Below the pieces are notes generated by a model. The model saw nothing but the letters and a program-made list of their open reading frames with translations. It had not been told where the DNA came from and did not search any database. The position numbers and the translations under genes were made by a program. A DNA stretch of 64,000 nt from Longimicrobium sp. (lineage in GTDB: Bacteria > Gemmatimonadota > Gemmatimonadetes > Longimicrobiales > Longimicrobiaceae): assembly GCA_036377595.1 (NCBI GenBank), contig DASUYB010000198.1, positions 1 through 64,000 of the forward strand, read 5' to 3'. Below, piece after piece: positions 1 through 64,000 of this stretch; within the stretch, counting starts at the first letter, position 1; every line of letters begins with the position of its first letter.

Positions 1-89
1 ACTCCTCCTCGGGAGAAGAGGGATCAAACAACTTCCAAACCCAACAAACCCGCGCCCGATCATCCCTGGCGCAAGCAAGGAACCTTTCG

Positions 90-150
90 CCGGACATTTC
101 TAAATCAACCAAACCCCGGACTTTTCTAAATCAACGAGACATTTCCGATC
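90..150. repeat. Short direct repeats at window edge, possible IS end
   Basis: CCGGACATTTCTAAATCAAC at 90-109 recurs as CCGGACTTTTCTAAATCAAC at 116-135 (19 of 20 identical, 26-base period). A third partial echo, GAGACATTTCC, starts at 136. The block is A/T-rich against its surroundings and no gene occupies 1-220. Multiple short repeats at an end are seen in some insertion sequences (IS21-like and relatives), so this may be the terminus of an element lying to the left. No transposase is visible here, so that reading is an inference. Confidence 0.45.
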
Positions 151-165
151 TGCCACCACGCGGAA

Positions 166-193
166 GCGGCCGCCGGAACGTGCCGGCGGCCGC
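166..193 (-). terminator. Terminator-like hairpin after amidohydrolase
   Basis: A perfect 11-base inverted repeat (GCGGCCGCCGG, 166-176 and 183-193) with a six-base loop lies 28 bases past the stop codon of the amidohydrolase. No T-tract follows on the minus strand, so termination is inferred from position and stem strength only. Confidence 0.45.
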
Positions 194-220
194 CTGGAGA
201 TCCTGCTCGTGCGACGGTCG

Positions 221-1549
221 TCACCGCCGCGCGGGCTCCTTGTAGACGACGCCGTTCTTCATCACGAACGTGGCCGTCTCCAGCGTCCGCACGTTCTGCA
301 GCGGGTCGCCGGCGACGGCGACGACGTCGGCCTGCCGGCCGGGCGCCAGCGTGCCGATGCGGCTCTCCCAGCCGAGCAGTCTGGCGGCGTTGCTGGTGCC
401 CGCGACGATGGCCTGCATGGGCGTCATCCCGCCCCACTCCACCATCAGCGTGAACTCATGGCCGTTGGCGCCGTGCGGCCCCACGCCGGCGTCGGTCCCC
501 AGCGCGATTGGCACCCGCGCCGCCACGGCGATGCGGATGGCGCGGCGCATCGCGGCGCCCGCATCGCGCGCCTTCTGCGCGCGCAGCCCCGTCAGCACGC
601 CGCGGTCCGCCGCGGCGACGACCGTCTCGCCCGCGCTGAGGGTGGGGACGAGGAAGGTGCCGCGCGCCGCCATCATCCGCGCGCCCTCCTCGTCCAGGAA
701 CGACCCGTGCTCGATGGAGCTGACGCCCGCGCGCACCGCCATCCTGATCCCCTCGGCCCCGTGCGCGTGCGCGGCCACCGGGCGCTCCAGCTGCTTCGCC
801 TCGGCCACCAGCGCGTTCATCTCCTCCTGCGTGAACTGCGGGACCCCGACGGCGTCGCCCTCGCTCAGCACGCCGCCGGTCGCGCACATCTTGATGACGT
901 CGGCGCCGTACTTGGCCTGGTAGCGCACGGCGGCGCGCACCGGCTCGATGCCGTCGGCCACGCCCTGGCGGTAGTCGGTGTCCATCAGCCCCGGGCGGTA
1001 CCCGTTCTCGTCGCAATGCCCGCCGGTGATGCCGATGGCGTGACCCGCCACCTGCATCCGCGGGCCCACGGTGTAGCCGCCGTCGATGGCGGTGCGCAGC
1101 GCCACGTCGTCGAAGTGCGGCGACCCGACCACGCGCACGGTGGTGAAGCCGTTCATCAGCGTCCGCCGCGCGTTCTCGGCGCCCAGGATGGCGGAGAAGC
1201 CGGGAAAGTCGCGCACCTCCTGGTCGCGGTTGCCGGGGTCGTTCAGCGCGCGCCCGATGATGTGCACGTGCGCGTCGATGAACCCCGGCAGCAGCGTGGC
1301 GTCGCCCAGGTCGACCACGCGCGCGCCGGTGGGCACCGCGGCGGCGCCCTGGCGGCCCACGGCCACGATGCGGTCGTCGGTGACCACCACTTCGCCGCTG
1401 GCGATGGGCGCGGCGCCGGTGCCGTCGATCACCCGCGCGGCGCGGAGCACCACCGTGCCGGTTCCCTTCGTCGGATACGAGGCCTGCGCGTGCAGCGCGG
1501 GCGCGAGCAGCACCGCGGCGGCGGCCGCGGCCAGTGTGGAGCGGGTCAA
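221..1549 (-). CDS. Exported amidohydrolase family protein (imidazolonepropionase-like)
   Basis: 442 residues. A signal peptide (residues 1-22, ending ALHAQA) indicates export to the periplasm. The metal-dependent amidohydrolase fold is marked by the HxH pair in GFIDAHVHIIG (H94, H96), KMCATGG (candidate carboxylated Lys), HAHGAEGI, IEHGSFLDEE and the late Asp of LGTDAGVGPHG. Members of this subgroup are exported prolidase or imidazolonepropionase-like enzymes that hydrolyse amide bonds in small molecules or dipeptides; the substrate cannot be read from sequence. Start is TTG at 1549 because GGGAGGA lies four bases upstream and the signal peptide begins exactly there; the longer open frame upstream has no such features. 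It is transcribed divergently from the CHAT gene, with about 256 bases between. Confidence 0.85.
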   Translation of the reverse strand: MTRSTLAAAAAAVLLAPALHAQASYPTKGTGTVVLRAARVIDGTGAAPIASGEVVVTDDRIVAVGRQGAAAVPTGARVVDLGDATLLPGFIDAHVHIIGRALNDPGNRDQEVRDFPGFSAILGAENARRTLMNGFTTVRVVGSPHFDDVALRTAIDGGYTVGPRMQVAGHAIGITGGHCDENGYRPGLMDTDYRQGVADGIEPVRAAVRYQAKYGADVIKMCATGGVLSEGDAVGVPQFTQEEMNALVAEAKQLERPVAAHAHGAEGIRMAVRAGVSSIEHGSFLDEEGARMMAARGTFLVPTLSAGETVVAAADRGVLTGLRAQKARDAGAAMRRAIRIAVAARVPIALGTDAGVGPHGANGHEFTLMVEWGGMTPMQAIVAGTSNAARLLGWESRIGTLAPGRQADVVAVAGDPLQNVRTLETATFVMKNGVVYKEPARR

Positions 1550-1805
1550 CGGGTCCTCCCGGAGCGGGTCGTGGGCGTGCGGTGGGCGATGAAGACGGAA
1601 GATGATGCTCGCCGCCCGCCGCCCCGGCAAGCGGCGCCCGCGCGGCGTCGATTCTCGGGTTGCCGATCCACACTTCTTCCAGTCGCCCGTAGGATACTTT
1701 TCAAGTCTCTCCCCGATCGCGCGGATGGGCCTTATCTTTATGCCCCAATTCGGTTTACCCGTCGCTTTGCTTCCCCGTCGTCTCACCCTTCCACCCACTC
1801 CGGAC

Positions 1806-3497
1806 ATGCCCGATCCCATCAAGGTGCTGCTCATCGCCTCCGACGCCTTCGCCGACGACCAGGCTCCGCTCCGGATCGACAGGGAGGCAAGGGCGGTGAT
1901 GAACGCGATCCAGCGCGCATGCCAGCGTGAGACGATCAAGCTCGAGACGCGATGGGCGGTGACAATCGAAGAGTTCCAGCATCTCATCATCGATTTCAAG
2001 CCCGCGATCGTCCACTTCGCCGGCCACGGGAACCGGAAGGAGGGGATCTTCCTCACGGACTACCTCGGGAATGATCGGGCGATCGACCGTGAAGCGCTGT
2101 GCGAGCTTTTCGGGATTCTCCGGAAGTTCGTCCGCGTCGTCGTGCTGAACGCGTGCGAGACGCTGTCGACGGCCCGCGAGATCGGCTCGGCGGTCGACTA
2201 CACGATCGGGATGAGGACATCGATCACGGACGCCGCCGCGGCTGCGTTCGCGGAGGAGTTCTACGGCTCGCTGGCGTCGGGGATGACGGTGAAGGAGGCG
2301 TTCGATCTCGGCCGGTGCCGGTTGCGGGTGTCCCATCCTCGCGAGCGTCGCACGCCCCAGCTGCTGATCCGGAGCGGGGTCGATCCGGATTCATGGGCGG
2401 CGGAGCACGGGGTTGGTGGGGATGAAGGCCCTGCCACCGCCCGCGCGGTGCACTGGGCTCGGCTCCTGTTCGACGTCTCCACCGCTGGGTGCGGCGAGCA
2501 GGTTCGCCTGATGGCGGAGAAGGCGGCGCGGCACCGTTCGTCGCATGGACGCGAATGGCTGCTGGGACTCTTCTCGTACGCGAAGGGGCCGGCGGGGATC
2601 GCCTCGCCGCATGCGCGCGACCGGTTCGCGATGCTGCTGCGCGCCTTCTACGCGAATCCCCGCCTCGCGCCCGAGGCCGACGCGGCGCTCGGCGAGCTGC
2701 TGCGCGCCGGCGCGGGGATGGAGGTGCTGGAGCTGGTGCAGCGGCTTCGGTCGGCGGTGGAATTCGACGCGTACCACTGGCTGCGCCGCATCGTCGACGA
2801 GGGCGGCGAACCGGGGGCCGCTGTACGCACGGTGCTGGACGATGATCTGATGCATGCCGGATCGGGCATCTACCGGTTGCTGGAGAAGCTTTCCGAGTGG
2901 TTGCCGCCGGCGGGGCACGGTGGGTTGAACATCTCCGAATCCAACCGCATCGCCCTGGAGCTTCTGCCGGAATACGCCGCCGCTACCATCGCGGCGTGGG
3001 ATCATGCTGGCGACACCGGGTCGCGCCGCCTGGTTCCGCTGCTGGTGATGGACGCCGACGACGCGCAGCCCAACGCGGCGCTCCTCGCGTCGTGGCTGCT
3101 CCATCCGGCGTTGCCCGCGATTTACGGCGGGGGGGACGAGGGCGCGGACGGGGTGACGTGCACGGTGGCGGGGCTCGTGGCGAAGTGGGCGTGCATCCTC
3201 GGCGCTCCCGACGGGGATCCACCGGTGGGCGCCGCCGCGGACGACGTGCTCACCGCGTTGCTGGAGGCGATCCTGGCGCAGACGTCCGACGCGCGCGGGC
3301 TCCAGCTGCGCCGGGCGATGGTGGCTTACTGGACGGAGATGAAGATGGGCTACGCCGCGCTGGTGAGGCTGCTCGGGTTCTGGGGAGGCGCGAAGCGCCG
3401 CGAGGTCGCCCGGGACCGCGACCTGCTGCAGGCGCTGCTGGATCGCTTCCGCGAGCTGGAGAACGATCCTCCGCCAGCGATGCGCTTCGTCGCCTGA
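1806..3497 (+). CDS. CHAT-domain (caspase-like) protein with unassigned helical C-terminus
   Basis: 563 residues. The N-terminal ~190 residues form a CHAT domain, a caspase-clan protease module: a strand-loop start (IKVLLIASDAF), then IVHFAGHG with candidate catalytic His74, then VVVLNACETLSTA with candidate catalytic Cys117, then AAAAFAEEFYGSLASG. The remaining ~370 residues are alpha-helical in character, with no TPR or WD repeat that I recognise. CHAT proteins cleave protein partners in bacterial signalling and defence systems (for example the TPR-CHAT partner of type III-E CRISPR). No CRISPR, STAND or effector neighbour is present, so this is an orphan. The start is the ATG before PDPIKVLL; an in-frame ATG lies further upstream, and no strong ribosome site separates them. 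Confidence 0.8.
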   Translation: MPDPIKVLLIASDAFADDQAPLRIDREARAVMNAIQRACQRETIKLETRWAVTIEEFQHLIIDFKPAIVHFAGHGNRKEGIFLTDYLGNDRAIDREALCELFGILRKFVRVVVLNACETLSTAREIGSAVDYTIGMRTSITDAAAAAFAEEFYGSLASGMTVKEAFDLGRCRLRVSHPRERRTPQLLIRSGVDPDSWAAEHGVGGDEGPATARAVHWARLLFDVSTAGCGEQVRLMAEKAARHRSSHGREWLLGLFSYAKGPAGIASPHARDRFAMLLRAFYANPRLAPEADAALGELLRAGAGMEVLELVQRLRSAVEFDAYHWLRRIVDEGGEPGAAVRTVLDDDLMHAGSGIYRLLEKLSEWLPPAGHGGLNISESNRIALELLPEYAAATIAAWDHAGDTGSRRLVPLLVMDADDAQPNAALLASWLLHPALPAIYGGGDEGADGVTCTVAGLVAKWACILGAPDGDPPVGAAADDVLTALLEAILAQTSDARGLQLRRAMVAYWTEMKMGYAALVRLLGFWGGAKRREVARDRDLLQALLDRFRELENDPPPAMRFVA

Positions 3498-3580
3498 CCG
3501 CGATCTGCCGCCGCGGCCTTGTCATCCCCCGCGTGAAGGGCGATTGTGCCGGCCCACATACGCGAACGGGCGAGGGGTTG

Positions 3581-4483
3581 ATGACGCAGCGGTGGATGGA
3601 GCACACGGTGGCGGCGGACGAGGCGGGGCGCACGGTGCAGGAGGTGCTCACCGGGCCGATGCAGGTGTCGCGGCGGATGATCCAGAAGCTCACGCGCGCG
3701 CACGGCATCACGCTCAACCGCCGACCCGCGTTCCTGGGCCGCAAGGTCAAGGCGGGCGACGTGGTCGCGGCGCGCGTGGGGTTCGAGGAGGAGACGGGGC
3801 TGAGTCCCGTGGCCATGCCGCTGGCCATCGTGCACGAGGACGACGACGTGCTGGTGCTGGACAAGCCGCCGTTCGTGCTCGTTCACCCCACCTCGCCCGA
3901 GCAGGCGGAGACGCTGTCGCACGGGGTGGCGCACCACTTCGCGGAGCGCGGCGTGCGGGCGAAGGTGCGGCCCGTGCACCGCATCGACCGTGACACGTCA
4001 GGCCTCGTACTCTTCGCCAAGAGCGCCGTGGCCCACGCGCGGCTCGACGCGCAGCTGCGCGAGGGCGGCCTCCAGCGCGTCTACCAGGCCGTGGTCGACG
4101 GCGTGGTCGCGGAGGACGAGGGGACGATCGACGCGCCCATCGGCCGCGACCCGCGCCGCCCGCACCTGCGCGCCGTCCGCGCCGACGGCGAGCCCGCGCG
4201 CACGCGCTTCCGCGTGCTGGAGCGCTGGGCCCGCGCCACGCTGCTGGAGCTCGAGCTGGAGACCGGCCGCACGCACCAGATCCGCGTGCACATGGCGCAC
4301 GCCGGCCACCCCGTCCTCGGCGACCGCCAGTACGGCCGCGCCGGCACGGGGCTGATCAAGCGCCAGGCGCTGCACGCGTCCCGCCTCTCCTTCACCCACC
4401 CCACCACCGGCACGCGCCTCACCTTCGATGCTCCTCTCCCGCCTGACATCGCCGCGCTGATCGAACGCCTCTCGAGTGGTTGA
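3581..4483 (+). CDS. RluA-family pseudouridine synthase
   Basis: 300 residues, the usual length for RluA/RluD-type enzymes, which isomerise specific uridines of rRNA or tRNA in the cytoplasm. An N-terminal S4-like RNA-binding region (about 10-70, VSRRMIQKLTRAHGITLN) precedes the catalytic domain. The active-site motif is HRIDRDTSG with catalytic Asp136; GRTHQIRVHMAHAGHPVLGD is the second family signature. The ATG at 3581 follows GAGGGG closely. It sits 83 bases after the CHAT gene on the same strand and may share its transcript, though no functional link is evident. Which of RluA, RluC or RluD it matches is not decidable here. Confidence 0.92.
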   Translation: MTQRWMEHTVAADEAGRTVQEVLTGPMQVSRRMIQKLTRAHGITLNRRPAFLGRKVKAGDVVAARVGFEEETGLSPVAMPLAIVHEDDDVLVLDKPPFVLVHPTSPEQAETLSHGVAHHFAERGVRAKVRPVHRIDRDTSGLVLFAKSAVAHARLDAQLREGGLQRVYQAVVDGVVAEDEGTIDAPIGRDPRRPHLRAVRADGEPARTRFRVLERWARATLLELELETGRTHQIRVHMAHAGHPVLGDRQYGRAGTGLIKRQALHASRLSFTHPTTGTRLTFDAPLPPDIAALIERLSSG

Positions 4484-4520
4484 TCGCTTCCGCGATCTGT
4501 CATGACATACGTGGTGGTTG

Positions 4521-4703
4521 ATCTGTCATTCCGAAGGCGCTGCACCGGCCTCTCGTCCGCGACGAACTGCGGGCGCCTGAGGAATCTGTGGCCTGCGTCC
4601 GCGCGTGATTCGGCCGTCGGCGCGGGCGCAGGCTACAGATTCCTCGGGCTGCATCCATTCGTGCGGACGCGATACCGGTCTGGCCGCCCTCGGAATGACA
4701 GAT
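4521..4703. repeat. Nested intergenic inverted repeat (CATTCCG/GGAATCT type)
   Basis: Outer arms ATCTGTCATTCCG (4521-4533) and CGGAATGACAGAT (4691-4703) are perfect 13-base complements. Inner arms GAGGAATCTGTGGCCTGCG (4579-4597) and CGCAGGCTACAGATTCCTC (4627-4645) match at 18 of 19. The whole can fold as a long interrupted stem. It resembles non-autonomous mobile or REP-like intergenic repeats; no coding capacity is seen. Confidence 0.75.
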
Positions 4704-4722
4704 GGCTGGATCGCGATGATGA

Positions 4723-4770
4723 AGTCCGCGAAGGCGGACTGCGTGTGGTTGTAGCCGCGAGTTAACTCGC
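4723..4770 (-). repeat. Two-hairpin dispersed element, copy 1
   Basis: Read on the minus strand it has a perfect 14-base palindrome (GCGAGTTAACTCGC), a linker resembling GGCTACAACCACACGC, then the stem-loop AGTCCGCCTTCGCGGACT. The same order recurs at 18729-18776 and 50477-50529. Copy 1 lies against the nested inverted repeat at 4521-4703. Confidence 0.75.
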
Positions 4771-4852
4771 ATTGTCGCGCGCAAATATGCGCGTCGCGCA
4801 AACGCTCTGCGTCGCCGCGCATCGTCCATCTCCATCCCCCAATCCCATCACC

Positions 4853-4884
4853 GAAAAAGGCGAGACGCCAGTGCGCCTCGCCTT
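4853..4884 (-). terminator. Rho-independent terminator of dicarboxylate symporter
   Basis: On the minus strand AAGGCGAG (4884-4877) pairs with CTCGCCTT (4864-4857), with further pairing inside the loop, and is followed by a run of T (plus-strand GAAAAA, 4853-4858). It lies 31 bases beyond the symporter stop. Confidence 0.75.
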
Positions 4885-4914
4885 CTCGTCATCTCCAGAT
4901 CCCCCAGCCCGCGA

Positions 4915-6273
4915 TCAGTCCGCCGCGGTGGGGTCGGGGTCGCCGGCGATGGGGCGGTGGTCGGGGACGCGGCCGATGCCCGCCTCCTGCTCCACGCCGA
5001 GCTGCCGCGGGCTCTCCTCCGGCGGGATCACCGCGGCGTGCGGGTCGAACTCGCCCTCCCAGCGCGCCATCACCACCGTCGCCAGGCAGTTGCCGACCAG
5101 GTTCACCGTGGTGCGCGCCATGTCCATCAGCTCGTCCACGCCCAGGATCACCGCCACGCCCTCCAGCGGCAGCCCGAAGGTGGCCAGGGTGCCCGACAGG
5201 ATCACCAGCGACGCGCGGGGGACGGCCGCCACTCCCTTCGAAGTCAGCATCAGCGTCAGCATCATGGTGAGCTGGTGCCAGAAGGTGAGCGGGTGCCCGG
5301 CCGCCTGAGCCACGAAGATCGACGCCAGCGCCAGGTACAGCGTGGTCCCGTCGAGGTTGAACGAGTACCCGGTGGGCATCACGAAGGCCACGATCCGCCG
5401 CGGGACGCCGATCCCCTCCATGGCCTGCATCGCCCGCGGCAGCGCCGCCTCGGACGAGGTGGTGGAGAACGCGATCAGCGCCGGCTGCCGCACCGCCTGC
5501 AGGAACTTGCGGATCGGCACCCGCGCGACCAGCGCGATGGGCAGCAGCACGCCCAGCACGAAGACGACGAGCGCGCCGTAGAGGGTGAGGATCAGCTTCC
5601 CCAGGTTCACCAGCACGCCCAGCCCGCTGTGGCTGACCGTGACCGCGATGGCCGCGCCGATGCCGATCGGCGCGAAGCGCATGATGATGGCGGTGAACTT
5701 GAACATGATCTCCGCCAGCGCCTCGCAGAACCCGATCATCACCTCCTTGGGCCGCCCGCGCACCTGCGACAGCGCCACCGCGAACAGCACCGACCAGAAC
5801 ACGATCTGCAGCACCTGGTTGTCGACCGCCGCCTCGGCCAGGCTCTGCGGCACCATGTGCTCCAGGAACGAGCCCAGCGTCAGCTCGTGCCCCTTGGCGG
5901 CCAGCTCGGCGCCTGTGGCCGCGGGCGCGGCCAGCTGCACGCCCACGCCGGGCTTCACCAGGTTCACCGCGCCCAGGCCGATGAACAGGGCGATGGTGGT
6001 GACGATCTCGAAGTAGATCAGCGACTTGAGCGCCAGCCGGCCCACGCGCTTCATGTCGTCGCCGTGCCCCGCGATGCCGATCACCAGCGTGCTGAAGATG
6101 ATCGGCACGATGATCGACTTGATCATCCGCAGGAAGATGGTCGACAGCGGCTTGAGCTGCGTGGCCTCGAAGCCCCCCGTTCCCGTGGGGAAGAGGAATC
6201 CCAGCAGGACCCCGACGGCCATGCCGATCAGGATCCACTGGGTCAGCGAAACGCGGCGGATATACCTCAACAT
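4915..6273 (-). CDS. Dicarboxylate/amino acid:cation symporter (DAACS, GltP/DctA type)
   Basis: 452 residues, inner-membrane secondary transporter moving glutamate/aspartate or C4-dicarboxylates with protons or sodium. Hydrophobic segments begin at about residue 12 and recur through about 400. Family signatures are present: the serine-rich re-entrant loop AFSTTSSEAALP, the substrate and cation motif MPTGYSFNLDGTTLYL, and the final MDMARTTVNLVGN. The charged C-terminal tail (about 400-452) is probably cytoplasmic. Start is the ATG before LRYIRRV, which gives a short charged N-terminus before the first helix. It appears monocistronic, with its own terminator. Confidence 0.92.
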   Translation of the reverse strand: MLRYIRRVSLTQWILIGMAVGVLLGFLFPTGTGGFEATQLKPLSTIFLRMIKSIIVPIIFSTLVIGIAGHGDDMKRVGRLALKSLIYFEIVTTIALFIGLGAVNLVKPGVGVQLAAPAATGAELAAKGHELTLGSFLEHMVPQSLAEAAVDNQVLQIVFWSVLFAVALSQVRGRPKEVMIGFCEALAEIMFKFTAIIMRFAPIGIGAAIAVTVSHSGLGVLVNLGKLILTLYGALVVFVLGVLLPIALVARVPIRKFLQAVRQPALIAFSTTSSEAALPRAMQAMEGIGVPRRIVAFVMPTGYSFNLDGTTLYLALASIFVAQAAGHPLTFWHQLTMMLTLMLTSKGVAAVPRASLVILSGTLATFGLPLEGVAVILGVDELMDMARTTVNLVGNCLATVVMARWEGEFDPHAAVIPPEESPRQLGVEQEAGIGRVPDHRPIAGDPDPTAAD

Positions 6274-6331
6274 CGTCGGTCCGGGGGATGCCGGTGGGGG
6301 CGATGCGGGCGGACGGCGCCCAAATGGCGAA

Positions 6332-6368
6332 GGGCCGCCGCCCCGTGAGGCTCACGGAGCGGCGGCCC
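6332..6368. other. Strong hairpin upstream of symporter
   Basis: GGGCCGCCGC (6332-6341) pairs perfectly with GCGGCGGCCC (6359-6368), and an inner stem CGTGAG/CTCACG forms the tip. It lies 59-95 bases upstream of the symporter start, so it could be a leader structure or a boundary terminator. No T-tract is seen on either side. Confidence 0.45.
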
Positions 6369-6496
6369 CCACTAACCGGGCCGGAAGTATGTCGCGGGAA
6401 CCCCGTCCCCGCAAGGGCTTACGCTACGCGGCGCGACCGGCCCCACCCCGGAATTCGGTGGATGGAGACAAAATGCCGCCTGCCCCACCCGGCCGG

Positions 6497-6610
6497 GGCC
6501 CTCACCCTGGAGAAGGCGAGACAAACTGCCTTCTCGCCTTCTCTGGAGGCCCTCACCCGAAAAGTTGAAGCGCCGAGACATAACCCCCGTCTCGGCGCTT
6601 CAACTTTTCG
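6497..6610. repeat. Two tandem hairpins behind a direct repeat
   Basis: GGCCCTCACCC occurs at 6497-6507 and 6548-6558 (51-base period). Each copy is followed by a palindrome: a 12-base stem GAGAAGGCGAGA (6510-6521/6532-6543), then a perfect 22-base stem (6558-6579/6589-6610) containing AAGTTGAAGCGCCGAGAC. Because each intervening unit is itself palindromic, this is not a CRISPR array. Confidence 0.7.
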
Positions 6611-6830
6611 ACCTCTCCCGACAGCAGGAGAGGTAAACTGCAACTGCAACTAAACTCCCCGCGAAGTTTCAGTTCTCCCCTCCCCTGCGTAGCGGGGGAG
6701 GGGCCGGGGGAGGGGGCCATCCGCGGCCGCGCCGGGCCCCGCCACTCGTCCCGAAGCCCGTCCCCACCCTGAGGTCTCCCCCTTCTCCTGCAGTTCGGGA
6801 GAAGGGGGCCGGGGGGATGAGGGGCCTCCG

Positions 6831-7889
6831 TCAGCTCGACGGCAGCACGGTGAACGCCAGGCCGAACGGGCACACGCCGGTGGTGACGGTGCGGTTGACG
6901 GTGTAGGGCGCGCCGTTCAGGCGGTACGCCTTCCCCGCGGCCAGGCAGTCGCCCGGGTTCAGCGTGTGCAGCCGCCCCGAGGGGTCGAACCCGAGCCCCG
7001 ACACCGGCGGCGCGCCGTTGGGAAGGACCGGGTTGTCGAGCCCGCGCACGAACTGGCGCACGCCCGGGTTCCACACCAGCACGCCGGTGCCGTACACGCC
7101 CACGTACAGGTTGCCGTCCGGCCCCACGTCGATGGAGCCCGGGAACTCGCCGAAGCCGGGGACCAGCTCCTCGGTGCCCGTCACCAGGTTCACCACCGAG
7201 AGCGAGCCGTCGGCCTGCCCGAAGTGGCCGGCGTTGATCACGTACAGCCGGCTGCCGACCACCACCCCCGCCTGCGGGTTGATGCCGGTCAGCTGCAGGC
7301 TCCCCACCACCTTCCCCGTGGCGTCGATCGCGCTGATCGAGCCGGGGCCGGCGGGCGAGAAGTTCACCAGGTTGCCGTTCAGCACGAACAGCACGCCGCC
7401 GCTGGCCACGATCGCCTGCGGATAGGTGCCCACCGCCACCTCGGCGCCCACCGCGCCCGTGCGCACGTTCACCGGGGAGACCGTGTTGCGGTTGGGGTTG
7501 CCGACGAAGGCGATGGAGTCGTTCAGGAACGCCACGCCCGTGGCGCCCGAGTTGGCCGGGAGCGCCGCGGTGCGCGTCACGGTCCCCGTGCGCAGGTCCA
7601 CGATCGCCGCGAAGGGATAGGTGCCGAGCGGGACGACCGCCGTGGCGCCGTTCGCGGCCACGCCCACCGGCGTTCCCTGCGCGCCCAGCCCCACCGTCAC
7701 CGGCGTGGGGGTGGCGCTGTCGGGGGAGACCAGCGTCAGCGAGTTGCCCACGCTGTTCACGATCACCTCCACCCGCTGCGGGCCGCCGGTGGAGCCGCTG
7801 GGTCCATCGCCGCCGCTGCACGCCGCCAGCGCGGCGGTGGCCAGAAGGGCCGCAAGCCGGGCGAGCCGGCCGGAGATTCCGTTCTTCAT
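6831..7889 (-). CDS. Beta-propeller lipoprotein, BtuG-like candidate partner of the B12 receptor
   Basis: 352 residues. The signal peptide ends in a lipobox (ATAALAAC, Cys about residue 26), so it is a lipoprotein. The rest shows repeated beta-propeller blades of YncE/YVTN type: VGLGAQGTPVGVAANG, DLRTGTVTRTAALP, GVAFLNDSIAFVGNPNRN, NVRTGAVGAEVAVGTYPQ, GVLFVLNG, SISAIDATGKVVGSLQ, SLSVVNLVTG and IDVGPDGNLYVGVYG. It begins 20 bases after the receptor stop, with GGGAG just before the ATG, and closes the B12-riboswitch operon. Bacteroides BtuG is a surface beta-propeller lipoprotein that caps BtuB and captures B12; the same job is inferred here from fold and position. An unrelated propeller lipoprotein remains possible. 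Confidence 0.75.
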   Translation of the reverse strand: MKNGISGRLARLAALLATAALAACSGGDGPSGSTGGPQRVEVIVNSVGNSLTLVSPDSATPTPVTVGLGAQGTPVGVAANGATAVVPLGTYPFAAIVDLRTGTVTRTAALPANSGATGVAFLNDSIAFVGNPNRNTVSPVNVRTGAVGAEVAVGTYPQAIVASGGVLFVLNGNLVNFSPAGPGSISAIDATGKVVGSLQLTGINPQAGVVVGSRLYVINAGHFGQADGSLSVVNLVTGTEELVPGFGEFPGSIDVGPDGNLYVGVYGTGVLVWNPGVRQFVRGLDNPVLPNGAPPVSGLGFDPSGRLHTLNPGDCLAAGKAYRLNGAPYTVNRTVTTGVCPFGLAFTVLPSS

Positions 7890-7909
7890 CACTCCCACAC
7901 GTCCTGGGT

Positions 7910-10063
7910 TCAGGGTAGGTCTGCGCGGCTCAGGCGCAGGTCCAGGCGCACCCGCCGCCCCGGCTCGGGATAGCCGGCGATCAGCGACTGCTTCTCGTCG
8001 AACAATCGGTCCACGGTCACCGCGCCCACCGCGGCCCAGCGGCCCAGCCGCCATGCGCGCGACACGCCGGCGCCCGCGCTCCAGAAGCCGGGGAGCGCGT
8101 TGGCCTTCTCGGGCGCGGGGTAGCGCAGGCCGGTGTAGCGCGCGGCCACCTCCGCCCGCCACGCGCCGGGCGCCCACTCCGCGCGGAACATCCCGGCGTG
8201 CGCGGGGCGATACGCCACCTGGATCCCGCTGTCCTCGCCGTCCAGGACGTACGTGATACGCGCGACGGACCACGATCCTGACAGGCGGAGATCCGCCGCC
8301 GGCACCGCGGCCTCCATGCGCGCGTCCACGCCGCGGCGCGCGACGTCCACGTTGCGCGGGCTCCAGCGGAAGGCGAAGTCGGGGAGCCAGACGATCATCC
8401 CCTTCACATCGCCCGTGAACGCGGCGGCGGAGAGGGAGAGGTCGGCGCCGCCCATCCGTCCCCCCAGCGACGCCGCCAGCTCCCACTCGTTGGGCACGCG
8501 CTCGGGGCGGAGATCGGGATTGGGGACCACGCCCACGCCCTCGCGGAAGAACTGGTCTCCCAGCGAGGGCGGGCTGAAGCTGCTCCGGCTGGCGAGCTGT
8601 ACCCGCAGCGCGCCGAACGAGGTCCCCGCGGTGAGCGCGCGGCTGGCGAACCAGTCGCGCGTCACCCCGTCGCGGTCCACCCGTCCCTCGGCGGAGAGGT
8701 CGATCAGCTGGCGGGAGATGGAGATCACCCCCGCCGCGTGCGCGAACGCGCCGAAGTCGCGGCGGGTGCGCGGCGCGTTCTCCCCCAGTGCGCCGGCGTC
8801 GACGTGCTGCACCCCCGCGTCGATGCCGCCACCCGCGGTGCGGAAGACGCCGTCGCCGAGCGCGCGCTCCGCCTCGACGCGGAGGTCGGCGGCGCGGACG
8901 CGGGTGGTGTCGTCGTATGCCACCCCGAACGGCGGCGCGGGGTCGGCGAAGCGGGCGCGCTGCGTGGCGCCGGAAAGGAGCGCGGAGAGCGTCGTCCGCG
9001 CCCCCGTGCGCCGCCAGCCGAGCGACGCGCGCCCGCGCCCCATCTCCTCGCGCGCCTCCGGCGAAGGCGTGTGGCCGGTGCCGGGAAGGCCGCGGCGCAG
9101 CGCGTCCCATCCCCCGCGCGCGCGCAGCTCGCCGCCCGCGAGCGGCGACGACACCGCGCCGAACGCGCTCCACTCGTCCAGGTCGTCGTTGGTGCGGCGC
9201 AGCATCGTCGGGTCGTTCACGTCGCGGCGGTAATCGAAGCCGCCGCCGATCCGGCGCAGGTGGCCGCCGACGCTCCACGCCGTCCGCCCCGCGGCCCCCC
9301 CTGCTTCCCCCCCGCCCGACCACTCGCCGAGCGAGCCGGCGGAGAGCTCCAGCCCTTGGCGCGGCCGGGCGGCGCGCGTCTCGATCAGCACCACGCCGGC
9401 CTGTGCATGCGGCCCGTACCGCGCCGTCCGCGCGCCGGGAAGCACGGTCACGCGCTCGACGGACGACGCGGGAACGGCGCTGAGGTCGGCCTCGCCGGTG
9501 ACGGGATCGTTCAGCGCCACGCCGTCCAGCAGCACCAGCACCTCGTCCGCCGCGCTGCCGCGGATGGTGACGGTCCGTGCGCCCGTCGGCCCGTTGCCGC
9601 GCACGACCACGCCGGGGACGCGCTCCACCACCTCCGCCGCCGTCCGCGCGCCGCTCGCCTCGATCTCCGCACGCGCGACGGTGCCGCCCGCCGCCTCGGC
9701 CTCCGCCGTCACCCGCAGCGCCGACAGGGCCACGGGGAGCGGCTCGAGGGAGATGGAGAGGCGCGCCGTCTCGCCGTTGCGCACCGTCGCGGCCACCTCG
9801 CGCGACGCGTACCCGGTGCGGCGCACGAGGATGCGGTACTCGCCCGGCTCCAGCCCGCGCAGCCGGAACGCGCCCGCGCCGTCCGTCCGCGCCGCCAGCG
9901 GCGTCCCCGCGAGCTCGACGGACGCCGCCGCGACCGGTGCCCCGTTCGCCGCGTCCGTCACCGTCCCCGCCAGCTCGCCGGGAAACTGCGCGAGCAGGCG
10001 GATGGGGGCGATGAGGAGCAGGAGGACAAGGATCAGTGCGGCCGCGGCGCGGGAGCCCCCCAC
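7910..10063 (-). CDS. btuB: TonB-dependent outer-membrane receptor, BtuB-like
   Basis: About 717 residues. After a hydrophobic signal segment (RAAAALILVLLLLIAPIRLLAQ) comes a carboxypeptidase-regulatory-like domain (FPGELAGTVTDAANGAPVAAASVEL, about residues 24-100). Next is the plug (TAAEVVERVPGVVVRGNGPTG, TVTIRGSAADEVLVLLDGVALNDP, SVERVTVLPGARTARYGP), then a long beta-barrel. Cobalamin as substrate is inferred from the riboswitch and btuFCD directly upstream. It would need TonB-ExbB-ExbD, for which genes lie at 34534-38238. Start is uncertain: the GTG at 10063 begins the signal segment, whereas an ATG at 10174 would overlap the btuD stop but translate a hairpin repeat and a tandem GGGCACT repeat as an N-terminal tail. 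The protein ends LRLSRADLP rather than in the usual aromatic residue. Confidence 0.85.
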   Translation of the reverse strand: MGGSRAAAALILVLLLLIAPIRLLAQFPGELAGTVTDAANGAPVAAASVELAGTPLAARTDGAGAFRLRGLEPGEYRILVRRTGYASREVAATVRNGETARLSISLEPLPVALSALRVTAEAEAAGGTVARAEIEASGARTAAEVVERVPGVVVRGNGPTGARTVTIRGSAADEVLVLLDGVALNDPVTGEADLSAVPASSVERVTVLPGARTARYGPHAQAGVVLIETRAARPRQGLELSAGSLGEWSGGGEAGGAAGRTAWSVGGHLRRIGGGFDYRRDVNDPTMLRRTNDDLDEWSAFGAVSSPLAGGELRARGGWDALRRGLPGTGHTPSPEAREEMGRGRASLGWRRTGARTTLSALLSGATQRARFADPAPPFGVAYDDTTRVRAADLRVEAERALGDGVFRTAGGGIDAGVQHVDAGALGENAPRTRRDFGAFAHAAGVISISRQLIDLSAEGRVDRDGVTRDWFASRALTAGTSFGALRVQLASRSSFSPPSLGDQFFREGVGVVPNPDLRPERVPNEWELAASLGGRMGGADLSLSAAAFTGDVKGMIVWLPDFAFRWSPRNVDVARRGVDARMEAAVPAADLRLSGSWSVARITYVLDGEDSGIQVAYRPAHAGMFRAEWAPGAWRAEVAARYTGLRYPAPEKANALPGFWSAGAGVSRAWRLGRWAAVGAVTVDRLFDEKQSLIAGYPEPGRRVRLDLRLSRADLP

Positions 10064-10078
10064 CCCGCGCTTAGCGCG

Positions 10079-10110
10079 ACCCTCCCCCCAAAACCGACTG
10101 GGGGGAGGGT
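10079..10110. repeat. AGTCGGTTTT-loop hairpin, copy 1
   Basis: ACCCTCCCCCC (10079-10089) pairs with GGGGGGAGGGT (10100-10110) around the core AAAACCGACT. The reverse of the same core, flanked by the same C/G runs, occurs at 56717-56749. It lies between btuD and the preferred receptor start. Confidence 0.7.
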
Positions 10111-10136
10111 GGAGGATCCCGCCGCCCCGCACGACT

Positions 10137-10163
10137 GGGCACTGGGCACTGGGCACTGGGCAC
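10137..10163. repeat. Tandem CACTGGG repeat
   Basis: The 7-base unit CACTGGG is repeated four times just after the btuD stop. Related GCACT-based runs lie at about 21017-21032 (CACTCAG units), 31338-31369 and 63570-63600 (GTGCGA units). Confidence 0.7.
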
Positions 10164-11009
10164 TTACGCCGCATCGGCATCCTCTTCGCGCCGGCCGAGC
10201 ATCTCCGCGCATGACTCGCCGGAAAGCGGGACGACCTGAGGCGCGCCGGCGTCGGGGCCGGGGCCGGGGTGGCGGTCGATCCGGACGGGCCAGCCGTACA
10301 CGCGCTCCACCGTCTCCCGCGCCAGCACCTCGGCGGGCGTGCCGGTAGCGGCCACGCGCCCATGATCCAGCAGCACCAGCCGGTCCGCATAGCGCGCGGC
10401 GAGGTTGAGATTGTGCGTCACCAGCAGCACCGTCGTTCCCGCGCGGCCCAGGTCGCGCAGGAGCTCGAAGATGGCCATCTCGTGGCTCACGTCGAGCGCC
10501 GCCGTGGGCTCGTCCAGCGCCAGCGCCGACGGCTCCTGCGCCAGCGCCCGCGCCACCCGCGCCCGCTGCCGCTCGCCGCCGGAGAGCGTGGAGATGGGCC
10601 GCTGTGCGAACGCCAGCACGTCGCACCGCTCCATCGCCCGCTCGACCGCGCGCCGGTCGGCGTCGCGCTCGCGCCGCCAGGGGCCGAGGTGGGGATAGCG
10701 CCCCATCGCCACCATCTCCCGCACCGTCATCGGGAAGACGGCCTCCTCGCCCTGAGGCACCACGCCCACCGCGCGGGCGATCTCCTCCCGTCCCCACTGC
10801 GCCACCGGACGCCCGTCCAGCTCCACCGCGCCGGCGGAGGGGGAGAGGATGCCCAGCATCAGCCGCAGCAGCGTCGACTTTCCCGATCCGTTGGGGCCGA
10901 GGACGGCCGTGCACGCGCCGGCGGGGACCTCCACCGTCACCCCGTCGACGGCGCAGCCGGTGGCCTCCGGGTAGCGGAAGGTGAGGCCGCGGCAGCTCCA
11001 TCCGTTCAC
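10164..11009 (-). CDS. btuD: Cobalamin/metal-chelate ABC transporter ATP-binding protein
   Basis: 281 residues, cytoplasmic ATPase of the B12 importer. Walker A is [13 protein letters not shown] (about residues 36-48), the Q-loop is VVPQGE, the signature is STLSGGERQRARVARALAQ, Walker B is ALALDEPTAALD, and the switch His is in LLVTHNLN. The GTG start at 11009 overlaps the btuC stop as GTGA, indicating translational coupling. A longer open frame upstream is antisense-like reading of btuC. The C-terminal ~30 residues beyond the core are poorly conserved in character. FecE-type siderophore ATPases look similar; the riboswitch decides for cobalamin. Confidence 0.93.
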   Translation of the reverse strand: MNGWSCRGLTFRYPEATGCAVDGVTVEVPAGACTAVLGPNGSGKSTLLRLMLGILSPSAGAVELDGRPVAQWGREEIARAVGVVPQGEEAVFPMTVREMVAMGRYPHLGPWRRERDADRRAVERAMERCDVLAFAQRPISTLSGGERQRARVARALAQEPSALALDEPTAALDVSHEMAIFELLRDLGRAGTTVLLVTHNLNLAARYADRLVLLDHGRVAATGTPAEVLARETVERVYGWPVRIDRHPGPGPDAGAPQVVPLSGESCAEMLGRREEDADAA

Positions 11010-11992
11010 GCGGCCCTCCGTCGCAGCAGCCAGACGAAGAACGGCACGCCCACGAACGCCGTCACCACGCCCACGGGCAGTTCGGTGGGCGCGGCGGCGG
11101 TGCGCGCGAGGGTGTCGGCCAGCACCACGAACGCGGCGCCGAGCAGCACCGAGGCGGGGATCAGGAAGCGGTGGTCCGGCCCCCACAGCATCCGCACCAC
11201 GTGGGGGACGACGAGGCCGACGAAGCCGATCACCCCGCTCACCGCCACGGCGCCCGCGGTCAGCAGCGACGCGGTGCCGTAGGCCAGGAGCTTGGTGCGC
11301 TCCACCCGCGTCCCCAGGTACGCGGCCGTCTCCTCCCCCACGGAGAGGAGGTTGAGCGGGCGGGCGAGGGCGAGCAGCAGCGTCATCCCCGGCACCATCG
11401 CCGCGCCGAGCAGCGCGATCCCGCGCCAGGTGGCGCCGGAGAAGCTTCCCATCATCCAGAAGATGGCGGAACGGAAGGCGTCGGCGTCGGCGAAGGTCAG
11501 CGCCAGCAGGATGCAGGCGTTGAAGAAGGCGCCCACCACCACGCCGGCGAGGAGCAGGATGCGCGTGTCCAGCGCCCTCCCCACCACGGCGGCAAGGCGG
11601 AAGACCAGGAGCACCGCGAACACCGCCCCCGCCAGCGCGGCCACGCCCACGACGCCCGCCGACGCCAGGGTACCGCCCAGGGCGATGGCGAACACCGCGC
11701 CCACCGCCGCGCCGCCGCTGATCCCCAGGATGTACGGCTCAGCGAGGGGATTCCGCAGCAGCGCCTGGAAGGTCGCGCCGCTGGCCGCGAGCGAGCCGCC
11801 CACCATCGCCGCCAGCACCGCGCGGGGAAGGCGGAGGCGGCGCACGATGGCGACGGTCGTGGGATCCGCCGTCCCCCGCACGCCGTCCATCACCTGGCGC
11901 AGGGAGAGCGGCACCGCGCCCAGCCGCACGGCCACCAGGAGCGCGGCGACGGCGATCGCCGCCAGCAGGGCCAGGCGCGCGAGCGGCTTCAT
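11006..11992 (-). CDS. btuC: Cobalamin ABC transporter permease
   Basis: 328 residues, the usual length for BtuC/FecCD permeases, which form the ten-helix dimeric inner-membrane channel. Family features are PRAVLAAMVGGSLAASGATFQALLRNPLAEPYILGIS near residues 58-96 (quoted here in parts: GGSLAASGATFQ, NPLAEPYILGIS), FWMMGSFSGATW in the middle, and SGVIGFVGLVVPHVVRMLWG close to the end. Start ATG at 11992 overlaps the btuF stop (ATGA), and its own stop overlaps btuD, so btuF, btuC and btuD are coupled in one transcript under the B12 riboswitch. Confidence 0.95.
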   Translation of the reverse strand: MKPLARLALLAAIAVAALLVAVRLGAVPLSLRQVMDGVRGTADPTTVAIVRRLRLPRAVLAAMVGGSLAASGATFQALLRNPLAEPYILGISGGAAVGAVFAIALGGTLASAGVVGVAALAGAVFAVLLVFRLAAVVGRALDTRILLLAGVVVGAFFNACILLALTFADADAFRSAIFWMMGSFSGATWRGIALLGAAMVPGMTLLLALARPLNLLSVGEETAAYLGTRVERTKLLAYGTASLLTAGAVAVSGVIGFVGLVVPHVVRMLWGPDHRFLIPASVLLGAAFVVLADTLARTAAAPTELPVGVVTAFVGVPFFVWLLRRRAA

Positions 11993-12930
11993 CGCCCGCG
12001 CAGCTCCGGGTGGATGGCGTCGCGAACCGCGCGCGCGGCTTCGGCCAGGTGCGGCCCGGGCTGGTTCACCACCTGCGAGGGAACGGAGACGCCGCGCCCC
12101 TCGCGCAGCGCGCGCAGCTCGCGCCACCCCACCGACGTCTTCAGCGCCTCCAGCCGCACCGTCCCCTGCTCGCCGATGGGGACGACCACGAAGTCGGGCT
12201 GGCGGCGCACGATCTCCTCCAGCGACACGTTGGGCCACAGCGCCGCCTGGTCGGCGAAGGCGTTGCGCCCGCCCGCGATCTCGATCACCTGCGACACGAA
12301 GGTCTTGGGCCCCGCGGTCATGGGCGGGTCGTTCCACACCAGGAAGAACACGGACGGCCGCGGCGAAGCGGCCACCGATGCGCGCACGGCGTCCAGCTCG
12401 CCCCGGATCGCCGTGGCGAGCGAATCCGCCGCGTCCGTGCGCCCGGTCAGGCGGCCGAGGCTGCGGATGGAGCGGAAGACGTCGGTGGTGTCTTCCAGCT
12501 TGACGGAGAAGACGGGGATGCCGAGCGCGGTCAGCCGGTCGCGCAACTCGGTGCGGCCGGTGGTCTCCCAGCCGAGCACCAGGTCGGGGTGGAGGGAGAC
12601 GAGCTTCTCGATGCTGGGGTCCAGCCCGCCGCCGACGGAGGGGAGCCGCTCCACCATCACCCCCCTGTCGTAGGCCGTCCGTCCCACCAGGCGCTCGCCC
12701 GCGCCCAGCGCGATCACCGTCTCCGTGGCCGCGGGGACGAGGGCGACGATGCGGCGCGCGGGGCGGGGAAGGGTGACGGTGCGCCCCGCGTCGTCCGTGA
12801 CGGAGACGGACGAGTCCGCCGCCGCCCCGCCGCGCGCGCGATCGTCCGCGCGTCCGCCGCACCCGGCAAGGAGCGCGGCCGCCAGCGCGGCGGCGATGGG
12901 GATGCGGCGCTTGGGATCCGTCGGAAACAA
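11989..12930 (-). CDS. btuF: Cobalamin-binding lipoprotein of B12 ABC importer
   Basis: 313 residues. The lipobox LAAALLAGC (Cys about residue 24) anchors the substrate-binding protein in the periplasm. The periplasmic-binding fold typical of BtuF/FepB follows: VTDDAGRTVTLPRPARRIVALVPAATETVIALG, with DPSIEKLVSLHPDLVLGWE and the C-terminal lobe IAGGRNAFADQAALWPNVSLEEIVRRQPD (each motif is part of a longer run). Translation starts at a TTG (12930). The only good Shine-Dalgarno, AAGGAC, is seven bases upstream and sits inside a strong hairpin, so synthesis is probably repressed when B12 is bound to the upstream riboswitch. Confidence 0.93.
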   Translation of the reverse strand: MFPTDPKRRIPIAAALAAALLAGCGGRADDRARGGAAADSSVSVTDDAGRTVTLPRPARRIVALVPAATETVIALGAGERLVGRTAYDRGVMVERLPSVGGGLDPSIEKLVSLHPDLVLGWETTGRTELRDRLTALGIPVFSVKLEDTTDVFRSIRSLGRLTGRTDAADSLATAIRGELDAVRASVAASPRPSVFFLVWNDPPMTAGPKTFVSQVIEIAGGRNAFADQAALWPNVSLEEIVRRQPDFVVVPIGEQGTVRLEALKTSVGWRELRALREGRGVSVPSQVVNQPGPHLAEAARAVRDAIHPELRGR

Positions 12931-12933
12931 GAA

Positions 12934-12968
12934 ACCCGTCCTTCCCGTAGAGGCGGGAGGGAACGGGT
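12934..12968 (-). promoter_or_regulatory. Hairpin sequestering the btuF ribosome binding site
   Basis: On the plus strand ACCCGTCCTTCCCG (12934-12947) is complementary to CGGGAGGGAACGGGT (12954-12968) with one bulged base. The btuF Shine-Dalgarno (plus GTCCTT, 12938-12943) is inside one arm, seven bases from the TTG start. This is the expected architecture of a translational OFF switch below a cobalamin aptamer. Confidence 0.7.
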
Positions 12969-13059
12969 GCGATGGCGGCGGGGCGACGTCCCCGATGGGG
13001 AAATGAAGCCAGAGGCCGGCGATCGGACCCGCTCCCCTCCCGCGAGGGGCGTTCGTGCG

Positions 13060-13265
13060 GGAGCGAAGGGACCGGTCTCCTGGCTCGAGGCGGCTGGCGC
13101 TCCACCTTCCCAGGCGTGTCGTACGCCCAGTGGCTGTGCGGGGGCTGGACCCCCGCGGAGCGGGCCGGGCCGGCGACCGTGGCCGCCGGGCCTCTCACAG
13201 TGGCGGGGCCGCGCCGGAGTTGCACCGGCTTCCGAATGGCCCCCTCGCGTCGTGTTGTCGCGGGA
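13060..13265 (-). ncRNA. Cobalamin (vitamin B12) riboswitch aptamer
   Basis: Read 5' to 3' on the minus strand, the hallmark elements occur in order: GGAAGCCGGTGCAACTCCGG (13233-13214), CCCCGCCACTGTGAGAG including the B12 box GCCACTGT (to about 13192), a long variable arm, then GAGCCAGGAGACCGGTCC (13086-13069). The aptamer lies upstream of btuFCD-btuB. Outer borders are approximate because the P1 helix was judged by eye. Confidence 0.92.
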
Positions 13266-13425
13266 AAGCTATGCCGCCGTCAAACCCCTGACAAGGTTCC
13301 GGCGTCCAACTCAAGGGAGCCGAATGGACGGTGTCACAAAATTCGGTACCCGCGCGTTTGAAAACACCTGTGGCGCGTCCAGTCCCTTGGGCGCGCCGGC
13401 CGGGCACCCCGATCCGCGCCATCGG

Positions 13426-13977
13426 ATGTTCGTACCCCACACGCCCTCAGCCCCGCGCACGCCGCTGCGCACCGCCGAATCCACCCCCTTCGCCCAGGAC
13501 AACCCGAGAACCCCCCGACGCCCCGCCGGACCGGCGGTGGCCGCCACGCTGGCGCCGTCGCTGCGCCGCGCGCAGCACCTTCCCGCGCGCCTGCGCGAGG
13601 CGCTGGCGCTGGCGTGCGACGAAGCGCGCAACATCCGCACGGTGGAGAAGCTGGCCACCGCCGCCGGGTGCGACCGCCGCACGCTGTGGACGCACTGGAA
13701 GCACACCGTGGGCGCCGGGCTGCGCCTGCAGGACTTCCTGCACTGGCTCCTCCTCCTCCGCGCCACGCACCGCAAGACGGCTGCGCGCGCCTGGGCCGAC
13801 GTGGCCGACGAGATCGGCATCCATCCCCACACGCTGGGCCGCCTGGCCCGTCAGCTCACCGGCAGCTCGCTGCGCGACCTGGCCGCGCGGGGGCACGCCG
13901 CGCTGGAGCACCGCTTCCAGACCGAGGTGGTCCCGCGCGTGCTGGTGCCGTCGCCGAACGGCCGCGGGCGGGCGTAG
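13426..13977 (+). CDS. Small helix-turn-helix protein (AraC-like HTH), sister of next gene
   Basis: 183 residues. After a Pro/Thr-rich N-terminus (1-45) there are two HTH-like units. The first is about 55-95 (LREALALACDEARNIRTVEK...AAGCDRRTLWTHWK). The second is LHWLLLLRATHRKTAARAWADVADEIGIHPHTLGRLARQL near 105-150, resembling the second HTH of AraC-type proteins. No effector domain is seen. It shares motif order with the gene at 14136 (AGCDRRTLW, LHWLLL.RA, IHPHTLGRLARQ versus VHPQTLARFARQ), so the two are tandem paralogues. It is transcribed divergently from the B12 riboswitch. The ATG at 13426 is assumed; no clear ribosome site was found. Targets are unknown. Confidence 0.7.
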   Translation: MFVPHTPSAPRTPLRTAESTPFAQDNPRTPRRPAGPAVAATLAPSLRRAQHLPARLREALALACDEARNIRTVEKLATAAGCDRRTLWTHWKHTVGAGLRLQDFLHWLLLLRATHRKTAARAWADVADEIGIHPHTLGRLARQLTGSSLRDLAARGHAALEHRFQTEVVPRVLVPSPNGRGRA

Positions 13978-14135
13978 CTTCGCGGCGGCGGCGGCGCGGC
14001 TCGCACCTCCGCGGTGCGCATCCGTGCCGCCCCGCGCGCGCATCCTTCCTTCTGACAGCATCGTTGCAGGCGTGAACCGCCGGGGCCTCCGCCGCGCGGA
14101 CGGTCCCGGGCCGCGATCCACCGCCGCGCCCGCCG

Positions 14136-14666
14136 ATGCACGCCGATCTCCTCCCGCTCCCGTCACCCCGCGCGGCCGCCGCGCCTCTTCGCCTCGTCCC
14201 CGCCGCCCGGAACGCGCAGGGACCCGTCCAGAACCTCGTTTTGGCGCTGCGGCGGTGCGCGTCGATCTCGCCGCGGCTGCGCGACGCGCTGCTGCAGGCG
14301 TGCGCCGCGCCGCGCCCGTTCCGCAGCGTCGCCCGCCTGGCCGCCGCGGCCGGGTGCGACCGGCGCACGCTCTGGCGCGACTGGCGGCAGGCGATGGGCG
14401 ATTCGCACCCGCTGCGGCTGGAGGACGTGCTGCACTGGCTGCTGCTGGCGCGGGCGATGGAGATGCGGGCGCCGGGGCGTTCCTGGGGCGAGCTGGCCAG
14501 CGCCGTGGCCGTGCATCCGCAGACGCTCGCCCGCTTCGCGCGCCAGTTCACCCGCCGCTCGCTCCGCGGCGTGTCGGCCGACCCCGCAGCCGCGTCTGCC
14601 GCGCTCGAGCGCGCGCTCATCCCCTTCTTCGCCGACGACATCGCCGGCCGCGCGAACGCCGCGTAA
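14136..14666 (+). CDS. Small helix-turn-helix protein (AraC-like HTH), paralogue
   Basis: 176 residues with the same plan as the preceding gene: an N-terminal linker, then RLRDALLQACAAPRPFRSVA, AAAGCDRRTLWRDWRQ, VLHWLLLARAMEMRAPGRSW and VHPQTLARFARQFTRRSLRG, with a short C-terminal helix. Presumably a DNA-binding regulator; no ligand domain is visible. Separated by 158 bases from its sister, so they are probably separate units from a tandem duplication. A tandem-arm hairpin begins 12 bases after the stop codon and ends in a short T-rich stretch, so it may serve as terminator. Confidence 0.7.
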   Translation: MHADLLPLPSPRAAAAPLRLVPAARNAQGPVQNLVLALRRCASISPRLRDALLQACAAPRPFRSVARLAAAAGCDRRTLWRDWRQAMGDSHPLRLEDVLHWLLLARAMEMRAPGRSWGELASAVAVHPQTLARFARQFTRRSLRGVSADPAAASAALERALIPFFADDIAGRANAA

Positions 14667-14677
14667 AAAAGAAGGGC

Positions 14678-14755
14678 CTCACGCGGAGACGCGGAGAACG
14701 CGGAGAACTCACCCCGGCACCTGAGTTCTCCGTGTCCTCCGCGTCTCCGCGTGAG
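14678..14755. repeat. Tandem-arm hairpin repeat A
   Basis: Left arm 14678-14711 (CTCACGCGGAGACGCGGAG..., unit CGCGGAGA) pairs with right arm 14722-14755 (ending GCGTCTCCGCGTGAG); 32 of 34 positions are complementary. ATTCTTCT follows. First of nine related elements in the window. Confidence 0.85.
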
Positions 14756-14829
14756 ATTCTTCTGTTCACAGTTGACGCGGGAGCTCCGGCCGATCTTATT
14801 CGGAGAGCCATCGATCGGGAGAGAAGAGG

Positions 14830-15063
14830 ATGGAGATTGCGACCAGCACCGTTCACGACGACGGTGATTCGATCTCGACGTCCATTCCGCTGGTTGCCGT
14901 TCGTCACTTGGGGATAAAAGCGGGTGACGTGCTGCAGTGGATTGCGGACGAACGCGGAGGGTACCGTGTGATCGTCATCGATCCGCGGCGCGCTGCCGTG
15001 CTGAACGCGCACGGCGAGATCATCGAGGAGTACGTCGACGTCTTCCGAGACCTTGCGACGTAG
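14830..15063 (+). CDS. AbrB/MazE-like small DNA-binding protein
   Basis: 77 residues. The pattern TVHDDGDSISTSIPLVAVRHLGIKAGDVLQW, followed by YRVIVIDP (quoted in parts: DSISTSIPLVAV, LGIKAGDVLQW), matches the swapped-hairpin fold of AbrB/MazE/SpoVT proteins. In these, a G/D-S-x-x-I-x-IP turn leads to LGIKxGD. Such proteins are transition-state regulators or antitoxins. No toxin gene is adjacent: a terminator follows directly. The ATG follows GAGAGAAGAGG. The C-terminal EIIEEYVDVFRDLAT helix could bind a partner. Confidence 0.65.
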   Translation: MEIATSTVHDDGDSISTSIPLVAVRHLGIKAGDVLQWIADERGGYRVIVIDPRRAAVLNAHGEIIEEYVDVFRDLAT

Positions 15064-15084
15064 GTACGATCTCTAGCCAAGCAG

Positions 15085-15117
15085 AAGGGGCAGGCACGAT
15101 TCGCGTGCCTGCCCCTT
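15085..15117. terminator. Bidirectional terminator
   Basis: AAGGGGCAGGCACG (15085-15098) and CGTGCCTGCCCCTT (15104-15117) form a perfect 14-base stem with a five-base loop. It sits between the convergent genes ending at 15063 and 15143. Confidence 0.8.
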
Positions 15118-15142
15118 GCTTTCGCCTGATCGTCCGACGCGT

Positions 15143-15952
15143 CTACGGCAGCAGCCCGTCGCGGGGGCCGAGGAAGCCGAGCACGAGGATGGTGGCCACG
15201 GCGGCCCAGATGCAGGCGTAGAGCACGGCCACGATCTTCCGCTTCTCCAGGATCTCGGGGAAGAGGATCGGCTTGCCGGCGAACTTGCCGCGCGGCTTGT
15301 TGGGGAAGAAGAAGGTCTTGTACGTCTCGATCGTGGCCACGGTGAAGCCGATCCCCGCCAGCCCGATGAACACCCAGTTGTGGGTGAAGAAGCTCATCAC
15401 CGTGCTCCAGGTGGTGGCGATGGCCGGGCTGCGGAAGAACTTGAAGGTCTCGAACCCCTCCACCGGCGCGTCCTTCCACGCCCCGCCGAACGCGCTGAAC
15501 CACCCGCCCGCGCTGGCCAGCAGCAGCACCGCCCACTTCGGCGCGCCGGGATACGCCGCCTGCAGCCGCGTCACCCCCCAGACCGTCAGCACGATCACCG
15601 CGACCACGGCGGCCAGGATGGCCCAGCGCACGCCGCGGCTCTTGATCGGCTTGCCGAACACGCCGAACTGCATGGGGATGAAGTACTTGCTCTGGTCTTC
15701 CTCCCGGATGAAGGTCTTCCAGAGCTCCACCACCAGCCGCTCGCCCGCGTACACCATCCCGAAGAACACGGCGGCGTGCGCCCAGCTGTCGGGCCCGAAG
15801 CCGGTGAAGTACTCGATCGCCAGGGCGACGAGGGTCGCCACGACGATGCTGCGGAAGTACTTGGGGAAGGTGAAGCCCTCGTGCGGGGCGTCCTTGTACA
15901 TCCCCCAGCTGGAGGTGTGGGCGCCCGCGAGGAGCCCGATCAGGATGGTCAT
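15143..15952 (-). CDS. Membrane protein of unknown function with internal duplication
   Basis: 269 residues with about six hydrophobic segments. The protein is two similar halves. Half one has WGMYKDAPHEGFTFPKYFRS followed by an IVVAT helix and VYAGERLVVELWKTF. Half two has GGAWKDAPVEGFETFKFFRS followed by AIATTW, then VATIETYKTFFFPNKPRGKF. The KDAPxEGFxxxKxFRS motif precedes a helix in each half. I do not recognise the family. It starts eight bases after the stop of the Gfo/Idh gene, without a strong ribosome site, so it is likely the last gene of a GMC-Gfo/Idh-membrane protein operon and may interact with those enzymes or their substrate. Confidence 0.75.
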   Translation of the reverse strand: MTILIGLLAGAHTSSWGMYKDAPHEGFTFPKYFRSIVVATLVALAIEYFTGFGPDSWAHAAVFFGMVYAGERLVVELWKTFIREEDQSKYFIPMQFGVFGKPIKSRGVRWAILAAVVAVIVLTVWGVTRLQAAYPGAPKWAVLLLASAGGWFSAFGGAWKDAPVEGFETFKFFRSPAIATTWSTVMSFFTHNWVFIGLAGIGFTVATIETYKTFFFPNKPRGKFAGKPILFPEILEKRKIVAVLYACIWAAVATILVLGFLGPRDGLLP

Positions 15953-15960
15953 GGCACGTG

Positions 15961-16974
15961 CTATGGGTTGAGGCCGGGCACGGAGAGGTCCCGGCCGAGT
16001 GAGGCGTACGCGGCCTCGGTCAGCACCAGGTCGCGCTTTGCTTTGTCGAAGTCGAACCGCGGCTCGCGGTTCTCGATCAGCGCGGGAACGAAGTCCTTCC
16101 ACATCCCCGCGTAGCCGGCCACGTCGGCCAGCTTGCTGCGCAGCGAGCGCTTCCGCCCGCGCACCATCAGGAAGATCCCGTTGCTCTCGAAGCTTGCCAC
16201 GCCCTCCGTGCCGTACACGGCGGAGAGGTGGACGCCCTTCAGCAGCACCGGCATCTCCCAGCTGTAGTAGAGCGTGCCCACCGCGCCGTTGGCGTAGGTG
16301 AAGCCCACCACCATCGAGCGGTCGGGCGACCCGTCGTCGCCGCCGGGGCGGAAGGCCTGCACGCCGGTGACCTCCATCCCCAGGTTGGCGAAGAAGTCGA
16401 CCCAGTGGATGCCGCCCTCGTACAGCGCGCCGCCCCCGCTCAGCGCCGGGTCGCCGCGCCAGTCCTTCACGCGCTGCTCCTTGAGCGCGTTGACGGTGAC
16501 GATGCGCGGCTCGCCCAGCGCGCCCGAGGCGATGGTCTCGCGCAGCGCCTCGGCCAGCGGCTTGTAGAAGTAGTTCTCGGCGATCATCACCCGCCGCCCC
16601 ACCCGCTCCTTCTCCTTGCGGACGATCTCGAAGTCCGAGGCGCGCTCGAAGGGCGGCTTCTCCACCACCACGTGCTTCCCCTGCGCCAGCGCGGCGAGGG
16701 TCAGGTGGAGGTGCGAGCTCGGCGGGGTGAGCACCAGGGCCACGTCCACGCGCGCGTCCTGCAACGCCGCTCCGTAGCCGCCGTACGCGTTCCCCGCGTC
16801 GGCCCAGAACGCGCCGGCGCCGCCGTACTTCCTCGCGAACGCCTCCGCCTTCGCGCGCTCGCGGCTGGCGAAGTACATCCGCACGTTGGGGAACGACCTC
16901 AGCCGCTTCGCGTGGATCGTGGCCGCGTAGCCGCAGCCGAGGAAGGCGATCCCCAGCGTCTTCCCGTCTCCCAT
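15961..16974 (-). CDS. Gfo/Idh/MocA family oxidoreductase
   Basis: 337 residues, NAD(P)-dependent sugar-type dehydrogenase. The N-terminal Rossmann fold carries GIAFLGCGYAATIHAKRL (dinucleotide-binding Gly pattern) and the family motif VVVEKPPFERA, equivalent to the usual EKP with its conserved Lys. GGGALYEGGIHWVDFF supplies the Gly-rich loop and the catalytic-region His. The C-terminal alpha/beta domain spans about 130-320. The start ATG overlaps the upstream GMC stop (TGATG), so the two are translationally coupled. The partner FAD-dependent GMC enzyme suggests successive oxidation of a polyol or glycoside; the substrate is unknown. Confidence 0.9.
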   Translation of the reverse strand: MGDGKTLGIAFLGCGYAATIHAKRLRSFPNVRMYFASRERAKAEAFARKYGGAGAFWADAGNAYGGYGAALQDARVDVALVLTPPSSHLHLTLAALAQGKHVVVEKPPFERASDFEIVRKEKERVGRRVMIAENYFYKPLAEALRETIASGALGEPRIVTVNALKEQRVKDWRGDPALSGGGALYEGGIHWVDFFANLGMEVTGVQAFRPGGDDGSPDRSMVVGFTYANGAVGTLYYSWEMPVLLKGVHLSAVYGTEGVASFESNGIFLMVRGRKRSLRSKLADVAGYAGMWKDFVPALIENREPRFDFDKAKRDLVLTEAAYASLGRDLSVPGLNP

Positions 16975-18581
16975 CACCCCTTCCCTCCGGCCGCGGCGGT
17001 GGCGATCTCGGCGTCCGCCGCCGCGCCGCGCGCGATCAGCCGCCCCACGCGCAGCGCGTTGGCGGCGATGGTCAGGCTCGGGTTCACCCCCGCGGAGGTG
17101 GGGAAGACGCTGCCGTCGGTCACGTACAGCCCGTCGACCCCGCGGAAGCGGCACTCCGCGTCCAGCGGCGCCGCCTCCGGGTCGTCGCCCATGCGCACGG
17201 TGCCGACCGCGTGCGAGAAGGTGCTCACGTCCCAGTTCACGCAGAAGAGCGCGCCCGCGCGGCGGAGGATGCGCTTCGCCTGGCGGATCATGAAGCGGCG
17301 CGCGGCCAGGTCGCGCGGCGTGTACTCGTGCTCCACGACGAGCTTCGGCAGCCCGTACGCGTCCGTGCGGGAGATGTCGATGCGCACGCGGTTCTCCGCG
17401 CGCGGCTGGTCCTCGGCGATGGAGAGGATCCCCGTGAGCAGGCTGGCGGGGAGCTCGGCCACGCGCGCCAGCCACTTCAGCCCCTTCGGCAGCACGTGGC
17501 CGACGAGCTGCGCCTGCGGCCCCATGATCTGCTGCATGTTCCCCAGCGGCCCCGCCGGCGCGCCCCGCTCTCGCGAGCCGAAGTAGAAGTCGTGCACCGC
17601 CATCTGCTTGTGGTGCTCGTTGGCCGGGTTGGGGCGGAAGGGGAAGATGCCGAACGTCATCGCGTTGCAGTGCCGCATCAGGTACCGCCCGACGGCGTCG
17701 CCCGCGGGGTTCGTCTTCTCCAGCCCCGAGGCGAGGAGGAGGTGCGGCGTCGCCAGCGCGCCGGCGGCGAGGACGACGGTCGATGCGCGGAACGTCATCC
17801 GCCCGCCCGTCTCCTTGTCCACGCACTCCACGCCCGCCGCGCGCCCGTCCTCGGCCAGCACGCGGGTGACGACGGTGCCCGGGCGGATCTCCATCCCCCC
17901 CGCGAGCAGGCGGGGGATGACGCGCACGGCCAGGTCGTTCTTGGCGGAGATGGCGCAGGCGAAGGTATCGCACGTGGTGCACGCCGCGCACACCGCGCCC
18001 TCGGCCGCCGCGTGGTTCAGCGCCAGGGGGATGCGGAACGGGTGCAGCCCCAGCGAGCGCATCGCCTCGGCCATCCGCTTCGACGCGGCGCTGAGTCTCG
18101 ACGGAGATTGGGGATACGGCGCGCTCCGCGGCGGCTCGGTCGGGTCCGCGCCCGCCTCGCCCGCCACGCCGAGCAGCCTCTCCGCGCGCGAGTAGAAGGG
18201 TTCCAGCGCGCCGTAATCAATCGGCCAGGCGGCGCCGGTGCCGCCGGTGATCTCGGGCGCGGCGTCGAAGTCGCGCTCGCGGAAGCGGAAGCTGGCGCCG
18301 CCGTAGAAGACGGACGGGCCGCCGACGCAGGTGCAGAGGTTCTGCGACGAGAGCTTCGCCTGGTGATGCAGGTCGAAGGCGGTGTCGGCGGCGTAGAACG
18401 GCGTGCGCACGAAGGCGCCCTCGGCGCCCCAGTTGTGCGGGCCGCGCTGCACCCAGCCGCCGCGCTCCAGCATCAGCACGCGCCACCCGGCCTCGACCAG
18501 CTCCAGCGCGGCCATGCATCCGCCGAAGCCGCTGCCTACGACGACGGCGTCGAACTCCTCCGCCGTGCGGGAAACCACCAT
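16974..18581 (-). CDS. FAD-dependent GMC family oxidoreductase
   Basis: 535 residues. The FAD-binding motif is VVVGSGFGGCMAALELVEAG at about residues 12-31, followed by LMLERGG. VVLAAGALATPHLLLASG is the second GMC signature. The C-terminal GMC domain carries FSHAVGTVRMGDDPEAAPLD, GVDGLYVTDGSVFPTSAGVN and PSLTIAANALRVG, with the active-site His in the first. A Cys-rich segment (CAACTTCDTFAC, about 200-215) recalls the cholesterol-oxidase-like or gluconate-dehydrogenase-like subgroups. The ATG at 18581 is followed closely by the FAD motif. It is the first gene of the coupled GMC-Gfo/Idh unit. Substrate is not determinable. Confidence 0.88.
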   Translation of the reverse strand: MVVSRTAEEFDAVVVGSGFGGCMAALELVEAGWRVLMLERGGWVQRGPHNWGAEGAFVRTPFYAADTAFDLHHQAKLSSQNLCTCVGGPSVFYGGASFRFRERDFDAAPEITGGTGAAWPIDYGALEPFYSRAERLLGVAGEAGADPTEPPRSAPYPQSPSRLSAASKRMAEAMRSLGLHPFRIPLALNHAAAEGAVCAACTTCDTFACAISAKNDLAVRVIPRLLAGGMEIRPGTVVTRVLAEDGRAAGVECVDKETGGRMTFRASTVVLAAGALATPHLLLASGLEKTNPAGDAVGRYLMRHCNAMTFGIFPFRPNPANEHHKQMAVHDFYFGSRERGAPAGPLGNMQQIMGPQAQLVGHVLPKGLKWLARVAELPASLLTGILSIAEDQPRAENRVRIDISRTDAYGLPKLVVEHEYTPRDLAARRFMIRQAKRILRRAGALFCVNWDVSTFSHAVGTVRMGDDPEAAPLDAECRFRGVDGLYVTDGSVFPTSAGVNPSLTIAANALRVGRLIARGAAADAEIATAAAGGKG

Positions 18582-18728
18582 GAGATCAGGTCGGGAGAGC
18601 GGAACGAGAGCCTGCGGCCAAACGGGAGCGGCGCCCCCGCGGAGCGCCGCCGACAGCACGAACGGCCGACAATCTAACCACTTGCGCCGCCGGGGAAAAC
18701 CACCGGGTGTCATCGCCGGGAGGAAGGG

Positions 18729-18776
18729 GCGAATGAATTCGCAGCGGCAACCACACGAAGTCCGCCTTCGCGGACT
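18729..18776 (+). repeat. Two-hairpin dispersed element, copy 2
   Basis: GCGAATGAATTCGC (near-palindrome), then AGCGGCAACCACACGA, then the stem-loop AGTCCGCCTTCGCGGACT (18759-18776). Same order as at 4723-4770 (opposite strand) and 50477-50529. Confidence 0.75.
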
Positions 18777-18835
18777 ACCGGCTTCGGGTCGGCCGATGCT
18801 TCTTCGCGCGCGACGGGCTTTCGCCGGCCGCGGCG

Positions 18836-19123
18836 TCACCGGCACTCGGTGATCGACCCGTCGTAGATCACGTAGCCGCTGCCGTCCGGCGTGCGCAGCT
18901 CGTAGTACTGGTGATCCTTCCCGTACTCCGTCGCCCGGTACTCGTAGCGCCCCGGCGGCAGCGTGGCGATGACGGGGTTCGGCGCCGTGCTCGTAACCGG
19001 ATGAGACTCGGCCAGGAGCGGCGTCGGCCGGGTCAGCTCGATGCACCCCGGCTCGCCGCACGCCGCCGCCGCGATGGAGATCGCCGCCGCGGCGATGGCG
19101 GACGCGAGCCGGGGCGTTCTCAA
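18836..19123 (-). CDS. Small lipoprotein with SH3-like C-terminus
   Basis: 95 residues. The signal peptide [20 protein letters not shown] ends in a lipobox Cys. The mature part ends [18 protein letters not shown]...[22 protein letters not shown], a short beta pattern similar to bacterial SH3-like modules. The start is a TTG at 19123 that overlaps the stop of the Ca2+/H+ exchanger gene (TTGA), so translation is coupled to the exchanger. Function unknown; two Cys pairs could form disulfides. Confidence 0.6.
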
Positions 19124-20217
19124 TGCGGCATCGGGAGGAAAAAGAAGGCGATGCCCAGGATGGCGTAGACGGCCAGGAGCTGCACCCCTTCCATCCAGTG
19201 GCTCTCCCCGTCCGCCGCCACGTAGCCCATGATCAGCACCGACACGGCGATGGCCACCACCTCCAGCCGCGTGAAGATCAGGTCCATCGGGCGCGGGGCG
19301 ATGGCGTAGCTCAGCAGCACCAGCACCGGGGCGACGAAGAGCGCCACCTGGATCGACGAGCCCACGGCGATGTTGATCGCCACGTCCATCTTGTTCTTCC
19401 ACGCCATGATCACCGCCGTGGAGTGCTCGGCCGCGTTGCCGATGATGGCGACCACGATCACGCCCACGAACACCTCGCTCCATCCCAGCGACTTGGCCGT
19501 CGCCTCCGCGGCGCCCACCAGGAACTCGGCCATGAACGCGATCCCCGCGGTGGCCGCCAGCAGCATCATCACGGGGCGCCAGAGCGGCGGCGGGGCGTGG
19601 TCCCCGGGCTCGTCGTCCTCCTTGTCGATGTCGCCCACGTACAGGTGGCGGTGCGTCTTGAGGGTGAAGACCAGGGAGAGCGCGTAGGTCACGATCAGGA
19701 CGATGGCGATCTCCAGGCTCAGGTTGCGCTCGGCCGTCACCGCGCTGTTGCCGACGATGGCGTGGAAGGCGGCGGGGATCAGCAGCCCCACGGCGGAGAG
19801 CACCAGCAGCGTGGTTCCCGCGGCGGCGGCGGTGGCGTTGAAGCTCTGCGTCTGGTAGCGGATCCCGCCCGCCAGCGTGCTCAGGCCGAAGACCAGCAGG
19901 ATGTTGCCGATGATGGAGCCGGTGATCGAAGCCTTCACCAGGTCGAAGTACCCGGCCCGCAGCGCGATGATGGCGATGATGAGCTCGGCCGCGTTGCCGA
20001 AGGTGGCGTTCAGCAGCCCGCCCACGCCCTCGCCCATCTGCTCGGCCAGCTGCTCGGTGGCATGGCCCATGAGCCCGGCCAGCGGGATCACCGCCAGGCA
20101 CGAGAGGATGAACACCACCACGGGGCGCGCGTGCAGCGCGTACTCCGCCGCGAAGGCAATCGGCACGAACACGAGCAGCGCGTTCAGCCAGTTGCCGCCC
20201 AGAAGGCGCTTGATCAC
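19120..20217 (-). CDS. Calcium/proton exchanger (CaCA superfamily, CAX/ChaA type)
   Basis: 365 residues with about eleven hydrophobic segments: inner-membrane antiporter exporting Ca2+ (or other cations) against protons. Both cation-binding alpha repeats are present, [16 protein letters not shown] (about 69-84) and [16 protein letters not shown] (about 255-275), each with the essential Glu in GNAAE. An acidic loop ([12 protein letters not shown]) separates the halves. The GTG at 20217 is chosen because TGAGGA lies seven bases upstream; an upstream in-frame start would add a non-conserved tail. It precedes and overlaps the small lipoprotein gene. Confidence 0.92.
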
Positions 20218-20344
20218 TTCGGATTCCTCAGGGTTCAGGGGGGTGGGCCCCCGGACGTGTGGGAAAGGCCAGCAGATTACCCGACTGTCGATGCAGCCGC
20301 CAGTGCTGCGGCCGGTGACTCGGGGTCTCACCAGCGGGGAAATG

Positions 20345-20425
20345 TCACACGGAGGAAACGGAGGAAGCGGAGGGGTGCCGGTGCGGCACCGTAATTCCTC
20401 CGTTTCCTCCGTTCCCTCCGTGTGA
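20345..20425. repeat. Tandem-arm hairpin repeat G
   Basis: TCACACGGAGGAAACGGAGG... (20345-20373) pairs with 20397-20425 (ending TTCCCTCCGTGTGA); 27 of 29 complementary. Unit CGGAGGAAA. The loop contains its own small hairpin, GGTGCCG/CGGCACC. It lies between the copC-like gene and the exchanger. Confidence 0.85.
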
Positions 20426-20440
20426 TCCCCCTCCCGGCGG

Positions 20441-20887
20441 TTATCGCGCCGCGACGTTGAACCTGATGGTGCCGCGCATCACGTGCCCGTCGTGCGCCAT
20501 GGTGCGCCAGGTGACGGTGTAGGCCCCCGGCTCCAGCCGCCCGCGCGTGTTCGTGGCGACGGACGGGTTCTGGCCGCGCGCGTGCTGCGCCGCCAGCGGC
20601 GTCAGCGCGACGTTCCGTCCGCCCGGCCCGGCCAGCCGCACGGTGGTGACGCGCATCTCCGGCGCCTCGGTGAACCACAGCTCGATGTGGCACGGGCCCG
20701 GGGGCAGCGTGGCGTCCGCCGCAGGCGTGGAGCGCACCAGCCGCAGGTGGAACGCCTCCGCGGCCGCCGCCTCGCCATCCGCCCCGCGCAGCGCCGGCGC
20801 CATCGCACCCGACGCGGCCACCGCCACAGCCATCACCCCGGCGGCAACCCACCGGCGGCCGCGCATCTTCGTTACGATCTCCCGCAT
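20441..20887 (-). CDS. CopC-domain periplasmic protein
   Basis: 148 residues: a signal segment ([17 protein letters not shown]), then a CopC/YcnJ-type copper-resistance domain of about 110 residues. Diagnostic parts are [20 protein letters not shown] near the N-terminus of the mature chain and [21 protein letters not shown] at the end; His of the DGH turn is a usual copper ligand. CopC-like proteins bind copper in the periplasm. No CopD-like membrane partner is adjacent, so it is a stand-alone copy. ATG follows GAAGAGGGACGAG. Confidence 0.85.
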
Positions 20888-21038
20888 CTCGTCCCTCTTC
20901 CCTGTGGTCGTTGAGTCAGTGCCCGGACGAGTACCCGTCACGAGCACAAAAGCTTCGCCGGCCCGATCGCCGGTAGTCTTCCCCTGACCCACCGAGCTCG
21001 ATCATCACCCCGGTCGCACTCAGCACTCAGCACTCTCA

Positions 21039-22166
21039 TCATCCCGTCCTCACCACCCCGTCGCGGATCGACCACCGCGGCAGCCGCCCGCCGTGGATCA
21101 TCACGTCCGTCTCCTTGGGCGAGGTCAGGATCACCTGCCCGCCCTCCGCCTGGTCGATCCACTCGATGATGCGGCGCGAGCGGCCGGGGTCGAGCTCGGC
21201 GAACACGTCGTCGAGCAGGATCACGCTCTCGCGGCCGCGCGTCTCGCGGATCGTCTCCGCCTCCACCATCCGCAGCGCGATGGCGGCGGTGCGCTGCTGC
21301 CCGCCCGAGCCGTAGGTGCGCAGGTCCAGCGCCTGCCCGTCGCCACCCGCCGTGGTGAAACGCAGGTCGTCCCGGTGCGGCCCGGCCAGCGTCATCCCGC
21401 GCGCCGCCTCGCGCTCGGCCACGCGGTCCAGCTGGTCGCGGAAGGCGCGCGCCACGTCCTCGGCCGGCGGCGTGGGCTCCGGCAGGTCGACGGAAGGGAC
21501 GAAGGATACAAAGCCCGGCTGCCCGCCCGCCACCCGCGCGTAGTGCTCGGCGAACGACGCCGCCCGCTCCGCCACCCACCGCGCCCGCGCCGCGATCACG
21601 CGGCTGCCTGTGTGGACCAGCGACTCGTCGAACGCCTGCACCAGCGCGGGCTGCGCCTTCTCGCGCAGCAGCGCGTTGCGCTGGAAGAGCGCGTGGCGGT
21701 AGCGCTGCAGCGCGCCCAGGTACCCCGGCTCGGCCAGCGAGAGGACGATGTCGAGGAACCGCCGCCGCTCCCCCGGCCCGCCGGCGACGAGCTCCACGTC
21801 GGACGGGGAGAAGATGACGGCGCCGACCAGGCCGAGCGCGTCGCCCAGGCGCTCGGGCTCGGCGCCGTTCACCGTCACCTTCTTCTTCCGCCGCCGCCGC
21901 TCGAACGCCGCCGCGAGGGTGCGCTCGCCGCCGGCGGGATCGCGCAGGGTGCCCTCGAGGCGGAACACCTCCTCTCCGAAGCGCACCAGCTGCTCGTCGG
22001 GCGCGCCGCGGAAGGAGCGGAAGATCTCCAGGTAGTAGACGGCCTCGAGCAGGTTCGTCTTCCCCTGCCCGTTGTCGCCGATGAGCGCCGCGCCCTCGGG
22101 CGGGATCTCCACCACCTGCTCGGCGAAGTTGCGCCAGTTGCGCAGGTGCAGCCGGGAGAGGTACAC
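21039..22166 (-). CDS. recF: DNA replication and repair protein RecF
   Basis: 375 residues, the normal RecF length. Walker A is GDNGQGKTNLLE (residues 30-41), the ABC-type signature is YGSGGQQRTAAIALRM, and Walker B is VILLDDVFAELDPGRSRRI. RecF loads RecA at single-strand gaps with RecO and RecR. The N-terminal MYLSRLHLRNWRNF is typical. Start is GTG (22166), two bases after the stop of a 47-codon open frame. It is not next to dnaA, dnaN or gyrB here, and a DUF721 partner gene is not seen downstream. Confidence 0.95.
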   Translation of the reverse strand: MYLSRLHLRNWRNFAEQVVEIPPEGAALIGDNGQGKTNLLEAVYYLEIFRSFRGAPDEQLVRFGEEVFRLEGTLRDPAGGERTLAAAFERRRRKKKVTVNGAEPERLGDALGLVGAVIFSPSDVELVAGGPGERRRFLDIVLSLAEPGYLGALQRYRHALFQRNALLREKAQPALVQAFDESLVHTGSRVIAARARWVAERAASFAEHYARVAGGQPGFVSFVPSVDLPEPTPPAEDVARAFRDQLDRVAEREAARGMTLAGPHRDDLRFTTAGGDGQALDLRTYGSGGQQRTAAIALRMVEAETIRETRGRESVILLDDVFAELDPGRSRRIIEWIDQAEGGQVILTSPKETDVMIHGGRLPRWSIRDGVVRTG

Positions 22167-22167
22167 G

Positions 22168-22311
22168 CTACCGCATGCGCGAGACGCGCCGCTCGCCGAG
22201 CTGGAACTGGAAGGGCCGGCGCTCGGTGGCCGCGATCCGCTTCAGCTCCGGCCAGCCGCGCTCACCGGCCCACCTTCTCGGCGGGTGTGGACCTGATGTC
22301 CGGAGCGTCAT
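22168..22311 (-). CDS. Possible 47-codon leader ORF before recF
   Basis: A short open frame starts with ATG 12 bases after the ogt stop and ends in TAG two bases before the recF GTG. Its C-terminal half is basic and includes RGWPELKRIAATERRPFQFQ. There is no good Shine-Dalgarno and the sequence is unrecognised. The tight spacing to recF is the only argument for coding; it may simply be spacer. Confidence 0.3.
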   Translation of the reverse strand: MTLRTSGPHPPRRWAGERGWPELKRIAATERRPFQFQLGERRVSRMR

Positions 22312-22323
22312 AAGCCGACTGTG

Positions 22324-22878
22324 TCAAAATCGAAGGGTTTCCTGCCCGCCCTCGCTGGCTGGAACCTCCACGCCCTCGTGGCGCAGGAGCCAGCGCTTGG
22401 TGTCCACGCTCTTCCCCTCGCCCGACTCCCCCGAATACCCGCCGATGCCGCCGGACGCCAGCACGCGGTGGCAGGGGATGACGATGGGGATGGGATTGCG
22501 GCGGTTGGCCTGGCCGATGGCGCGCGCGGCCCTGCACTCGATCTGCTCGGCCACGTCGCCGTAGGTGCGCGTCTGGCCGAAGGGGATGGTGCGCAGCGCC
22601 TCCCACACGCGCCGCTGGAAGTCGGTCCCCTCGGGCGCGAGCGGGAGATCGAAGTCGCGCCGCGAGCCGGCGAAGTACTCGCGCAGCTGCTGGGCGACGC
22701 GCCAGCCGAGCGCGTCGTCGCGGGTCGGCTCCACGCGCGTTCCCGCCGGCGGGTGCATCCCCTGCGGCCAGTAGTGGATGCGGTGCACCGCGGCGCCGTC
22801 GTGCTCCACCAGCAGCGGCCCGACGGGGGAGGGAAGGAGGAGGCGGTGCAGCCGGGAGGTGGGAGCGAGGGGTCGCAC
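22324..22878 (-). CDS. ogt: Methylated-DNA-protein cysteine methyltransferase
   Basis: 184 residues, cytoplasmic suicide enzyme that removes alkyl groups from O6-alkylguanine. The active-site motif PIVIPCHRVL places the acceptor at Cys136. TDFQRRVWEALRTIPFGQT starts the DNA-binding wHTH, and RAARAIGQANRRNP supplies the arginine-finger helix. The N-terminal domain (1-80) is of the Ogt type and lacks the Ada regulatory part. The start is a GTG. Gene order ogt-recF on one strand suggests a DNA-repair transcription unit. Confidence 0.93.
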   Translation of the reverse strand: MRPLAPTSRLHRLLLPSPVGPLLVEHDGAAVHRIHYWPQGMHPPAGTRVEPTRDDALGWRVAQQLREYFAGSRRDFDLPLAPEGTDFQRRVWEALRTIPFGQTRTYGDVAEQIECRAARAIGQANRRNPIPIVIPCHRVLASGGIGGYSGESGEGKSVDTKRWLLRHEGVEVPASEGGQETLRF

Positions 22879-22942
22879 GGGTACTCGCGGGACGGGGATG
22901 GGCGGGCGGAGCGGATCGTCGGCCGCCCCGCCCGCGCCGGCA

Positions 22943-23728
22943 TCAGCGGCCGGTGAAGTCGGCCTTGCGCTTCTCCAGGAACGCCTGCATCCCCTCGCGC
23001 ATGTCGCTCGTCGCCGCGAGGAGGCCGAAGAGGTTGCTCTCCAGCGCCAGCCCGTCGTCCACCGACATCTCCATCCCCCGCGTGGCGCACTCGATGGCGA
23101 GGCCGACCGCGACGGGGCCGTTGGCGAGGATGGTGGACATCGTCTTCCTCGCGGTGTCCATCAGCTCGGCCTGGGGGACGACCCTGTTGGCCAGGCCGAT
23201 GCGGTACGCCTCGTCGGCCTTGATGAACTGCGCGGTCAGCATCAGCTCCAGCGCACGCCCCTTGCCCACGATGCGGGGGAGGCGGAGGGTGCCGCCGTAG
23301 CCGGGGATGATCCCCAGCTTCACCTCCGGCAGCCCGAACTGCGCGTTGTCGCTGGCGATGCGGAGGTGGCAGGCCAGCGCCAGCTCGCACCCGCCGCCCA
23401 GCGCGAACCCGTTCACCGCCGCGATCACGGGCTTGCGCGAGAGCTCGATGCGGCGGAACACCTGCTGCCCCAGCCGGCTGACCTCGATCCCGTCCACCGG
23501 CCCCATCTTCGCCAATTCGGCGATGTCGGCGCCGGCCACGAACGCCTTCTCGCCCACGCCGGTCAGGATCACGCCGCCCACGTCGTCGCGGCGGGTGATC
23601 TCGTCGAACGCCTCGGACAGCTCGCGGATGGTCTGCTCGTTGAGCGCGTTCAGCTTGTCCGGCCGGTTCACCGACAGCACGGCGATGCGGTCCTGGACCT
23701 CGAGCGTAAGGTTGCTGTATTCGGCCAT
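22943..23728 (-). CDS. Enoyl-CoA hydratase/isomerase (crotonase family)
   Basis: 261 residues, the usual size. The oxyanion-hole segments are GEKAFVAGADIAELAKM and FALGGGCELALACHLRIA. NAQFGLPEVKLGIIPGYGGT contains the two Glu positions expected of hydratases (E in PEVKLG and, earlier, E in CELALAC). Such enzymes hydrate 2-enoyl-CoA in fatty-acid or amino-acid degradation. No thiolase or acyl-CoA dehydrogenase is next to it, so the pathway is open. It lies upstream of ogt on the same strand with a 64-base gap. Confidence 0.92.
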   Translation of the reverse strand: MAEYSNLTLEVQDRIAVLSVNRPDKLNALNEQTIRELSEAFDEITRRDDVGGVILTGVGEKAFVAGADIAELAKMGPVDGIEVSRLGQQVFRRIELSRKPVIAAVNGFALGGGCELALACHLRIASDNAQFGLPEVKLGIIPGYGGTLRLPRIVGKGRALELMLTAQFIKADEAYRIGLANRVVPQAELMDTARKTMSTILANGPVAVGLAIECATRGMEMSVDDGLALESNLFGLLAATSDMREGMQAFLEKRKADFTGR

Positions 23729-23903
23729 GTCGGATGACTTCGGTTGCGGCTCGGGATGCGGGTTTCAGGCGCGACAACGTAGCCGCGCGCACAAAGCGGA
23801 GCAACGGTGGCGGAATACAAGCGCGACACGTTCGGGCCCTTGCATGTTCACGGAATTCTGTGCAGATTCGCCCGTCCACAGCGTTGCTCACCCCGTCGAC
23901 CTG

Positions 23904-24263
23904 ATGCCGATGAGCGATGTCCTGAGCTTTCCGGGCGCATACTGGGCTGTCCGGATCATGGCGACCGTCTTCATGGCCGGTGCGACGTGGCTGGCGGTGC
24001 TGGTGCTGGCGCGGTTCTTCCGGCCCAAGCACATCAAGGCGCTGGTGCTCGCCGATCCACCGAAGCTGGACGAGATCCGCGGCGAGTTCGGAGGAGTGAA
24101 GGGGGCAATCCGCTTCAACGCGCAGGGATCCGCGCTGAACGCGCTGGAGAATCGGATTGATGGGGTGGAGCTCTCCCTGGAACGGCTCTGGCGCATCACC
24201 GAAGAGCACAGCCGGGGCCTGACCAGGATGGGAATGGAGGTGAGTGATGGGCACCAGCCGTGA
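23904..24263 (+). CDS. Single-span membrane protein with coiled-coil tail, unknown
   Basis: 119 residues. One hydrophobic span (about 12-38, YWAVRIMATVFMAGATWLAV) is followed by a cytoplasmic-looking region whose end, LNALENRIDGVELSLERLWR, has coiled-coil heptads. No family recognised. The next gene overlaps its last 17 bases, so the two are coupled. The first ATG is taken; another lies two codons later (MPMSD). Confidence 0.55.
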   Translation: MPMSDVLSFPGAYWAVRIMATVFMAGATWLAVLVLARFFRPKHIKALVLADPPKLDEIRGEFGGVKGAIRFNAQGSALNALENRIDGVELSLERLWRITEEHSRGLTRMGMEVSDGHQP

Positions 24264-24471
24264 GCATTTCGAGCGTGCGCGCGAGATGATCGAGAAGTAC
24301 CGGCCCGACCCTGCCCGGCTCGAGGAAATGCGGAAGAAGACGCTGCTGGCGCTGCTCGTCGCCAACGACATCCATCTCCCGAACGCCGATCAGCTCGACA
24401 GCGTGGCGCTGCGCAAGGTGCTGCACGCGGCGACGAACTTCGATTCTCCTGCGTATCTGAACGGCCGCTGA
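24247..24471 (+). CDS. Small hypothetical protein coupled to upstream membrane protein
   Basis: 74 residues, charged and helical: REHFERAREMIEKYRPDPAR then EEMRKKTLLALLVANDIHLP. ATG at 24247 follows GGAGGTGAGTG at good spacing and overlaps the end of the preceding gene. No domain recognised. A tandem-arm hairpin begins 25 bases after the stop and may terminate this pair. Confidence 0.6.
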   Translation: MGTSREHFERAREMIEKYRPDPARLEEMRKKTLLALLVANDIHLPNADQLDSVALRKVLHAATNFDSPAYLNGR

Positions 24472-24496
24472 TCGCAATGAAGCGGGAATCCAGAAT

Positions 24497-24551
24497 GCGG
24501 AGACGCGGAGGACCGCGATGAGTCCTCCGCGTCTCCGCGTCTCCGCGTGAG
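24497..24551. repeat. Tandem-arm hairpin repeat B (one arm truncated)
   Basis: GCGGAGACGCGGAGGAC (24497-24513) pairs perfectly with 24522-24538. The right arm continues with one extra unit and the conserved end GCGTGAG (to 24551), while the left arm lacks the matching CTCACGC end. Confidence 0.8.
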
Positions 24552-24565
24552 AAATCAGCCGTCGC

Positions 24566-26644
24566 CTACCGCGATGCCGTCAGCTCGTCGACGATGCGGG
24601 TGGCGTGGTAGACGGAGCGCAAAGCGGCCAGGATCCCCGCCGAGTGCACGCTGATGGTGCGGTTCTGCGTCTCGTCGAAGATGAAGTTCCCCGGCAGCGA
24701 CTCCAGGTTGCCGTCGAAGATCAGCCCCACCAGCTCCATCTCGCGGTTCAGCATCGGCGAGCCCGAGTTGCCGCCGATGATGTCGTTGGTGGAGACGAAG
24801 TTGAACGGCGTCGACAGGTCCAGCCCCGCGGCCGGGCGCTCCCACCGCGGCGGCAGGTCGAAGTCGCCCCGCTCGTCGAACCCGGCCGCGCGGTTGTACA
24901 GCCCGTAGAAGGTGGTCTTCCACGGGTGCAGCATCCCGCCGCTCTCGTACCCCTTCACCACCCCGTCGGCCAGGCGCAGGGTGAAGGTGGCGTCGGGCGG
25001 CACGTGGGTGCCGTACACCTCGTAGAACCCGCGCCCCAGCTGCGCGCGCAGCACGTTCTCGTGGGTGACCAGCGCCAGCCACGCCGCCTGCCGCGCGGCC
25101 AGCGCCGGCGCCACCCGCCGCGCCAGCGCGATCACCGGGTCTCTCGACGCCTCGACCGCCGCCGCGCCGCCGGCCAGCATGGCCTTGCGCGCGGTGGTGT
25201 CGGCCAGCGTCCACCCGCTCACGATCTCGTGCGCGGCGGCCTGCGGGGTGCGCCCGGACAGCACCATCTGCAGCAGCGAGTCGTTGGGCACGTTCTGCCG
25301 GGCCAGCGCCAGGAGCGCCGCCAGCTCCACCTCCTGCTCGGCCGGCGAGCGGTCGGTGCGGGCCAGCGCGGCCGAGCGGAAGTTGGCGCCCGACGCTCCG
25401 CCCGCGCGCACCAGCGCGATGGCGTTGCCCAGCGGGCCGTAGCCCAGGTAGCTGTTCCACGCGATCCCCGGCGCCAGCCGCCGCTTCGTCGCCTGGATGG
25501 CGGCGATGGAGTCCCACAGCGTGCCGTAGCGCTGCGCCAGCCGCGGGTCGCGCCTCACCGCCGCGCGGAAGTCGCGCTCCCACGCCACCTTGCGGCCGAA
25601 GAACGCGGGGTCCGCCTCCCCCTCGTAGCGTCCCTGGATGGCCTTGATGCTGTTCATGATGCTGAACAGCTCGTCGCGCAGCTCCAGCCGCCGCGCCTCG
25701 TTCGTCCGGCCCAGCGCCACGATGGCGTCGCGCTGCGCGCGCAGCGTGGCCAGCTGCGCCGTGTGCGACACGTCGCGCAGGTACTCCAGCTGGCTGACGG
25801 TGAGCTGCCGCTGCGTGCTTCCCGGGTTGCCGACCACGAACACCAGGTCGTTCTCCTGCGCCCCGCGCGCGCTCCAGCGCAGGTAGGTGGCCGGGCGCAG
25901 CGGCTGGCCGTTGTCGTCGTACACGCGCCACATCGACATGTCGAGGTTGTAGCGCGGGTAGTTGAAGTTGTCGGGGTCGCCGCCGAAGAAGGCGATCTTC
26001 TGCTCGGGAACGAACACGAGCCGCACGTCGTCGTAGCGCCTGTAGCCGTACCGCGAGTAGCGCCCGCCGTTGTAGAACTCCACCACCTGGTAGCGCATCC
26101 TGCGCGCGCTGTCGGGGCGCTCCAGCTCGCGCCGCGCCGCCGTCTGCCGCGCCACGCGCTCCGCGTCGGTGCCGCCGCCCTCCAGCGCCGCGTTCATCCG
26201 CTCCGTCACGTCCTCGATCGTCGCCAGCTGCTCGACGAACAGGTTGGGGACGCGGCGCTCCTCGGCCTGCGTGGCGGCGTAGAAGCCGTTGGTCAGCAGG
26301 TCCTCGCCGGGCTTCTGCACGCTCTCCAGCGTGGGCACGGCGCAGTGGTGGTTCGAGAGCACCAGCCCCTGCGGCGACACGAACGACGCGCTGCACCAGG
26401 TGGCGAAGCGGAGCGCGGCGCCGCGCACGTTGTCGAGCCACGCCTGCGTGGGCCGGAAGCCGTAGGTGCGCTGCAGGTAGTCCAGCGGCGGGAAGTCGAA
26501 GGTCCACATGCGGCCGGTGTCGAACGGCCGCGCGTGGAAGGTGTCGAACGCCGCCGCGTTGGCCAGCGACGGCGTCTGCGCCGCCGCGGGCGCGCCGGCC
26601 AGGGCCGCGGCCAGCGCGAAGGAAAGGAGGCGCCGGTAGTTCAT
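24566..26644 (-). CDS. S46 family serine peptidase (dipeptidyl-peptidase 7/11 type)
   Basis: 692 residues, close to the ~700 of DPP7/DPP11, periplasmic exopeptidases that release dipeptides. The signal peptide ends APAAAQ. S46 hallmarks are DNVRGAALRF, WCSASFVSPQGLVLSNHHC (catalytic His in NHH, about residue 100), the Asp region DPDNFNYPRYNLDMSMWR, and the nucleophile in NDIIGGNSGSPMLNREME with LVGLIFDGN downstream. The ATG at 26644 opens directly onto the signal sequence; an earlier in-frame ATG would add 14 residues without purpose. It appears to be a single gene. Confidence 0.93.
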   Translation of the reverse strand: MNYRRLLSFALAAALAGAPAAAQTPSLANAAAFDTFHARPFDTGRMWTFDFPPLDYLQRTYGFRPTQAWLDNVRGAALRFATWCSASFVSPQGLVLSNHHCAVPTLESVQKPGEDLLTNGFYAATQAEERRVPNLFVEQLATIEDVTERMNAALEGGGTDAERVARQTAARRELERPDSARRMRYQVVEFYNGGRYSRYGYRRYDDVRLVFVPEQKIAFFGGDPDNFNYPRYNLDMSMWRVYDDNGQPLRPATYLRWSARGAQENDLVFVVGNPGSTQRQLTVSQLEYLRDVSHTAQLATLRAQRDAIVALGRTNEARRLELRDELFSIMNSIKAIQGRYEGEADPAFFGRKVAWERDFRAAVRRDPRLAQRYGTLWDSIAAIQATKRRLAPGIAWNSYLGYGPLGNAIALVRAGGASGANFRSAALARTDRSPAEQEVELAALLALARQNVPNDSLLQMVLSGRTPQAAAHEIVSGWTLADTTARKAMLAGGAAAVEASRDPVIALARRVAPALAARQAAWLALVTHENVLRAQLGRGFYEVYGTHVPPDATFTLRLADGVVKGYESGGMLHPWKTTFYGLYNRAAGFDERGDFDLPPRWERPAAGLDLSTPFNFVSTNDIIGGNSGSPMLNREMELVGLIFDGNLESLPGNFIFDETQNRTISVHSAGILAALRSVYHATRIVDELTASR

Positions 26645-26720
26645 CAGAAGCTCGGCGTAGGAGGGTTTCCGGGCGATCACATCCAAAGCGCTCGGAATGT
26701 ACGCTGCGAACTCCGCGCCG

Positions 26721-27626
26721 TCACGCCGCCGCGCCGCTCGCCAGCCCCGCGGCGGCGAGCGCGTCGCGGACGCGCGCGAGGTCCTTCTCGCGGAGCGGCT
26801 TCACCGGCGGGCGGGGCGCGCCGCCGCGCATCCCCAGCTCGTCGAGCGCGGCCTTGATCCCCGGGTTCCCCAGCTCGGCCACGACGGTGCGGTGCAGCGG
26901 GGCGAGCCGCTCCTGCAGCCGTCCCGCGTCGGCGAAGCGCTCCTCCGCGAAGGCCCGGCCGAGCGCGGCGCAGTCGTGCGGGGCAAGCAGCGCCACGGCC
27001 AGGATCCCGCCCACCGCGCCCGTCTCCAGCGAGCCGTAGAGGACCGCGCCGCTCCCCGCCAGCACCTGCGCGTTCCCCCCGCACGCATCGACCATCGTCG
27101 CCGTCGCCTTCAGGTCGCCGTGCGAGTCCTTGATCCCCACGATGTTGGGATGCCGCGCGAGCTCCCCCACCAGCCCCGCGGGGAGCTCCACCGTGCTGAA
27201 GCGCGGGGGCACCTGGTACAGGATGACGGGGATGGGAGACGCGTCGGCGACCGCCAGGTAGTGGTCGCGCAGCGCGTCGGGCGTCATCGCGGGACGATAG
27301 TACGCGGGCGGCTGCACCAGCACCCCGTCCGCGCCCGCGGCGGCCACCGACTTCGTCACGCGGATGGTGGCGCGGGTGGACTCGGCGCCGGTGCCGGCCA
27401 GCAGCAGGCGCCCGCCGTCCACCACGTCGCGGCTGGCGGCGGTCAGCCGCGCCTTCTCGTCCTCGTCCAGCAGCGGCCCCTCGCCGGTGGAGCCGAACAG
27501 CACCACGCCGGCCAGCGGCGCCTCGAGCCAGCGGCGCAGGTTGGCGCGCATCGACACCACGTCGGCGTCGCCGGTGACGGGGTCGAACGGCGTGGTGGCG
27601 GGCGCGAACACTCCTCGCAGGTCCAT
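26721..27626 (-). CDS. Dihydrodipicolinate synthase/N-acetylneuraminate lyase family protein
   Basis: 301 residues, a (beta/alpha)8 class I aldolase. The pyruvate-binding motif GSTGE is at 45-49, the Tyr of the active-site triad at Y137, and the Schiff-base Lys at K166 in NIVGIKDSHGD. The family includes DapA (lysine and diaminopimelate synthesis) and several sugar-acid or hydroxyproline aldolases. The extended C-terminus (VKPLREKDLARVRDALAAAGL) and lack of dap neighbours leave the exact reaction open. The start at 27626 opens directly onto the first strand. Confidence 0.85.
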   Translation of the reverse strand: MDLRGVFAPATTPFDPVTGDADVVSMRANLRRWLEAPLAGVVLFGSTGEGPLLDEDEKARLTAASRDVVDGGRLLLAGTGAESTRATIRVTKSVAAAGADGVLVQPPAYYRPAMTPDALRDHYLAVADASPIPVILYQVPPRFSTVELPAGLVGELARHPNIVGIKDSHGDLKATATMVDACGGNAQVLAGSGAVLYGSLETGAVGGILAVALLAPHDCAALGRAFAEERFADAGRLQERLAPLHRTVVAELGNPGIKAALDELGMRGGAPRPPVKPLREKDLARVRDALAAAGLASGAAA

Positions 27627-27741
27627 CGGCACGCTCGGGGTGATTGGAAACGACTGGATGATCGAGGGCGAATCTACCCCCATCTCCCGGCGCGGGATAG
27701 CGGGCACCCCGCCGTTCGATGGAATCCGGACAACAGCAATT

Positions 27742-27813
27742 CTCACGCAGAGTCAGCAGGGTCAGCAGAGAGAACAGCTGCGTTCTCTGCTGACCCTGCT
27801 GACTCTGCGTGAG
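27742..27813. repeat. Tandem-arm hairpin repeat D
   Basis: Left arm 27742-27775 (CTCACGCAGAGTCAGCAGGG...) pairs with right arm 27782-27813 (ending TGACTCTGCGTGAG); the unit is GTCAGCAG and only a two-base insertion breaks the match. A T-rich stretch (GATTCTTCTT) follows. It lies between the kinase and the DapA-like gene. Confidence 0.85.
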
Positions 27814-27848
27814 GTCGATTCTTCTTGCGGACTGTCGGGTCTCGGAGC

Positions 27849-28706
27849 CTACGCCGCCGCGGGAAGGGCGGACTCGGTGTGCAGCGGGAGGGTGACGATG
27901 AAGGTGGTGCCGCGGCCCACCGCCGAGTCCACGTCGAGCCGGCCGTTGTGGCCTTCGACGATGTCGCGGCAGATGGCCAGCCCCAGCCCCATCCCCTTGC
28001 CCTTGGTGGATACGAACGGCTGGAAGATGCGCTGCAGGTTCTCGGGCGCGATCCCCGGGCCGTTGTCGGCCACCCGCACCTCGGCGTCGGCGCCGCGCCG
28101 CGCCACGGAGATGGCCACGCGCGGCGTCTGCTCCTGCCCCTCCATGGCCTCGCGCGCGTTCCTCACCAGGTTCTCGAACACCTGCCGCAGGTAGTAGGCG
28201 TCGCCGTTGACCGTGGCCTCGCCCAGGTCGCGCGCGTCGACGGTCAGCCCCGTCTCGGCCGACTCGCGCGCCTCGACCTCGGCCACCTGCCGCACCAGGT
28301 CGTCCAGCCGCACCGGGCGCCGGTTGAGCGTGCGCCGCGCGCCGCTGGCGTAGACGGAGAGCTCCTCCAGCATCGCCACCAGCCGCTCGCTCTCGCCCAC
28401 GATGGCCTCGCACACCTCGCGGCGCTGCGACGCCTCGCTGACGATCCTCTCGTCCTGCAGGATGTCGGCGTGCAGGACGATGGTCTGCAGCGGGTTCTTG
28501 ATCTGGTGCATGATGCGCGCGGTGGCCGTACCGATGGCCGCCAGCTTCTCTTCCTCGGCGCGGCGGCGGTCGCTGCGGCGCAGGATGGTGACGATGACGG
28601 CCGTGGCGAACACGGTCACGCTCACCACCACCAGCACCACCACGATGAAGAGCGCCTTCGACGACAGCCCCGCGACGGGCGCCGCCTGCGCGGCTGACAG
28701 GAGCAT
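27849..28706 (-). CDS. Membrane-anchored sensor histidine kinase
   Basis: 285 residues. One long hydrophobic span (about 18-43) anchors a short kinase with no recognised sensor domain. The H-box is IMHQIKNPLQT with phospho-acceptor His67. The N-box is QVFENLVRNAREAM, the G1 box DNGPGIAPEN, and the F/G2 boxes IFQPFVSTKGKGMGLGLAI. NtrB-like kinases with HxxKNPLQ belong here. No response regulator is adjacent, so it is an orphan kinase that must act on a partner elsewhere. It ends 36 bases from a tandem-arm hairpin. Confidence 0.9.
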   Translation of the reverse strand: MLLSAAQAAPVAGLSSKALFIVVVLVVVSVTVFATAVIVTILRRSDRRRAEEEKLAAIGTATARIMHQIKNPLQTIVLHADILQDERIVSEASQRREVCEAIVGESERLVAMLEELSVYASGARRTLNRRPVRLDDLVRQVAEVEARESAETGLTVDARDLGEATVNGDAYYLRQVFENLVRNAREAMEGQEQTPRVAISVARRGADAEVRVADNGPGIAPENLQRIFQPFVSTKGKGMGLGLAICRDIVEGHNGRLDVDSAVGRGTTFIVTLPLHTESALPAAA

Positions 28707-28773
28707 GAAGGGAGGAGTGACGAAGAAGAATCGGGAGAAGACGGGCCGCCGGGCGGGGAGGCGGCGGCCGGGA

Positions 28774-29130
28774 TCAGTCGTCGCCGCCGTGGTCCTCGGT
28801 GCGCGAGACGGAGAAGGCGATCACCTCGCCCGCCTCGTCGCCGTCGGGGACCACCGTTTCCACGATGATGCGGCGCACCACGTGCCGCGGGTCGTCCAGG
28901 CTGACCTCGAAGTCCAGCCCCAGCTCGGGCGCGGCCACGTGGGTGCGCACGCGGCGGCCGGGCTCCTGCGCCGGCGGCTCGGGGTTGCGCACCAGCGTCT
29001 TGGTGGACTGGCGCCCCGAGTCCAGTCCGCGCGTGACCTTCATCTGCCTGAACCAGTCCGGCTGGTACCCCACCACGTACGTGCGGCCGCGCTGGTCCTC
29101 TCCCCGCCCTTCCCGGTTATGGCGTGCCAT
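28774..29130 (-). CDS. Small soluble protein of unknown function
   Basis: 118 residues. The N-terminus is charged (RHNREGRGEDQRGRTYVVGY) and includes PDWFRQMKVTRGL. The C-terminal half, LGLDFEVSLDDPRHVVRRII then EVIAFSVSRTEDHGGDD, reads as a small beta-rich domain. No signal peptide. ATG follows GGAGGAGACCC. It is upstream of the sensor kinase on the same strand, 67 bases apart, so the two may be co-transcribed. Family not recognised. Confidence 0.6.
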   Translation of the reverse strand: MARHNREGRGEDQRGRTYVVGYQPDWFRQMKVTRGLDSGRQSTKTLVRNPEPPAQEPGRRVRTHVAAPELGLDFEVSLDDPRHVVRRIIVETVVPDGDEAGEVIAFSVSRTEDHGGDD

Positions 29131-29479
29131 GGGTCTCCTCCGGCTCGCTCCAGGGTGCCCGTACGGCGGCGACGATTTTCCGAAATGTCCTGCATGCGGT
29201 CCCCTTCTGTCAAGGAACGTTCCGCCCCGCCTCCACGCGACACGAGCGCCCGCGCAGGCCGCGCAAGCGCATGGGAATTCTGCGCTTTTGCCGCGCCGCC
29301 GCCGACGCGCGGCCCCGCGCCGGGTGGCTCGCGGCGTCCCAGCGCTGTCTCAGCGTGGGGCACCCGCGGGCCGGATCGGGGCAGAAAGGCCAATTTTGTC
29401 CACACCGACCGCCATCGTGGCAGTCATCGGGAGATCGAGTCGCCGCGCTCCCCCGCGCCGTCGTCCGCGGCGGCGAGAT
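29131..29479. other. Gene-free interval
   Basis: About 350 bases upstream of the small protein gene and downstream of the RDD-SpoIIM gene. No gene, strong hairpin or repeat family member was recognised; it should contain the promoter of the 29130-28774 gene. Confidence 0.5.
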
Positions 29480-31300
29480 CTACCGCTGCGCCGCGGCCTC
29501 GGCGGCCTTGCGCGACCGCTCGTCGCGCCCGGCGAAGGCCAGGTACAAGACCATCATCGCCGCGAAGAGCGCGGCCAGGGAGAGCTTGACCTCGCGCGGC
29601 AGGGTGGAGGGGGAGACGAAGCCCTCGATCAGCCCCGCGAACACCAGCATCACCGCGGTGCCGCCGATCAGCGACACGGCCTCGCGGCCGCGCACCACCA
29701 GCGCCTCGCGCCGCGTCACCCGCCCGGGGAGGATGAAGCCCGAGCCCAGCCACAGCCCCGCGCCGCCGGCGATGCAGATCGCCGTGAGCTCGATGATGCC
29801 GTGCGGGAGCACGAACTCCCACAGGTGCATGCTGGCGCCGTAGTTGGCGAACACGCCCGCCGCCGCGCCCAGCGAGATGCCGTTGAAGATGAGCACCAGC
29901 ACCGTTCCCAGCCCGGCCAGGATCCCCCCGGCGAAGGCCAGGAAGGTGACCTGCACGTTGTTGGACATGATGCGGCTGGACATGAAGGCGTTGCCGCCGA
30001 AGTCCTCGCTGTCCACGTACCCCTTCCCCTGCGCCTGGCGCATCTCGGCCTGCTCGGCGCGCGCCATCATCTGCGGCGGCAGCAGGTCGCGGCCGCGCGC
30101 GGGCTCCTGCCGCACGGCCGCGAAGGTGAGCAGGGCGGGGAGGTAGAAGAGCGCCGCCGCCAGGGCGATGGGGCGCCAGCGCCTGCGCACCAGCGCGGGG
30201 AAGCCGCCCATGATCCAGGCGCGGAAGCCGGAGAAGCCGCGCCTGGGCGCGCGGTAGAGCAGGTTGTGCCCGGCGCCCACCGCGCGCTCGAGCATGAAGA
30301 GCAGCTCCGGCGAGCCGCCGTAGGTGCGCGCGCGGGCCAGGTCCGCCGCCACCTCGCGGTACATTCCCGCGAAGCGCGAGACGCGCGCCTCGCCCATGGC
30401 GGCCAGCCCGCGGCCGCGCGCCTCGTGCAGCATGCGCGCGTACTCGTCCCAGCCGGGGCGCTGGCGGCGGAAGAGCCCGGTGGCCTGCGCCGACCCCGCC
30501 CGTCCGCCCGCGCCCGCCGCGCGCCGCCGCACGCCCTCTTCCTCTAGCGTCAGCCCGAGGTACGCGTCCACCGCCATCTGGCCCATCCGCGGGTCCGGGC
30601 CCAGCCGCGGCGCCAGCCTCTCCATCAGCGTCCCCGCCAGCTGAGAGCGGACGGCGTAGTCCAGCCCGTGGCGGCGCTGCGCGTACATCTCCAGCGCGGC
30701 GAACTCCGCGTCGGTCAGCCGGGGCTGGCCCACCGACGCGGGCGAGGCGGGCGCCTGCTCCTCGGGAATCCCCTGCCCGGTGCGGTCGCGGACGACGACG
30801 GTGCCCGCGGCGATGTCGCCCAGGCGCTTGGTGCGCGAGTGCAGCATCATCGACAGCCCCGCCACGCCGCAGCTGCCGGCGGGCTGCAGGTCGATGATGC
30901 GGATAAGGTTGCGCACGGCCGCGGCGCGGAAGCTCACCGGGTAGCCGCCGTCCTGCACCACGCGGATGCGCATCAGCTTCTTCCCCGGCGTCTGCCCGTC
31001 GCGGAAGCCCTCGTAGAACACGTAGTAGCCCCAGAAACCCATGAACATCACCAGGGCCATCAGGGCGAACAGGGTCATGAACCCGGAGTGGACCCCCAGC
31101 CCCGCCACCCCCACGATCCCCAGCGCGACCATGCCGAACATCAGCACCATCATCACCAGGAACAGGATCAGCCCATCCAGGAGCATGGCGGTGAAGCGCG
31201 AGCCCATGTCGGCCAGCTGGTAGCCGACGGAGACGTGCTCGGGCGTCTCGATGTCCACCTGGCGGTCGTCCAGCGAGTACGCCGCAGCGGGTTGGGCCAT
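29480..31300 (-). CDS. RDD domain-SpoIIM fusion membrane protein
   Basis: 606 residues. Residues about 20-175 are an RDD domain: GSRFTAMLLDGLILFLVMM opens it, and YEGFRDGQTPGKKLMRIRVV carries the family R/D/P-GK-L pattern. Residues about 175-380 form a charged soluble linker. From about 385 a SpoIIM-like (stage II sporulation M) membrane domain follows, with FMSSRIMSNNVQVTFLAFAGG, ISLGAAAGVFANYG and FVLPHGIIELTAICIAGGAG. RDD and SpoIIM proteins are more often separate neighbours with MoxR and DUF58; here they are one chain and those partners are absent. Role probably in envelope homeostasis (inferred). ATG is followed by a soluble 35-residue lead. Confidence 0.88.
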   Translation of the reverse strand: MAQPAAAYSLDDRQVDIETPEHVSVGYQLADMGSRFTAMLLDGLILFLVMMVLMFGMVALGIVGVAGLGVHSGFMTLFALMALVMFMGFWGYYVFYEGFRDGQTPGKKLMRIRVVQDGGYPVSFRAAAVRNLIRIIDLQPAGSCGVAGLSMMLHSRTKRLGDIAAGTVVVRDRTGQGIPEEQAPASPASVGQPRLTDAEFAALEMYAQRRHGLDYAVRSQLAGTLMERLAPRLGPDPRMGQMAVDAYLGLTLEEEGVRRRAAGAGGRAGSAQATGLFRRQRPGWDEYARMLHEARGRGLAAMGEARVSRFAGMYREVAADLARARTYGGSPELLFMLERAVGAGHNLLYRAPRRGFSGFRAWIMGGFPALVRRRWRPIALAAALFYLPALLTFAAVRQEPARGRDLLPPQMMARAEQAEMRQAQGKGYVDSEDFGGNAFMSSRIMSNNVQVTFLAFAGGILAGLGTVLVLIFNGISLGAAAGVFANYGASMHLWEFVLPHGIIELTAICIAGGAGLWLGSGFILPGRVTRREALVVRGREAVSLIGGTAVMLVFAGLIEGFVSPSTLPREVKLSLAALFAAMMVLYLAFAGRDERSRKAAEAAAQR

Positions 31301-31419
31301 GGGTGACTTCGGGGGATGAAGGGTCGGGCGGGAAGGGAAGTGCGTCGGTGCGTGAGTGCGGAAGTGCGCCCGTCATCCACGGGGCCGGCGTGGCGACGCG
31401 GATCGCGCGACGGAAAAAT

Positions 31420-32697
31420 CTAATCGCGCCGCGCGACCCCTGCGAGTGCCCGCACCGCCGCGCGGACCGCGAATCCCGCGGCGAGCACCGCCATCCCCAC
31501 CAGCGCCGTCCGCACGTCGAGCGACGCGGCCAGGAGCGCGCACGCGGCCAGGCCGACGGCGGGGACGGCGTCGGGATAGAGCTTCCGCGCGCGCGGCATG
31601 CGCAGCGCGGCCAGGTTCGCCAGCGCGTAGTAGAGGAGGATGGCGAAGCTCGCGGCGGGGGCGATCGCCCGGAGCGTCCCGAACGCCGCCGCCAGCGCCG
31701 CGCCCGCGCCGACGAGGACGACGGCCCGCACCGGTGCCCCGCTCCGCGCGTCCACCGCCGCCAGCGCGCCGGGGAGGTCGCCGCGGCGCGCCATGGCGAA
31801 GACCATCCGGCTCAGCCCGAGCAGCTGGGAGAGGAGGACGCCCAGCATCGCCGCCAAGGCGCCGGCGGAGACGGCCGTCTCCAGCGCGGGGATCCCCATC
31901 GCCCGCGCGGCCTCGGCGAGCGGGGCGTCGGTGCGCGCCAGCACCTCCGCGCCCACCGAGCCCACCGCCGCGAAGGTGACGAGGAGATAGAGGACGGAGA
32001 CGCCCGCCACCGTCGCCAGGATCGCGCGGGGGATGGTGTGACGGGGATCGCGCACCTCCTCGCCCAGCGTGGCCACGCGCGCGTAGCCGGTGTAGGCGAA
32101 GAAGAGGAGCGCGGCCGCGCGCAGCACCCCGCCGGGTCCCGTCGTCGCGAACGGATGGAGGTTCGCCGCGTCGAACCTCGCCGCCCCCGCGGCCGCGAAC
32201 GCCAGCAGCACCCCCGTCGCCGCGGCGACGATCAGCAGGTTGGCCGCGCTCGACTTGCGGATCCCCAGGGCGTTGACCGCGGTGAAGACGGCGATGGCGG
32301 CCAGTGCGACGGCTCGTCCCGGCACCCCCGGCGCGATCCGCTCCAGGTACGCGGCGATGGCGAGGCCCACCGTGCCCGCGGCGGCCGTCTTGCTGGCCAG
32401 GAACATCCATCCCGCCGCGAACCCGGCCCACGGGTGCAGCACGCGGTAGCCGTATTCGTACGTCCCCCCCGCCTGCGGATACGACGCCGCCAGCTCGGCC
32501 GAGCTGAGCGCGTTGGCCGTCGCCGCCACGCCCGCCAGCGGCAAGGCGACGAGCACCGCCGGCCCCGCCACCCCCGCGGCGATCCCCGTCACCGCGAAGA
32601 TCCCCGCGCCGACGATGGCCCCGAACCCGATCCCCACCGCGTCGCCGAAGCCCAGCTCGCGCCGCAGCCCCGGCTTGTCCCCCTCGCCCGCCGCCAT
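31420..32697 (-). CDS. APC family amino acid permease
   Basis: 425 residues with about twelve hydrophobic segments. TM1 carries the signature GFGDAVGIGFGAIVGAGIFA with the unwound G-rich motif that binds the substrate amine. SSAELAASYPQAGGTYEYGY is the conserved loop after TM2, and ALLFFAYTGYARVATLGEEV is the TM6 motif with RDPRHTIPRAI after it. Imports amino acids by proton symport; specificity is unknown. ATG at 32697 is chosen because TM1 starts about 20 residues later. It is divergent from the metallo-hydrolase gene with about 100 bases between. Confidence 0.9.
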   Translation of the reverse strand: MAAGEGDKPGLRRELGFGDAVGIGFGAIVGAGIFAVTGIAAGVAGPAVLVALPLAGVAATANALSSAELAASYPQAGGTYEYGYRVLHPWAGFAAGWMFLASKTAAAGTVGLAIAAYLERIAPGVPGRAVALAAIAVFTAVNALGIRKSSAANLLIVAAATGVLLAFAAAGAARFDAANLHPFATTGPGGVLRAAALLFFAYTGYARVATLGEEVRDPRHTIPRAILATVAGVSVLYLLVTFAAVGSVGAEVLARTDAPLAEAARAMGIPALETAVSAGALAAMLGVLLSQLLGLSRMVFAMARRGDLPGALAAVDARSGAPVRAVVLVGAGAALAAAFGTLRAIAPAASFAILLYYALANLAALRMPRARKLYPDAVPAVGLAACALLAASLDVRTALVGMAVLAAGFAVRAAVRALAGVARRD

Positions 32698-32799
32698 AGA
32701 ATACCCGCTCCGTGCACGCGTCCGCGCCCAATCTCGCGCCGCCGCTCGCGGCGCCACAACCAGCGTCCCGCGGGGATGCCGCACTCGGCACTCTATCCA

Positions 32800-33735
32800 A
32801 TGTCGCTCCCCCACGAAGAATCCCCCGGCGTTCACCGCGTGGACCTGGTCTGGAACGGCTATCCCCGCCAGGTCGCGTCGTACCTCGTGGACGGCGGCGA
32901 CGCGCTGGCGGTGGTGGAGAGCGGCCCGGGGAGCACCCTCCCCGCCGTGCTCGGCGCCGTCCGCGCGCTCGGCCGCGACCCGGCGGAGATCACCCACGTG
33001 CTGGTGACGCACGTGCACCTGGACCACGCCGGCGGCGCGGGCGGGCTGCTCGCCCACGCGCCGCGCGCGAAGGTGTACGTCCACCCGCGCGGCGCCAGGC
33101 ACCTGGCCGACCCGTCGCGCCTCCTCGCCAGCGCGACGATGCTCTATGGGGACCAGATGGACCGGCTGTGGGGCTCGATGGTGCCCGTCCCCGCCGACCG
33201 CCTCGTCGTGCTGCAGGACGGCGACGAGGTGCGGATCGGCACGCGGCGGCTGCGGGCGATCGACACGCCGGGGCACGCCAGCCATCACCACGCCTACCAC
33301 GATCCCGACGCGCGCCTCGTCTTCACCGGCGACGTCGGGGGGATCCGCATCGACCGCGCGCCCTACGTCTGCGCGCCCACGCCGCCGCCGGACATCGACC
33401 TCGACGCGTGGCAGGAGAGCCTCCGCCGCCTCCGCGCGCTCGACGCGGCGATGCTGCTGCCCACGCACTTCGGCGGCGTCACCGATGCCGCGTGGCACCT
33501 GGACGACCTTTCCGCGCGGCTGCGCGGCTGGGCGGCGTGGACGGAGGCGCAGGCGCTCGCGGGCGCGGGCTCCGCCGCGATGGCCGCCGCCATGCGCCAC
33601 CGCGCCACCGCCGACATCGTCGCCGCCACGGGAAGCGAGGCGGCCGCCCGCGCCTACGAGCTCGCCGTCCCCTATCCGATGATGGCGGCCGGCCTGGCGC
33701 GCTGGTGGACGGTGCGCCAGCAGGACCGGGGGTGA
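32800..33735 (+). CDS. Metallo-beta-lactamase-fold hydrolase
   Basis: 311 residues. The binuclear metal motif HVLVTHVHLDHAGG (HxHxDH) is at about 62-73, with further ligands in IDTPGHASHHHAYHD, LVFTGDVGG and MLLPTHFGG. These define the glyoxalase II/lactonase-type MBL fold; the ~100-residue helical C-terminus is outside the core. Substrate unknown: thioester, lactone or phosphodiester hydrolysis are all known in the family. Start is the ATG before SLPHEESPG; an in-frame ATG lies eight codons upstream and neither has a clear ribosome site. Confidence 0.88.
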   Translation: MSLPHEESPGVHRVDLVWNGYPRQVASYLVDGGDALAVVESGPGSTLPAVLGAVRALGRDPAEITHVLVTHVHLDHAGGAGGLLAHAPRAKVYVHPRGARHLADPSRLLASATMLYGDQMDRLWGSMVPVPADRLVVLQDGDEVRIGTRRLRAIDTPGHASHHHAYHDPDARLVFTGDVGGIRIDRAPYVCAPTPPPDIDLDAWQESLRRLRALDAAMLLPTHFGGVTDAAWHLDDLSARLRGWAAWTEAQALAGAGSAAMAAAMRHRATADIVAATGSEAAARAYELAVPYPMMAAGLARWWTVRQQDRG

Positions 33736-34533
33736 CGGCGGAGCCGTCGCGCGGCGGATCGCCGGGATGGATCGGCCAACATCATCCGGACGCCGTCTCG
33801 CCCTGGGGACGGACCGAAATCCTCCGGAAATGCGACGGCTCTACGGGAGCGCGGATGAGGCGTGGTTCTTGGCTCGCCGGCTCGCGTCCGCGTCTCGATT
33901 TCGTCCCCGTCTTCCGCTCGCGCGTAACCCTGCGGACCACGCGCGTAACGGGCGCACGTACGCGGAAGTCCTTCGTTGCAACGATGATCGGGTGAATGTT
34001 CCTGCCGAAGTGAGCCGCGTTCATTCACCGTCCGGGTCTGCGCCAGGGAGCGGGCGCGGCGACGTGCGTTTCCGGAAATTCGGGTCTGGTAATGAGATGC
34101 GGAACTGGCGCGTCGAATCGTGGGTAGACAAGCGCAATCCGGCTCACGTATAGTTATGCATCGTCCATACGGAATATCCGTGCTCCCCCGGCCTGTTCGC
34201 GACCGTTGGAGTACGAAACCTGCAGTACGCGCACGTGGGGCGTGTGGGCGCAACGCAAGCCCGCGTGCAGGTGCTTGACAGGTGCGGAGGCGGCCCTCAA
34301 CTTGGTCCGCCGTTCCGCGCTAGCGGCAAGCTTTCCCGCCAGATCACACGGGAAAACCGCCTCTCCGTCACGCACCTCTGCGGCGTGTGACGGAGTTTCG
34401 ATCTAACGTTCGATACGGCGGCGGGCGCGGGTCAGAATCCGTAGGGGCGGAGCGTTTCAGGGCGATCCGGCGGAGCCGGGGCCGCCGCGCCCGAGCGGGG
34501 CGCCACAGCAGTTCACACACCGGGGGAACGGCA
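33736..34533. other. Long gene-free, lower-GC region upstream of tonB
   Basis: About 800 bases without a convincing gene on either strand; open frames lack domain content and start signals. Base composition is visibly less GC-rich between about 33900 and 34400. A candidate promoter for the tonB cluster lies at 34274-34302, and an 8-base inverted repeat GGTGAATG/CATTCACC occurs at 33991-34029. A regulatory RNA cannot be excluded. Confidence 0.55.
34274..34302 (+). promoter_or_regulatory. Candidate promoter upstream of tonB
   Basis: A perfect -35 hexamer TTGACA (34274-34279) is followed after 17 bases by CAACTT (34297-34302), a weak match to a -10. It would give a leader of about 225 bases before tonB. 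Judged by eye only. Confidence 0.3.
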
Positions 34534-35286
34534 ATGTTCAACAAGCTGGACCGGAAGAGGAAGAGCTTCTGGTCGCCGTGGAGCATCGGGGCGGCGCTGC
34601 TCGTAGAAGGCGCGCTGGCGGTGCTGGTGATGAATTCCGGCATCAGCGATCCGCTCAAGAAGAAGGATCAGGAGCTGGTCGACTACGTCGAGGTCGAGCA
34701 GAACAAGCCCAAGACCCCCGAGCCGCCGCCCCCGCCGCCCCCGCCCCCGCCGCCGGAGCAGCCCGAGGCGCCGCCCCCGGTGGTCAAGGGCTTCCAGGAG
34801 CTGGTGCCCCCGGTCGAGCCGCCCAAGGAGATCCCCAAGGTCGACCCCAACCAGGTGGCCGTGAACGTCAACGACTTCTCCGGCGTGGGGAAGGCCGGCG
34901 GCGTGGCCAACGGCGTCGACAACGGGCAGGCGCAGGACGTCACCAACCGCACGGCGCCCCCCGACGAGGGCACCTACGAGCTCTCGGCGGTGGAGGAGCA
35001 GCCCTCGCTGTCGAACAGCTCCGAGGTGCAGCGCCAGCTCGAGCGCAACTACCCGCCGCTGCTGCGCGACGCCGGCGTGACCGGCACCGTCACCCTGCGC
35101 ATGCGCGTGATGGAGAACGGCTCGGTGGACCCCGAGAGCATCTCGGTCGAGAGCGCCACCCACGACGCGTTCGGCGACGCGGCCAAGCGCGTGGTGTCGA
35201 GGATGCGGTTCCGCCCCGCCAAGGTCGGCGGGCACGCGGTGAAGGTTTGGGTCACGCTTCCCGTGACCTTCCAGCTCCAGACCTGA
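34534..35286 (+). CDS. tonB: TonB energy-transducing protein
   Basis: 250 residues. A single membrane span (about 16-34) follows a basic N-terminus. A proline stretch with alternating P and E (about 62-88) is the periplasm-crossing spacer. A TonB C-terminal domain ends the protein: QRQLERNYPPLLRDAGVTGT, VTLRMRVMENGSVDPESISV, and MRFRPAKVGGHAVKVWVTLP. It transmits proton-motive force from ExbB-ExbD to outer-membrane receptors. It is the first gene of the exbB-exbD cluster, on the same strand. ATG follows GGGGGAACGGCA. The receptor at 7910 is the only one in the window. Confidence 0.93.
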   Translation: MFNKLDRKRKSFWSPWSIGAALLVEGALAVLVMNSGISDPLKKKDQELVDYVEVEQNKPKTPEPPPPPPPPPPPEQPEAPPPVVKGFQELVPPVEPPKEIPKVDPNQVAVNVNDFSGVGKAGGVANGVDNGQAQDVTNRTAPPDEGTYELSAVEEQPSLSNSSEVQRQLERNYPPLLRDAGVTGTVTLRMRVMENGSVDPESISVESATHDAFGDAAKRVVSRMRFRPAKVGGHAVKVWVTLPVTFQLQT

Positions 35287-35304
35287 CGGAGCGGAGCGTA
35301 GGCA

Positions 35305-35337
35305 CCCCCGCCGGCCGCCGGCCGCGGCCCGCGGGGG
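35305..35337 (+). other. G/C hairpin between tonB and exbB
   Basis: CCCCCGC (35305-35311) pairs with GCGGGGG (35331-35337) around a G/C-rich palindromic loop. No T-tract follows, so it is more likely an attenuator or RNA-stability stem than a terminator. Confidence 0.35.
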
Positions 35338-35426
35338 ATCATTCGTGAGGAGGCGGCGCTGTCCGGGCGCCGGCCGGCCGGCAACTCTCAGGCACAGCGC
35401 GGCACCGCGCAGAGGAGACCAAAGCA

Positions 35427-36128
35427 ATGGATTTCGCCAAGATCTGGCACGACACCGGCGCGTTCAACAAGGGCATCGTGATCTTCCTCATGCTCATGAG
35501 CGTGGTGTCGCTTGCGGTGGCGGTGACGAAGTGGCTGCGCTTCCGCAAGATGGCCCGCGCCACCCGCGCCTTCGCGCCCGTGTTCAGCCAGGCGCTGGAG
35601 AACGACAACATCCCCGAGGCGCTGGCCGCCGCCGACCAGTACCCCGGCAGCCACGTGGCCCGCGTGCTGGGCGAGTCGCTGCGCGAGGTGGCCCCGCTGC
35701 TCGAGGACCCGCGCGCCGCCGGCGCCGCCATCGTCTCCTGCGAGCGGTCGGTGGAGCGTGAGCAGATCCTGCTGGCGAACGACCTGAAGAGCGGCCTGGG
35801 CCTGCTGGCCACCATCGGCGCCACGGCGCCGTTCGTGGGGCTGCTGGGCACCACGCTGGGCATCGTGCGCTCGTTCATGGGCATGGGCGAGAGCGGCGCC
35901 GGCCTCGAGGCGGTGTCGTCCGGCATCGCCGAGGCGCTGATCGCCACCGCCATCGGCCTGGTGGCCGCGATCCCGGCGGTGTGGCTGTACAACTACTTCA
36001 CCGCGCGCCTCGACACGCTGTTCTCGGAGCTGGCCTACGCCGGCCGCGAGATGATCGACTGGATGATGACGCGCCAGGCCCGCCGCGATCTGGCGGCCGG
36101 CGGCAATCCCTCCTTCCACGGGGACTGA
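35427..36128 (+). CDS. exbB: ExbB/TolQ/MotA-type proton channel protein
   Basis: 233 residues with three hydrophobic spans (about 17-36, 128-150 and 170-192). The family core is GLGLLATIGATAPFVGLLGT followed by TLGIVRSFM, and later EALIATAIGLVAAIPAVWLY. It forms the pentameric inner-membrane channel that, with ExbD, powers TonB. ATG follows AGAGGAGACCAAAGC. The gene is five bases from exbD1, so the unit exbB-exbD1-exbD2 is surely one transcript. A TolQ function cannot be excluded, as no tolA, tolB or pal is present here. Confidence 0.92.
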   Translation: MDFAKIWHDTGAFNKGIVIFLMLMSVVSLAVAVTKWLRFRKMARATRAFAPVFSQALENDNIPEALAAADQYPGSHVARVLGESLREVAPLLEDPRAAGAAIVSCERSVEREQILLANDLKSGLGLLATIGATAPFVGLLGTTLGIVRSFMGMGESGAGLEAVSSGIAEALIATAIGLVAAIPAVWLYNYFTARLDTLFSELAYAGREMIDWMMTRQARRDLAAGGNPSFHGD

Positions 36129-36133
36129 CCCAG

Positions 36134-36616
36134 ATGGCTGGAGGAGCGCACCTCGGCGGGGCCGCCGGATTCGGCGGCTCCCCCCTGCCGCAGGTCGCCG
36201 GGTTCGAGTCGGACGTGAACGCCGACATCAACGTCACGCCGATGATCGACGTGATGCTGGTGCTGCTGATCATCTTCATGATCACGGTGCCGTCGCTGGC
36301 GGGGTACACGGCCATCCTGCCCAAGGCCAAGACCGCGGCTCCCGAAAAGGACAAGCGCGTCACGCTGGGCATCGACCGGCAGGGGAACTACTACATCGAG
36401 GGCAAGGTCACCAAGCACGTGCCGCCGGCGCGGCTCACCGAGGAGCTGAAGGCCGCCTACGCCACGCGCCCCGACGACCACGTCCTGTACCTGAAGGCCG
36501 ACAACCAGGCCGGCTACGACAAGGTCCTCACGGCCATCGACGCGGCCCGCAACTCGGGGGTCCGCCGCATCGGCGCGATCACCGAGCTGCCGGCCAAGGC
36601 CAAGGCCAAGGAATAG
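36134..36616 (+). CDS. exbD: ExbD/TolR protein 1
   Basis: 160 residues. Short cytoplasmic N-terminus, one membrane span with the proton-carrying Asp39 in INVTPMIDVMLVLLIIFM, then a periplasmic domain. Its end, VLYLKADNQAGYDKVLTAID then AARNSGVRRIGAITELP, is the ExbD/TolR fold. Its closest relative in the window is the gene at 37357 (KADRHVGYGHVLTALDAARD), so these two form one paralogue pair. ATG lies five bases after the exbB stop. Confidence 0.92.
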   Translation: MAGGAHLGGAAGFGGSPLPQVAGFESDVNADINVTPMIDVMLVLLIIFMITVPSLAGYTAILPKAKTAAPEKDKRVTLGIDRQGNYYIEGKVTKHVPPARLTEELKAAYATRPDDHVLYLKADNQAGYDKVLTAIDAARNSGVRRIGAITELPAKAKAKE

Positions 36617-36629
36617 AGGAGACGCAGCC

Positions 36630-37088
36630 ATGGGAATGGGAGTCGGCGGCAAGAAGGGCGGTCCCGCGTCGGACATCAACGTCACGCCGATGATCGACGT
36701 GCTGCTGGTGCTGCTCATCATCTTCATGGTGGTGCAGCAGGGGCTGCAGCGCGGGGTGGCCATGCAGGTGCCGCCCCCGAAGGACAAGGACGAGGTGGCG
36801 CAGAAGTCGAACCCCGAGGACCAGATCGTCCTCGAGGTGCTCCCCGGGCCGCAGTACCGCATCAACACCCGCCCGGTGCCCACCGCCTCGCTGGAGACCA
36901 CGCTGCGCGACATCTACGCGCAGCGGCCGCGCAAGGTCATCTTCGTGAAGGGCGCGGAGAACATGACCTACGGCGACGTCGTGTACGCGGTCGACGCCAG
37001 CCGTGCGGCGGGGGTGGAGATCGTGGGCCTGGTGCCGCGCCCCGAGGTCGGCCCCGCCACGCCGGCGGCGGCCGCCCCGGCGCCGTAA
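36630..37088 (+). CDS. exbD: ExbD/TolR protein 2
   Basis: 152 residues. The membrane span contains Asp23 in DINVTPMIDVLLVLLIIFM, followed by VVQQGLQRGVAMQVPPPKDK and a periplasmic domain ending VIFVKGAENMTYGDVVYAVD, ASRAAGVEIVGLVP. It is strikingly like the gene at 37828 (VVQQGLQRGIDLQAPPPKDP). Good ribosome site AGAGGAGACGCAGCC. Two different ExbD proteins with one ExbB suggest a hetero-oligomeric ExbD pair (inference). A strong terminator follows. Confidence 0.92.
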   Translation: MGMGVGGKKGGPASDINVTPMIDVLLVLLIIFMVVQQGLQRGVAMQVPPPKDKDEVAQKSNPEDQIVLEVLPGPQYRINTRPVPTASLETTLRDIYAQRPRKVIFVKGAENMTYGDVVYAVDASRAAGVEIVGLVPRPEVGPATPAAAAPAP

Positions 37089-37116
37089 CCGTCCGGTCCG
37101 ATCGTCCGATCGAAAG

Positions 37117-37155
37117 CGCCGGCCGCCTCCTTCCCGGAGGCGGCCGGCGTCTTTT
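37117..37155 (+). terminator. Rho-independent terminator after exbD2
   Basis: CGCCGGCCGCCTCC (37117-37130) and GGAGGCGGCCGGCG (37136-37149) form a perfect 14-base stem, followed by TCTTTT. It separates tonB-exbB-exbD-exbD from the second exbD pair. Confidence 0.92.
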
Positions 37156-37179
37156 CATCGCCACATCCTCAAGAACGGC

Positions 37180-37255
37180 CTCACGCGGAGACGCGGAGAC
37201 GCGGAGGAACTCAGCGCCGAGGTGAGTTCTCCGCGACTCCGCGTCTCCGCGTGAG
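37180..37255. repeat. Tandem-arm hairpin repeat C
   Basis: Left arm 37180-37213 (CTCACGCGGAGACGCGGAGA..., unit GACGCGGA) pairs with right arm 37223-37255 (ending GCGTCTCCGCGTGAG), apart from a one-base length difference and one mismatch. It sits between the exbD terminator and the second exbD pair. Confidence 0.85.
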
Positions 37256-37356
37256 AGAATCTTTCTTGAGGCACTCGCCGCGACAGAAACCATGCGACTG
37301 GTGCGTTCCGTGGGAAAGCGGCATCGACGGGTACCGGCGGACATGGGGAGGCGCGC

Positions 37357-37785
37357 ATGCGGGGCACTCTTCCGGCGGACAAGTTCGAGGTGAAGGCGGA
37401 GATCAACGTCACGCCGATGATCGACGTGATGCTGGTGCTGCTGATCATCTTCATGGTGGTGACGCCGGTGATGGTGCAGGCCTCGCTCCCCGAGGCGCGC
37501 ACCGCCGAGTTCCAGCGCGACAAGCATCCCACCCTGGTCATCGACGCGCGCGGCGGCTACGCCCTGGACTTCGCGGGGAAGACCGAGCGCATCCCCGCGG
37601 ACCGCCTGCAGGCGCGCCTGGCGCAGCTCTACGCGCCGCGGCCGAACGACCACGTCATCTTCCTCAAGGCCGACCGCCACGTGGGCTACGGCCACGTGCT
37701 GACGGCGCTCGACGCCGCGCGCGACGTGGGGATCCGCCGCGTGGCCGCCATCACCGACCTTCCGCCGCGCGAGCGCCGCCGCTGA
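37357..37785 (+). CDS. exbD: ExbD/TolR protein 3 (paralogue of protein 1)
   Basis: 142 residues. Membrane span with Asp23 in INVTPMIDVMLVLLIIFM, then a periplasmic domain ending HVIFLKADRHVGYGHVLTAL and GIRRVAAITDLP. It aligns along its length with exbD1 but lacks most of the N-terminal extension. With the next gene it repeats the exbD1-exbD2 order without an exbB of its own, so it must use the upstream ExbB or one elsewhere. The start at 37357 leaves the usual short N-terminus. Confidence 0.9.
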   Translation: MRGTLPADKFEVKAEINVTPMIDVMLVLLIIFMVVTPVMVQASLPEARTAEFQRDKHPTLVIDARGGYALDFAGKTERIPADRLQARLAQLYAPRPNDHVIFLKADRHVGYGHVLTALDAARDVGIRRVAAITDLPPRERRR

Positions 37786-37827
37786 GCGCCGCGCGCATCA
37801 CCACACCCTGGGGAGAAGGAGGCGCGC

Positions 37828-38238
37828 ATGGGCATGGCCATCGCGAAGCGCGGGGGGCCGGTGGCGGAGATCAACGTCACCCCGATGATCGACGTCCTGC
37901 TCGTCCTGCTGATCATCTTCATGGTGGTGCAGCAGGGGCTGCAGCGCGGCATCGATCTCCAGGCGCCGCCGCCGAAGGATCCGTCGGTGAGCGCTCCCTC
38001 GCCCGACCAGATCGTGCTGGAGGTGTTCCCCGGCGGCCGCTACGCCATCAACACGCACCCCGTTGGCGCCGAGGGGCTGGAGGCGGCCGTGGCGCGCACC
38101 TTCGCGGGGCGGCCGCGCAAGGTGCTGTTCGTGAAGGGCGCCGAGAACCTCACCTTCGGCGACGTCGTCACCGCCGTGGACGCCACGCGCGCGGCCGGCG
38201 TGACCATCGTCGGCCTGATGCCGCGCTCGGGAAGCTGA
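37828..38238 (+). CDS. exbD: ExbD/TolR protein 4 (paralogue of protein 2)
   Basis: 136 residues. Asp22 is in EINVTPMIDVLLVLLIIFM; VVQQGLQRGIDLQAPPPKDP and KVLFVKGAENLTFGDVVTAV closely follow exbD2, and the alanine-rich C-terminal tail of exbD2 is missing. Ribosome site GGAGAAGGAGGCGCGC precedes ATG. A tandem-arm hairpin follows the stop by about 38 bases. Confidence 0.9.
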   Translation: MGMAIAKRGGPVAEINVTPMIDVLLVLLIIFMVVQQGLQRGIDLQAPPPKDPSVSAPSPDQIVLEVFPGGRYAINTHPVGAEGLEAAVARTFAGRPRKVLFVKGAENLTFGDVVTAVDATRAAGVTIVGLMPRSGS

Positions 38239-38273
38239 GGCGCATCCTCCCTAAATCCTGAAAAGAAAAGCGT

Positions 38274-38364
38274 TTCACACAGGGAATATGGAGGAAACGG
38301 AGAGGCACGGAGAACCGCGCTGAGTTCTCCGTGCCTCTCGTTTCTCCTCTGTGCCTCTGGGTGA
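38274..38364. repeat. Tandem-arm hairpin repeat I
   Basis: Inner stem GAGAGGCACGGAGAAC (38300-38315) pairs perfectly with 38324-38339. Outer arms (TTCACACAGGGA... and ...CTCTGGGTGAA) pair imperfectly. It separates exbD4 from the convergent DUF4097-like gene. Confidence 0.75.
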
Positions 38365-38370
38365 AGCAGT

Positions 38371-39261
38371 TCAGCTCCCGGAGCGGCGGAGCGTGATGGA
38401 GCCGTTGCCGGTGGAGATGTGCAGGCGGCGCCCGCCGTTCCCGATCGTCCCCGTGATGCGGTGCGACGACATCCGCCCCGACACGCGCATGGGGAAGTCG
38501 CTGTGGATGCCGCCGTTGCCGGTGCTGGCCTCGAGGTTCGCCGAGAAGTCGCCGGGGAGGGTGAGCGTGACGCTGCCGTTGCCGCTGGAGAAGCTCATGT
38601 CGCCCGAGCCGCGCAGCGACGACATCGCCACCTCGATCCGCCCGTTGCCGGTGGAGGCGTTCACCGGGCCGCTGGCGGTGGTGATGGCCACGCGCCCGTT
38701 CCCCGAGCTGGCGCGCACGGGGCCGCGCGCGCCGTCCACCATCACCGTGCCGTTGCCGCTGCTGGCGTGCACCTCGGCCGCGCCGGCGCCCACCCGCACG
38801 TCGCCGTTGCCGCTGCTGGCGTGCACGTCGGCCGTGCCGCCGTCCACCGCCACGTCGCCGTTGCCGCTGGAGACGTGGACGACCACCCCGCGCGGCACCT
38901 CGACGGTGAAGTTGCCCTTGCTGCGGCGCGACCCCCAGCGCCAGCGGCGGCCCTCGCTGCGGACGCCGTTGTCGCTGCAGGTGGCGTCTTCGCGCAGCGC
39001 GCAGACGCGGATGTCGCCGCCGCTGCGCTCGGCCACGTAGCGGATCTGGTCGCCCCCCGACGCGTTCTCGGTCTCGCCGTGGATGCGCGCGGTGCGCCCC
39101 GACGCCGGGCGCACGGTGACGGTGCCGTTGACGGTGAACACGCGCAGCGTGGCGCCGGGGGCGAGCTCGCCCGACCAGTCGTAGTCGCGCTGGGCGCAGA
39201 GGGGCGTGACGAGCGCGGCGGCCAGCACGGCGGCGGCGAGCGCGGAAACGGGCGGCTTCAT
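38371..39261 (-). CDS. Exported DUF4097-like beta-repeat protein
   Basis: 296 residues. The signal peptide ends VTPLCAQ. The mature protein is a ladder of about nine repeats, each centred on S(S/T)GNG followed by a beta-strand, spaced 16-25 residues: SSGNGDVAVDGG, SSGNGDVRVGAG, SSGNGTVMVDGA, SSGNGRVAITTA, STGNGRIEVAMS, SSGNGSVTLTLP, STGNGGIHSDFP, IGNGG, STGNGSITLRRS. This matches the DUF4097 (DUF2807-like, adhesin-type) beta-solenoid family, exported proteins of poorly known role. Two Cys residues (VCALREDATC) may form a disulfide. ATG follows GGAGGGCACCCACGCC. No partner gene is obvious. Confidence 0.85.
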   Translation of the reverse strand: MKPPVSALAAAVLAAALVTPLCAQRDYDWSGELAPGATLRVFTVNGTVTVRPASGRTARIHGETENASGGDQIRYVAERSGGDIRVCALREDATCSDNGVRSEGRRWRWGSRRSKGNFTVEVPRGVVVHVSSGNGDVAVDGGTADVHASSGNGDVRVGAGAAEVHASSGNGTVMVDGARGPVRASSGNGRVAITTASGPVNASTGNGRIEVAMSSLRGSGDMSFSSGNGSVTLTLPGDFSANLEASTGNGGIHSDFPMRVSGRMSSHRITGTIGNGGRRLHISTGNGSITLRRSGS

Positions 39262-39429
39262 GGCGTGGGTGCCCTCCGGTCGAGGGTGCGGGTGATGAAC
39301 GATTCGGTCGCGGTACGTCGAACGCGGGTTGGATGCGGGCCGGGGCGCGATGGTTTGAGTGCGGCTCCGCATCTCCCGGAAAACGGGACGGCGCCGGCCC
39401 CCGTCGCGGGGGACCGGCGCCGCCGCCTG

Positions 39430-40674
39430 CTAGCGCAGCTTGATCCGTGGCTGCTCCTGGTACTCGCTCAAGTCCGAGAGCACCACCACGTCGCCGGGGT
39501 TCAGCCCGCTCAGCACTTCCACCGTGGTGGCGCTGCCGCGGCCCAGGCGCACGGTCACCCGCTCGGCCTCGCCGCCGCCGGGGAGGACGCGGAACATGGC
39601 GAGCGACGACTCGGCCTGCCCGTAGCTGGGTCGCCCCACGTACAGCACATTGGGGATGCGGTCGATCTCGATGGTCCCGTCCACCGACAGGTCGGGTCGC
39701 GCGCCGCGGGGGAGGGGTGCGTCGAGGGCCACGTCCACCGTCACCGTGCCGTTGGTGGCCGCCGGGTCGATCCGCGCCACGTGCCCGGCGACGAGGCCGT
39801 TGTGCGTATCGACCGACGCCTTCTGCCCCACGGTGAGGTCCTTCGCCTGCGTCTCGGGGATGCGCAGCACCGCCTTGAGCCGGCCGGGCTGCACCACCTT
39901 GGCCAGCGTGGCGCCCGAGTTCACCCACTGGCCCAGCTCGACGGGAAGCTCCTGCAGCACACCGTTCTGCGGGCTGCGCACCTGCATCGACGCGATCTGC
40001 GACTGGTTGAACGCCGCGAGACGGCGCAGCATCGCCACCTGGCTCTCCTGCCCGGCGATCTGCTGCTGCAGGGAGCGGCGCATGAAGTCCAGCCGCTGGC
40101 GCTCCACGCTCAGCCGCGTCTGCAGGTCGGCCGCGTCGTCGCGCGCCTTGGCCAGCTCCTGCTGGCTGACCATGTTCTGCCGCGCCAGCGCCTCGGCGCT
40201 CTCGGCCTGGCGCGCGGCCTGGTTGTGCTGCGCCTGGACCTGGGCCACCGTGCCCTGCTGGGTGAGCAGCTGGTTCTGCAGGTTGGTGCGCAGCGTGGTG
40301 AGGTCGGCCTGCGCGGCGGTCAGCTGCCGCTGCGCCTCGAGCGCCTGCCGCTCCACGTCGGGGTTGCTGAGGGTGACCAGCACGGTGCCGGCGGCCACGC
40401 TCGTCCCCGGCTGCACCAGCTTGCTCTCCACGCGCCCCTGGGTGACGGCGCTGATCCAGCGGATGTCCTCGGCCACCAGGGTGCCGGGGCCGCGCACCTG
40501 GCGCGCCATGTCGCCGCGGCGCACAGTGTCGGACCACAGGGTGGCGCGCTCCACCGAGGGCGCGGCGGGGCCGATGCGGGTGAGCGCGAGGGTGCCCAGC
40601 GCCGCGCCGGCGATGGCAATGCTGCCGTAAACCCAGCGCCGGCGGCTCTTTGCCGGCGTGCGGGGGATGTCCAC
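39430..40674 (-). CDS. HlyD/RND-type efflux periplasmic adaptor
   Basis: 414 residues. A membrane anchor (about 15-33) is followed by a barrel-sandwich lipoyl half-motif (GRVESKLVQPGTSVAAGTVL). Next comes a long coiled-coil hairpin (about 105-230, rich in Q, A, R and L; ALEAQRQLTAAQADL), then the second lipoyl half (VRSPQNGVLQELPVELGQWV) and a beta-barrel. Such adaptors join an inner-membrane pump to an outer-membrane channel. Neither a MacB-type ABC pump, an RND pump nor a TolC gene is adjacent, so it is an orphan. Start is GTG, with CAGGAGACCGACC upstream. Confidence 0.88.
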   Translation of the reverse strand: MDIPRTPAKSRRRWVYGSIAIAGAALGTLALTRIGPAAPSVERATLWSDTVRRGDMARQVRGPGTLVAEDIRWISAVTQGRVESKLVQPGTSVAAGTVLVTLSNPDVERQALEAQRQLTAAQADLTTLRTNLQNQLLTQQGTVAQVQAQHNQAARQAESAEALARQNMVSQQELAKARDDAADLQTRLSVERQRLDFMRRSLQQQIAGQESQVAMLRRLAAFNQSQIASMQVRSPQNGVLQELPVELGQWVNSGATLAKVVQPGRLKAVLRIPETQAKDLTVGQKASVDTHNGLVAGHVARIDPAATNGTVTVDVALDAPLPRGARPDLSVDGTIEIDRIPNVLYVGRPSYGQAESSLAMFRVLPGGGEAERVTVRLGRGSATTVEVLSGLNPGDVVVLSDLSEYQEQPRIKLR

Positions 40675-40989
40675 GGTCGGTCTCCTGGTGCTGCGGGCGA
40701 GGGGAGGTGCTTCGGCTCTGCGTGCGGCCTCTACGCGAGGGTCGGGAGAAAAGATTCAGCCGCGTCCACGATCGCCAAAGTGCCTTCTGGTAGGCACTTG
40801 GGAAGGGTCGGCCGGATCTCCCGGGTCACCGGGATGCGAAGTCGGTGTCTCGATGCCACTTGACCATCATCCCCCCGGCTCTTACGCTGTGTCCCGCTCG
40901 TGGCACGGCCACGATTTTCGCGGCGCAGACAGGGCCCGCGCGGCCCTCGGCGACACTACATCGGCACGGATTCCAGGAGACCGGAAGGT
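40675..40989. other. Divergent intergenic region
   Basis: About 315 bases between the divergent adaptor and acidic-protein genes. It holds a short perfect inverted repeat AAGTGCC/GGCACTT (40778-40799) about 105 bases upstream of the adaptor start, which could be an operator. No gene is supportable. Confidence 0.5.
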
Positions 40990-41331
40990 ATGGCAGACTC
41001 ACGCGTGGACGAGCGCTTCGACGAGCTGGTGTCGCAGACGCACGACTGGGTTGAATCGGCGGTGGCGCTCGACGAGGGGCACTTTCCCACCGAGCTGCTG
41101 AGCGACCTGCGCGACCTGATCGACGAGCTGAAGGACTTCCTGGAAGACGAGGGCACCGGGCGCCGCTCCGAGGTGCTGGAGCTGTTCGTGAGCCCCGAGA
41201 TGGCCGAGATCATGACGCGCTTCCCGCGCGTCCGCCGGCTGCTGGAGAGCGCCTGGGGGTCGCAGCTCACGGAGATGATCGAGGAGGAGAGCGGCTACGA
41301 CCCCGAGGGCGACGACGAGGACGACGACTAG
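40990..41331 (+). CDS. Small acidic protein, unknown
   Basis: 113 residues, strongly acidic, ending DPEGDDEDDD. Helical content is likely: SRVDERFDELVSQTHDWVES, then LLSDLRDLIDELKDFLEDEG, then EVLELFVSPEMAEIMTRFPR. No signal peptide or known domain. ATG at 40990 follows GGAGACCGGAAGGT. It is single-gene, with a bidirectional terminator downstream. Confidence 0.65.
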   Translation: MADSRVDERFDELVSQTHDWVESAVALDEGHFPTELLSDLRDLIDELKDFLEDEGTGRRSEVLELFVSPEMAEIMTRFPRVRRLLESAWGSQLTEMIEEESGYDPEGDDEDDD

Positions 41332-41351
41332 CCGCCCACCGGGCGACAGAC

Positions 41352-41383
41352 GCGGGGCCCGCGCCGAGATGCGCGGGCCCCGC
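41352..41383. terminator. Bidirectional terminator
   Basis: GCGGGGCCCGCGC (41352-41364) and GCGCGGGCCCCGC (41371-41383) form a perfect 13-base stem between the convergent genes ending at 41331 and 41400. Confidence 0.75.
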
Positions 41384-41399
41384 TTCGCGTCCGGGGAGA

Positions 41400-41852
41400 T
41401 TACTCCCCGTCGTCCTCCGTGACGCCGTCTTCCTCCGCGTCGTCCTCCCCTTCCGGCCAGGGCCACTCGTCGTCGAGCCAGGTGGCGGCCAGGCGGTCGA
41501 GCCACTCGGGGCGGCCGGGGCCCTGCGCGTCGTACACGCGCTGCAGCGAGCGCACCACCCGGCGGATGGCTTCCAGGCGGTGCTCGGGCGGCAGGTCGCG
41601 CACCAGCGCGCCGATGGCCACCTCCACCCCCTCCACGGTCAGGTCCGAGCGCGGCCGGGTGCCCTCGCGCTCGGCCCAGTCCTGCAGCTTCTGGCGGCTG
41701 CGCGCGTACGGCGTGCCGCCCGAAAGGAACTTCTCCAGGCCGCTGGGGCTCATCCCCACCTGCCGCGCCACCGATCGCAGCGACGTGGCCTGCACCCGGG
41801 TGGCCACCGTCTCGCGCAGCCGCTCCAGGTTGCTCAGGGGCCGGTCGTTCAT
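41400..41852 (-). CDS. HTH regulator-like protein, family A member 1
   Basis: 150 residues. The N-terminal ~60 residues contain an HTH: TSLRSVARQVGMSPSGLEKF followed by LSGGTPYARSRQKLQDWAER. The pattern resembles the XRE/lambda-repressor HTH, but there is no cI-like C-terminus. The middle (DLTVEGVEVAIGALVRDLPP) is helical and the tail is very acidic (EGEDDAEEDGVTEDDGE). It is a clear paralogue of the gene at 45143. ATG at 41852 follows GGAGGCAACTGCGG. Divergent from the TPR gene, whose expression it might control (inference). Confidence 0.7.
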   Translation of the reverse strand: MNDRPLSNLERLRETVATRVQATSLRSVARQVGMSPSGLEKFLSGGTPYARSRQKLQDWAEREGTRPRSDLTVEGVEVAIGALVRDLPPEHRLEAIRRVVRSLQRVYDAQGPGRPEWLDRLAATWLDDEWPWPEGEDDAEEDGVTEDDGE

Positions 41853-42073
41853 CCGCAGTTGCCTCCGCAATCAAGAGGACGGCAGATTAGGGGGACAAAA
41901 TGGACGTGACTATAAGTTTACTCTGTCCGGTTTCCCCGCGCAAGGCGTGGAGCCGTCAACATGTATGGCTCCTCCGGGGCGGTCGATTCACGTAGTGGAC
42001 GAGTGCGCTTTCGGCGCTTAGAATACGCCGCAAAAGATTGCCACTCCACTTCGACCCGCAGCCGGAGCCGTCC

Positions 42074-43351
42074 GTGCCTCTTCCGACCGCTTCCGCCCAC
42101 GACGACCCCGCGTCGCCCGCGTTTCCCACCGGCACCACGCTGGCGCCGGACCTTCTCTCCGAGCTCCCGCACGACGCCGCGTTCGCGCTCTGGCAGGTGC
42201 TGCGCTGCGTGGAGCTGTGGACCGCGGAGCCCGAGGGTGCCCGCCGCGAGGTGTTCGACCGCGCGTACATGGAACGCTGGGAGCGGTCGCTCCTGACCGG
42301 CCCGCTGGAGCCGGAGGCGCGCTTTCCGCTGGCCGTGGTGGTCAGCGAGCTGGCGGCGGCCACGGCGGGCGGCGGGCGGCTGCCCTGGGCGTGCGTGTGC
42401 GTGGCCGACTGGGCGCTGGGGCGCGGCGCCCGGCGCGCGGGGCTGGCCTTCGCCGAGGCTGCGGCGCGCACGGCGCCGCAGCAGCCGCGCTACGCCTGGC
42501 TGGCGGGACGGCTCCTGCGCGGCCACGGCAACGCGCGCGACGGCGAGCGATGGCTTCGCCGCGCCCACCGCCTTGCCGTCGTCCAGCGCGACTGGGAAAC
42601 CCAGGCGCGCTCGCTGACCTCGCTGGGAAACGTCTGCCTGGAAACCGGGCGGTATCCTGAGGCGCGGGGCTACCATTCCCGCGCGCTGCGCATCTCCCGC
42701 CGCTTCCGCCTGCGCGAGCAGGAGGCGATGGCGCTGCACGACCTGTTCGTGATCGCCTCGGTCGAGGGGAGTCGCGGCGAGGCCGAGCGGTACGCCCGCG
42801 GTGCGCTCGAAGCATACGGGCCGTTTGACCGCCGCATCCCGGCGCTGGCGCACGACCTGGCGTATTCGTGGATGGAGCAGGGATACTTCGCACGCGCCTT
42901 GAGCTTGTTCTCCGCGCTTCGGCCTTACTTCTCCCGGCCGAACGAAGAGCTGCGCATGGTGGCGAGCGCCGGTCGTGCCGCGGCCTTCGGAGGCGACCGG
43001 GTGCGCTTCGATGCGCTGCGTGCAGACGCGGAGGAACTCGTTCCGCGGTTGGAGACCAGTGAGACACTGGCGGCCTCGCTGCTCGATCTCGCCTGGGGTG
43101 CCGTCGCGCTACGCGCTTGGGAGACGGCGACCGAACTGGCGACCCGCGCAGGGGAGGTGGCCCGCTCGCGCAGCGAATCGGACACGGTGGTGTTCGCCGA
43201 CCTGGTCATCGCCGCGGCCGAACGAAAAGATGCGAGCGAGATCGACAGGGTGTCGCCGGTGCGAATCACCGCGGGTGCGGGGGGAGAGCAACTGGCGGAG
43301 GATTTCGTGGCGACGCTGGACCGCGCCCGCGCCCGCGCAGGTGCTGCGTGA
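42074..43351 (+). CDS. TPR-repeat protein
   Basis: 425 residues, soluble. TPR-like helical pairs are visible from about 150 onward: ARSLTSLGNVCLETGRYPEA, RGYHSRALRISRRFRLREQE, ERYARGALEAYGPFDRRIPA, LAYSWMEQGYFARALSLFSA. No enzymatic domain is seen. TPR proteins of this kind often bind peptides or other proteins and occur with HTH regulators in signalling pairs. Start is uncertain: the GTG at 42074 has CGGAG six bases upstream, whereas a TTG at 42038 is in frame. It lies head-to-head with an HTH gene. Confidence 0.7.
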   Translation: MPLPTASAHDDPASPAFPTGTTLAPDLLSELPHDAAFALWQVLRCVELWTAEPEGARREVFDRAYMERWERSLLTGPLEPEARFPLAVVVSELAAATAGGGRLPWACVCVADWALGRGARRAGLAFAEAAARTAPQQPRYAWLAGRLLRGHGNARDGERWLRRAHRLAVVQRDWETQARSLTSLGNVCLETGRYPEARGYHSRALRISRRFRLREQEAMALHDLFVIASVEGSRGEAERYARGALEAYGPFDRRIPALAHDLAYSWMEQGYFARALSLFSALRPYFSRPNEELRMVASAGRAAAFGGDRVRFDALRADAEELVPRLETSETLAASLLDLAWGAVALRAWETATELATRAGEVARSRSESDTVVFADLVIAAAERKDASEIDRVSPVRITAGAGGEQLAEDFVATLDRARARAGAA

Positions 43352-43529
43352 GCGGCCTCGGGGTGATGAACGCTCTGGTGACCAAGCACGATCCGGACGT
43401 CCGCGGCTCGTCCGCCCGCATCATGGGAGCTGCGTGGCGGACGAGGCCGTGGAGCCGGCGGTGCATGAGACTGGAGTCGGGTGGATGCGGTCGGTCGCGA
43501 TGTGGCGGGGCTGCTTCGTGTCGTGTTGC

Positions 43530-43712
43530 TCAGCCCCCAGAGCCGAGGTATCCTGGCCCGCGCTTCGTCGTGTCGGTCGTGGTCCCTGCGTCGGTCGCAC
43601 CGTCTGCGGAGGGCCGGCCAGGCGCACTGGACGGGGCAGTGGGGGAGGCGGCGGTGCACGCGGCCATCACCAGGGCCGCGGCGCACGCGGCAAGCATTAC
43701 CTTGGCTTTCAT
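43530..43712 (-). CDS. Tiny lipoprotein or secreted peptide
   Basis: 60 residues. The ATG (43712) follows GGAGGAACCC. The signal peptide MLAACAAALVMAAC ends in a lipobox Cys. The mature ~40 residues are Ser/Thr/Pro/Asp-rich without structure, ending KRGPGYLGSGG. Too small for an enzyme; it may be a surface decoration, or a peptide whose C-terminus is the functional part. It is convergent with the TPR gene and divergent from the receiver-HTH gene. Confidence 0.55.
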   Translation of the reverse strand: MKAKVMLAACAAALVMAACTAASPTAPSSAPGRPSADGATDAGTTTDTTKRGPGYLGSGG

Positions 43713-43840
43713 GGGTTCCTCCGCAGAGGTTGAGGTGGGCGGACGCCGGTGGTTGCGCGCCCAACCTCGCCGCCTAAACTGGACACCGTCAACGTATTTC
43801 AACGCAGAAAAGACCGCCCCGAACGCGTCGAACGGTCCCG

Positions 43841-44680
43841 ATGAAGCGGCGTAAGGCGCGCCGTGTCATCGTGTTGGAGGGAGTGGAGCTGCCGGCGCTC
43901 CACGATCTCGGGCCGCCCTACGTGGTGGAGCTGCCGGTGGGGTGGGGCGACCTGGACGACATCGTGCGCCACGCGCCGCCGTCGGCCGTGGTGCTGCTGG
44001 ACCCGTACGCCGGCCGCCGCGCGGGCGAGGCCTTCCCCCGGCTGCACGACCTGCTGCGGCGCTACCCGTCGCTCACCGTGGTGGCGGCCACCGAGCTCCG
44101 CCCCGAGGCCATCGCCGACGTGGGCACGCTGCTGGAGTGGGGCGTTTCGGAGGTGATCGACACCGGGCCCGAGTCCACGCCGCGCGGGATCCACGCGCGG
44201 CTGCGGCAGGCGCACGCGCGGCCGCTCAAGCGCAGCGTGGAGCGGGCGCTGTCGCCGTTCGTGAGCTCCGAAGCCAGGAACCTGCTGATGGGGGCGGCCG
44301 AGGTGGCCGTGGAGGGCGGGGGCGCGCCGGACCTGGCGAAGGCGATGGCGGTGGCGCCGCGCACGCTCACCGAGCGGTGCACGCGCGCGGACCTGCCGCC
44401 GCCGCGCCAGGTGCAGGCGTGGATGCGAATCCTCCTCGCCTGCATGCTGCTGGACGACCCGGGGCGGACGGTGTACGCGGCCGCGTGGGCGTGCGGCTAC
44501 TCGACCGACCGGTCGCTGCGGCGCGCGGTGTCGGCGTTCGTGGGCGCCGACAGCACCACGCTGCGCCGCGGCGGCGCGTTCACGCAGGCGGCCAAGGCGT
44601 TCAACGAGCGCCTGCGCGAGATCCGCGAAGCCGCCCGCGAGCGCCGCAAGGCCGAGCGCACCAACGGCCGCGGCGGGTGA
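43841..44680 (+). CDS. Transcription regulator: receiver-like N-terminus and AraC-like HTH
   Basis: 279 residues. Residues 1-110 alternate strand and helix like a response-regulator receiver (PSAVVLLDPYAGRRAGEAFP, SLTVVAATELRPEAIADVGT), with an Asp at the end of the LLDP strand. The acidic pocket is not convincing, so it may be a degenerate receiver. The C-terminal part (about 135-250) holds an AraC-like double HTH: DLAKAMAVAPRTLTERCTRA, then VYAAAWACGYSTDRSLRRAV. The domain plan of the HTH recalls the pair at 13426 and 14136. The tail is strongly basic. No cognate kinase is adjacent. Confidence 0.65.
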   Translation: MKRRKARRVIVLEGVELPALHDLGPPYVVELPVGWGDLDDIVRHAPPSAVVLLDPYAGRRAGEAFPRLHDLLRRYPSLTVVAATELRPEAIADVGTLLEWGVSEVIDTGPESTPRGIHARLRQAHARPLKRSVERALSPFVSSEARNLLMGAAEVAVEGGGAPDLAKAMAVAPRTLTERCTRADLPPPRQVQAWMRILLACMLLDDPGRTVYAAAWACGYSTDRSLRRAVSAFVGADSTTLRRGGAFTQAAKAFNERLREIREAARERRKAERTNGRGG

Positions 44681-44843
44681 TCATGCGCGGGCGCGACAGA
44701 CGCATCCTGGCCGTCTGCACGCGTGCCGATGGCGAGTGCGGACGGACTTGACGCCTCTCGTCTGGCTGCCGAAAGGTTCTAGCGTGAGGGAAGGCGCGAC
44801 GGTGATTTACGGAGATGCAATTTCCCTTTTCGGAGGTATGGAG

Positions 44844-45071
44844 ATGACGAGTGCGCCTGAGCAGAACGCCGAACCCGAGTGGGTGAAGCTCTTGCGCGCC
44901 CGCGGCTTCGAGGTGGATGGGGGCGAGGGCGGCGAGCTGCCGTTCGATCCGCCGGCCGAATTTTACGCGTGGGCTCCGCGACGCCGGTGTCCCGGTCTTC
45001 GGATGGTGCTCGGTTGGATCCCCGGGCTCCGGCCGAATTGGGCAGACGGAGCGAGGCGGCGGGCCCGCTAG
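44844..45071 (+). CDS. Small hypothetical protein, possibly frameshifted
   Basis: 75 codons. ATG at 44844 is seven bases after CGGAGG. The first 40 residues (EPEWVKLLRARGFEVDGGEG and ELPFDPPAEFYAW) look protein-like. After that the frame becomes Arg-rich (APRRRCPGLRM). In the next frame, the codons that follow the same W read LRDAGVPVFGWCSVG. This suggests a one-base indel near 44972, either a real mutation or a sequencing slip. Function unknown. Confidence 0.4.
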   Translation: MTSAPEQNAEPEWVKLLRARGFEVDGGEGGELPFDPPAEFYAWAPRRRCPGLRMVLGWIPGLRPNWADGARRRAR

Positions 45072-45142
45072 TACGGAACGAAAGTGCGGGGACGCGGAGC
45101 ATCGGCTCCACGTCCCCGCGCGCTTCCTTGCACCTGAGCAGG

Positions 45143-45529
45143 TCAGAATCCCCCGGCTTCGCGGAGCTCGGCGAGCCAGACGGGGCGGGGGGTGCTGGTC
45201 TCGCGGCAGCGGCGGTCGAGCACGGCCACCAGCTCGGCCACGGTGGGCTCGCGGTGCGCCTCGGGAAAGTGCTGCACCAGCAGCCCCAGCGCGGCCGAGG
45301 CGGACTCCTGCGTGAGCTCGGCGTTGCGGCTCTGGATCTCGCGGATGTACCACTCGGTCAGCTTGCGCGTGGTCTTCATGTACGGGTCGGCCCCGTCGAT
45401 GAAGCCGCGCAGCCCCGTGGGGCTCATGCCGATGTCGCGCGCGGCGTGACGCAGCGAGGTGGCGTCGACGTACAGCCGCGCCGCCTGCCGCAGCGTCTGG
45501 ATCGGCGGACCCTCCCTGGTCGACGCCAT
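45143..45529 (-). CDS. HTH regulator-like protein, family A member 2
   Basis: 128 residues. It aligns with the gene at 41400: DATSLRHAARDIGMSPTGLR versus ATSLRSVARQVGMSPSGLEK, then a shared PY and KLTEWYIRE versus KLQDWAERE. The middle section (ELTQESASAALGLLVQHFPE) and a final RPVWLAEL versus RPEWLDRL also agree. The acidic tail of member 1 is absent. Presumed DNA-binding; target unknown. ATG at 45529 starts a short lead to the HTH. Confidence 0.7.
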   Translation of the reverse strand: MASTREGPPIQTLRQAARLYVDATSLRHAARDIGMSPTGLRGFIDGADPYMKTTRKLTEWYIREIQSRNAELTQESASAALGLLVQHFPEAHREPTVAELVAVLDRRCRETSTPRPVWLAELREAGGF

Positions 45530-45700
45530 CTCGGCCAGCTCGTTTCTGCCGCGGACGCGCGGCGGTGCACGTTTCGTAAAAGATTACACTCCCGCTACGT
45601 TAACCCGTCCGGACGCCCTCCCGCAAGAACACGTAGCAAATGGATGCCGGCCGATGCCGATGAATCGGGGACTTCGCGTGATCCAGATACAACAGAAAGC

Positions 45701-45763
45701 CTCACGCAGAGTCAGCAGAGTCAGCAGCCAGTTCCACTGCTGACTCTGCTGACCCTGCGTGAG
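45701..45763. repeat. Tandem-arm hairpin repeat E
   Basis: CTCACGCAGAGTCAGCAGAG... (45701-45727) pairs with 45737-45763 (ending TGACCCTGCGTGAG); 26 of 27 complementary. Unit GTCAGCAGA, as in repeat D. Lies downstream of msrB. Confidence 0.85.
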
Positions 45764-45793
45764 CCATCAGGAGAGGCGACTACGAGCGGAAGC

Positions 45794-46204
45794 TCAGCTG
45801 CTCGGCTCGTTCTCCGGCTCGAACTTGAGCGCCGCCGAGTTCATGCAGTAGCGCTGGCCGGTGGGCGCCGGGCCGTCGTTGAACACGTGGCCCAGGTGCG
45901 CGTCGCAGCGGCTGCACACCACCTCGGTGCGGCGCACGAACCACGAGCGGTCGTCGTGCTTCTCCACCGCGCCCTCCGCGGCGGGCCGGGTGAAGCTGGG
46001 CCACCCCGTGCCCGACTCGAACTTGTCGCCCGAGCGGAAGAGGTCGGCGCCGCAGCACACGCAGCGGTAGGTGCCCTCGCGGTGCTCGTTCCAGTGCTCA
46101 CCGGTGAAGGCGCGCTCCGTGCCCTTCTTGCGCGTCACGTGGTACTGCTCGGGCGTGAGCTGCGCCTTCCACTCGGACTCGCTCTTCCGGACCTTCTCCG
46201 TCAT
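45794..46204 (-). CDS. msrB: Peptide-methionine (R)-S-oxide reductase
   Basis: 136 residues, full MsrB length, cytoplasmic repair of methionine-R-sulfoxide. Zinc is held by Cys48/Cys51 (CVCC) and Cys97/Cys100 (CSRC). The active site is [13 protein letters not shown] with the redox Cys at 120. [10 protein letters not shown] and [14 protein letters not shown] complete the family signature. ATG follows GAGGAGGGATAG. The MsrA partner is not nearby. Confidence 0.97.
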
Positions 46205-46280
46205 CTATCCCTCCTCGATGCATTCGATGCGTGGGGAACCGCCGGGGAACTGCAGGATTCGGGCGTGTCCCCCGCTGCGC

Positions 46281-46342
46281 GGGGGCCGGGCTGCGCGCGC
46301 GGTAGGCAACGATACCGCTGTTGCCAACCGCGCCGGGCCCCC
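46281..46342 (-). terminator. Long three-part hairpin, likely terminator of 46422-47843 gene
   Basis: Nested stems GGGGGCC/GGCCCCC, GCGCGGT/ACCGCGC and GGCAAC/GTTGCC (46281-46310 against 46320-46342) form an interrupted but strong hairpin 80-140 bases beyond the stop of the exported-protein gene and upstream of msrB. Confidence 0.5.
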
Positions 46343-46421
46343 GCCGCGCCTGTCATCCGTCCCACTCTCCTTGGCGACGGTGCGCGCGCGGCGGGGTCCC
46401 GGCCCTCCGGGCGCGCATCCC

Positions 46422-47843
46422 TCACGCGTCCCGTGCCCGCATCTGGTTGGATGTTCGGCGGTTACGCATCGACGTGCGTCCGCCCCGCATCGCCTGCAGC
46501 AGCGCGTCCACCCGGCGGCGGCGCTCCGTCCCCGGCGCGGGAAGGCGCTCGCCCAGCCCGGTGCCGAGCGCCACCGCCAGCAGGTCGCCCGAGGCGTCCA
46601 CCAGCAGCACCGTGTTCTCCCCGCCGGCGCTCAGGATGTAGGCGCGCGCGCCGGAGAGCTCGCGCACGGCCACCGTCGCGATCTCCCAGGTGCGCGGGAA
46701 GGGGTGGTAGACGGCGATCGTCTGCCCCGTGCGCAGCCCGGCCAGCGCGGGCGCCAGGTGCTCCTCCATCCCGTCGTCCGCCATCGCCCAGGCGTCGGCG
46801 GGCGGCACCTGCAGGGCGGTGTCGCGCGCGGCGTGCACGCGCAGCCCGCCCTCGGCCGGCTCGATGCGGAATCCCCCCAGCGAGCCGGTGCTGTCCGTCC
46901 ACAGCGCCTGGTACGAGCGCTGGCGGGCGCCGTCCCAGTCGCTGCGCGCGGTGCCCACCATCCCGTCGTTGCGCCCCAGGCCCGACTCGATCACCCCTGG
47001 CGTCCGCGCCACCGTGTGCAGCAGCACCCGCGCGCCGCCGTTCGACGTGTACGACGTATCGCCCGCGGGGAGGTCGCGCGCCAGGACCTCGGCCGCCGCC
47101 CGACCCACGTCGCGGCGGGTGAGCGCGCTCTTCAGCCCGGCGGGCACGGAGTCCGTCCGCCCGGAGGCGCCGGGGAGGCCGGCCGAGCCGCGCAGGTCCA
47201 TGCTCCACCCGTGCTCGCGGAACGTGCCCGTGGCGGGATCGTAGCGGTAGTGCTCGGACATCGGCCCGCTCACGTCGATCCACCAGCGGCTCTCCGCGTC
47301 GTCGCCGTAGACGTCGCGGTAGCGCAGCGTCCCCGTCCCCTCCACCCGCACCGAGCCGTCGCCGTCTCGTCCCGCGACGCGCCATCTCCGCACGATGCTG
47401 TAGACGTACGGCCCCGCGTCCGTCTGCCGGGTGCGGAAGACGGTGTCGCTCCACGCCGTCCCCGGCTCCAGCCGTCCCCCCGGCGGAAGGTGCGGGAAGG
47501 CGTCGTAGCTGCCGCGCTCCAGGTTCGCCTGCCCGTCGATGGTCTCCACCTTTCCCTGCGGCGTGACGGCGTAGACGTGGTGCGTGCGCGTGCGGCTCAC
47601 GTTCAGCCGCAGCTCGTCGACGTCGGCGCGGAGGAGGGGCGCGGCGCCGCTCCAGCGCTGGCGCTCCACCGACAGCGACGTCACCGGCGAGCCGAGGGTG
47701 TCGCCGCCGCGCACGACGTACATCCGGTAGACGTTGAGCTTGCGGTACCAGACGGAATCCGGCCGCGCGCGATACACCGCGTCCTGCGCGTGCGCCGGCG
47801 CCGCGAAGGCCAGCAGCATCGCCGCCGCAATCGTCTTTTTCAT
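46422..47843 (-). CDS. Exported protein of unknown function
   Basis: 473 residues. A clear signal peptide (KKTIAAAMLLAFAAPAHAQ) opens the chain. The mature protein is beta-rich, with phrases such as VSRTRTHHVYAVTPQGKVET, YRYDPATGTFREHGWSMDLR and FPRTWEIATVAVRELSGARA, but no domain I can name. The C-terminus is basic (RRRRVDALLQAMRGGRTS). ATG follows a hairpin repeat region with no good ribosome site. Periplasmic or outer-membrane location is inferred. It appears to stand alone. Confidence 0.65.
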   Translation of the reverse strand: MKKTIAAAMLLAFAAPAHAQDAVYRARPDSVWYRKLNVYRMYVVRGGDTLGSPVTSLSVERQRWSGAAPLLRADVDELRLNVSRTRTHHVYAVTPQGKVETIDGQANLERGSYDAFPHLPPGGRLEPGTAWSDTVFRTRQTDAGPYVYSIVRRWRVAGRDGDGSVRVEGTGTLRYRDVYGDDAESRWWIDVSGPMSEHYRYDPATGTFREHGWSMDLRGSAGLPGASGRTDSVPAGLKSALTRRDVGRAAAEVLARDLPAGDTSYTSNGGARVLLHTVARTPGVIESGLGRNDGMVGTARSDWDGARQRSYQALWTDSTGSLGGFRIEPAEGGLRVHAARDTALQVPPADAWAMADDGMEEHLAPALAGLRTGQTIAVYHPFPRTWEIATVAVRELSGARAYILSAGGENTVLLVDASGDLLAVALGTGLGERLPAPGTERRRRVDALLQAMRGGRTSMRNRRTSNQMRARDA

Positions 47844-47864
47844 CGAATCATCAGGAAAAGAAAA

Positions 47865-47942
47865 TCTCACGCAGAGGCCGCAGAGGTCGCAGAGGAGTCA
47901 CGCCGAAGCACCCTCTGCGACCTCTGCGGCCTCTGCGTGAGA
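47865..47942. repeat. Tandem-arm hairpin repeat F
   Basis: TCTCACGCAGAGGCCGCAGA... (47865-47895) and 47912-47942 (ending GCCTCTGCGTGAGA) form a perfect 31-base inverted repeat. Unit CGCAGAGGY. Best-preserved copy in the window. Confidence 0.9.
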
Positions 47943-47953
47943 CATGCCGTTCG

Positions 47954-48292
47954 TCAGCGCTTCTTGCGCCGGGCCGCGCGGGCCACGTCGATGGCCTTGA
48001 GCACCCACGGGCGCAGCGCGTCGGCGTCCTCGATCACGTCGGCGGGAAGCTCGTAGTACTGCATCACCATCTTCGGATCGTCGAAGGGGCTGAACTGCCT
48101 CATCCCCGCCGCCTCGAAGTCGCCGCGGTTGCTGTCGTCCACCTTCAGGTACGTCGTGTCGTCGTCCATCAGCGCGAAGAACAGCCCGTCGGCGTAGATC
48201 CCCACGCCGCCGAACATGCCGCGCGCGGTGACGGGCGTCACCCGGCCGAGCTGCTCCAGCACGAACTCGCGGTACTCAGGGGTGACCGGCAT
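47954..48292 (-). CDS. TfoX N-terminal domain protein
   Basis: 112 residues, almost entirely a TfoX_N domain: RGMFGGVGIYADGLFFALMD, YLKVDDSNRGDFEAAGMRQF and MVMQYYELPADVIEDADALR. The C-terminal TfoX domain is missing. In gamma-proteobacteria TfoX activates competence; stand-alone TfoX_N proteins are widespread and mostly uncharacterised. The basic end (ARAARRKKR) may bind nucleic acid. Its ATG overlaps the end of the upstream exported-protein gene by 17 bases, so the two are coupled. Confidence 0.85.
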   Translation of the reverse strand: MPVTPEYREFVLEQLGRVTPVTARGMFGGVGIYADGLFFALMDDDTTYLKVDDSNRGDFEAAGMRQFSPFDDPKMVMQYYELPADVIEDADALRPWVLKAIDVARAARRKKR

Positions 48293-48725
48293 CGCCCTCC
48301 CCCTCGAGCTTCAGGTCCGCCCGGCCGAAGAACCGCGCTGCGGCGTCCACCAGGTCCGAGTCCGTCATCACGTCGCGGAGGACCTTCGGCCCGCGGCCGG
48401 GCGCGGCGAGCACGTATCCCACCCCCGGGCAGCGCACCAGCCGCAGCCGCCCGGCGATGGCCAGCTTCACCCAGTCCGCCATCCGCGCCTCGGCCGCCAC
48501 GCCGTGCGCGCGCAGCGAGCGCGCGGCGCTGCTCCAGTGCCACTGCCAGTCGTCCAGCACGGTGCCGAGGTCCGGATCGGCGTCCACCTGCGCCTGCGTC
48601 ACCGGGTGGAAGCAGGCGACCACCGTCGGCCCGCGCACGGGGACGCTGGCGGTGTCGGCCGCCTGCGCGCGCAGGGCGTCCGCGGACGCGACCACGAGGC
48701 AGAGGGCGACGGCGGCGATCTTCAT
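48276..48725 (-). CDS. Small exported protein, unknown
   Basis: 149 residues. Signal peptide AAVALCLVVASADALRAQA. The mature part is mixed helical (LDDWQWHWSSAARSLRAHGV, VMTDSDLVDAAARFFGRADL), with two Cys (CFHPV, RCPGV) that could pair. No family recognised. ATG overlaps the stop of the preceding membrane-protein gene (ATGA) and its own end overlaps the TfoX_N gene, so three genes (49225 to 47954) form a tightly coupled operon. Confidence 0.65.
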   Translation of the reverse strand: MKIAAVALCLVVASADALRAQAADTASVPVRGPTVVACFHPVTQAQVDADPDLGTVLDDWQWHWSSAARSLRAHGVAAEARMADWVKLAIAGRLRLVRCPGVGYVLAAPGRGPKVLRDVMTDSDLVDAAARFFGRADLKLEGEGDAGHP

Positions 48726-49225
48726 CTTGCGTCCGTGCGGCTCCAGTAGAAGCCGGAGTTGCTGGCGGGATCGACGAAGAGCCAGGCGCGCCGGTCCGGC
48801 GCCTCGTACACCTCCAGCCGGTTCCCCGCCTTTCCCAGCATCGTGCGCTCGTTGATGGTCCACCACGGGCTGAAGCCGGGGTTGGTCACCCGCAGCACGC
48901 GCGCCTCGTTCAGCGACAGGCGCCGCATCCCCGCCACGACGCGATCGTGATCCGCGGGGGCGAAGGTGAATCGCACCCAGCGCAGCCCCTGCCGGTCGTC
49001 GCGGCGGGTGTGGATCTCCGTGGCGCTGGGCGGAACCCGCGCGGGGAGCGCGTCGGCGCCGTCGCGCGGCGCCTCGGCGAAGGTCTTCCAGTAGCCCTGC
49101 GGCTGGTCCACCCAGGTGCAGAGCGTCGGATACAGCCCCACGCCCACGGCGATCAGGGCGAAGACGACGAACAGCACCACGTTCCTGCGGCGGCGCAGCC
49201 GGTCGTGCTCGGTAAGCTCCTGCAT
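48722..49225 (-). CDS. Single-span membrane protein, unknown
   Basis: 167 residues. Short basic N-terminus, one membrane span (about 16-36: NVVLFVVFALIAVGVGLY), then an extracytoplasmic domain with WVDQPQGYWKTFAEAP, LRWVRFTFAPADHDRVVAGM and GFSPWWTINERTMLGKAGN. No match recognised. First gene of a coupled operon with an exported protein and a TfoX_N protein. The ATG before QELTEHDRL is used; an upstream in-frame start is possible. Confidence 0.6.
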   Translation of the reverse strand: MQELTEHDRLRRRRNVVLFVVFALIAVGVGLYPTLCTWVDQPQGYWKTFAEAPRDGADALPARVPPSATEIHTRRDDRQGLRWVRFTFAPADHDRVVAGMRRLSLNEARVLRVTNPGFSPWWTINERTMLGKAGNRLEVYEAPDRRAWLFVDPASNSGFYWSRTDAR

Positions 49226-49339
49226 GCAGATCGAGACCGGTGTGACGGGACGGACGGCGTTGACCAGCCGCAAGATAGAGCGCCCGCCGGCAGGCCGCGA
49301 GGCCGCCGGCGGGCGCCGTCTGATCCGATCTGCCGCGCG

Positions 49340-49807
49340 CTACGGCGTGCTGCGGCGGGTGAGGACCACCACGGGCTCGGGGGAGAGCGGGGGAAGGCGC
49401 AGGAAGAGCCGGTTCCCCACCACCTGGTACGCGACCGGGTGCTCGAGCGCCCACGTCTGCGGGTCGAACGGCCGGCCGCCGGCGCGGCGGTCCACGCTCA
49501 CGGCGCTGCTGGGATGGAAGCGCAGCTCGCCGCCCGCGGCCGTCACGCTTCCCACCGACTTGCCGTACGACAGCAGCCCCGGCGCGAAGGGCGACGGCTT
49601 GAAGGTGGCCGTCTCCATCCGGAAGGCGCCGTCGGCGCCGAACTGCACGGTCATCTGGCGCAGGTCGCCGCCGGGGAGCGCGGTGTCGGTGGGCTGGATG
49701 CTCCAGGTGCCGAACAGCTCCGCGTCGGTGGGCGACGTGGCGTCGCCCCCGCAGGCGGCCAGCGCCAGGAGGCCTGCGAGTGCCAGGATGATGCGGGATC
49801 TGCGCAT
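49340..49807 (-). CDS. Small lipoprotein, unknown
   Basis: 155 residues. Lipobox LAGLLALAAC (Cys about residue 19). The mature domain has a lipocalin-like opening, LFGTWSIQPTDTALPGGDLR then MTVQFGADGAFRMETATFKP, as in small beta-barrel lipoproteins, and ends NRLFLRLPPLSPEPVVVLTR. Binding partner unknown. ATG at 49807 starts the signal peptide; an upstream in-frame start would precede it by 18 codons. Confidence 0.65.
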   Translation of the reverse strand: MRRSRIILALAGLLALAACGGDATSPTDAELFGTWSIQPTDTALPGGDLRQMTVQFGADGAFRMETATFKPSPFAPGLLSYGKSVGSVTAAGGELRFHPSSAVSVDRRAGGRPFDPQTWALEHPVAYQVVGNRLFLRLPPLSPEPVVVLTRRSTP

Positions 49808-49984
49808 GACGGCCGTTCCTTGCGCGCGGGCCGGATGGGGCGGGACCGGATGTGAACGCACGGGCGCGGCGGTTCCGGACGGGGTTTCGGTTAGCGCTGG
49901 ATGAGCGCGTGGGCGCGGACGCCGAAGGGAGGAGGGCCCGCCGCCGGGGGACGACCCTCCAGCGCCCGTCCAGTGGACGGAACC

Positions 49985-50362
49985 CTACTCCACCTCGACG
50001 TCGCGCCCGCGGCAGTCGCGGTCGCCCGCCGCCTGGGCCCGCATCACCTCGCGCACGGCGATGGCGCGGGGATACATCCCCAGGTGCCCGAACATCCCGC
50101 GGTCGGTGACGTCGGCGCGGACGGTGACGAACACGGTGCCGTAGTCGCCCTGCACCAGCTCGCGGTAGCGCGCCAGCAGCGGGCCGGGGTCGCTCACCCA
50201 CCACTTCTCGCCGCCCTCGCAGCGGGTGAACGACTGCTCTTCCCAGCGCACCGTGTAGTGCCCGGTGAGCACCCGCGGCTCGCTCCGCGGTGCCGCGGCG
50301 GCCAGGCCGGCCGCTGTCGCCAGCGCGGGAAGCGCCAGCATCTTCCACTTCGTCCTGCTCAC
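49985..50362 (-). CDS. Small exported protein, unknown
   Basis: 125 residues. Signal peptide MLALPALATAAGLAAAA. The mature ~95 residues include VLTGHYTVRWEEQSFTRCEG, KWWVSDPGPLLARYRELVQG and RGMFGHLGMYPRAIAVREVM, with two Cys (TRCEG, DCRGR). No family recognised. Start is GTG at 50362, with GGTGAG upstream. It stands divergent to a glycoside-hydrolase-like lipoprotein gene. Confidence 0.55.
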   Translation of the reverse strand: MSRTKWKMLALPALATAAGLAAAAPRSEPRVLTGHYTVRWEEQSFTRCEGGEKWWVSDPGPLLARYRELVQGDYGTVFVTVRADVTDRGMFGHLGMYPRAIAVREVMRAQAAGDRDCRGRDVEVE

Positions 50363-50476
50363 TGCTCGCTCACCTGGTAGAACACTCCGCGGGCCGCGCC
50401 ACCCTGTCACTAAGACACGCGAGCGGCGGGAAAGGTTGCGTTCGGCCACAACTCGCGTGCGGTGCGGGCGTGCCGG

Positions 50477-50529
50477 GCGAATGAAATGAATTCGCGGCAA
50501 CAACTGCCCGAAGTCCGCCTTCGCGGACT
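50477..50529 (+). repeat. Two-hairpin dispersed element, copy 3
   Basis: GCGAATGAAATGAATTCGC, then GGCAACAACTGCCCGA, then AGTCCGCCTTCGCGGACT. Same order as copies at 4723-4770 and 18729-18776; the first palindrome carries a five-base insertion here. Confidence 0.75.
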
Positions 50530-50665
50530 CCTGGGGCGGCCTCCGGGCGGACGGGCACGCATCGCCGTGGCCGCGGATCGGAGTCGGTCGCCCCTGTCGC
50601 GCATCATTCTCGCGCACGAGGTTGTCTCTCGCTCCGTCCCCGATCACGCCGGACGTGAAGGTTCG

Positions 50666-52195
50666 ATGCGCATGCGATCTCGATCCCATCTCCTGCTGGC
50701 CCTGGCGGCGCTCGCCCTCGGCGCCGGATGCACGCCGGCGGTGACGTCGCCTTCTCCGTCCGCGGGGGGGATTCCGGCGCCGCGGCGGGAGTTCCGCGGC
50801 GTGTGGGTGGCCACGGTGGCGAACATCGACTGGCCGTCGCGGCCGGGACTGCCGGCGGACAGCCAGCGCGCGGAGCTCACCGCGGTGCTGGATCGCATGG
50901 CGGCGCTGCACATGAACGCCATCGTCCTCCAGGTGCGGCCGGCGGGGGATGCGCTCTATCCGTCCGAGCTGGAGCCGTGGTCGGAGTATCTCACCGGCGA
51001 GCAGGGGCGGGCGCCGGAGCCGGCGTGGGACCCACTCGCCTTCGCGGTGACCGAGGCGCATCGGCGGGGGATGCAGCTGCACGCGTGGTTCAACCCCTAC
51101 CGCGCCCGCCATCCCACGGCCAAGACGCCCGAGGCCGCCACCCACATCGCCCGCACCCATCCCGAGGTGGTGAAGCAGTACGGACGATACCTGTGGATGG
51201 ACCCGGGCGAGCCGCTGGTGCAGGACCATTCCATCGCCGTGATCCTGGACGTGGTGCGACGGTACGACGTGGACGGCGTGCACATCGACGACTACTTCTA
51301 CCCCTATCCCGAGAAGGATTCGGCCGGCGCGAACATCGACTTCCCCGACGAGCCGAGCTGGCAGCGCTACCGCGCGTCGGGCGGCCGCCTGTCGCGCGAC
51401 GACTGGCGGCGCAGCAACGTCGACCGCTTCGTGGAGCGGATGTACCGCGAGGTGCACCGCGCCAAGCCCTGGGTGCAGGTGGGGATCAGCCCGTTCGGCA
51501 TCTGGCGGCCCGGCAACCCGCCGCAGATCGTCACCAGCTTCGACCAGTACGCCATGCTCTACGCCGACGCGCGCAAGTGGCTGCGCGAGGGATGGACCGA
51601 CTACTTCACGCCGCAGCTGTACTGGCCCATCGCGCGCACCGGGCAGAGCTATCCCGTGCTGCTGGACTGGTGGGCGCGCGAGAACCCCCGCGGGCGGCAG
51701 CTGTGGCCGGGCAACTTCACCAGCCGCACCTTCGAGGGCGACCCGAACCCCTGGCCTGCCAGCGAGGTGATCGGGCAGATCTACGTCACCCGCGGGCGGC
51801 TGGGCGAGGGGACCGGGAACATCCATTTCAGCGCCAAGGCGTTCGCGCTGAACCGCGATTCGCTGAGCGAGCGCCTGGTGCGCGAGGCGTACCGCGACCA
51901 CGCGCTGCCGCCCGCCTCGCCGTGGCTGGCGCGCGGACGGCCGGGGCAGCCTACGCTGGAGATCGCGCGCGACGCATCCGGCGCATCATCGGTCGCCATT
52001 CGCGCCGGGGGTGGCGCCGCGCCGATGTGGTGGGCCGTCCGCGCCCGCGTCAACGGGAGATGGACAGTCGACGTGATCCCCGCCGCGCAGACGTCGTGGA
52101 CGCTCCCGGCCGGCGCGGACCAGGCCGCCGTATCCGCCGTCGATCGCGTGGGGATCGAGGGGCCGGTGACGATACTCGCGGTCCACTCTCCCTGA
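50666..52195 (+). CDS. GHL10 (DUF187, YngK-type) glycoside hydrolase-like lipoprotein
   Basis: 509 residues. Lipobox LAALALGAGC near residue 20. The GHL10 fold is evident from EFRGVWVATVANIDWPSRPG, MNAIVLQVRPAGDALYPSEL, GMQLHAWFNPYRARHPTAKT, DVDGVHIDDYFYPYPEKDS and WVQVGISPFGIWRPGNPPQI. Candidate acidic residues are the pair in HIDDYF. The C-terminal ~90 residues look like a fibronectin-type beta domain. Related proteins are glycosidase-like enzymes acting on cell-wall or exopolysaccharide; substrate is not known. ATG at 50666 opens the signal peptide. Confidence 0.88.
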   Translation: MRMRSRSHLLLALAALALGAGCTPAVTSPSPSAGGIPAPRREFRGVWVATVANIDWPSRPGLPADSQRAELTAVLDRMAALHMNAIVLQVRPAGDALYPSELEPWSEYLTGEQGRAPEPAWDPLAFAVTEAHRRGMQLHAWFNPYRARHPTAKTPEAATHIARTHPEVVKQYGRYLWMDPGEPLVQDHSIAVILDVVRRYDVDGVHIDDYFYPYPEKDSAGANIDFPDEPSWQRYRASGGRLSRDDWRRSNVDRFVERMYREVHRAKPWVQVGISPFGIWRPGNPPQIVTSFDQYAMLYADARKWLREGWTDYFTPQLYWPIARTGQSYPVLLDWWARENPRGRQLWPGNFTSRTFEGDPNPWPASEVIGQIYVTRGRLGEGTGNIHFSAKAFALNRDSLSERLVREAYRDHALPPASPWLARGRPGQPTLEIARDASGASSVAIRAGGGAAPMWWAVRARVNGRWTVDVIPAAQTSWTLPAGADQAAVSAVDRVGIEGPVTILAVHSP

Positions 52196-52416
52196 CAATC
52201 TGGCAGCGATGGACACGCCGTGGCAGAGCGACGACCAAGGGAGAGCCGTCGCTCTGTTGCATTTTACGCGAAAGCTGTCATCGCCAAAAACTTGTAAGTG
52301 GATGATACTAGCAGGTTTGTGCTGGGGATGATATCCTGTCCAAAATCGCTGTATCAGATGGCCTTTAGGCACGTAACCTGCATCAAGAAAAGTGGCTTCG
52401 GAAGCGAGATAAGTAT

Positions 52417-52755
52417 ATGCCACTGAGGAACTTCACAGATTCGGGCGGGACCGAATGGCGGGTTTGGGACGTGGTCCCGTACGGCTCACGGCCGAGCGAG
52501 CGGCGGCTGGCGAGGGCGGACCGCCGTGTGGCGACCTCTTCGGCGTACGCGGGACCCGAGCGGCGCGTCGGGCGCGAGCGCCGCGTGCGCACCGCCAGCC
52601 TGCTGACGCCGGGGCTCGAGGCGGGGTGGCTGTGCTTCGAGAACCACGTCGACAAACGGCGCCTGACGCCCATCCCCACCGGCTGGGACGAGTCGGACGA
52701 CGGCGAGCTGGAGGGCCTCCTTGCCCGCGCCCGCTCCGTAGCGCGGCGGAACTGA
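52417..52755 (+). CDS. Small hypothetical protein (Gemmatimonadota-type)
   Basis: 112 residues. N-terminus MPLRNFTDSGGTEWRVWDV, an Arg-rich middle (ERRLARADRRVATS, PERRVGRERRV), then EAGWLCFENHVDKRRLTPIP and an acidic helical end. The order WxVWDV...GWLCFE...KRRLxPIP looks like a conserved small-protein family, but I cannot name it. ATG lies after a lower-GC leader; a good terminator follows. Confidence 0.6.
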   Translation: MPLRNFTDSGGTEWRVWDVVPYGSRPSERRLARADRRVATSSAYAGPERRVGRERRVRTASLLTPGLEAGWLCFENHVDKRRLTPIPTGWDESDDGELEGLLARARSVARRN

Positions 52756-52762
52756 ACAAACG

Positions 52763-52792
52763 AGGCGCGGCCGCTTGGCCGCGCCTTGTTTT
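52763..52792 (+). terminator. Rho-independent terminator
   Basis: AGGCGCGGCC (52763-52772) and GGCCGCGCCT (52777-52786) form a perfect 10-base stem with loop GCTT, followed by TGTTTT. Eight bases after the stop of the small gene ending at 52755. Confidence 0.9.
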
Positions 52793-52811
52793 GATACCGA
52801 GTCCAGCCGCG

Positions 52812-53186
52812 TTATGCAGCCTGCTGCAAGATCTTCTCGGTCCGGAGCAGAGTGATCGGAATCGTTTCGCACGCGGCCGGTGTGTAGGCGGAGAGCACAA
52901 GGTACTCATTCACCGGTGCGGAGCGAAGTAGATCGATCGCAAGCTCCCGTGTTTTTGGAGACAGTTCTGCCAGTCCCGTTAGAGGAAAGCTTCTCGCTCC
53001 AAGCTCCGTCTGTTGTGCGAGTATCGAAAAGTCGAGGAGCGTGATCCCGATCGGCCGGCGGTTCTTCTTGTCGACGCGAAGCAGGATGTGCGGGTTCAAC
53101 TCGATTCCGGTTGCGCTCTCGCCCGGCGCGAAGGATACGTAGAGGGTATCACTCGGCTCGTCGTAGCGAATCTGCGGCTCGGCCAT
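52812..53186 (-). CDS. DUF2283-like small protein
   Basis: 124 residues. The first 60 follow the DUF2283 pattern: IRYDEPSDTLYVSFAPGESA, then an acidic strand, PHILLRVDKKNRRPIGITLL and DFS. The C-terminal half (PVNEYLVLSAYTPAACETIP) is not part of that domain. DUF2283 proteins are small, common and of unknown function, often near toxin-antitoxin genes. The ATG at 53186 is one base after the TAA of the upstream membrane protein, so the two are coupled. Confidence 0.7.
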   Translation of the reverse strand: MAEPQIRYDEPSDTLYVSFAPGESATGIELNPHILLRVDKKNRRPIGITLLDFSILAQQTELGARSFPLTGLAELSPKTRELAIDLLRSAPVNEYLVLSAYTPAACETIPITLLRTEKILQQAA

Positions 53187-53187
53187 G

Positions 53188-53910
53188 TTAACCAAGCGGA
53201 GTTTTCCGTGAAATCCGGGATCCCATCAACCGAAACGTGGTGTCAGGGCCCCAAATCCGAATTTCGCCGATAGCTGCATCTTCCCAGCGCGTACCTGGAT
53301 AGACAGAAAGGATCGTGAGTCGAAGCGAGGTGGTGCTGTGCTGCCCGAGGTCGAAATACTGCAACTCGTTGTGATCCGCTAACCGGATGGTTCTGCTGCT
53401 CCCGTCAGAGAAGGTGATGCGGGCGTCGCGTACCCGTTCATTCTCCTCAAATCGTGATCCCTTGCCGTAACCGTTAACGATACCGACCCGGCTTACCGTT
53501 ACGACCGATGATAAACGCAACTCAATCCATTCGCCCGACCCGTCGCCGCTTGCACCTTCTACCCAAACTGTGCTCACTCTTCCATCCGTCGCCATTTCTG
53601 CCCCGTAGGCAGCTACTCTGCTCGGTGGAAGCACCGATGACGCAAGAGCGGATGTGCTCCGAAACTCAACCCAACCTCCACGTGGAGATGGTTGCCGCGG
53701 TGTAGGTTTTTCAGTTGGAATAGTCGCTTGTGTCGCAGGAAAATCCGACTCAGCGGTGTCAGGAGGTGAGATAAACTTTGGTTCGTACTTCGCGTCGTGG
53801 AGGACGTGCCACCGGAAATCGGGTACCTGCAAAACGGTCGCACCAAGGGCAAGGATGCCTACAACGAGGCTGAGGAACGCAATCAAATGAGCACGGAGCC
53901 AATCGCGCAT
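53188..53910 (-). CDS. Membrane-anchored protein with NADase-type glycan-binding (discoidin-like) domain
   Basis: 240 residues. N-terminal span (about 8-28, AHLIAFLSLVVGILALGATV), a Pro/Thr linker, then a jelly-roll of about 140 residues: SALASSVLPPSRVAAYGAEM, ATDGRVSTVWVEGASGDGSG, EWIELRLSSVVTVSRVGIVN, GYGKGSRFEENERVRDARIT and LRLTILSVYPGTRWEDAAIG. The DGxxxTxWVEGxxGxGxGE and LTILSVYPGxxxxDxAIGEI motifs match the NADase-type glycan-binding domain of bacterial surface proteins; the NADase enzyme itself is absent. Base composition is less GC-rich than in flanking genes. Confidence 0.72.
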   Translation of the reverse strand: MRDWLRAHLIAFLSLVVGILALGATVLQVPDFRWHVLHDAKYEPKFISPPDTAESDFPATQATIPTEKPTPRQPSPRGGWVEFRSTSALASSVLPPSRVAAYGAEMATDGRVSTVWVEGASGDGSGEWIELRLSSVVTVSRVGIVNGYGKGSRFEENERVRDARITFSDGSSRTIRLADHNELQYFDLGQHSTTSLRLTILSVYPGTRWEDAAIGEIRIWGPDTTFRLMGSRISRKTPLG

Positions 53911-53966
53911 AGGTCAGTACTCGATTGCCGTGAAAGAAACGAGGGATCCAGAAGAGGTTTAGAGCC

Positions 53967-53994
53967 AATATAAACCGGTTTCTAACGGCAACAA
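53967..53994 (-). promoter_or_regulatory. Candidate promoter of the glycan-binding gene
   Basis: On the minus strand TTGTTG (53994-53989), a 16-base spacer and TATATT (53972-53967) resemble a sigma-70-type promoter about 57 bases upstream of the ATG at 53910, in an A/T-rich stretch. Confidence 0.35.
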
Positions 53995-53998
53995 TAAT

Positions 53999-54026
53999 GG
54001 CGGAAGGGAGTCTCCTCCCTCCCGCC
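53999..54026 (-). terminator. Terminator-like hairpin after ettA
   Basis: GGCGGAAGGGAG (53999-54010) and CTCCCTCCCGCC (54015-54026) pair with one wobble. On the minus strand ATTATTGTTG follows. It lies 16 bases beyond the ettA stop. Confidence 0.6.
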
Positions 54027-54041
54027 TGATGGACTAATCCC

Positions 54042-55724
<1,683 letters not shown>

Positions 55725-56077
55725 TCTCTGCCGTTCGGATCAGGGTTGCGATGATTCGGCCCGCCGCGCCGGAAGGAGCGCGATGGGGGACCCCAACTTA
55801 TCAGCCCGCGCCCGGCGGCGGGAGGCGTGGCGCGGCCGAATCATCTGTAGCGCGGCGAGACAGCCGGGGCATGGGCGCAACGCTCCGCGGCGCTCCGCGC
55901 GCCGTCTCCCCCTCTCCCGCCGAAGTGCACAAGTGGCGTGGGTGCAAGCGGGTGGAGACGCCGCGGGAAACGGATGCCGCCGGGCACCGGGAATGCTGCG
56001 AAATGTCCCGCCTTTCCATCGCATCCGGACGTGCCCCCCGCCGCCCGGCCTTCTTCCCACACCCGGAGGCTTCCCCC

Positions 56078-56623
56078 ATGCGCCTCGCCCCGACCGTGCT
56101 GGCCCTGGCCTGCGCCGCCCTGGCGGCCGGCTGCGCGGACACCCCGCAGGCCCGCAACCCCGACATCGTGCTGCCGGTGTTCGCCAGCGCCAACGCCAGC
56201 CAGAACTTCAACGCGCAGCCGTACGGCGGCGGCGAGGTGCCGCCCAACGACAGCAAGGGGCGCGGCAGCGCCATCTTCCACCTGAGCGACGACGGGACGA
56301 CGCTGCACTACAAGCTGATCGTGGCCAACATCGACAACGTCACACAGTCGCACATCCACCTGGCGCCGGCGGGGGTGAACGGGCCGATCGTCGTCTTCCT
56401 GTTCGGCTTCGTGGCGGGCGGGGTGACGGAGAACGGCGTGCTGGCCGAGGGCGACATCCACCAGAGCAACCTCATCCCGCGGCCGGCGATCGGGTTCGGC
56501 GCCACCATGCCCGAGCTGATCGCGGCGATGCGGAGCGGCGGCGCGTACGTGAACGTGCACACCGTCGCCCTCCCGGGCGGCGAGATCCGCGACCAGGTCA
56601 AGGAGAACGGCGCGACGCACTGA
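56078..56623 (+). CDS. CHRD-domain lipoprotein
   Basis: 181 residues. Lipobox ALACAALAAGC. The CHRD (chordin-like) domain spans about 35-175: GEVPPNDSKGRGSAIFHLSD, YKLIVANIDNVTQSHIHLAP, GVNGPIVVFLFGF, AYVNVHTVALPGGEIRDQV. The paired HIH and NVHT histidines are typical. CHRD proteins are exported, often metal-binding, with unclear roles. ATG at 56078 follows GGAGGCTTCCCCC. Single gene, divergent from ettA. Confidence 0.9.
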   Translation: MRLAPTVLALACAALAAGCADTPQARNPDIVLPVFASANASQNFNAQPYGGGEVPPNDSKGRGSAIFHLSDDGTTLHYKLIVANIDNVTQSHIHLAPAGVNGPIVVFLFGFVAGGVTENGVLAEGDIHQSNLIPRPAIGFGATMPELIAAMRSGGAYVNVHTVALPGGEIRDQVKENGATH

Positions 56624-56716
56624 ACGCGTCTCCCGCGAGAACGACGGCGGCGGCACCCGGATGCGGTGTCGCCGCCGTTCCGCGTCCGGGAATGGCCGCG
56701 AGCGAAGCGAGCCTTC

Positions 56717-56749
56717 GTCCCTCCCCCAGTCGGTTTTTGGGGGAGGGAC
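56717..56749. repeat. AGTCGGTTTT-loop hairpin, copy 2
   Basis: GTCCCTCCCCC (56717-56727) pairs with GGGGGAGGGAC (56739-56749) around AGTCGGTTTTT. Same core as 10079-10110, in the opposite orientation. Confidence 0.7.
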
Positions 56750-56913
56750 AGCCGCGGAGCGGCAGGGAGAGGGCGACGGCAGAATCGCCGCGCGCCGCGC
56801 GTTCGATTAACGGCGGCTTAACCCGGCCGGCACTGGACGAAGTGTACCTTGACCCGCGCGGCGGCGGGTGGTTTCGTGGGGAAGAGGCGAGAAACGTCCG
56901 TCCCGGAGCGCCC

Positions 56914-57327
56914 ATGCAGCTGTCCATCGACACCGCGGACCCGCGCCCCATCCACGCACAGATCGTGGACGAGGTGCGCCGCGCCGTGGTCCTGGGGACG
57001 CTTGTACCGGGCGACACCCTGCCGCCGGTGCGCATCCTGGCCGCCGAGCTGCGCGTGAACCCCGCCACCGTGGCCGAAGCCTACCGCGCGCTGGAGGGCG
57101 AGGGGCTGGTGACCATGCGCTGGGGGCGCGGCCCCGTCATCGCCGAGCGGACGCCCGCGCCGGGAGACCGGGCCGCGCTGGTGCGGCAGGTGGCCGAGCG
57201 CGCCCTCCGCGACGCGCGCCGCCACGGTGTCTCCCCCGCCGAGCTGGCGGACGCCATCCGCGCGGCGTCCTCATCGCAATCCCCATCTCCATCCCCCGAA
57301 CCCGCCGAACCCGGAGTGCCCGCGTGA
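56914..57327 (+). CDS. GntR family regulator, YtrA subfamily
   Basis: 137 residues. The winged HTH is PIHAQIVDEVRRAVVLGTLV, PGDTLPPVRILAAELRVNPA, TVAEAYRALEGEGLVTMRWG (about 10-75). Only a short C-terminal helix follows, as in YtrA-type repressors, which lack a ligand domain and regulate adjacent ABC transporters. The stop overlaps the ATPase start (TGATG), so it probably autoregulates the whole operon. ATG follows CGGAGCGCCC. Confidence 0.92.
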   Translation: MQLSIDTADPRPIHAQIVDEVRRAVVLGTLVPGDTLPPVRILAAELRVNPATVAEAYRALEGEGLVTMRWGRGPVIAERTPAPGDRAALVRQVAERALRDARRHGVSPAELADAIRAASSSQSPSPSPEPAEPGVPA

Positions 57328-58253
57328 TGCGTCCCGCACCCCTGCCCGTGCGCCTGGAGGGCGGCGCCTTCGCCGTGTCGACCCGCGCGCTGAGCAAGCG
57401 CTTCGGGCGCGACTTTTCGCTGCTGGGCGTGGACCTGCAGGTGCCCGAGGGCGCCGTCTACGTGCTGGTGGGCCCCAACGGGGCGGGGAAGACGACCACG
57501 CTGCGCCTCCTCCTGGGCCTCCTTTCCGCCGACTCGGGCGAGGTGGACGTGCTGGGGCTGAGCCCGTGCGCGCAGGGGCCGCTGGTGCGCGCGCAGGTGG
57601 GTTACGTGCCCGAGCGGGGCGACTGGGGATACGGCTACATGAGCGCCGGCCGGCTGCTGGAGCACCACGCGGCGTACTTCCCCACCTGGGACTGGGAGTA
57701 CGCGACCAGGCTGGCCAACGCCTTCGAGATCCCCCTGCAGAAGCGGATGGCGAAGCTGTCGAAGGGCCTCGCGCGGCGCGTGCACCTGCTGATGGCGCTG
57801 GCGCACCGTCCCCCGCTGCTGCTGCTGGACGAGCCGACCGACGGGCTGGACCCGGTGATGCGCGACGAGACGCTGGGGATGCTGGCCGAGCACGTGGCCG
57901 AGACGGGGTGCACGGTGCTCATCTCCACCCACCTGGTGCACGAGGTCGACCGCCTGGCCGACCACCTCGGCGTGATGCGCGACGGGCGGCTGACCGCGCA
58001 ACTCCCGCGCGAGGTGCTGCACCGCATGCTGCGCCGCTACCGCGCCGACATCCCCGCGGGGTGGACGGGCGCGCCGGCGCTGGAGGGCACCGTGGTCAAG
58101 CGCGGCGGCGTGGGCCGCGAGATCCAGTGGAGCGTGTGGGGCGACGAGCACGAGGTGGCGCGCCAGCTCGCCGCGAGCGGCGCCACCGTCCGCGACGCCG
58201 CGCCGCTGACGCTGGAGGACGCCGCCGTCGCCCTGCTGAGCCGCAAGGAGTAG
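57327..58253 (+). CDS. ABC transporter ATP-binding protein
   Basis: 308 residues. Walker [17 protein letters not shown] (about 48), Q-loop GYVPERG, Walker [15 protein letters not shown], switch His in ISTHLVHEVDRLAD. The signature helix is degenerate: AKLSKGLARRVHLLMALAH instead of LSGGQ. A C-terminal ~90-residue extension follows the core. It forms one operon with the GntR repressor and three membrane proteins; an efflux or envelope-stress role as in YtrBCDEF is inferred. Confidence 0.92.
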   Translation: MRPAPLPVRLEGGAFAVSTRALSKRFGRDFSLLGVDLQVPEGAVYVLVGPNGAGKTTTLRLLLGLLSADSGEVDVLGLSPCAQGPLVRAQVGYVPERGDWGYGYMSAGRLLEHHAAYFPTWDWEYATRLANAFEIPLQKRMAKLSKGLARRVHLLMALAHRPPLLLLDEPTDGLDPVMRDETLGMLAEHVAETGCTVLISTHLVHEVDRLADHLGVMRDGRLTAQLPREVLHRMLRRYRADIPAGWTGAPALEGTVVKRGGVGREIQWSVWGDEHEVARQLAASGATVRDAAPLTLEDAAVALLSRKE

Positions 58254-58299
58254 GGAGATGGAGATCGCAGTGGCCGCAACGGATTCCGGGAGGATCGCG

Positions 58300-59097
58300 A
58301 TGGGCGAGGCCGTCCTTCACCCCCTTCCTCGCCGCGCGGAGATGGCGCGCGAGCAGCTTCGCGCCGTCGGCCTCTCGCTGCGCCGCGAAGGCGCCGCGGC
58401 CGCCGGCGTGATGGCGCTGCTGAGCGTGGCGGTGGTGTGGGACCAGGCCCGCTCGGTCAGCGAGTTCGTCGTCGAGCCGGGGATCGGCATCCCCGCGGCG
58501 GTGGTGGCGCTGCTGATGCCGCTGGCCGTGTGGAAGGGCGAAGGGCCCGGCCGGCGCGGGTATCACCATTCCATGCCGGTGGACCGGGGCGTCCACGCCG
58601 TGACCCGCGGGCTGGCCGGGCTGGTGTGGATGCTGGCGGCGATGGGCGCGTACTACGCCTGGCTGGGGGGCGTCACGCTGGCCGTCGGCGGGTGGGTGCG
58701 CCCCGACGCGGCGTATCGCTGGGCGGCGCCGGTCGCGGGCGCGGTGGTGCTGTACCTGGTGGGGACGGCGCTGGCGCTGCGTGCCGCGCACCCGTGGCGG
58801 TGGCTGGGCGGCGGCGCCGTCGGCTACCTGTTCCTGAAGCTGATGTCGGAGCCGGACCGCGACTTCGCGCCGTTCCGGATGGTGGACGGGGTGCTGCGCG
58901 GGCGCTACGGCCTGTTCACGGTGCTCGAGGGGCGCACTCCGATGCAGTTCCGCGGCGTGTCGACCTGGGGCGGGCACGAGTTCACCTACACGGTGCGCGT
59001 GGCGGACGGCGGGGTGTGGCTCACGTCGGTGTGGCTCTGGCTCGGCCTCGCCCTCGCGCTGTTCGTCTGGGCGGCGTACCGCCAGCCGGAGCGCTGA
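58300..59097 (+). CDS. ABC-associated membrane protein, paralogue 1 of 3
   Basis: 265 residues with about six hydrophobic segments. It shares its length with the next two genes: EAVLHPLPRR at the N-terminus, AVWKGEGPGRRGYHHSMPVD, a PWRWLGGGAVGYLFLK segment, and WAAYRQPER at the C-terminus. The ATG at 58300 is preferred over one at 58258 because GGGAGG precedes it by seven bases and it gives the same N-terminus as the paralogues. Probably the transmembrane part of the transporter encoded upstream. Confidence 0.85.
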   Translation: MGEAVLHPLPRRAEMAREQLRAVGLSLRREGAAAAGVMALLSVAVVWDQARSVSEFVVEPGIGIPAAVVALLMPLAVWKGEGPGRRGYHHSMPVDRGVHAVTRGLAGLVWMLAAMGAYYAWLGGVTLAVGGWVRPDAAYRWAAPVAGAVVLYLVGTALALRAAHPWRWLGGGAVGYLFLKLMSEPDRDFAPFRMVDGVLRGRYGLFTVLEGRTPMQFRGVSTWGGHEFTYTVRVADGGVWLTSVWLWLGLALALFVWAAYRQPER

Positions 59098-59133
59098 GCG
59101 GCGCCGTCGTCGTACTTCGATCGCGAGGAAAGC

Positions 59134-59934
59134 ATGCCCGAAGCCGTCCTCCACCCCATCCCCCGCCGCGTGGACGTGGCGCGCGAGCAGCTCCGCGCCG
59201 TGGGCCTCTCCCTGCGCCGCGAGGGCGCGGTGGCCGCGGGCGCGCTGGGGCTGCTGAGCGTGGTCATCCTCTGGGACGAGCTCCGCGAGGGCTACGGCGG
59301 GATGAACATGACGCCGGAGCTGGGCGTTCCCGTGGCGCTGGTGGCGCTCCTCGTCCCCATGGCGGTGTGGAAGGGCGAGGGCCCGGGCGGGCGCGGCTAT
59401 CACCACGCCATGCCGGTGGAGCGGGGCCCGCACGCCGTCGCCCGCGGGGTGGCCGGGCTGGTGTGGACGCTGGCCGCGACGGGGGCCTGGTTCGCGTGGC
59501 TGGTGGCCGTGGCGCTGGCGAGCGGGAGCCGGTTCGACGGCATGTGGGGAGCGGACTGGCGCTTCGCCGCGCCCGTGGCCGGCGTGGTGGTGATGTACCT
59601 GCTGGGCTCGGCGCTGACGCTGCGGGCCGCGCATCCGTGGCGGTGGCTGGGCGGCGGCGCGGCCGGATACGTGTTCCTGAAGATGCTTGCCGGGCCGGAC
59701 GGCGAGCTGTGGCTCTACCGCGCGGCGAACGAGGTGCTCCGCGGCCGCTACGGGGTGATGACGCTGCTGACGGGGCGCTCGCCCGTGTGGATCCACACGT
59801 CGCTGGAGGGGCGGGCGTACGAGTACCTGTCGCACCGGCCGGTGGCGTCGGTCTGGGTGATGTCGGTGTGGCTCTGGCTCACCCTGGCCCTCCTGCTCTT
59901 CCTCTGGTCCGCGTACCGCCAGCCGGAGCGGTGA
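59134..59934 (+). CDS. ABC-associated membrane protein, paralogue 2 of 3
   Basis: 266 residues, same plan: EAVLHPIPRRVDVAREQLRA, AVWKGEGPGGRGYHHAMPVE, HPWRWLGGGAAGYVFLKMLA and a terminal LWSAYRQPER. About six membrane spans. ATG follows GCGAGGAAAGC, 36 bases after paralogue 1. The HxAMPVxRG loop after the second span, conserved in all three, could be the coupling or substrate loop (inference). Confidence 0.85.
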   Translation: MPEAVLHPIPRRVDVAREQLRAVGLSLRREGAVAAGALGLLSVVILWDELREGYGGMNMTPELGVPVALVALLVPMAVWKGEGPGGRGYHHAMPVERGPHAVARGVAGLVWTLAATGAWFAWLVAVALASGSRFDGMWGADWRFAAPVAGVVVMYLLGSALTLRAAHPWRWLGGGAAGYVFLKMLAGPDGELWLYRAANEVLRGRYGVMTLLTGRSPVWIHTSLEGRAYEYLSHRPVASVWVMSVWLWLTLALLLFLWSAYRQPER

Positions 59935-60020
59935 GCGGGGGGATGGAGAGGGTCGAAACGCGGGGACGCCCGCGCGCGTAGAGGGCGGTATCGACGTTGG
60001 CCCGCACCTGGGAGGAGAGG

Positions 60021-60803
60021 ATGTCCGAAGCCGTTCTTCACCCGCTGCCGAACCGCGTGGACGTGTTGCGCGAGCAGTTCCTGAGCGTGGGGCTGTCGCT
60101 GCGCCGCGAGGCGCTGACCGTGGCCGGCGTGGCGGGGCTGGTGAGCGTGTGGGCCGCCTGGCTGCAGGCCACGCGCCCGTTCAGCCTGGGGATGGAGGTG
60201 GAGCCCGCCGCGGGGATGCCCGTGGCGATGCTGGCGCTGCTGGTGCCGATGGCCGTGTGGAAGGGCGAGGGCCCGGCGCAGCGCGGCTATCACCATGCCA
60301 TGCCGGTGCAGCAGGGGACGCACGCGGTGGCCAAGGCGCTCTCCGGGCTGGTGTGGCTGCTGGCCGCGGTCGGCGCGTACTTCGGCTGGCTGATGCTGCT
60401 GGCGGCCTTCACCGGCGGACGCGTGGAGTCGATGCCCGCGTGGCGCTGGCTCACCCCGTTCGCGGGGGTGACGGTGACGTACCTGCTGGGCTCGGCGCTG
60501 ACCCTGCGCGTGGCCCACGCGTGGCGGTGGCTGGGCGGCGCGCTGGTCGGCTACCTGTTCCTGAACGCCATGCAGGCCGCCACGGGGATGGGCGCGCTGC
60601 TGGGGCTGGTGAACACGGCGCTGGCCGGCCCGCTCGGCGTGACGACCGTGATCACGGGCGAGGTGCCGCGCCAGGTGCACCGCAGCGGGGTCTTCTACGC
60701 CTACGGGCCCAGCGCCGCGGGGTGGATGCTGGCGCTCTGGCTCTGGCTGGCGATCGCCATCTCGCTCTTCCTCTGGTCCGCGTACCGCCAGCCGGAGCGC
60801 TGA
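60021..60803 (+). CDS. ABC-associated membrane protein, paralogue 3 of 3
   Basis: 260 residues: EAVLHPLPNRVDVLREQFLS, AVWKGEGPAQRGYHHAMPVQ, HAWRWLGGALVGYLFLNAMQ and LWSAYRQPER at the end. The ATG at 60021 follows GGAGGAGAGG. A TTG 24 bases upstream is in frame but would break agreement with the paralogues. Last gene of the GntR-ATPase-membrane operon; a hairpin repeat and a bidirectional terminator follow. Confidence 0.85.
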   Translation: MSEAVLHPLPNRVDVLREQFLSVGLSLRREALTVAGVAGLVSVWAAWLQATRPFSLGMEVEPAAGMPVAMLALLVPMAVWKGEGPAQRGYHHAMPVQQGTHAVAKALSGLVWLLAAVGAYFGWLMLLAAFTGGRVESMPAWRWLTPFAGVTVTYLLGSALTLRVAHAWRWLGGALVGYLFLNAMQAATGMGALLGLVNTALAGPLGVTTVITGEVPRQVHRSGVFYAYGPSAAGWMLALWLWLAIAISLFLWSAYRQPER

Positions 60804-60855
60804 TACCGGATTCCTGCGGATGACTGTGCACGCGACGGCCGATTCATAAAAGAGT

Positions 60856-60918
60856 CTCACACGGAGGGAACGGAGGAAACGGAGGACGGATGAGCGGTTC
60901 TCCGTTTCCTCCGTTCCC
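60856..60918. repeat. Tandem-arm hairpin repeat H (right end truncated)
   Basis: GGGAACGGAGGAAACGGAG (60866-60884) pairs perfectly with 60900-60918. The left arm has the conserved CTCACACGGA end (from 60856), but its partner is replaced by unrelated sequence. Unit CGGAGGAAA as in repeat G. Confidence 0.8.
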
Positions 60919-60959
60919 CAATCCGCGCCTCGGGTAGGACGGCGCATCGCCCGACGCAG

Positions 60960-60995
60960 GCAGCCCCTCGCCCCGAACGCCGGGCGAGGGGCTGC
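60960..60995. terminator. Bidirectional terminator
   Basis: GCAGCCCCTCGCCC (60960-60973) and GGGCGAGGGGCTGC (60982-60995) form a perfect 14-base stem between the convergent genes ending at 60803 and 61023; TTCCGTTT follows on the plus strand. Confidence 0.8.
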
Positions 60996-61022
60996 TTCCG
61001 TTTCGCGGGGGACGTCTCCGCG

Positions 61023-61538
61023 CTACGCCGGCTGCTCCGCCGGGAGGCTGCGGTCGCGCACCTCCTCGCTGGTGAGGCCGTAGAGGGGAGGGGTGGGGAC
61101 GCCGATCATCCCCAGCATCAGGTAGATCTGGCCGCGGTGATGCGCCTCGTGCTCGACCATGGCGCGCAGCCACTTCCACGCGGGCATGCTGGCGCCCGCG
61201 GGGGTGACGGCGGGGCCGCGCAGGGCCTCGGGCGTGAGCGCGCGGAAGATCTCCACCGCTTCGGCGTGCATGGCGTCGAGGTACGCGATCGTCGCGTTCC
61301 AGCCGTCGGCCAGGTCGCGGCCGTGGCCGGGGTAGCGGCTGGGGAGGCCGCTCACGTTCTCGGCGAACATCCAGCGCTCGATGGCGGCCAGGTGGCGCAC
61401 CAGGTCGCCGAAGGTGAACGCGCCTTCGCGGTGCGTCCACTCCAGCCGCTCCGGCGGGATGCACATCACCACCCGCCGCGTCCGCCCGCGGAACCCTTCC
61501 CAGTACGGAAGGAAGGTGTCGATCGAGGTGATCTCCAT
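61023..61538 (-). CDS. DinB family protein
   Basis: 171 residues, a four-helix DinB/YfiT-like metalloprotein. The three expected His ligands fit H in DLVRHLAAIERWMF and the pair in MVEHEAHHRGQIYLMLGM. Members include thiol transferases such as bacillithiol or mycothiol S-transferases and many uncharacterised proteins. The name comes from a DNA-damage-inducible Bacillus gene, not DNA polymerase IV. It ends near the toxin gene, on the same strand. Confidence 0.87.
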   Translation of the reverse strand: MEITSIDTFLPYWEGFRGRTRRVVMCIPPERLEWTHREGAFTFGDLVRHLAAIERWMFAENVSGLPSRYPGHGRDLADGWNATIAYLDAMHAEAVEIFRALTPEALRGPAVTPAGASMPAWKWLRAMVEHEAHHRGQIYLMLGMIGVPTPPLYGLTSEEVRDRSLPAEQPA

Positions 61539-61566
61539 CAGTTCTCGAATCGGTGCGATCGAGGCC

Positions 61567-61851
61567 TCATCGCCATCCAGTTTCTGAGCTGGAGTGCACC
61601 ACGGCGGCGATCACGATCTGGTCTGGGCGAATTTCGTAGATGATGCGGTACGGCGCCTCCAGCAACTCGCGGATCAACTCGTCCTCGAATTCCGGGACCA
61701 TGCGCCCCGAGCGGGGAAACTGCGCGATCTGCTTGGTCCGGTTGGTGATCCGATCGACAAGGCGGGTTGCGTACCGCTCCGAACTCTGCGCGACGTAGGC
61801 GTGGATCGCGCGTAGCTGAGCCGCCGCTTTCTCCGACCAGACGACCTTCAC
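61567..61851 (-). CDS. RelE/ParE family toxin
   Basis: 94 residues. ParE-type fold: VVWSEKAAAQLRAIHAYVAQ, then ERYATRLVDRITNRTKQIAQ, FPRSGRMVPEF and IRELLEAPYRIIYEIRPDQI, then VIAAVVHSSSE. ParE toxins poison DNA gyrase; RelE relatives cleave mRNA, and the sequence favours ParE. The GTG start overlaps the stop of the antitoxin gene (GTGA), the classic coupled antitoxin-toxin arrangement. Confidence 0.9.
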   Translation of the reverse strand: MKVVWSEKAAAQLRAIHAYVAQSSERYATRLVDRITNRTKQIAQFPRSGRMVPEFEDELIRELLEAPYRIIYEIRPDQIVIAAVVHSSSETGWR

Positions 61852-62036
61852 CGCGGGAGCCCGAAGCTCTCGCGCAGGTCCTCGACGGAGATCACTCGAC
61901 CCGCGTCCGCATCCGCCATTCCCTGCTCCACGCTCTGCCGGACATAGATCTCGTACATGAGATCATCCCACGTGGCGTCGTCGCGGAGGCCTTCGACGAT
62001 CTTGCGGGCCTCGGCCTTCACTCCACTCGCATTCAT
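61848..62036 (-). CDS. Antitoxin of the ParE-type module
   Basis: 62 residues. Sequence MNASGVKAEARKIVEGLRDD, then ATWDDLMYEIYVRQSVEQGM, ADADAGRVISVEDLRESFGL. The C-terminal V(I)S.E.LR pattern is typical of antitoxins that bind RelE/ParE toxins. DNA binding by the N-terminal part is presumed, for autoregulation. ATG follows GAAAGGTGTGCG. Four-base overlap with the toxin gene. Confidence 0.87.
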   Translation of the reverse strand: MNASGVKAEARKIVEGLRDDATWDDLMYEIYVRQSVEQGMADADAGRVISVEDLRESFGLPR

Positions 62037-62095
62037 CGCACACCTTTCGGATCGGGACCTCCCAGTCTCGCCAAATCGATCGGGGAACGCAACGT

Positions 62096-63562
62096 CTAGC
62101 GCCGCGTGCCGTACACCGTCCTCGCGATGCGCTTGAGCAGGGCGAGCTTCTTCGCGCCGTAGGGGAACCAGAACAACTCGCGGGGGAAGGCGATGCGCGT
62201 GTCGGCCACCGCCTTCACCTGGCTGAACTCCAGCAGCCCCTCGTCGCCCATCATCCGCCCGAAGCCGCTCTGCTTGACTCCGCCGTAGGGCAGCTCGGGA
62301 ATGCCGAAGTTGATCAGCACGTCGTTCACCATCACCATCCCCGCCTGCAGCCGCCGGGCGATGCGGCGCCCCTTCGCGCGGCTCCGCGTCCACACGCTGG
62401 CATTCAGCCCGAACGGGCCGGCGTTGGCGATGCGCACCGCCTCGTCCTCGTCCTTCACCCGCACCAGCGGCAGCACGGGGCCGAAGGTCTCGCGCGTGTT
62501 CAGCGCCATCGCCGGCGTGGCGTCGACGATCAGCGTGGGCGCGTAGACCGGACCCTCGTCGCTCACCGCCTCCCCGCCCATCACCACCCGCGCGCCCTGG
62601 GCCACCGCGTCGTCCACCGTGTGCTGGATGATCTCGCGCTGCGGGGGGAAGATGAGCCGGCCCACGTCGTACTCGCCGGTGCCGCCCACGCGCAGGCGCC
62701 GCATCTCCGCCTCCACCGCGCCGGCGAAGCGGTCGTAGATGCACTCGGGGACGAGGGCGCGCTCGACCGACATGCAGACCTGGCCGGCGTTGGAGATGGC
62801 GCCCCACACCACGCCCGCGGCCGCGCGCTCCAGGTCCGCGTCCTCGCAGACGATGGTGACGTCGTTGGCGCCGAGCTCCATCACCACGGGGGTGAGCGTC
62901 TCCGCCGCGCCGGCCAGGATCTTCCGCCCGGTGGCCGGCGAGCCGATGAAGGCGATCTTCTCCACCCCCGATCGCACCAGCGACGCGCCGACATCGCCCG
63001 CGCCCTGCACGACCTGCACGAGGTCCGGGTGCTCGGGCATGGCCTCGCGTGCGAGCTCGGCCAGCATCGCGCCGGTGCGCGGGGTGACCTCCGACGGCTT
63101 GATCACCACCGCGTTGCCCGCGAAGAGCGCGGCCACGGTGGGGATCCCGGGCATGGAGAAGGGGAAGTTCCACGGGGAGATGACGCCCACCACGCCGTAC
63201 GGCTCGTACAGCTTGGTCCCGCCCTTGTTGAGCAGGATGCCGGTGCCGACGCGCTTCCGGCGCAGCACCCGCGGGGCGCGCTTCTCGTACGCCTTGATGA
63301 GCCCGGCCACGATCAGCACCTCGTGACCCATCGCCTCGACGGCGGGCTTTCCCGTCTCCTCGCGGATGACGGCGATCACGTCGTCCATGCGGCGGATGAG
63401 CGTGCCGCGCAGCGCCTTCATCCGCCGCGCGCGCTCGCGCACGGTGAGCGCGGCCCAGGCGGGCTGCGCCGCCCGCGCCCGGGCCACGGCGTCGTGGACC
63501 GCGTCGTCGGCGGAGGGCGCGGCGCGGGGGGCGGCTGCGGTTTCGGATGCGATGGTGGCCAT
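62096..63562 (-). CDS. NAD(P)-dependent aldehyde dehydrogenase
   Basis: 488 residues. ALDH fold: oxyanion Asn132 in VISPWNFPFS, cofactor Lys in VVIKPSEVTPRTG, general base Glu229 in VVMELGANDVTI and nucleophile Cys263 in NAGQVCMSVERAL. FGPVLPLVRVKDEDEAV and GGVKQSGFGRMMG are late motifs. ELGAND replaces the usual ELGGK, as seen in a subset of the family. It oxidises aldehydes to acids. A GMC oxidoreductase gene lies 45 bases upstream on the same strand, suggesting alcohol to aldehyde to acid conversion. Confidence 0.93.
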   Translation of the reverse strand: MATIASETAAAPRAAPSADDAVHDAVARARAAQPAWAALTVRERARRMKALRGTLIRRMDDVIAVIREETGKPAVEAMGHEVLIVAGLIKAYEKRAPRVLRRKRVGTGILLNKGGTKLYEPYGVVGVISPWNFPFSMPGIPTVAALFAGNAVVIKPSEVTPRTGAMLAELAREAMPEHPDLVQVVQGAGDVGASLVRSGVEKIAFIGSPATGRKILAGAAETLTPVVMELGANDVTIVCEDADLERAAAGVVWGAISNAGQVCMSVERALVPECIYDRFAGAVEAEMRRLRVGGTGEYDVGRLIFPPQREIIQHTVDDAVAQGARVVMGGEAVSDEGPVYAPTLIVDATPAMALNTRETFGPVLPLVRVKDEDEAVRIANAGPFGLNASVWTRSRAKGRRIARRLQAGMVMVNDVLINFGIPELPYGGVKQSGFGRMMGDEGLLEFSQVKAVADTRIAFPRELFWFPYGAKKLALLKRIARTVYGTRR

Positions 63563-63569
63563 GGCCGGA

Positions 63570-63600
63570 GGGTGCGAGAGTGCGAAAGTGCGAGAGCGTG
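63570..63600. repeat. GTGCGA tandem repeat
   Basis: GTGCGAGAGTGCGAAAGTGCGA-type tandem units lie between the truncated GMC gene and the aldehyde dehydrogenase. A related run (GTGCGT/GTGCGG) is at 31338-31369. Confidence 0.6.
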
Positions 63601-63607
63601 CGGCATC

Positions 63608-64000
63608 CTACGGCGCGTGGGCGGCGGACGCGGGCTGCATCGCCCCGGCGCTGCCGGCGCGCGCGGGTGCGTGGCGCGCGGCGATGCGCTCCGCGATGAC
63701 CGTCGCGAGCGCCATGATCGTCTCCTGCGGGTTCACGCCGGGCGCGGTGGGGAGGATCGAGCCATCGCAGACGTAGAGCCCGGGGACGCCGTGGCGCTCG
63801 CCGTCGGGCGTGCAGCCGCTCGTCGCGGGGTCCGTGCCGATGCGGCAGGTGCCGTTCACGTGCGCGGAGAGAACGCCCACCTGGTTGGGCCCGTACGGCC
63901 GCCGGTCGAGCACGCCGAGATCCGCCGGCGAGCGCAGCCGCGTCTCCCGCGCGTGCAGCGTCGTCGCCTCGCGCGCGCCGGCGGCGAAGTGGATGCGCGC
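63608..64000 (-). CDS. GMC family oxidoreductase, C-terminal part (cut by window end)
   Basis: 131 codons of an open frame that runs off the right edge, so the N-terminus and FAD site are outside. The visible part is the GMC C-terminal domain: RIHFAAGAREATTLHARETR, LSAHVNGTCRIGTDPATSGC (with the active-site His), GVPGLYVCDGSILPTAPGVN and PQETIMALATVIAERIAA. Similarity to long-chain alcohol oxidases is suggested by the AHVNGTCR and GARE phrases and by the downstream aldehyde dehydrogenase. A short in-frame start inside the window is not the true one. Confidence 0.85.
   Translation of the reverse strand, partial: ARIHFAAGAREATTLHARETRLRSPADLGVLDRRPYGPNQVGVLSAHVNGTCRIGTDPATSGCTPDGERHGVPGLYVCDGSILPTAPGVNPQETIMALATVIAERIAARHAPARAGSAGAMQPASAAHAP

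Follow-up and report, generated by a model that had tools for sequence, protein, structure and literature searches.

BtuG has been reported only in Bacteroidetes, where it is tied to competition in the gut, and the 2018 survey of its distribution covered human gut genomes (PMC6143338). BtuG1, BtuG2 and BtuG3 of Bacteroides thetaiotaomicron are lipoproteins folded as seven-bladed propellers, and their genes neighbour BtuB in riboswitch-controlled B12 loci (PMC6143338, PMC10404256). The pocket of BtuG2 is narrowed by the aromatic residues Trp194, Trp272 and Tyr316 (PMC10404256). Its blade 6 has two strands only, and its strongly negative binding face lies opposite a positive one. The DUF4465 proteins (BtuJ) also bind B12; most are lipoproteins, and they act as partners to B12 transport loci of several phyla other than Bacteroidetes (PMC13398666). 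They are a precedent for a B12-binding partner of such loci outside Bacteroidetes, although they belong to another family with other binding loops. In SusCD/RagAB, too, a TonB-dependent receptor is covered by a lipoprotein lid at the cell surface, and the N-terminal CarboxypepD_reg domain of SusC-type receptors is present in the receptor described here. SusD is helical and not a propeller, and the substrates of SusCD/RagAB are glycans or peptides.

Here, we analysed a window of 64,000 nucleotides (the whole stretch of DNA studied) from Gemmatimonadota, the phylum that an earlier note had guessed for the host and one outside the target of the 2018 gut-genome survey. It carries a B12 uptake operon that ends in a propeller lipoprotein sharing with BtuG1/2/3 its lipid anchor, predicted fold, receptor neighbour and riboswitch-controlled locus. 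We consider, with a probability of roughly two in three, that this lipoprotein is a B12-capturing and probably surface-exposed partner of the receptor, working like BtuG in a riboswitch-controlled uptake system. A BtuG-like propeller paired with a BtuB-like receptor outside Bacteroidetes is new with respect to the literature consulted, which limits BtuG to that phylum.

The operon lies on the minus strand in the order cobalamin riboswitch, btuF, btuC, btuD, BtuB-like receptor and lipoprotein. This order had been proposed in the earlier note, and every element of it was recovered with Rfam, Pfam/NCBIfam and the sequence itself. In the operon leader, the aptamer (RF00174; 13075 to 13233, minus strand) has a weak score of 33.3 bits (E 1e-4) that clears the gathering score of 31.5 bits. 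RF00174 is the sole Rfam family matched in the 64 kb window, and no second copy besides this one (13233-13075) was detected in the 7.2 Mb genome. The region delimited in the earlier note extends to 13265, about 30 nt past the Rfam match. Upstream of homologous operons, the cobalamin riboswitch scores 35 to 91 bits. RF00174 was detected near the lipoprotein gene at 41 of 47 scanned Gemmatimonadota loci and at none of the eight control loci of other propellers.

Downstream of the riboswitch, and also on the minus strand, btuF (11989 to 12930, with a putative TTG start) encodes a B12 substrate-binding lipoprotein matching PF01497 (Peripla_BP_2, E 3.3e-36) and, under the cut-off of the model, the BtuF family NF002894 (E 6e-31). 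The gene btuC (11006 to 11992, minus strand) encodes the permease of the B12 ABC transporter (PF01032, FecCD, E 4.9e-92), whose top NCBIfam matches are two BtuC models, both below cut-off. The ATPase is encoded by btuD (10164 to 11009, minus strand; PF00005, ABC_tran, E 2.9e-32) and matches the corrinoid ABC ATPase model NF007082 with an E-value of 5e-76, under its cut-off. No CbiC was found and several proteins carry a B12-binding domain, both of which were counted as signs of a need for B12.

The receptor gene (7910 to 10063, minus strand) starts at about 10063 with a GTG that was placed from the signal peptide. Its product combines an N-terminal CarboxypepD_reg domain with a plug (PF07715, E 4e-22) and a barrel (PF00593, E 5e-15). 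The profile of the receptor family was compared with the PDB, and its best ten matches are all BtuB chains (E 1e-47 to 8e-32), the first being BtuB1 of the B. thetaiotaomicron BtuB1G1 complex (8blw_A, E 1.2e-47). The best NCBIfam match is TIGR01779 (TonB-B12) with 108.7 bits, far under its cut-off of 599.7, and we therefore term the receptor "BtuB-like". We had also considered that the lipoprotein needs CarboxypepD_reg at the N-terminus of its receptor; this idea was dropped, several adjoining receptors of one Gemmatimonadota family (f4) being devoid of it.

The lipoprotein gene (6831 to 7889, minus strand) encodes the BtuG-like seven-bladed beta-propeller, which has 352 residues as the earlier note had claimed. 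Its ATG at 7889 follows the receptor stop (7912-7910) after a spacer of 20 nt, again as claimed. The propeller fold was a check set beforehand. From an input of the window lipoprotein and 27 relatives, AlphaFold2 predicts seven sets of strands, i.e. a seven-bladed propeller, with a pLDDT of 95 and a pTM of 0.92, while its single sequence gives a pLDDT of 36 only. In the best 17 Foldseek matches against the PDB, ranks 1 to 11 and 13 to 17 (16 out of 17) are Bacteroides BtuG chains, with 16 to 18% identity over the fold, and rank 12 is 1L0Q, an archaeal surface layer protein. The latter is also a seven-bladed YVTN-type propeller, but it has consensus-like repeats and a PKD domain. We know of no link between 1L0Q and B12. 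VIA-align puts 1L0Q first (Z 37.1; 285 residues aligned at an rmsd of 2.1); below it, BtuG ties with the propellers of 6-phosphogluconolactonase and of nitrous oxide reductase. As E. coli YncE reaches a Z of 29.1 and the nitrous oxide reductase propellers 30 to 32, the fold alone gives no discrimination.

We then compared sequence profiles with the PDB. The profile of the lipoprotein family finds 1L0Q first (E 1.9e-20) and BtuG second only to it (E 2e-10 for 8ptf/8ptd and 2.5e-9 for 8blw_B). A control profile built from ten other propellers of Gemmatimonadota matches 1L0Q far better (E 1e-78) and places BtuG at rank 26 and lower, after hydrazine synthase beta, YncE, Lp49 and NirF. The high rank of BtuG is thus not something that any propeller would show. 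The Pfam family DUF5074 (PF16819) is not matched by the window lipoprotein, and no member of its family passes the cut-off; weak matches were obtained for 4 out of 26 relatives (best E 0.011). A BtuG fragment itself reaches only 21.7 bits for a cut-off of 27.2, so DUF5074 marks BtuG poorly and does not define it. A DUF5074 sweep of Gemmatimonadota yielded mostly other propellers. The BtuG-like character given to the lipoprotein in the earlier note stands in part: its Foldseek neighbours, its linkage to B12 genes and a subtype that follows the receptor phylogeny agree with it, whereas no member reaches the DUF5074 cut-off, all seven blades look complete in the model and 1L0Q is best by VIA-align and profile.

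These comparisons bear on the origin of the lipoprotein. A true BtuG by descent, from a common B12-binding propeller ancestor and inherited either vertically from before the two phyla split or through lateral transfer, has almost an even chance in our view. It would explain why BtuG stands above the other natural propellers save 1L0Q (Foldseek and profile), unlike with the control propellers, why gene pairing and regulation are the same, why the receptor is nearest to BtuB1 and why DUF5074 is weakly matched on both sides. It fits less well with the low identity to BtuG, with the VIA-align tie and with the predicted model, in which each of the seven blades has 3 or 4 strands and the two-stranded blade 6 of BtuG2 is absent. 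This descent concerns origin and is compatible with a BtuG-like lid. At somewhat below even odds, a YVTN-type propeller lipoprotein may instead have been recruited independently as a BtuB partner in Gemmatimonadota. The first place of 1L0Q in two of three comparisons (sequence profile and VIA-align) and the complete blades argue for such a recruitment, as do conserved motifs unmatched to reported BtuG features (SGATG, GFG.FP and, in type A, the C292/C317 pair in mature numbering). Against it, the control propellers of Gemmatimonadota resemble 1L0Q much more than the lipoprotein does and rank BtuG far worse. More doubtfully, a B12-capturing lid on BtuB may have been invented independently by this route with its own binding residues, receptor and lid then having evolved and moved as a matched pair in at least two subtypes.

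The surface of the predicted propeller was also examined. The loops of one face are more conserved than those of the other (p 2.5e-4). Across the family, the loops of both faces are acidic (mean net charges of -7.1 and -5.6), and the contrast set by the negative binding face of BtuG2 is therefore not reproduced in these loop charges; the loop residues of the window lipoprotein give -3 and +1. The mature window protein has one Trp only, located in a strand, which was counted against the BtuG-like reading in view of the aromatic pocket of BtuG2.

In 60 out of 60 Gemmatimonadota genomes examined, from eight families, the lipoprotein gene lies beside B12 uptake genes, despite several operon rearrangements. 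Homologues occurring apart from B12 genes had been named in the earlier note as a refutation, and the link held in all these genomes. It makes very improbable that the lipoprotein is merely co-regulated and has another job, for instance in a cell-surface structure, and no role in B12 uptake. Propeller folds are generic and serve many functions, which would allow such a reading, but the lipoprotein is also inherited jointly with the receptor. Its gene is directly 3' of the BtuB-like receptor gene in 49 genomes and adjoins btuF or btuD in the remaining 11. Some other Gemmatimonadota genomes have a plain BtuB and no lipoprotein, so B12 uptake in this phylum can do without the latter. A scan of the genome collection with the single lipoprotein sequence returned no match, nor did a plasmid search for it. 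An alignment-based scan found 28 loci, all in Gemmatimonadota; as its peptide pattern was derived from Gemmatimonadota alone, it says nothing firm on other phyla.

To identify the partner of the lipoprotein, its subtypes (three types) were mapped on the receptor and BtuC trees of the same 28 loci. The receptor tree requires two subtype changes, as few as three types allow, and the BtuC tree six. The receptor, rather than BtuC, is therefore the likely partner, judging from these phylogenies. The mirror-tree correlation of pairwise distances does not single out the receptor: btuD is equally good, and the correlations with btuD and btuF are no weaker than that with the receptor.

This last result would also suit a periplasm-facing lipoprotein, with its anchor in either the outer or the inner membrane, that would shuttle corrinoid from the receptor to BtuF. 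Ten genomes of family f4 and one of family f9 carry operons with the lipoprotein and btu genes and no receptor. Those of f4, in which the gene is kept with btuFCD, were counted against the receptor lid, as they would not be expected if receptor and lid were strictly paired; this arrangement also differs from that of BtuG1/2/3. In most cases checked, a riboswitch-controlled BtuB-like receptor is found elsewhere in the genome. Moreover, we found in the literature consulted no experimental demonstration of surface export of Gemmatimonadota lipoproteins. We nevertheless regard the shuttle as improbable, since the subtype tracks the receptor tree and not the BtuC tree, and at least seven loci (L035, L039, L040, L041, L043, L044 and L050) pair receptor and lipoprotein under their own riboswitch with no btuFCD upstream. 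The precedent of BtuG and the stretch following the lipidated cysteine, unlike that of BtuF, which must face the periplasm, also speak against it.

For the preferred reading, a receptor partner working like BtuG, low cytoplasmic B12 would let the riboswitch permit expression of BtuF, BtuCD, the BtuB-like receptor and the propeller lipoprotein. The latter, most likely on the outer face of the outer membrane, would bind corrinoid at its loop-rich, conserved face, sit on the receptor as a lid and hand the corrinoid over, as BtuG does in Bacteroides. Uptake by the receptor would be powered by TonB, and BtuF-BtuCD would complete transport. Gemmatimonadota are bacteria of soil, sediment and groundwater, and a lid there, if true, would mean that capturing corrinoids with lids is a more widespread answer to scarce B12. 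Comparing the lipoprotein with BtuG would show whether the B12 pocket has one origin or two, and lipoprotein and receptor form a defined protein pair open to test.

Finally, the lipid anchor was compared within the same operons. The window protein has a lipobox LAA|C with the lipid-anchored Cys24, and a lipobox is present in nearly all full-length relatives. The stretch after the cysteine (+2 to +8) is acidic and almost base-free, with a net charge of -1.6 vs. -0.1 for BtuF of the same operons (p 1e-6). Four SusD homologues encoded in the same genome as the window have a similar post-Cys stretch.

The compact B12 uptake operon covers positions 6831-13233 on the minus strand and consists of a cobalamin riboswitch, btuF, btuC, btuD and the genes encoding a TonB-dependent receptor (7910-10063) and a 352-residue lipoprotein (6831-7889). 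The window sequence bears out the coordinates, gene order, 20-nt spacing and lipoprotein length given in the earlier note. No second cobalamin riboswitch was found in the genome. CbiC (a step of corrin synthesis) was not detected in this 96% complete genome, which nevertheless encodes several proteins with a B12-binding domain; the organism therefore probably depends on B12 uptake, although the lack of a single gene at this completeness is weak evidence by itself. The interval between btuD and the receptor gene contains four tandem copies of ACTGGGC (10134-10161). Upstream of the operon, two adjacent ORFs (13447-14666) share a GCDRRTLW motif and probably encode paralogous helix-turn-helix proteins.

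The best NCBIfam match of the receptor is the TonB-B12 model, with a score far below the cut-off. With a profile of 23 such receptors, most of which carry an N-terminal CarboxypepD_reg-like domain, the top ten places are all occupied by BtuB structures, BtuB1 of the BtuB1G1 complex leading (E 1.2e-47), followed by Escherichia coli BtuB. The lipoprotein has a lipobox (LAA|C), no Pfam match above threshold and, in its own genome, no match other than itself. Modelled with 27 relatives, it is predicted with high confidence (pLDDT 95, pTM 0.92) as a seven-bladed propeller, each blade having three or four strands. In a Foldseek search of the PDB with this model, ranks 1-11 and 13-17 are chains of BtuG, the B12-capturing lipoprotein lid of BtuB in Bacteroides, rank 12 being the YVTN propeller of an archaeal surface layer protein (1L0Q). 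VIA-align places 1L0Q first (Z 37.1), followed by BtuG1 (32.9), on a par with propellers of 6-phosphogluconolactonase and nitrous oxide reductase; fold alone therefore does not assign function.

The best match of the family profile is also 1L0Q (E 1.9e-20), followed by BtuG chains in two groups (three between 2e-10 and 2.5e-9, the rest between 3e-6 and 3e-5), between which hydrazine synthase beta falls (E 3e-7). A control profile was built from ten propellers that also come from this phylum but match the family profile only weakly. It retrieves 1L0Q (1e-78), hydrazine synthase beta (4e-38) and YncE (2e-23), and BtuG appears only from rank 26 on. By these profile comparisons, BtuG is thus specifically prominent for the lipoprotein family, though identity is 16-18%. 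The comparisons are compatible with common descent as well as with convergence.

In searches of the order and the phylum, family members score higher than other propellers, except in a narrow zone around 60 bits where the two groups overlap. Two divergent members (L150 and L151; 58 and 65 bits) still follow a receptor gene, and no receptor, btuF or btuC adjoins any of twelve control propellers (36-62 bits), one of which (L181) has ABC ATPases nearby with a low score to btuD. Among 60 genomes taken from the search results, and not sampled at random, the lipoprotein gene is the next recognised gene after the receptor, with or without btuFCD, in 49 and lies beside btuF or btuD in 11. Rfam scans of 47 member loci, window included, detected a cobalamin riboswitch at 41 (one of the others is truncated by a contig end), and scans of eight control loci at none. 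The lipoprotein is genuine, widespread and linked to B12 genes, a probable partner of the receptor whose predicted fold resembles that of BtuG. It is not obligatory: 12 of 15 same-order genomes in which our searches found no strong member nonetheless carry cobalamin riboswitches, several of them followed by a plain BtuB and no lipoprotein.

Three lipoprotein types were distinguished: A (that of the window), B (C...CRG motif) and small C. On a receptor tree (n = 44), there are two changes of type, the fewest that three types allow and fewer than in any of 200 shuffles, and ten of taxonomic family. For 28 loci, type changes six times on the BtuC tree versus two on the receptor tree. All these trees are of a quick kind, with long branches flagged in one family (f4). 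Furthermore, three genomes of the window's own family combine a type-B receptor and a type-B lipoprotein with family-typical btuFCD. The two proteins thus seem to be exchanged as a unit; simple correlations of distances were not decisive on the partner. Three loci (L045-L047) present one receptor followed by tandem lipoproteins, type B then divergent type-A-like. A type-B lipoprotein (L050:3599-4972) has an Ig/PKD-like N-terminal extension ahead of the propeller, and a long N-terminal part is present at L159 and L161 too.

BtuG2 binds corrinoids on the propeller face toward BtuB2, which it caps (PMC10404256). By analogy, the lipoprotein would capture corrinoid and hand it over to the receptor, and a capture-lid function is likely. 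By our assignment of the faces from the strand prediction, one face of the propeller has better-conserved loops than the other. After the lipid-anchored Cys, acidic residues are found with nearly no Lys or Arg, in contrast to the BtuF lipoproteins of the same operons. Four SusD homologues of the window genome have similar residues, but this says no more than that the organism has lipoprotein families of the surface-lid kind. The main rival, a periplasmic shuttle, is favoured by operons without receptor: at ten loci (L163, L167, L168, L171, L173, L174, L176-L179), btuCD, mostly with btuF, immediately precede the lipoprotein gene and the receptor is unlinked. In most receptor-less cases checked, a BtuB-like receptor is encoded at another place in the genome, following a second riboswitch; genome G140 showed none at its second site, and another two sites did not extend far enough to be read. 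At L056:7505-9026, a cobalamin riboswitch lies directly upstream of a lipoprotein gene that stands by itself, neither receptor nor btuFCD being found on the stretch.

BtuG has been described as exclusive to Bacteroidetes on the basis of 313 genomes from the human gut (PMC6143338). DUF4465 proteins attest to B12-binding lipoproteins in other phyla (PMC13398666). A Gemmatimonadota survey mentions only btuB and salvage (PMC10581226), and no paper joining BtuG with Gemmatimonas was found among the open-access journal articles searched.

Downstream of the operon, an inverted repeat (6558-6610; perfect 22-nt arms, 9-nt loop) belongs to a REP/BIME-like palindromic element of ~90 bp with some 40 further matches in the genome (73-100% identity).

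Follow-up and report, generated by a model that had tools for sequence, protein, structure and literature searches.

A compact patch of regulatory genes in Longimicrobium sp. raises the question of whether a TPR protein and the very small lipoprotein-type gene beside it could form a receptor–peptide pair in a member of the Gram-negative phylum Gemmatimonadota. The patch lies in a window of 64,000 nt, which comprises positions 1–64000 of its contig (the host genome is 7.2 Mb long, in 208 contigs). The original prediction, made from the letters of the window, had described two sister HTH genes flanking a TPR protein, a 60-residue lipoprotein, and a regulator with an AraC-like HTH, and had been reminded by them of RRNPP-type peptide signaling. 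On balance, the patch probably represents one of multiple copies of a peptide-signaling module that works like the Rap–Phr system of Bacillus.

All five genes were recovered in the patch (41400–45529), in the order HTH-A1, TPR gene, small lipoprotein gene, regulator gene, and HTH-A2 (Table 1). The two HTH proteins are paralogues, as had been proposed (38% identity, E 1.7e-19). The 60-residue frame starts with ATG, carries a lipobox (VMAAC) with Cys19, and has the C-terminus RGPGYLGSGG, and the AraC-like HTH of the regulator was found again as a match to Pfam HTH_18 (4.8e-10), preceded by an N-terminal half that is receiver-like in its predicted model.

Table 1. Features of the patch, with positions and strands given for the window
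Feature	Positions	Strand	Remarks
HTH-A1, family A HTH protein 1	41400-41870	-	divergent from TPR gene; peripheral component
TPR protein, proposed intracellular peptide receptor	42038-43351	+	437 aa from TTG 42038; 425 aa from GTG 42074
Small lipoprotein-type precursor, proposed pro-pheromone, 60 aa	43530-43712	-	tail to tail with TPR gene
Candidate mature peptide RGPGYLGSGG	43533-43562	-	exact ends inferred; GSG tail common to paralogous precursors
Ribosome-binding-like GGAGGA upstream of precursor ATG	43717-43722	-	sequence
Divergent intergenic region precursor/regulator, 128 bp, possible shared control region	43713-43840	.	gene layout
Receiver-like + AraC-type HTH regulator, proposed output protein	43841-44680	+	Pfam HTH_18, Foldseek
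HTH-A2, family A HTH protein 2	45143-45529	-	peripheral component

Pairing of TPR genes with small precursor genes

The pairing came to light through paralogues, since the small peptide, used as a query against the own genome, gave weak matches, several of them beside TPR paralogues. The TPR protein (Pfam TPR_12, 4.7e-14) has 17 further paralogues in its own genome, making 18 copies in all (20 rows at E ≤ 0.01, of which two short or weak ones were dropped). A facing, tail-to-tail small lipoprotein gene was found at 13 of these 18 loci, with precursor endings that include GGMLGSGG, RGGHMLGSGA, GGQTLGSGH, and RGGIFAGSGN. At the other five, no precursor was detected by a fixed-rule scan, which accepts a lipobox ORF of 35–140 aa within 900 bp of the TPR gene, the lipobox being called by our own pattern.

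The main survey applied this rule to 99 TPR rows from 20 genomes (L091 and L093 were dropped as repeats; L102 and L178 denote the same locus, which leaves 98 distinct loci, 60 with a precursor). A convergent precursor was present at 61 of the 99 rows, with a GSG-type tail motif in 51. Control positions of the same rows gave four passes downstream on the same strand (one with the motif), four upstream and divergent (three), and three upstream on the same strand (none), while six of 204 other genes of the same loci passed the rule, one with the motif. In a second locus set the rule was passed by eight of 20 rows, with controls of 0, 0, and 0; two rows of this set (L225 and L219) repeat L105 and L110, leaving 18 new loci of which seven pass. 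Three more loci of this set (L212–L214), from one genus of another family, have a precursor ending in GGFLGSGG or GGFLGSGS, recovered only with a relaxed lipobox pattern.

The reverse search pointed to the same pairing. When the own genome was searched with a profile of 20 precursors, 13 of the 99 rows extended at least to profile position 50 and so to the C-terminal end; all but one of these 13 lie at TPR loci (two within one precursor). Some of the shorter rows are known precursors with inserts, and the rest match the signal-peptide part of longer frames. As for distribution, profile A1 matched every one of the 21 genomes in the own family, at up to 24 copies per genome. Of 20 genomes of the order outside this family, two matched at E ≤ 1e-12, each of them weakly. 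In a phylum-wide sample, eight of 150 genomes matched at E ≤ 1e-30, five of them from another family of the order.

The gene module is thus conserved. The co-occurrence of TPR gene and small peptide, which the original prediction had proposed to look for in other genomes, recurs at dozens of paralogous loci, and the order HTH–TPR–peptide–regulator, whose absence from relatives would have spoken against it, is also found at L128, L141, L151, and L180. On the other hand, the sister HTH genes did not hold up as the core of the module, with an HTH-A gene near only 13 of the 99 TPR rows. The HTH-A family has 18 copies in the own genome (E ≤ 0.01); HTH-A1 is kept at the four loci just named, and a second HTH-A gene is also present in L128, L141, L181, and L182. 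Two relatives, L181 and L182, keep both HTH genes around a TPR gene whose similarity ends near residue 184; its C-terminal half is gone, and precursor and regulator are missing from the locus as well, a joint absence that speaks for the module. The HTH-A genes look like a peripheral, clade-specific part. ORF clustering brought out no widespread extra partner gene: apart from the TPR family at 80 loci and the regulator at 40, clusters occurred at eight loci at most and resemble local synteny, and several are doubtful overlapping frames.

Repeated tails of the precursors

The precursors share an architecture beyond the lipobox, which all scored precursors have by construction of the scan. A Shine–Dalgarno-like sequence stands ahead of 48 of the 60 precursors, compared with 243 of 1715 random ATGs, and the last G-x-G lies one residue from the C-terminus in 43 of 60, with D-G or R-G most often directly before the tail motif. 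The motif does not always stand at the end: it is internal in some precursors, among them that of L151, the nearest relative of the window precursor. With 60 aa, a lipobox by our own pattern, and a stop codon 178 bp from that of the TPR gene, the window precursor falls within the range given for RRNPPA precursors (10–120 aa with a secretion signal, adjacent). RRNPPA mature peptides are given as 5–10 aa, usually C-terminal, and sometimes repeated one to four times, a description that the tails resemble in sequence pattern, with RGPGYLGSGG as a candidate mature peptide.

Twelve precursors contain two to four copies of the tail, and these repeated units delimit the tail motif. Copies resemble each other more within a precursor (0.63) than between precursors (0.25; permutation p 2e-4), a comparison in which a few counted units are overlaps of the search pattern. 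Of the residue positions identical between tail copies, 87 of 156 use different codons, and recent duplication therefore does not explain the identity; judged by these codons, it is kept at the level of the peptide. The precursor of L222 also ends in four copies of NQGTYGPKV with synonymous differences between them. Repeated, synonymously diverged tails are the sequence pattern that should be expected of a multi-copy pheromone precursor, and known Phr-type/RRNPPA precursors are described as carrying one to four peptide repeats (PMC11343458).

Receptor and peptide did not appear to diverge together: the variable motif positions were uncorrelated with how far the TPR proteins have diverged (Mantel rho -0.02, p 0.63), and co-divergence was therefore left out of the support. 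Signal peptides do track TPR divergence (Mantel rho 0.30, p 0.001). Because the GSG core is common to most paralogues, the specificity of individual channels is not obvious. Among the closest TPR pairs (identity at least 0.5), motifs were somewhat more alike (0.26 vs. 0.16–0.19, as descriptive figures).

Such a common core, together with motif flanks that do not follow the TPR protein and a lipobox in every scored precursor (again by scan construction), would also suit a small lipoprotein that stays anchored in the membrane and serves there as a sensor or a component of the envelope. The glycine-rich tail of this lipoprotein would then contact another envelope protein, and the TPR protein and regulator would control or accompany its expression. 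We regard this as unlikely, since repeated tails resemble each other within a precursor but not from one precursor to the next, and have diverged synonymously, and since full-length precursor matches are linked near-exclusively to TPR genes.

The TPR protein and the neighboring regulator

AlphaFold2 predicted an all-helical TPR solenoid for the TPR protein (mean pLDDT 83.4, from a four-sequence alignment with two full-length rows). When the model was compared with known structures by VIA-align, LGN was top of the matches listed (Z 23.1); RapH with Spo0F scored Z 20.4 (287 aligned, 4.0 A), RapI 19.9, RapF 19.1, the pLS20 Rap 18.8, MalT domain III 18.6, and NprR 17.7. Among bacterial structures, those of Rap proteins rank with the best matches to this predicted model, a likeness in a common TPR fold that falls short of proof of function. 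It counts against a specific likeness to Rap that LGN and other peptide-binding TPR proteins fit the modeled fold as well as or better. Profile A1 matches RapJ (4gyo) at 1.4e-7, as one of 95 sequences that are mostly generic TPR proteins, many of them scoring better.

RRNPPA receptors are defined in published surveys by five to nine TPR repeats in a protein of 250–500 aa (PMC9765709, PMC10075063). The TPR protein fits in its length (437 aa from its first start codon, a TTG, or 425 aa from a GTG), its Pfam TPR matches, and its all-helical solenoid model. Neither Pfam nor NCBIfam returned an HTH domain in it. The N-terminus of the model is a low-confidence stretch that turns helical and is then continuous with the solenoid. 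Receptors of the Rap subfamily have an N-terminal three-helix bundle before their TPR array; in the model, helices 23–95 precede the best-matched repeats, and in whole-model alignment the match to RapH begins at residue 78 and that to RapF at residue 38.

A weak NCBIfam match to the RiPP protein HaaT (27.2 bits) bears on another explanation, in which the precursor would give a secreted peptide of antimicrobial or RiPP type, with the TPR protein as its maturation, immunity, or regulatory factor. The peptides are small, glycine-rich, and of an exported type, and RiPP clusters are reported as predicted in a draft L. terrae genome (PMC7291104). An identity with HaaT is, however, ruled out by an equivalog cut-off of 1125 bits, the ORF clustering shows no modifying enzyme or exporter as a widespread companion of the pairs, and the PADLOC matches are to generic TPR proteins apart from a single marginal one. 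We therefore find an antimicrobial role improbable.

The N-terminal domain of the regulator was matched by Foldseek to StyR, RcsB, and FixJ (receiver-like; model pLDDT 70), making the regulator a response-regulator-like partner. Of the two residues looked for in a receiver, the acceptor Asp is Asp in 74% and Asn in 26% of 39 homologues, and at the beta-5 position, where the conserved Lys is expected, the leading residues of the same 39 include no Lys. Among the 89 TPR rows with at least 600 bp of flank (10 rows were skipped), a regulator homologue lies downstream of the TPR gene in 39. It is accompanied by a precursor in 28 rows (gaps of 288–746 bp) and stands without one in 11 (10 gaps of 34–195 bp and one of 398 bp); a further 31 rows hold a precursor and no regulator of this receiver/AraC family, and 19 hold neither.

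Gaps of at least 288 bp between TPR gene and regulator contain a precursor in 28 of 29 cases and gaps of at most 195 bp in none of 10, so TPR–regulator pairs without the peptide exist. Together with the divergent transcription of precursor and regulator, these 10 rows would be accommodated if TPR protein and regulator were an ordinary intracellular pair, with the small lipoprotein gene as a neighbor or as a target of the regulator and not as the source of a ligand. This, too, we rate as having little chance of being right: precursors accompany TPR genes in the 31 rows without the regulator, which argues that the precursor goes with the TPR gene, and the multi-copy tails are conserved at the peptide level. 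By the same count, a regulator of this family is lacking beside the TPR gene in 50 of the 89 rows, and the regulator as target is therefore a guess from position. No 7- or 8-mer ahead of precursor and regulator exceeded the shuffled maxima at 60 loci, and thus no shared operator was found there. A defense system was rejected, as PADLOC gave only generic TPR matches and one to Cas10h at E 0.0084.

A putative pheromone circuit and its relation to known systems

Our best reading, drawn from sequence patterns and predicted structures, is a Rap–Phr-like peptide pheromone module in a Gram-negative phylum, present in up to about 24 copies per genome, with putative export, processing, and binding. The small gene would encode a lipoprotein-type precursor that is exported, and its glycine/serine-rich C-terminal tail (here about RGPGYLGSGG) would be cut off as a short peptide. 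The cell may then re-import this peptide and bring it to the groove of its binding partner, the neighboring cytoplasmic TPR protein, which has no recognizable DNA-binding domain and would contact the adjacent receiver-like/AraC-type regulator. Peptide binding by the TPR protein would then switch the activity of the regulator, in whichever direction. In RRNPPA systems, an oligopeptide permease carries the peptide back in and the TPR groove binds it; here, the seven SBP_bac_5 peptide-binding-protein matches in the own genome make peptide import possible. Speaking against the module are motif flanks that do not track the receptor, a widespread GSG core, a varying motif position, and the five own copies without a detected precursor.

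The suspected kinship with RRNPP systems fared differently in its two parts. A TPR receptor with an exported peptide is strongly backed by the paralogous pairs, by multi-copy precursors with synonymous divergence, and by a Rap-like predicted fold; membership in the family does not follow from them. We do not class the module as RRNPPA because it has no HTH in the TPR protein, a different cassette layout, and a sequence relationship of the generic TPR kind.

A wider claim, which we judge about evenly balanced between right and wrong, is that an intracellular network of peptide pheromones, a Rap–Phr analogue in a Gram-negative phylum, has evolved independently in Longimicrobium and its relatives. 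As many as two dozen TPR receptors would operate in one cell, every one of them paired with a lipoprotein-derived GSG-type peptide of its own, and several would be wired to degenerate response regulators. If true, an intracellular peptide-pheromone strategy arose or spread outside Bacillota in a multi-channel form in a Gram-negative soil phylum, and dozens of natural receptor–peptide pairs become available for specificity studies. The module yields a prediction that is directly testable with synthetic peptides in a culturable genus. Descriptions of cytoplasmic TPR receptors that read exported, re-imported peptides concern Bacillota and their phages (PMC10075063, PMC9765709); of two large surveys, one states that its search was confined to Firmicutes and viruses (PMC10075063), and the account of the family in the other is one for Firmicutes (PMC9765709). 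Among the top-ranked literature results, we found no description of such a system in Gemmatimonadota.

Several known systems share parts of this design. FixJ, StyR, and RcsB have a receiver-like N-terminal domain, as the regulator of the module does; theirs is joined to a LuxR-type HTH and that of the module to an AraC-type HTH, and the module's regulator differs from them in having no leading Lys at beta-5 and an acceptor Asp replaced by Asn in about a quarter of its homologues. LGN/Pins, a eukaryotic cell-polarity scaffold, offers the best structural match and a peptide-binding TPR groove, and is not known to come with a signaling peptide gene. NprR, PlcR, PrgX, Rgg, and AimR resemble the module in having a TPR receptor beside a small peptide gene, and NprR also in fold, but they carry an HTH domain of the kind that was not found in the TPR protein here. 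An N-terminal HTH is present in all RRNPPA subfamilies except Rap.

Rap–Phr, the Bacillus representative of the RRNPPA superfamily, belongs to Bacillota and the module to Gemmatimonadota, and the sequence matches between the two are of the generic TPR kind. In the Rap–Phr cassette, phr overlaps the 3′ end of rap in the same direction (PMC3601965), whereas the precursor gene here is convergent. The module also differs in its lipobox-type signal, its GSG-centered tails, and the degenerate-receiver AraC regulator encoded alongside. Common to both are a TPR receptor of 250–500 aa without a DNA-binding domain, many receptor paralogues per genome, an adjacent small exported precursor whose C-terminal peptide is sometimes repeated (export being predicted here), and a TPR fold, predicted here, that matches RapH, RapI, RapF, and the pLS20 Rap. 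rap genes without phr are described as well (PMC3601965). Finally, Rap proteins are reported to act on response regulators (PMC3601965), and the parallel with a TPR protein beside a receiver-like regulator, its proposed target in the module, is suggestive only.

Precursor tails across TPR loci

Seven of the collected TPR-gene loci (L073, L121, L135, L146, L158, L167 and L229) represent a single locus with conserved synteny, next to a gene that we take, judging by eye, to be mutM-like. The C-terminal tails of their small lipoprotein-type precursors are unlike one another, possibly reflecting pherotype divergence. At L222 (G010:C557), the precursor gene is convergent to the TPR gene and its product carries a tail of another type, NQGTYGPKV four times at the C-terminus, without the GSG core. 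The TPR-precursor-regulator module was also observed in another family, in the same order, at L212, L213 and L214 (tails GGFLGSGG/GGFLGSGS).

Family A HTH genes and shortened loci

The family A HTH proteins form a separate 18-member set in the own genome, with a TPR paralogue within ∼2 kb of the gene in six of 18 places and the remainder elsewhere. A family search with the acidic small protein gave no match above the family cut-off. One of two additional weak TPR matches (L050 and L051) is similar to the N-terminal part of the TPR protein only. In two relatives (L181 and L182), the TPR gene stops at about half length and is flanked on either side by sister HTH genes, with both precursor and regulator absent; this arrangement is a reduced or ancestral version of the TPR locus.

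Locations of the additional features
Feature	Location	Strand
Acidic small protein, adjoining HTH-A1	window 40900-41331	+
L050, weak TPR match	G000:C122:38247-38564	
L051, weak TPR match	G000:C197:1294-1629	
L181, shortened TPR locus	4467-6066	
L182, shortened TPR locus	282-1896
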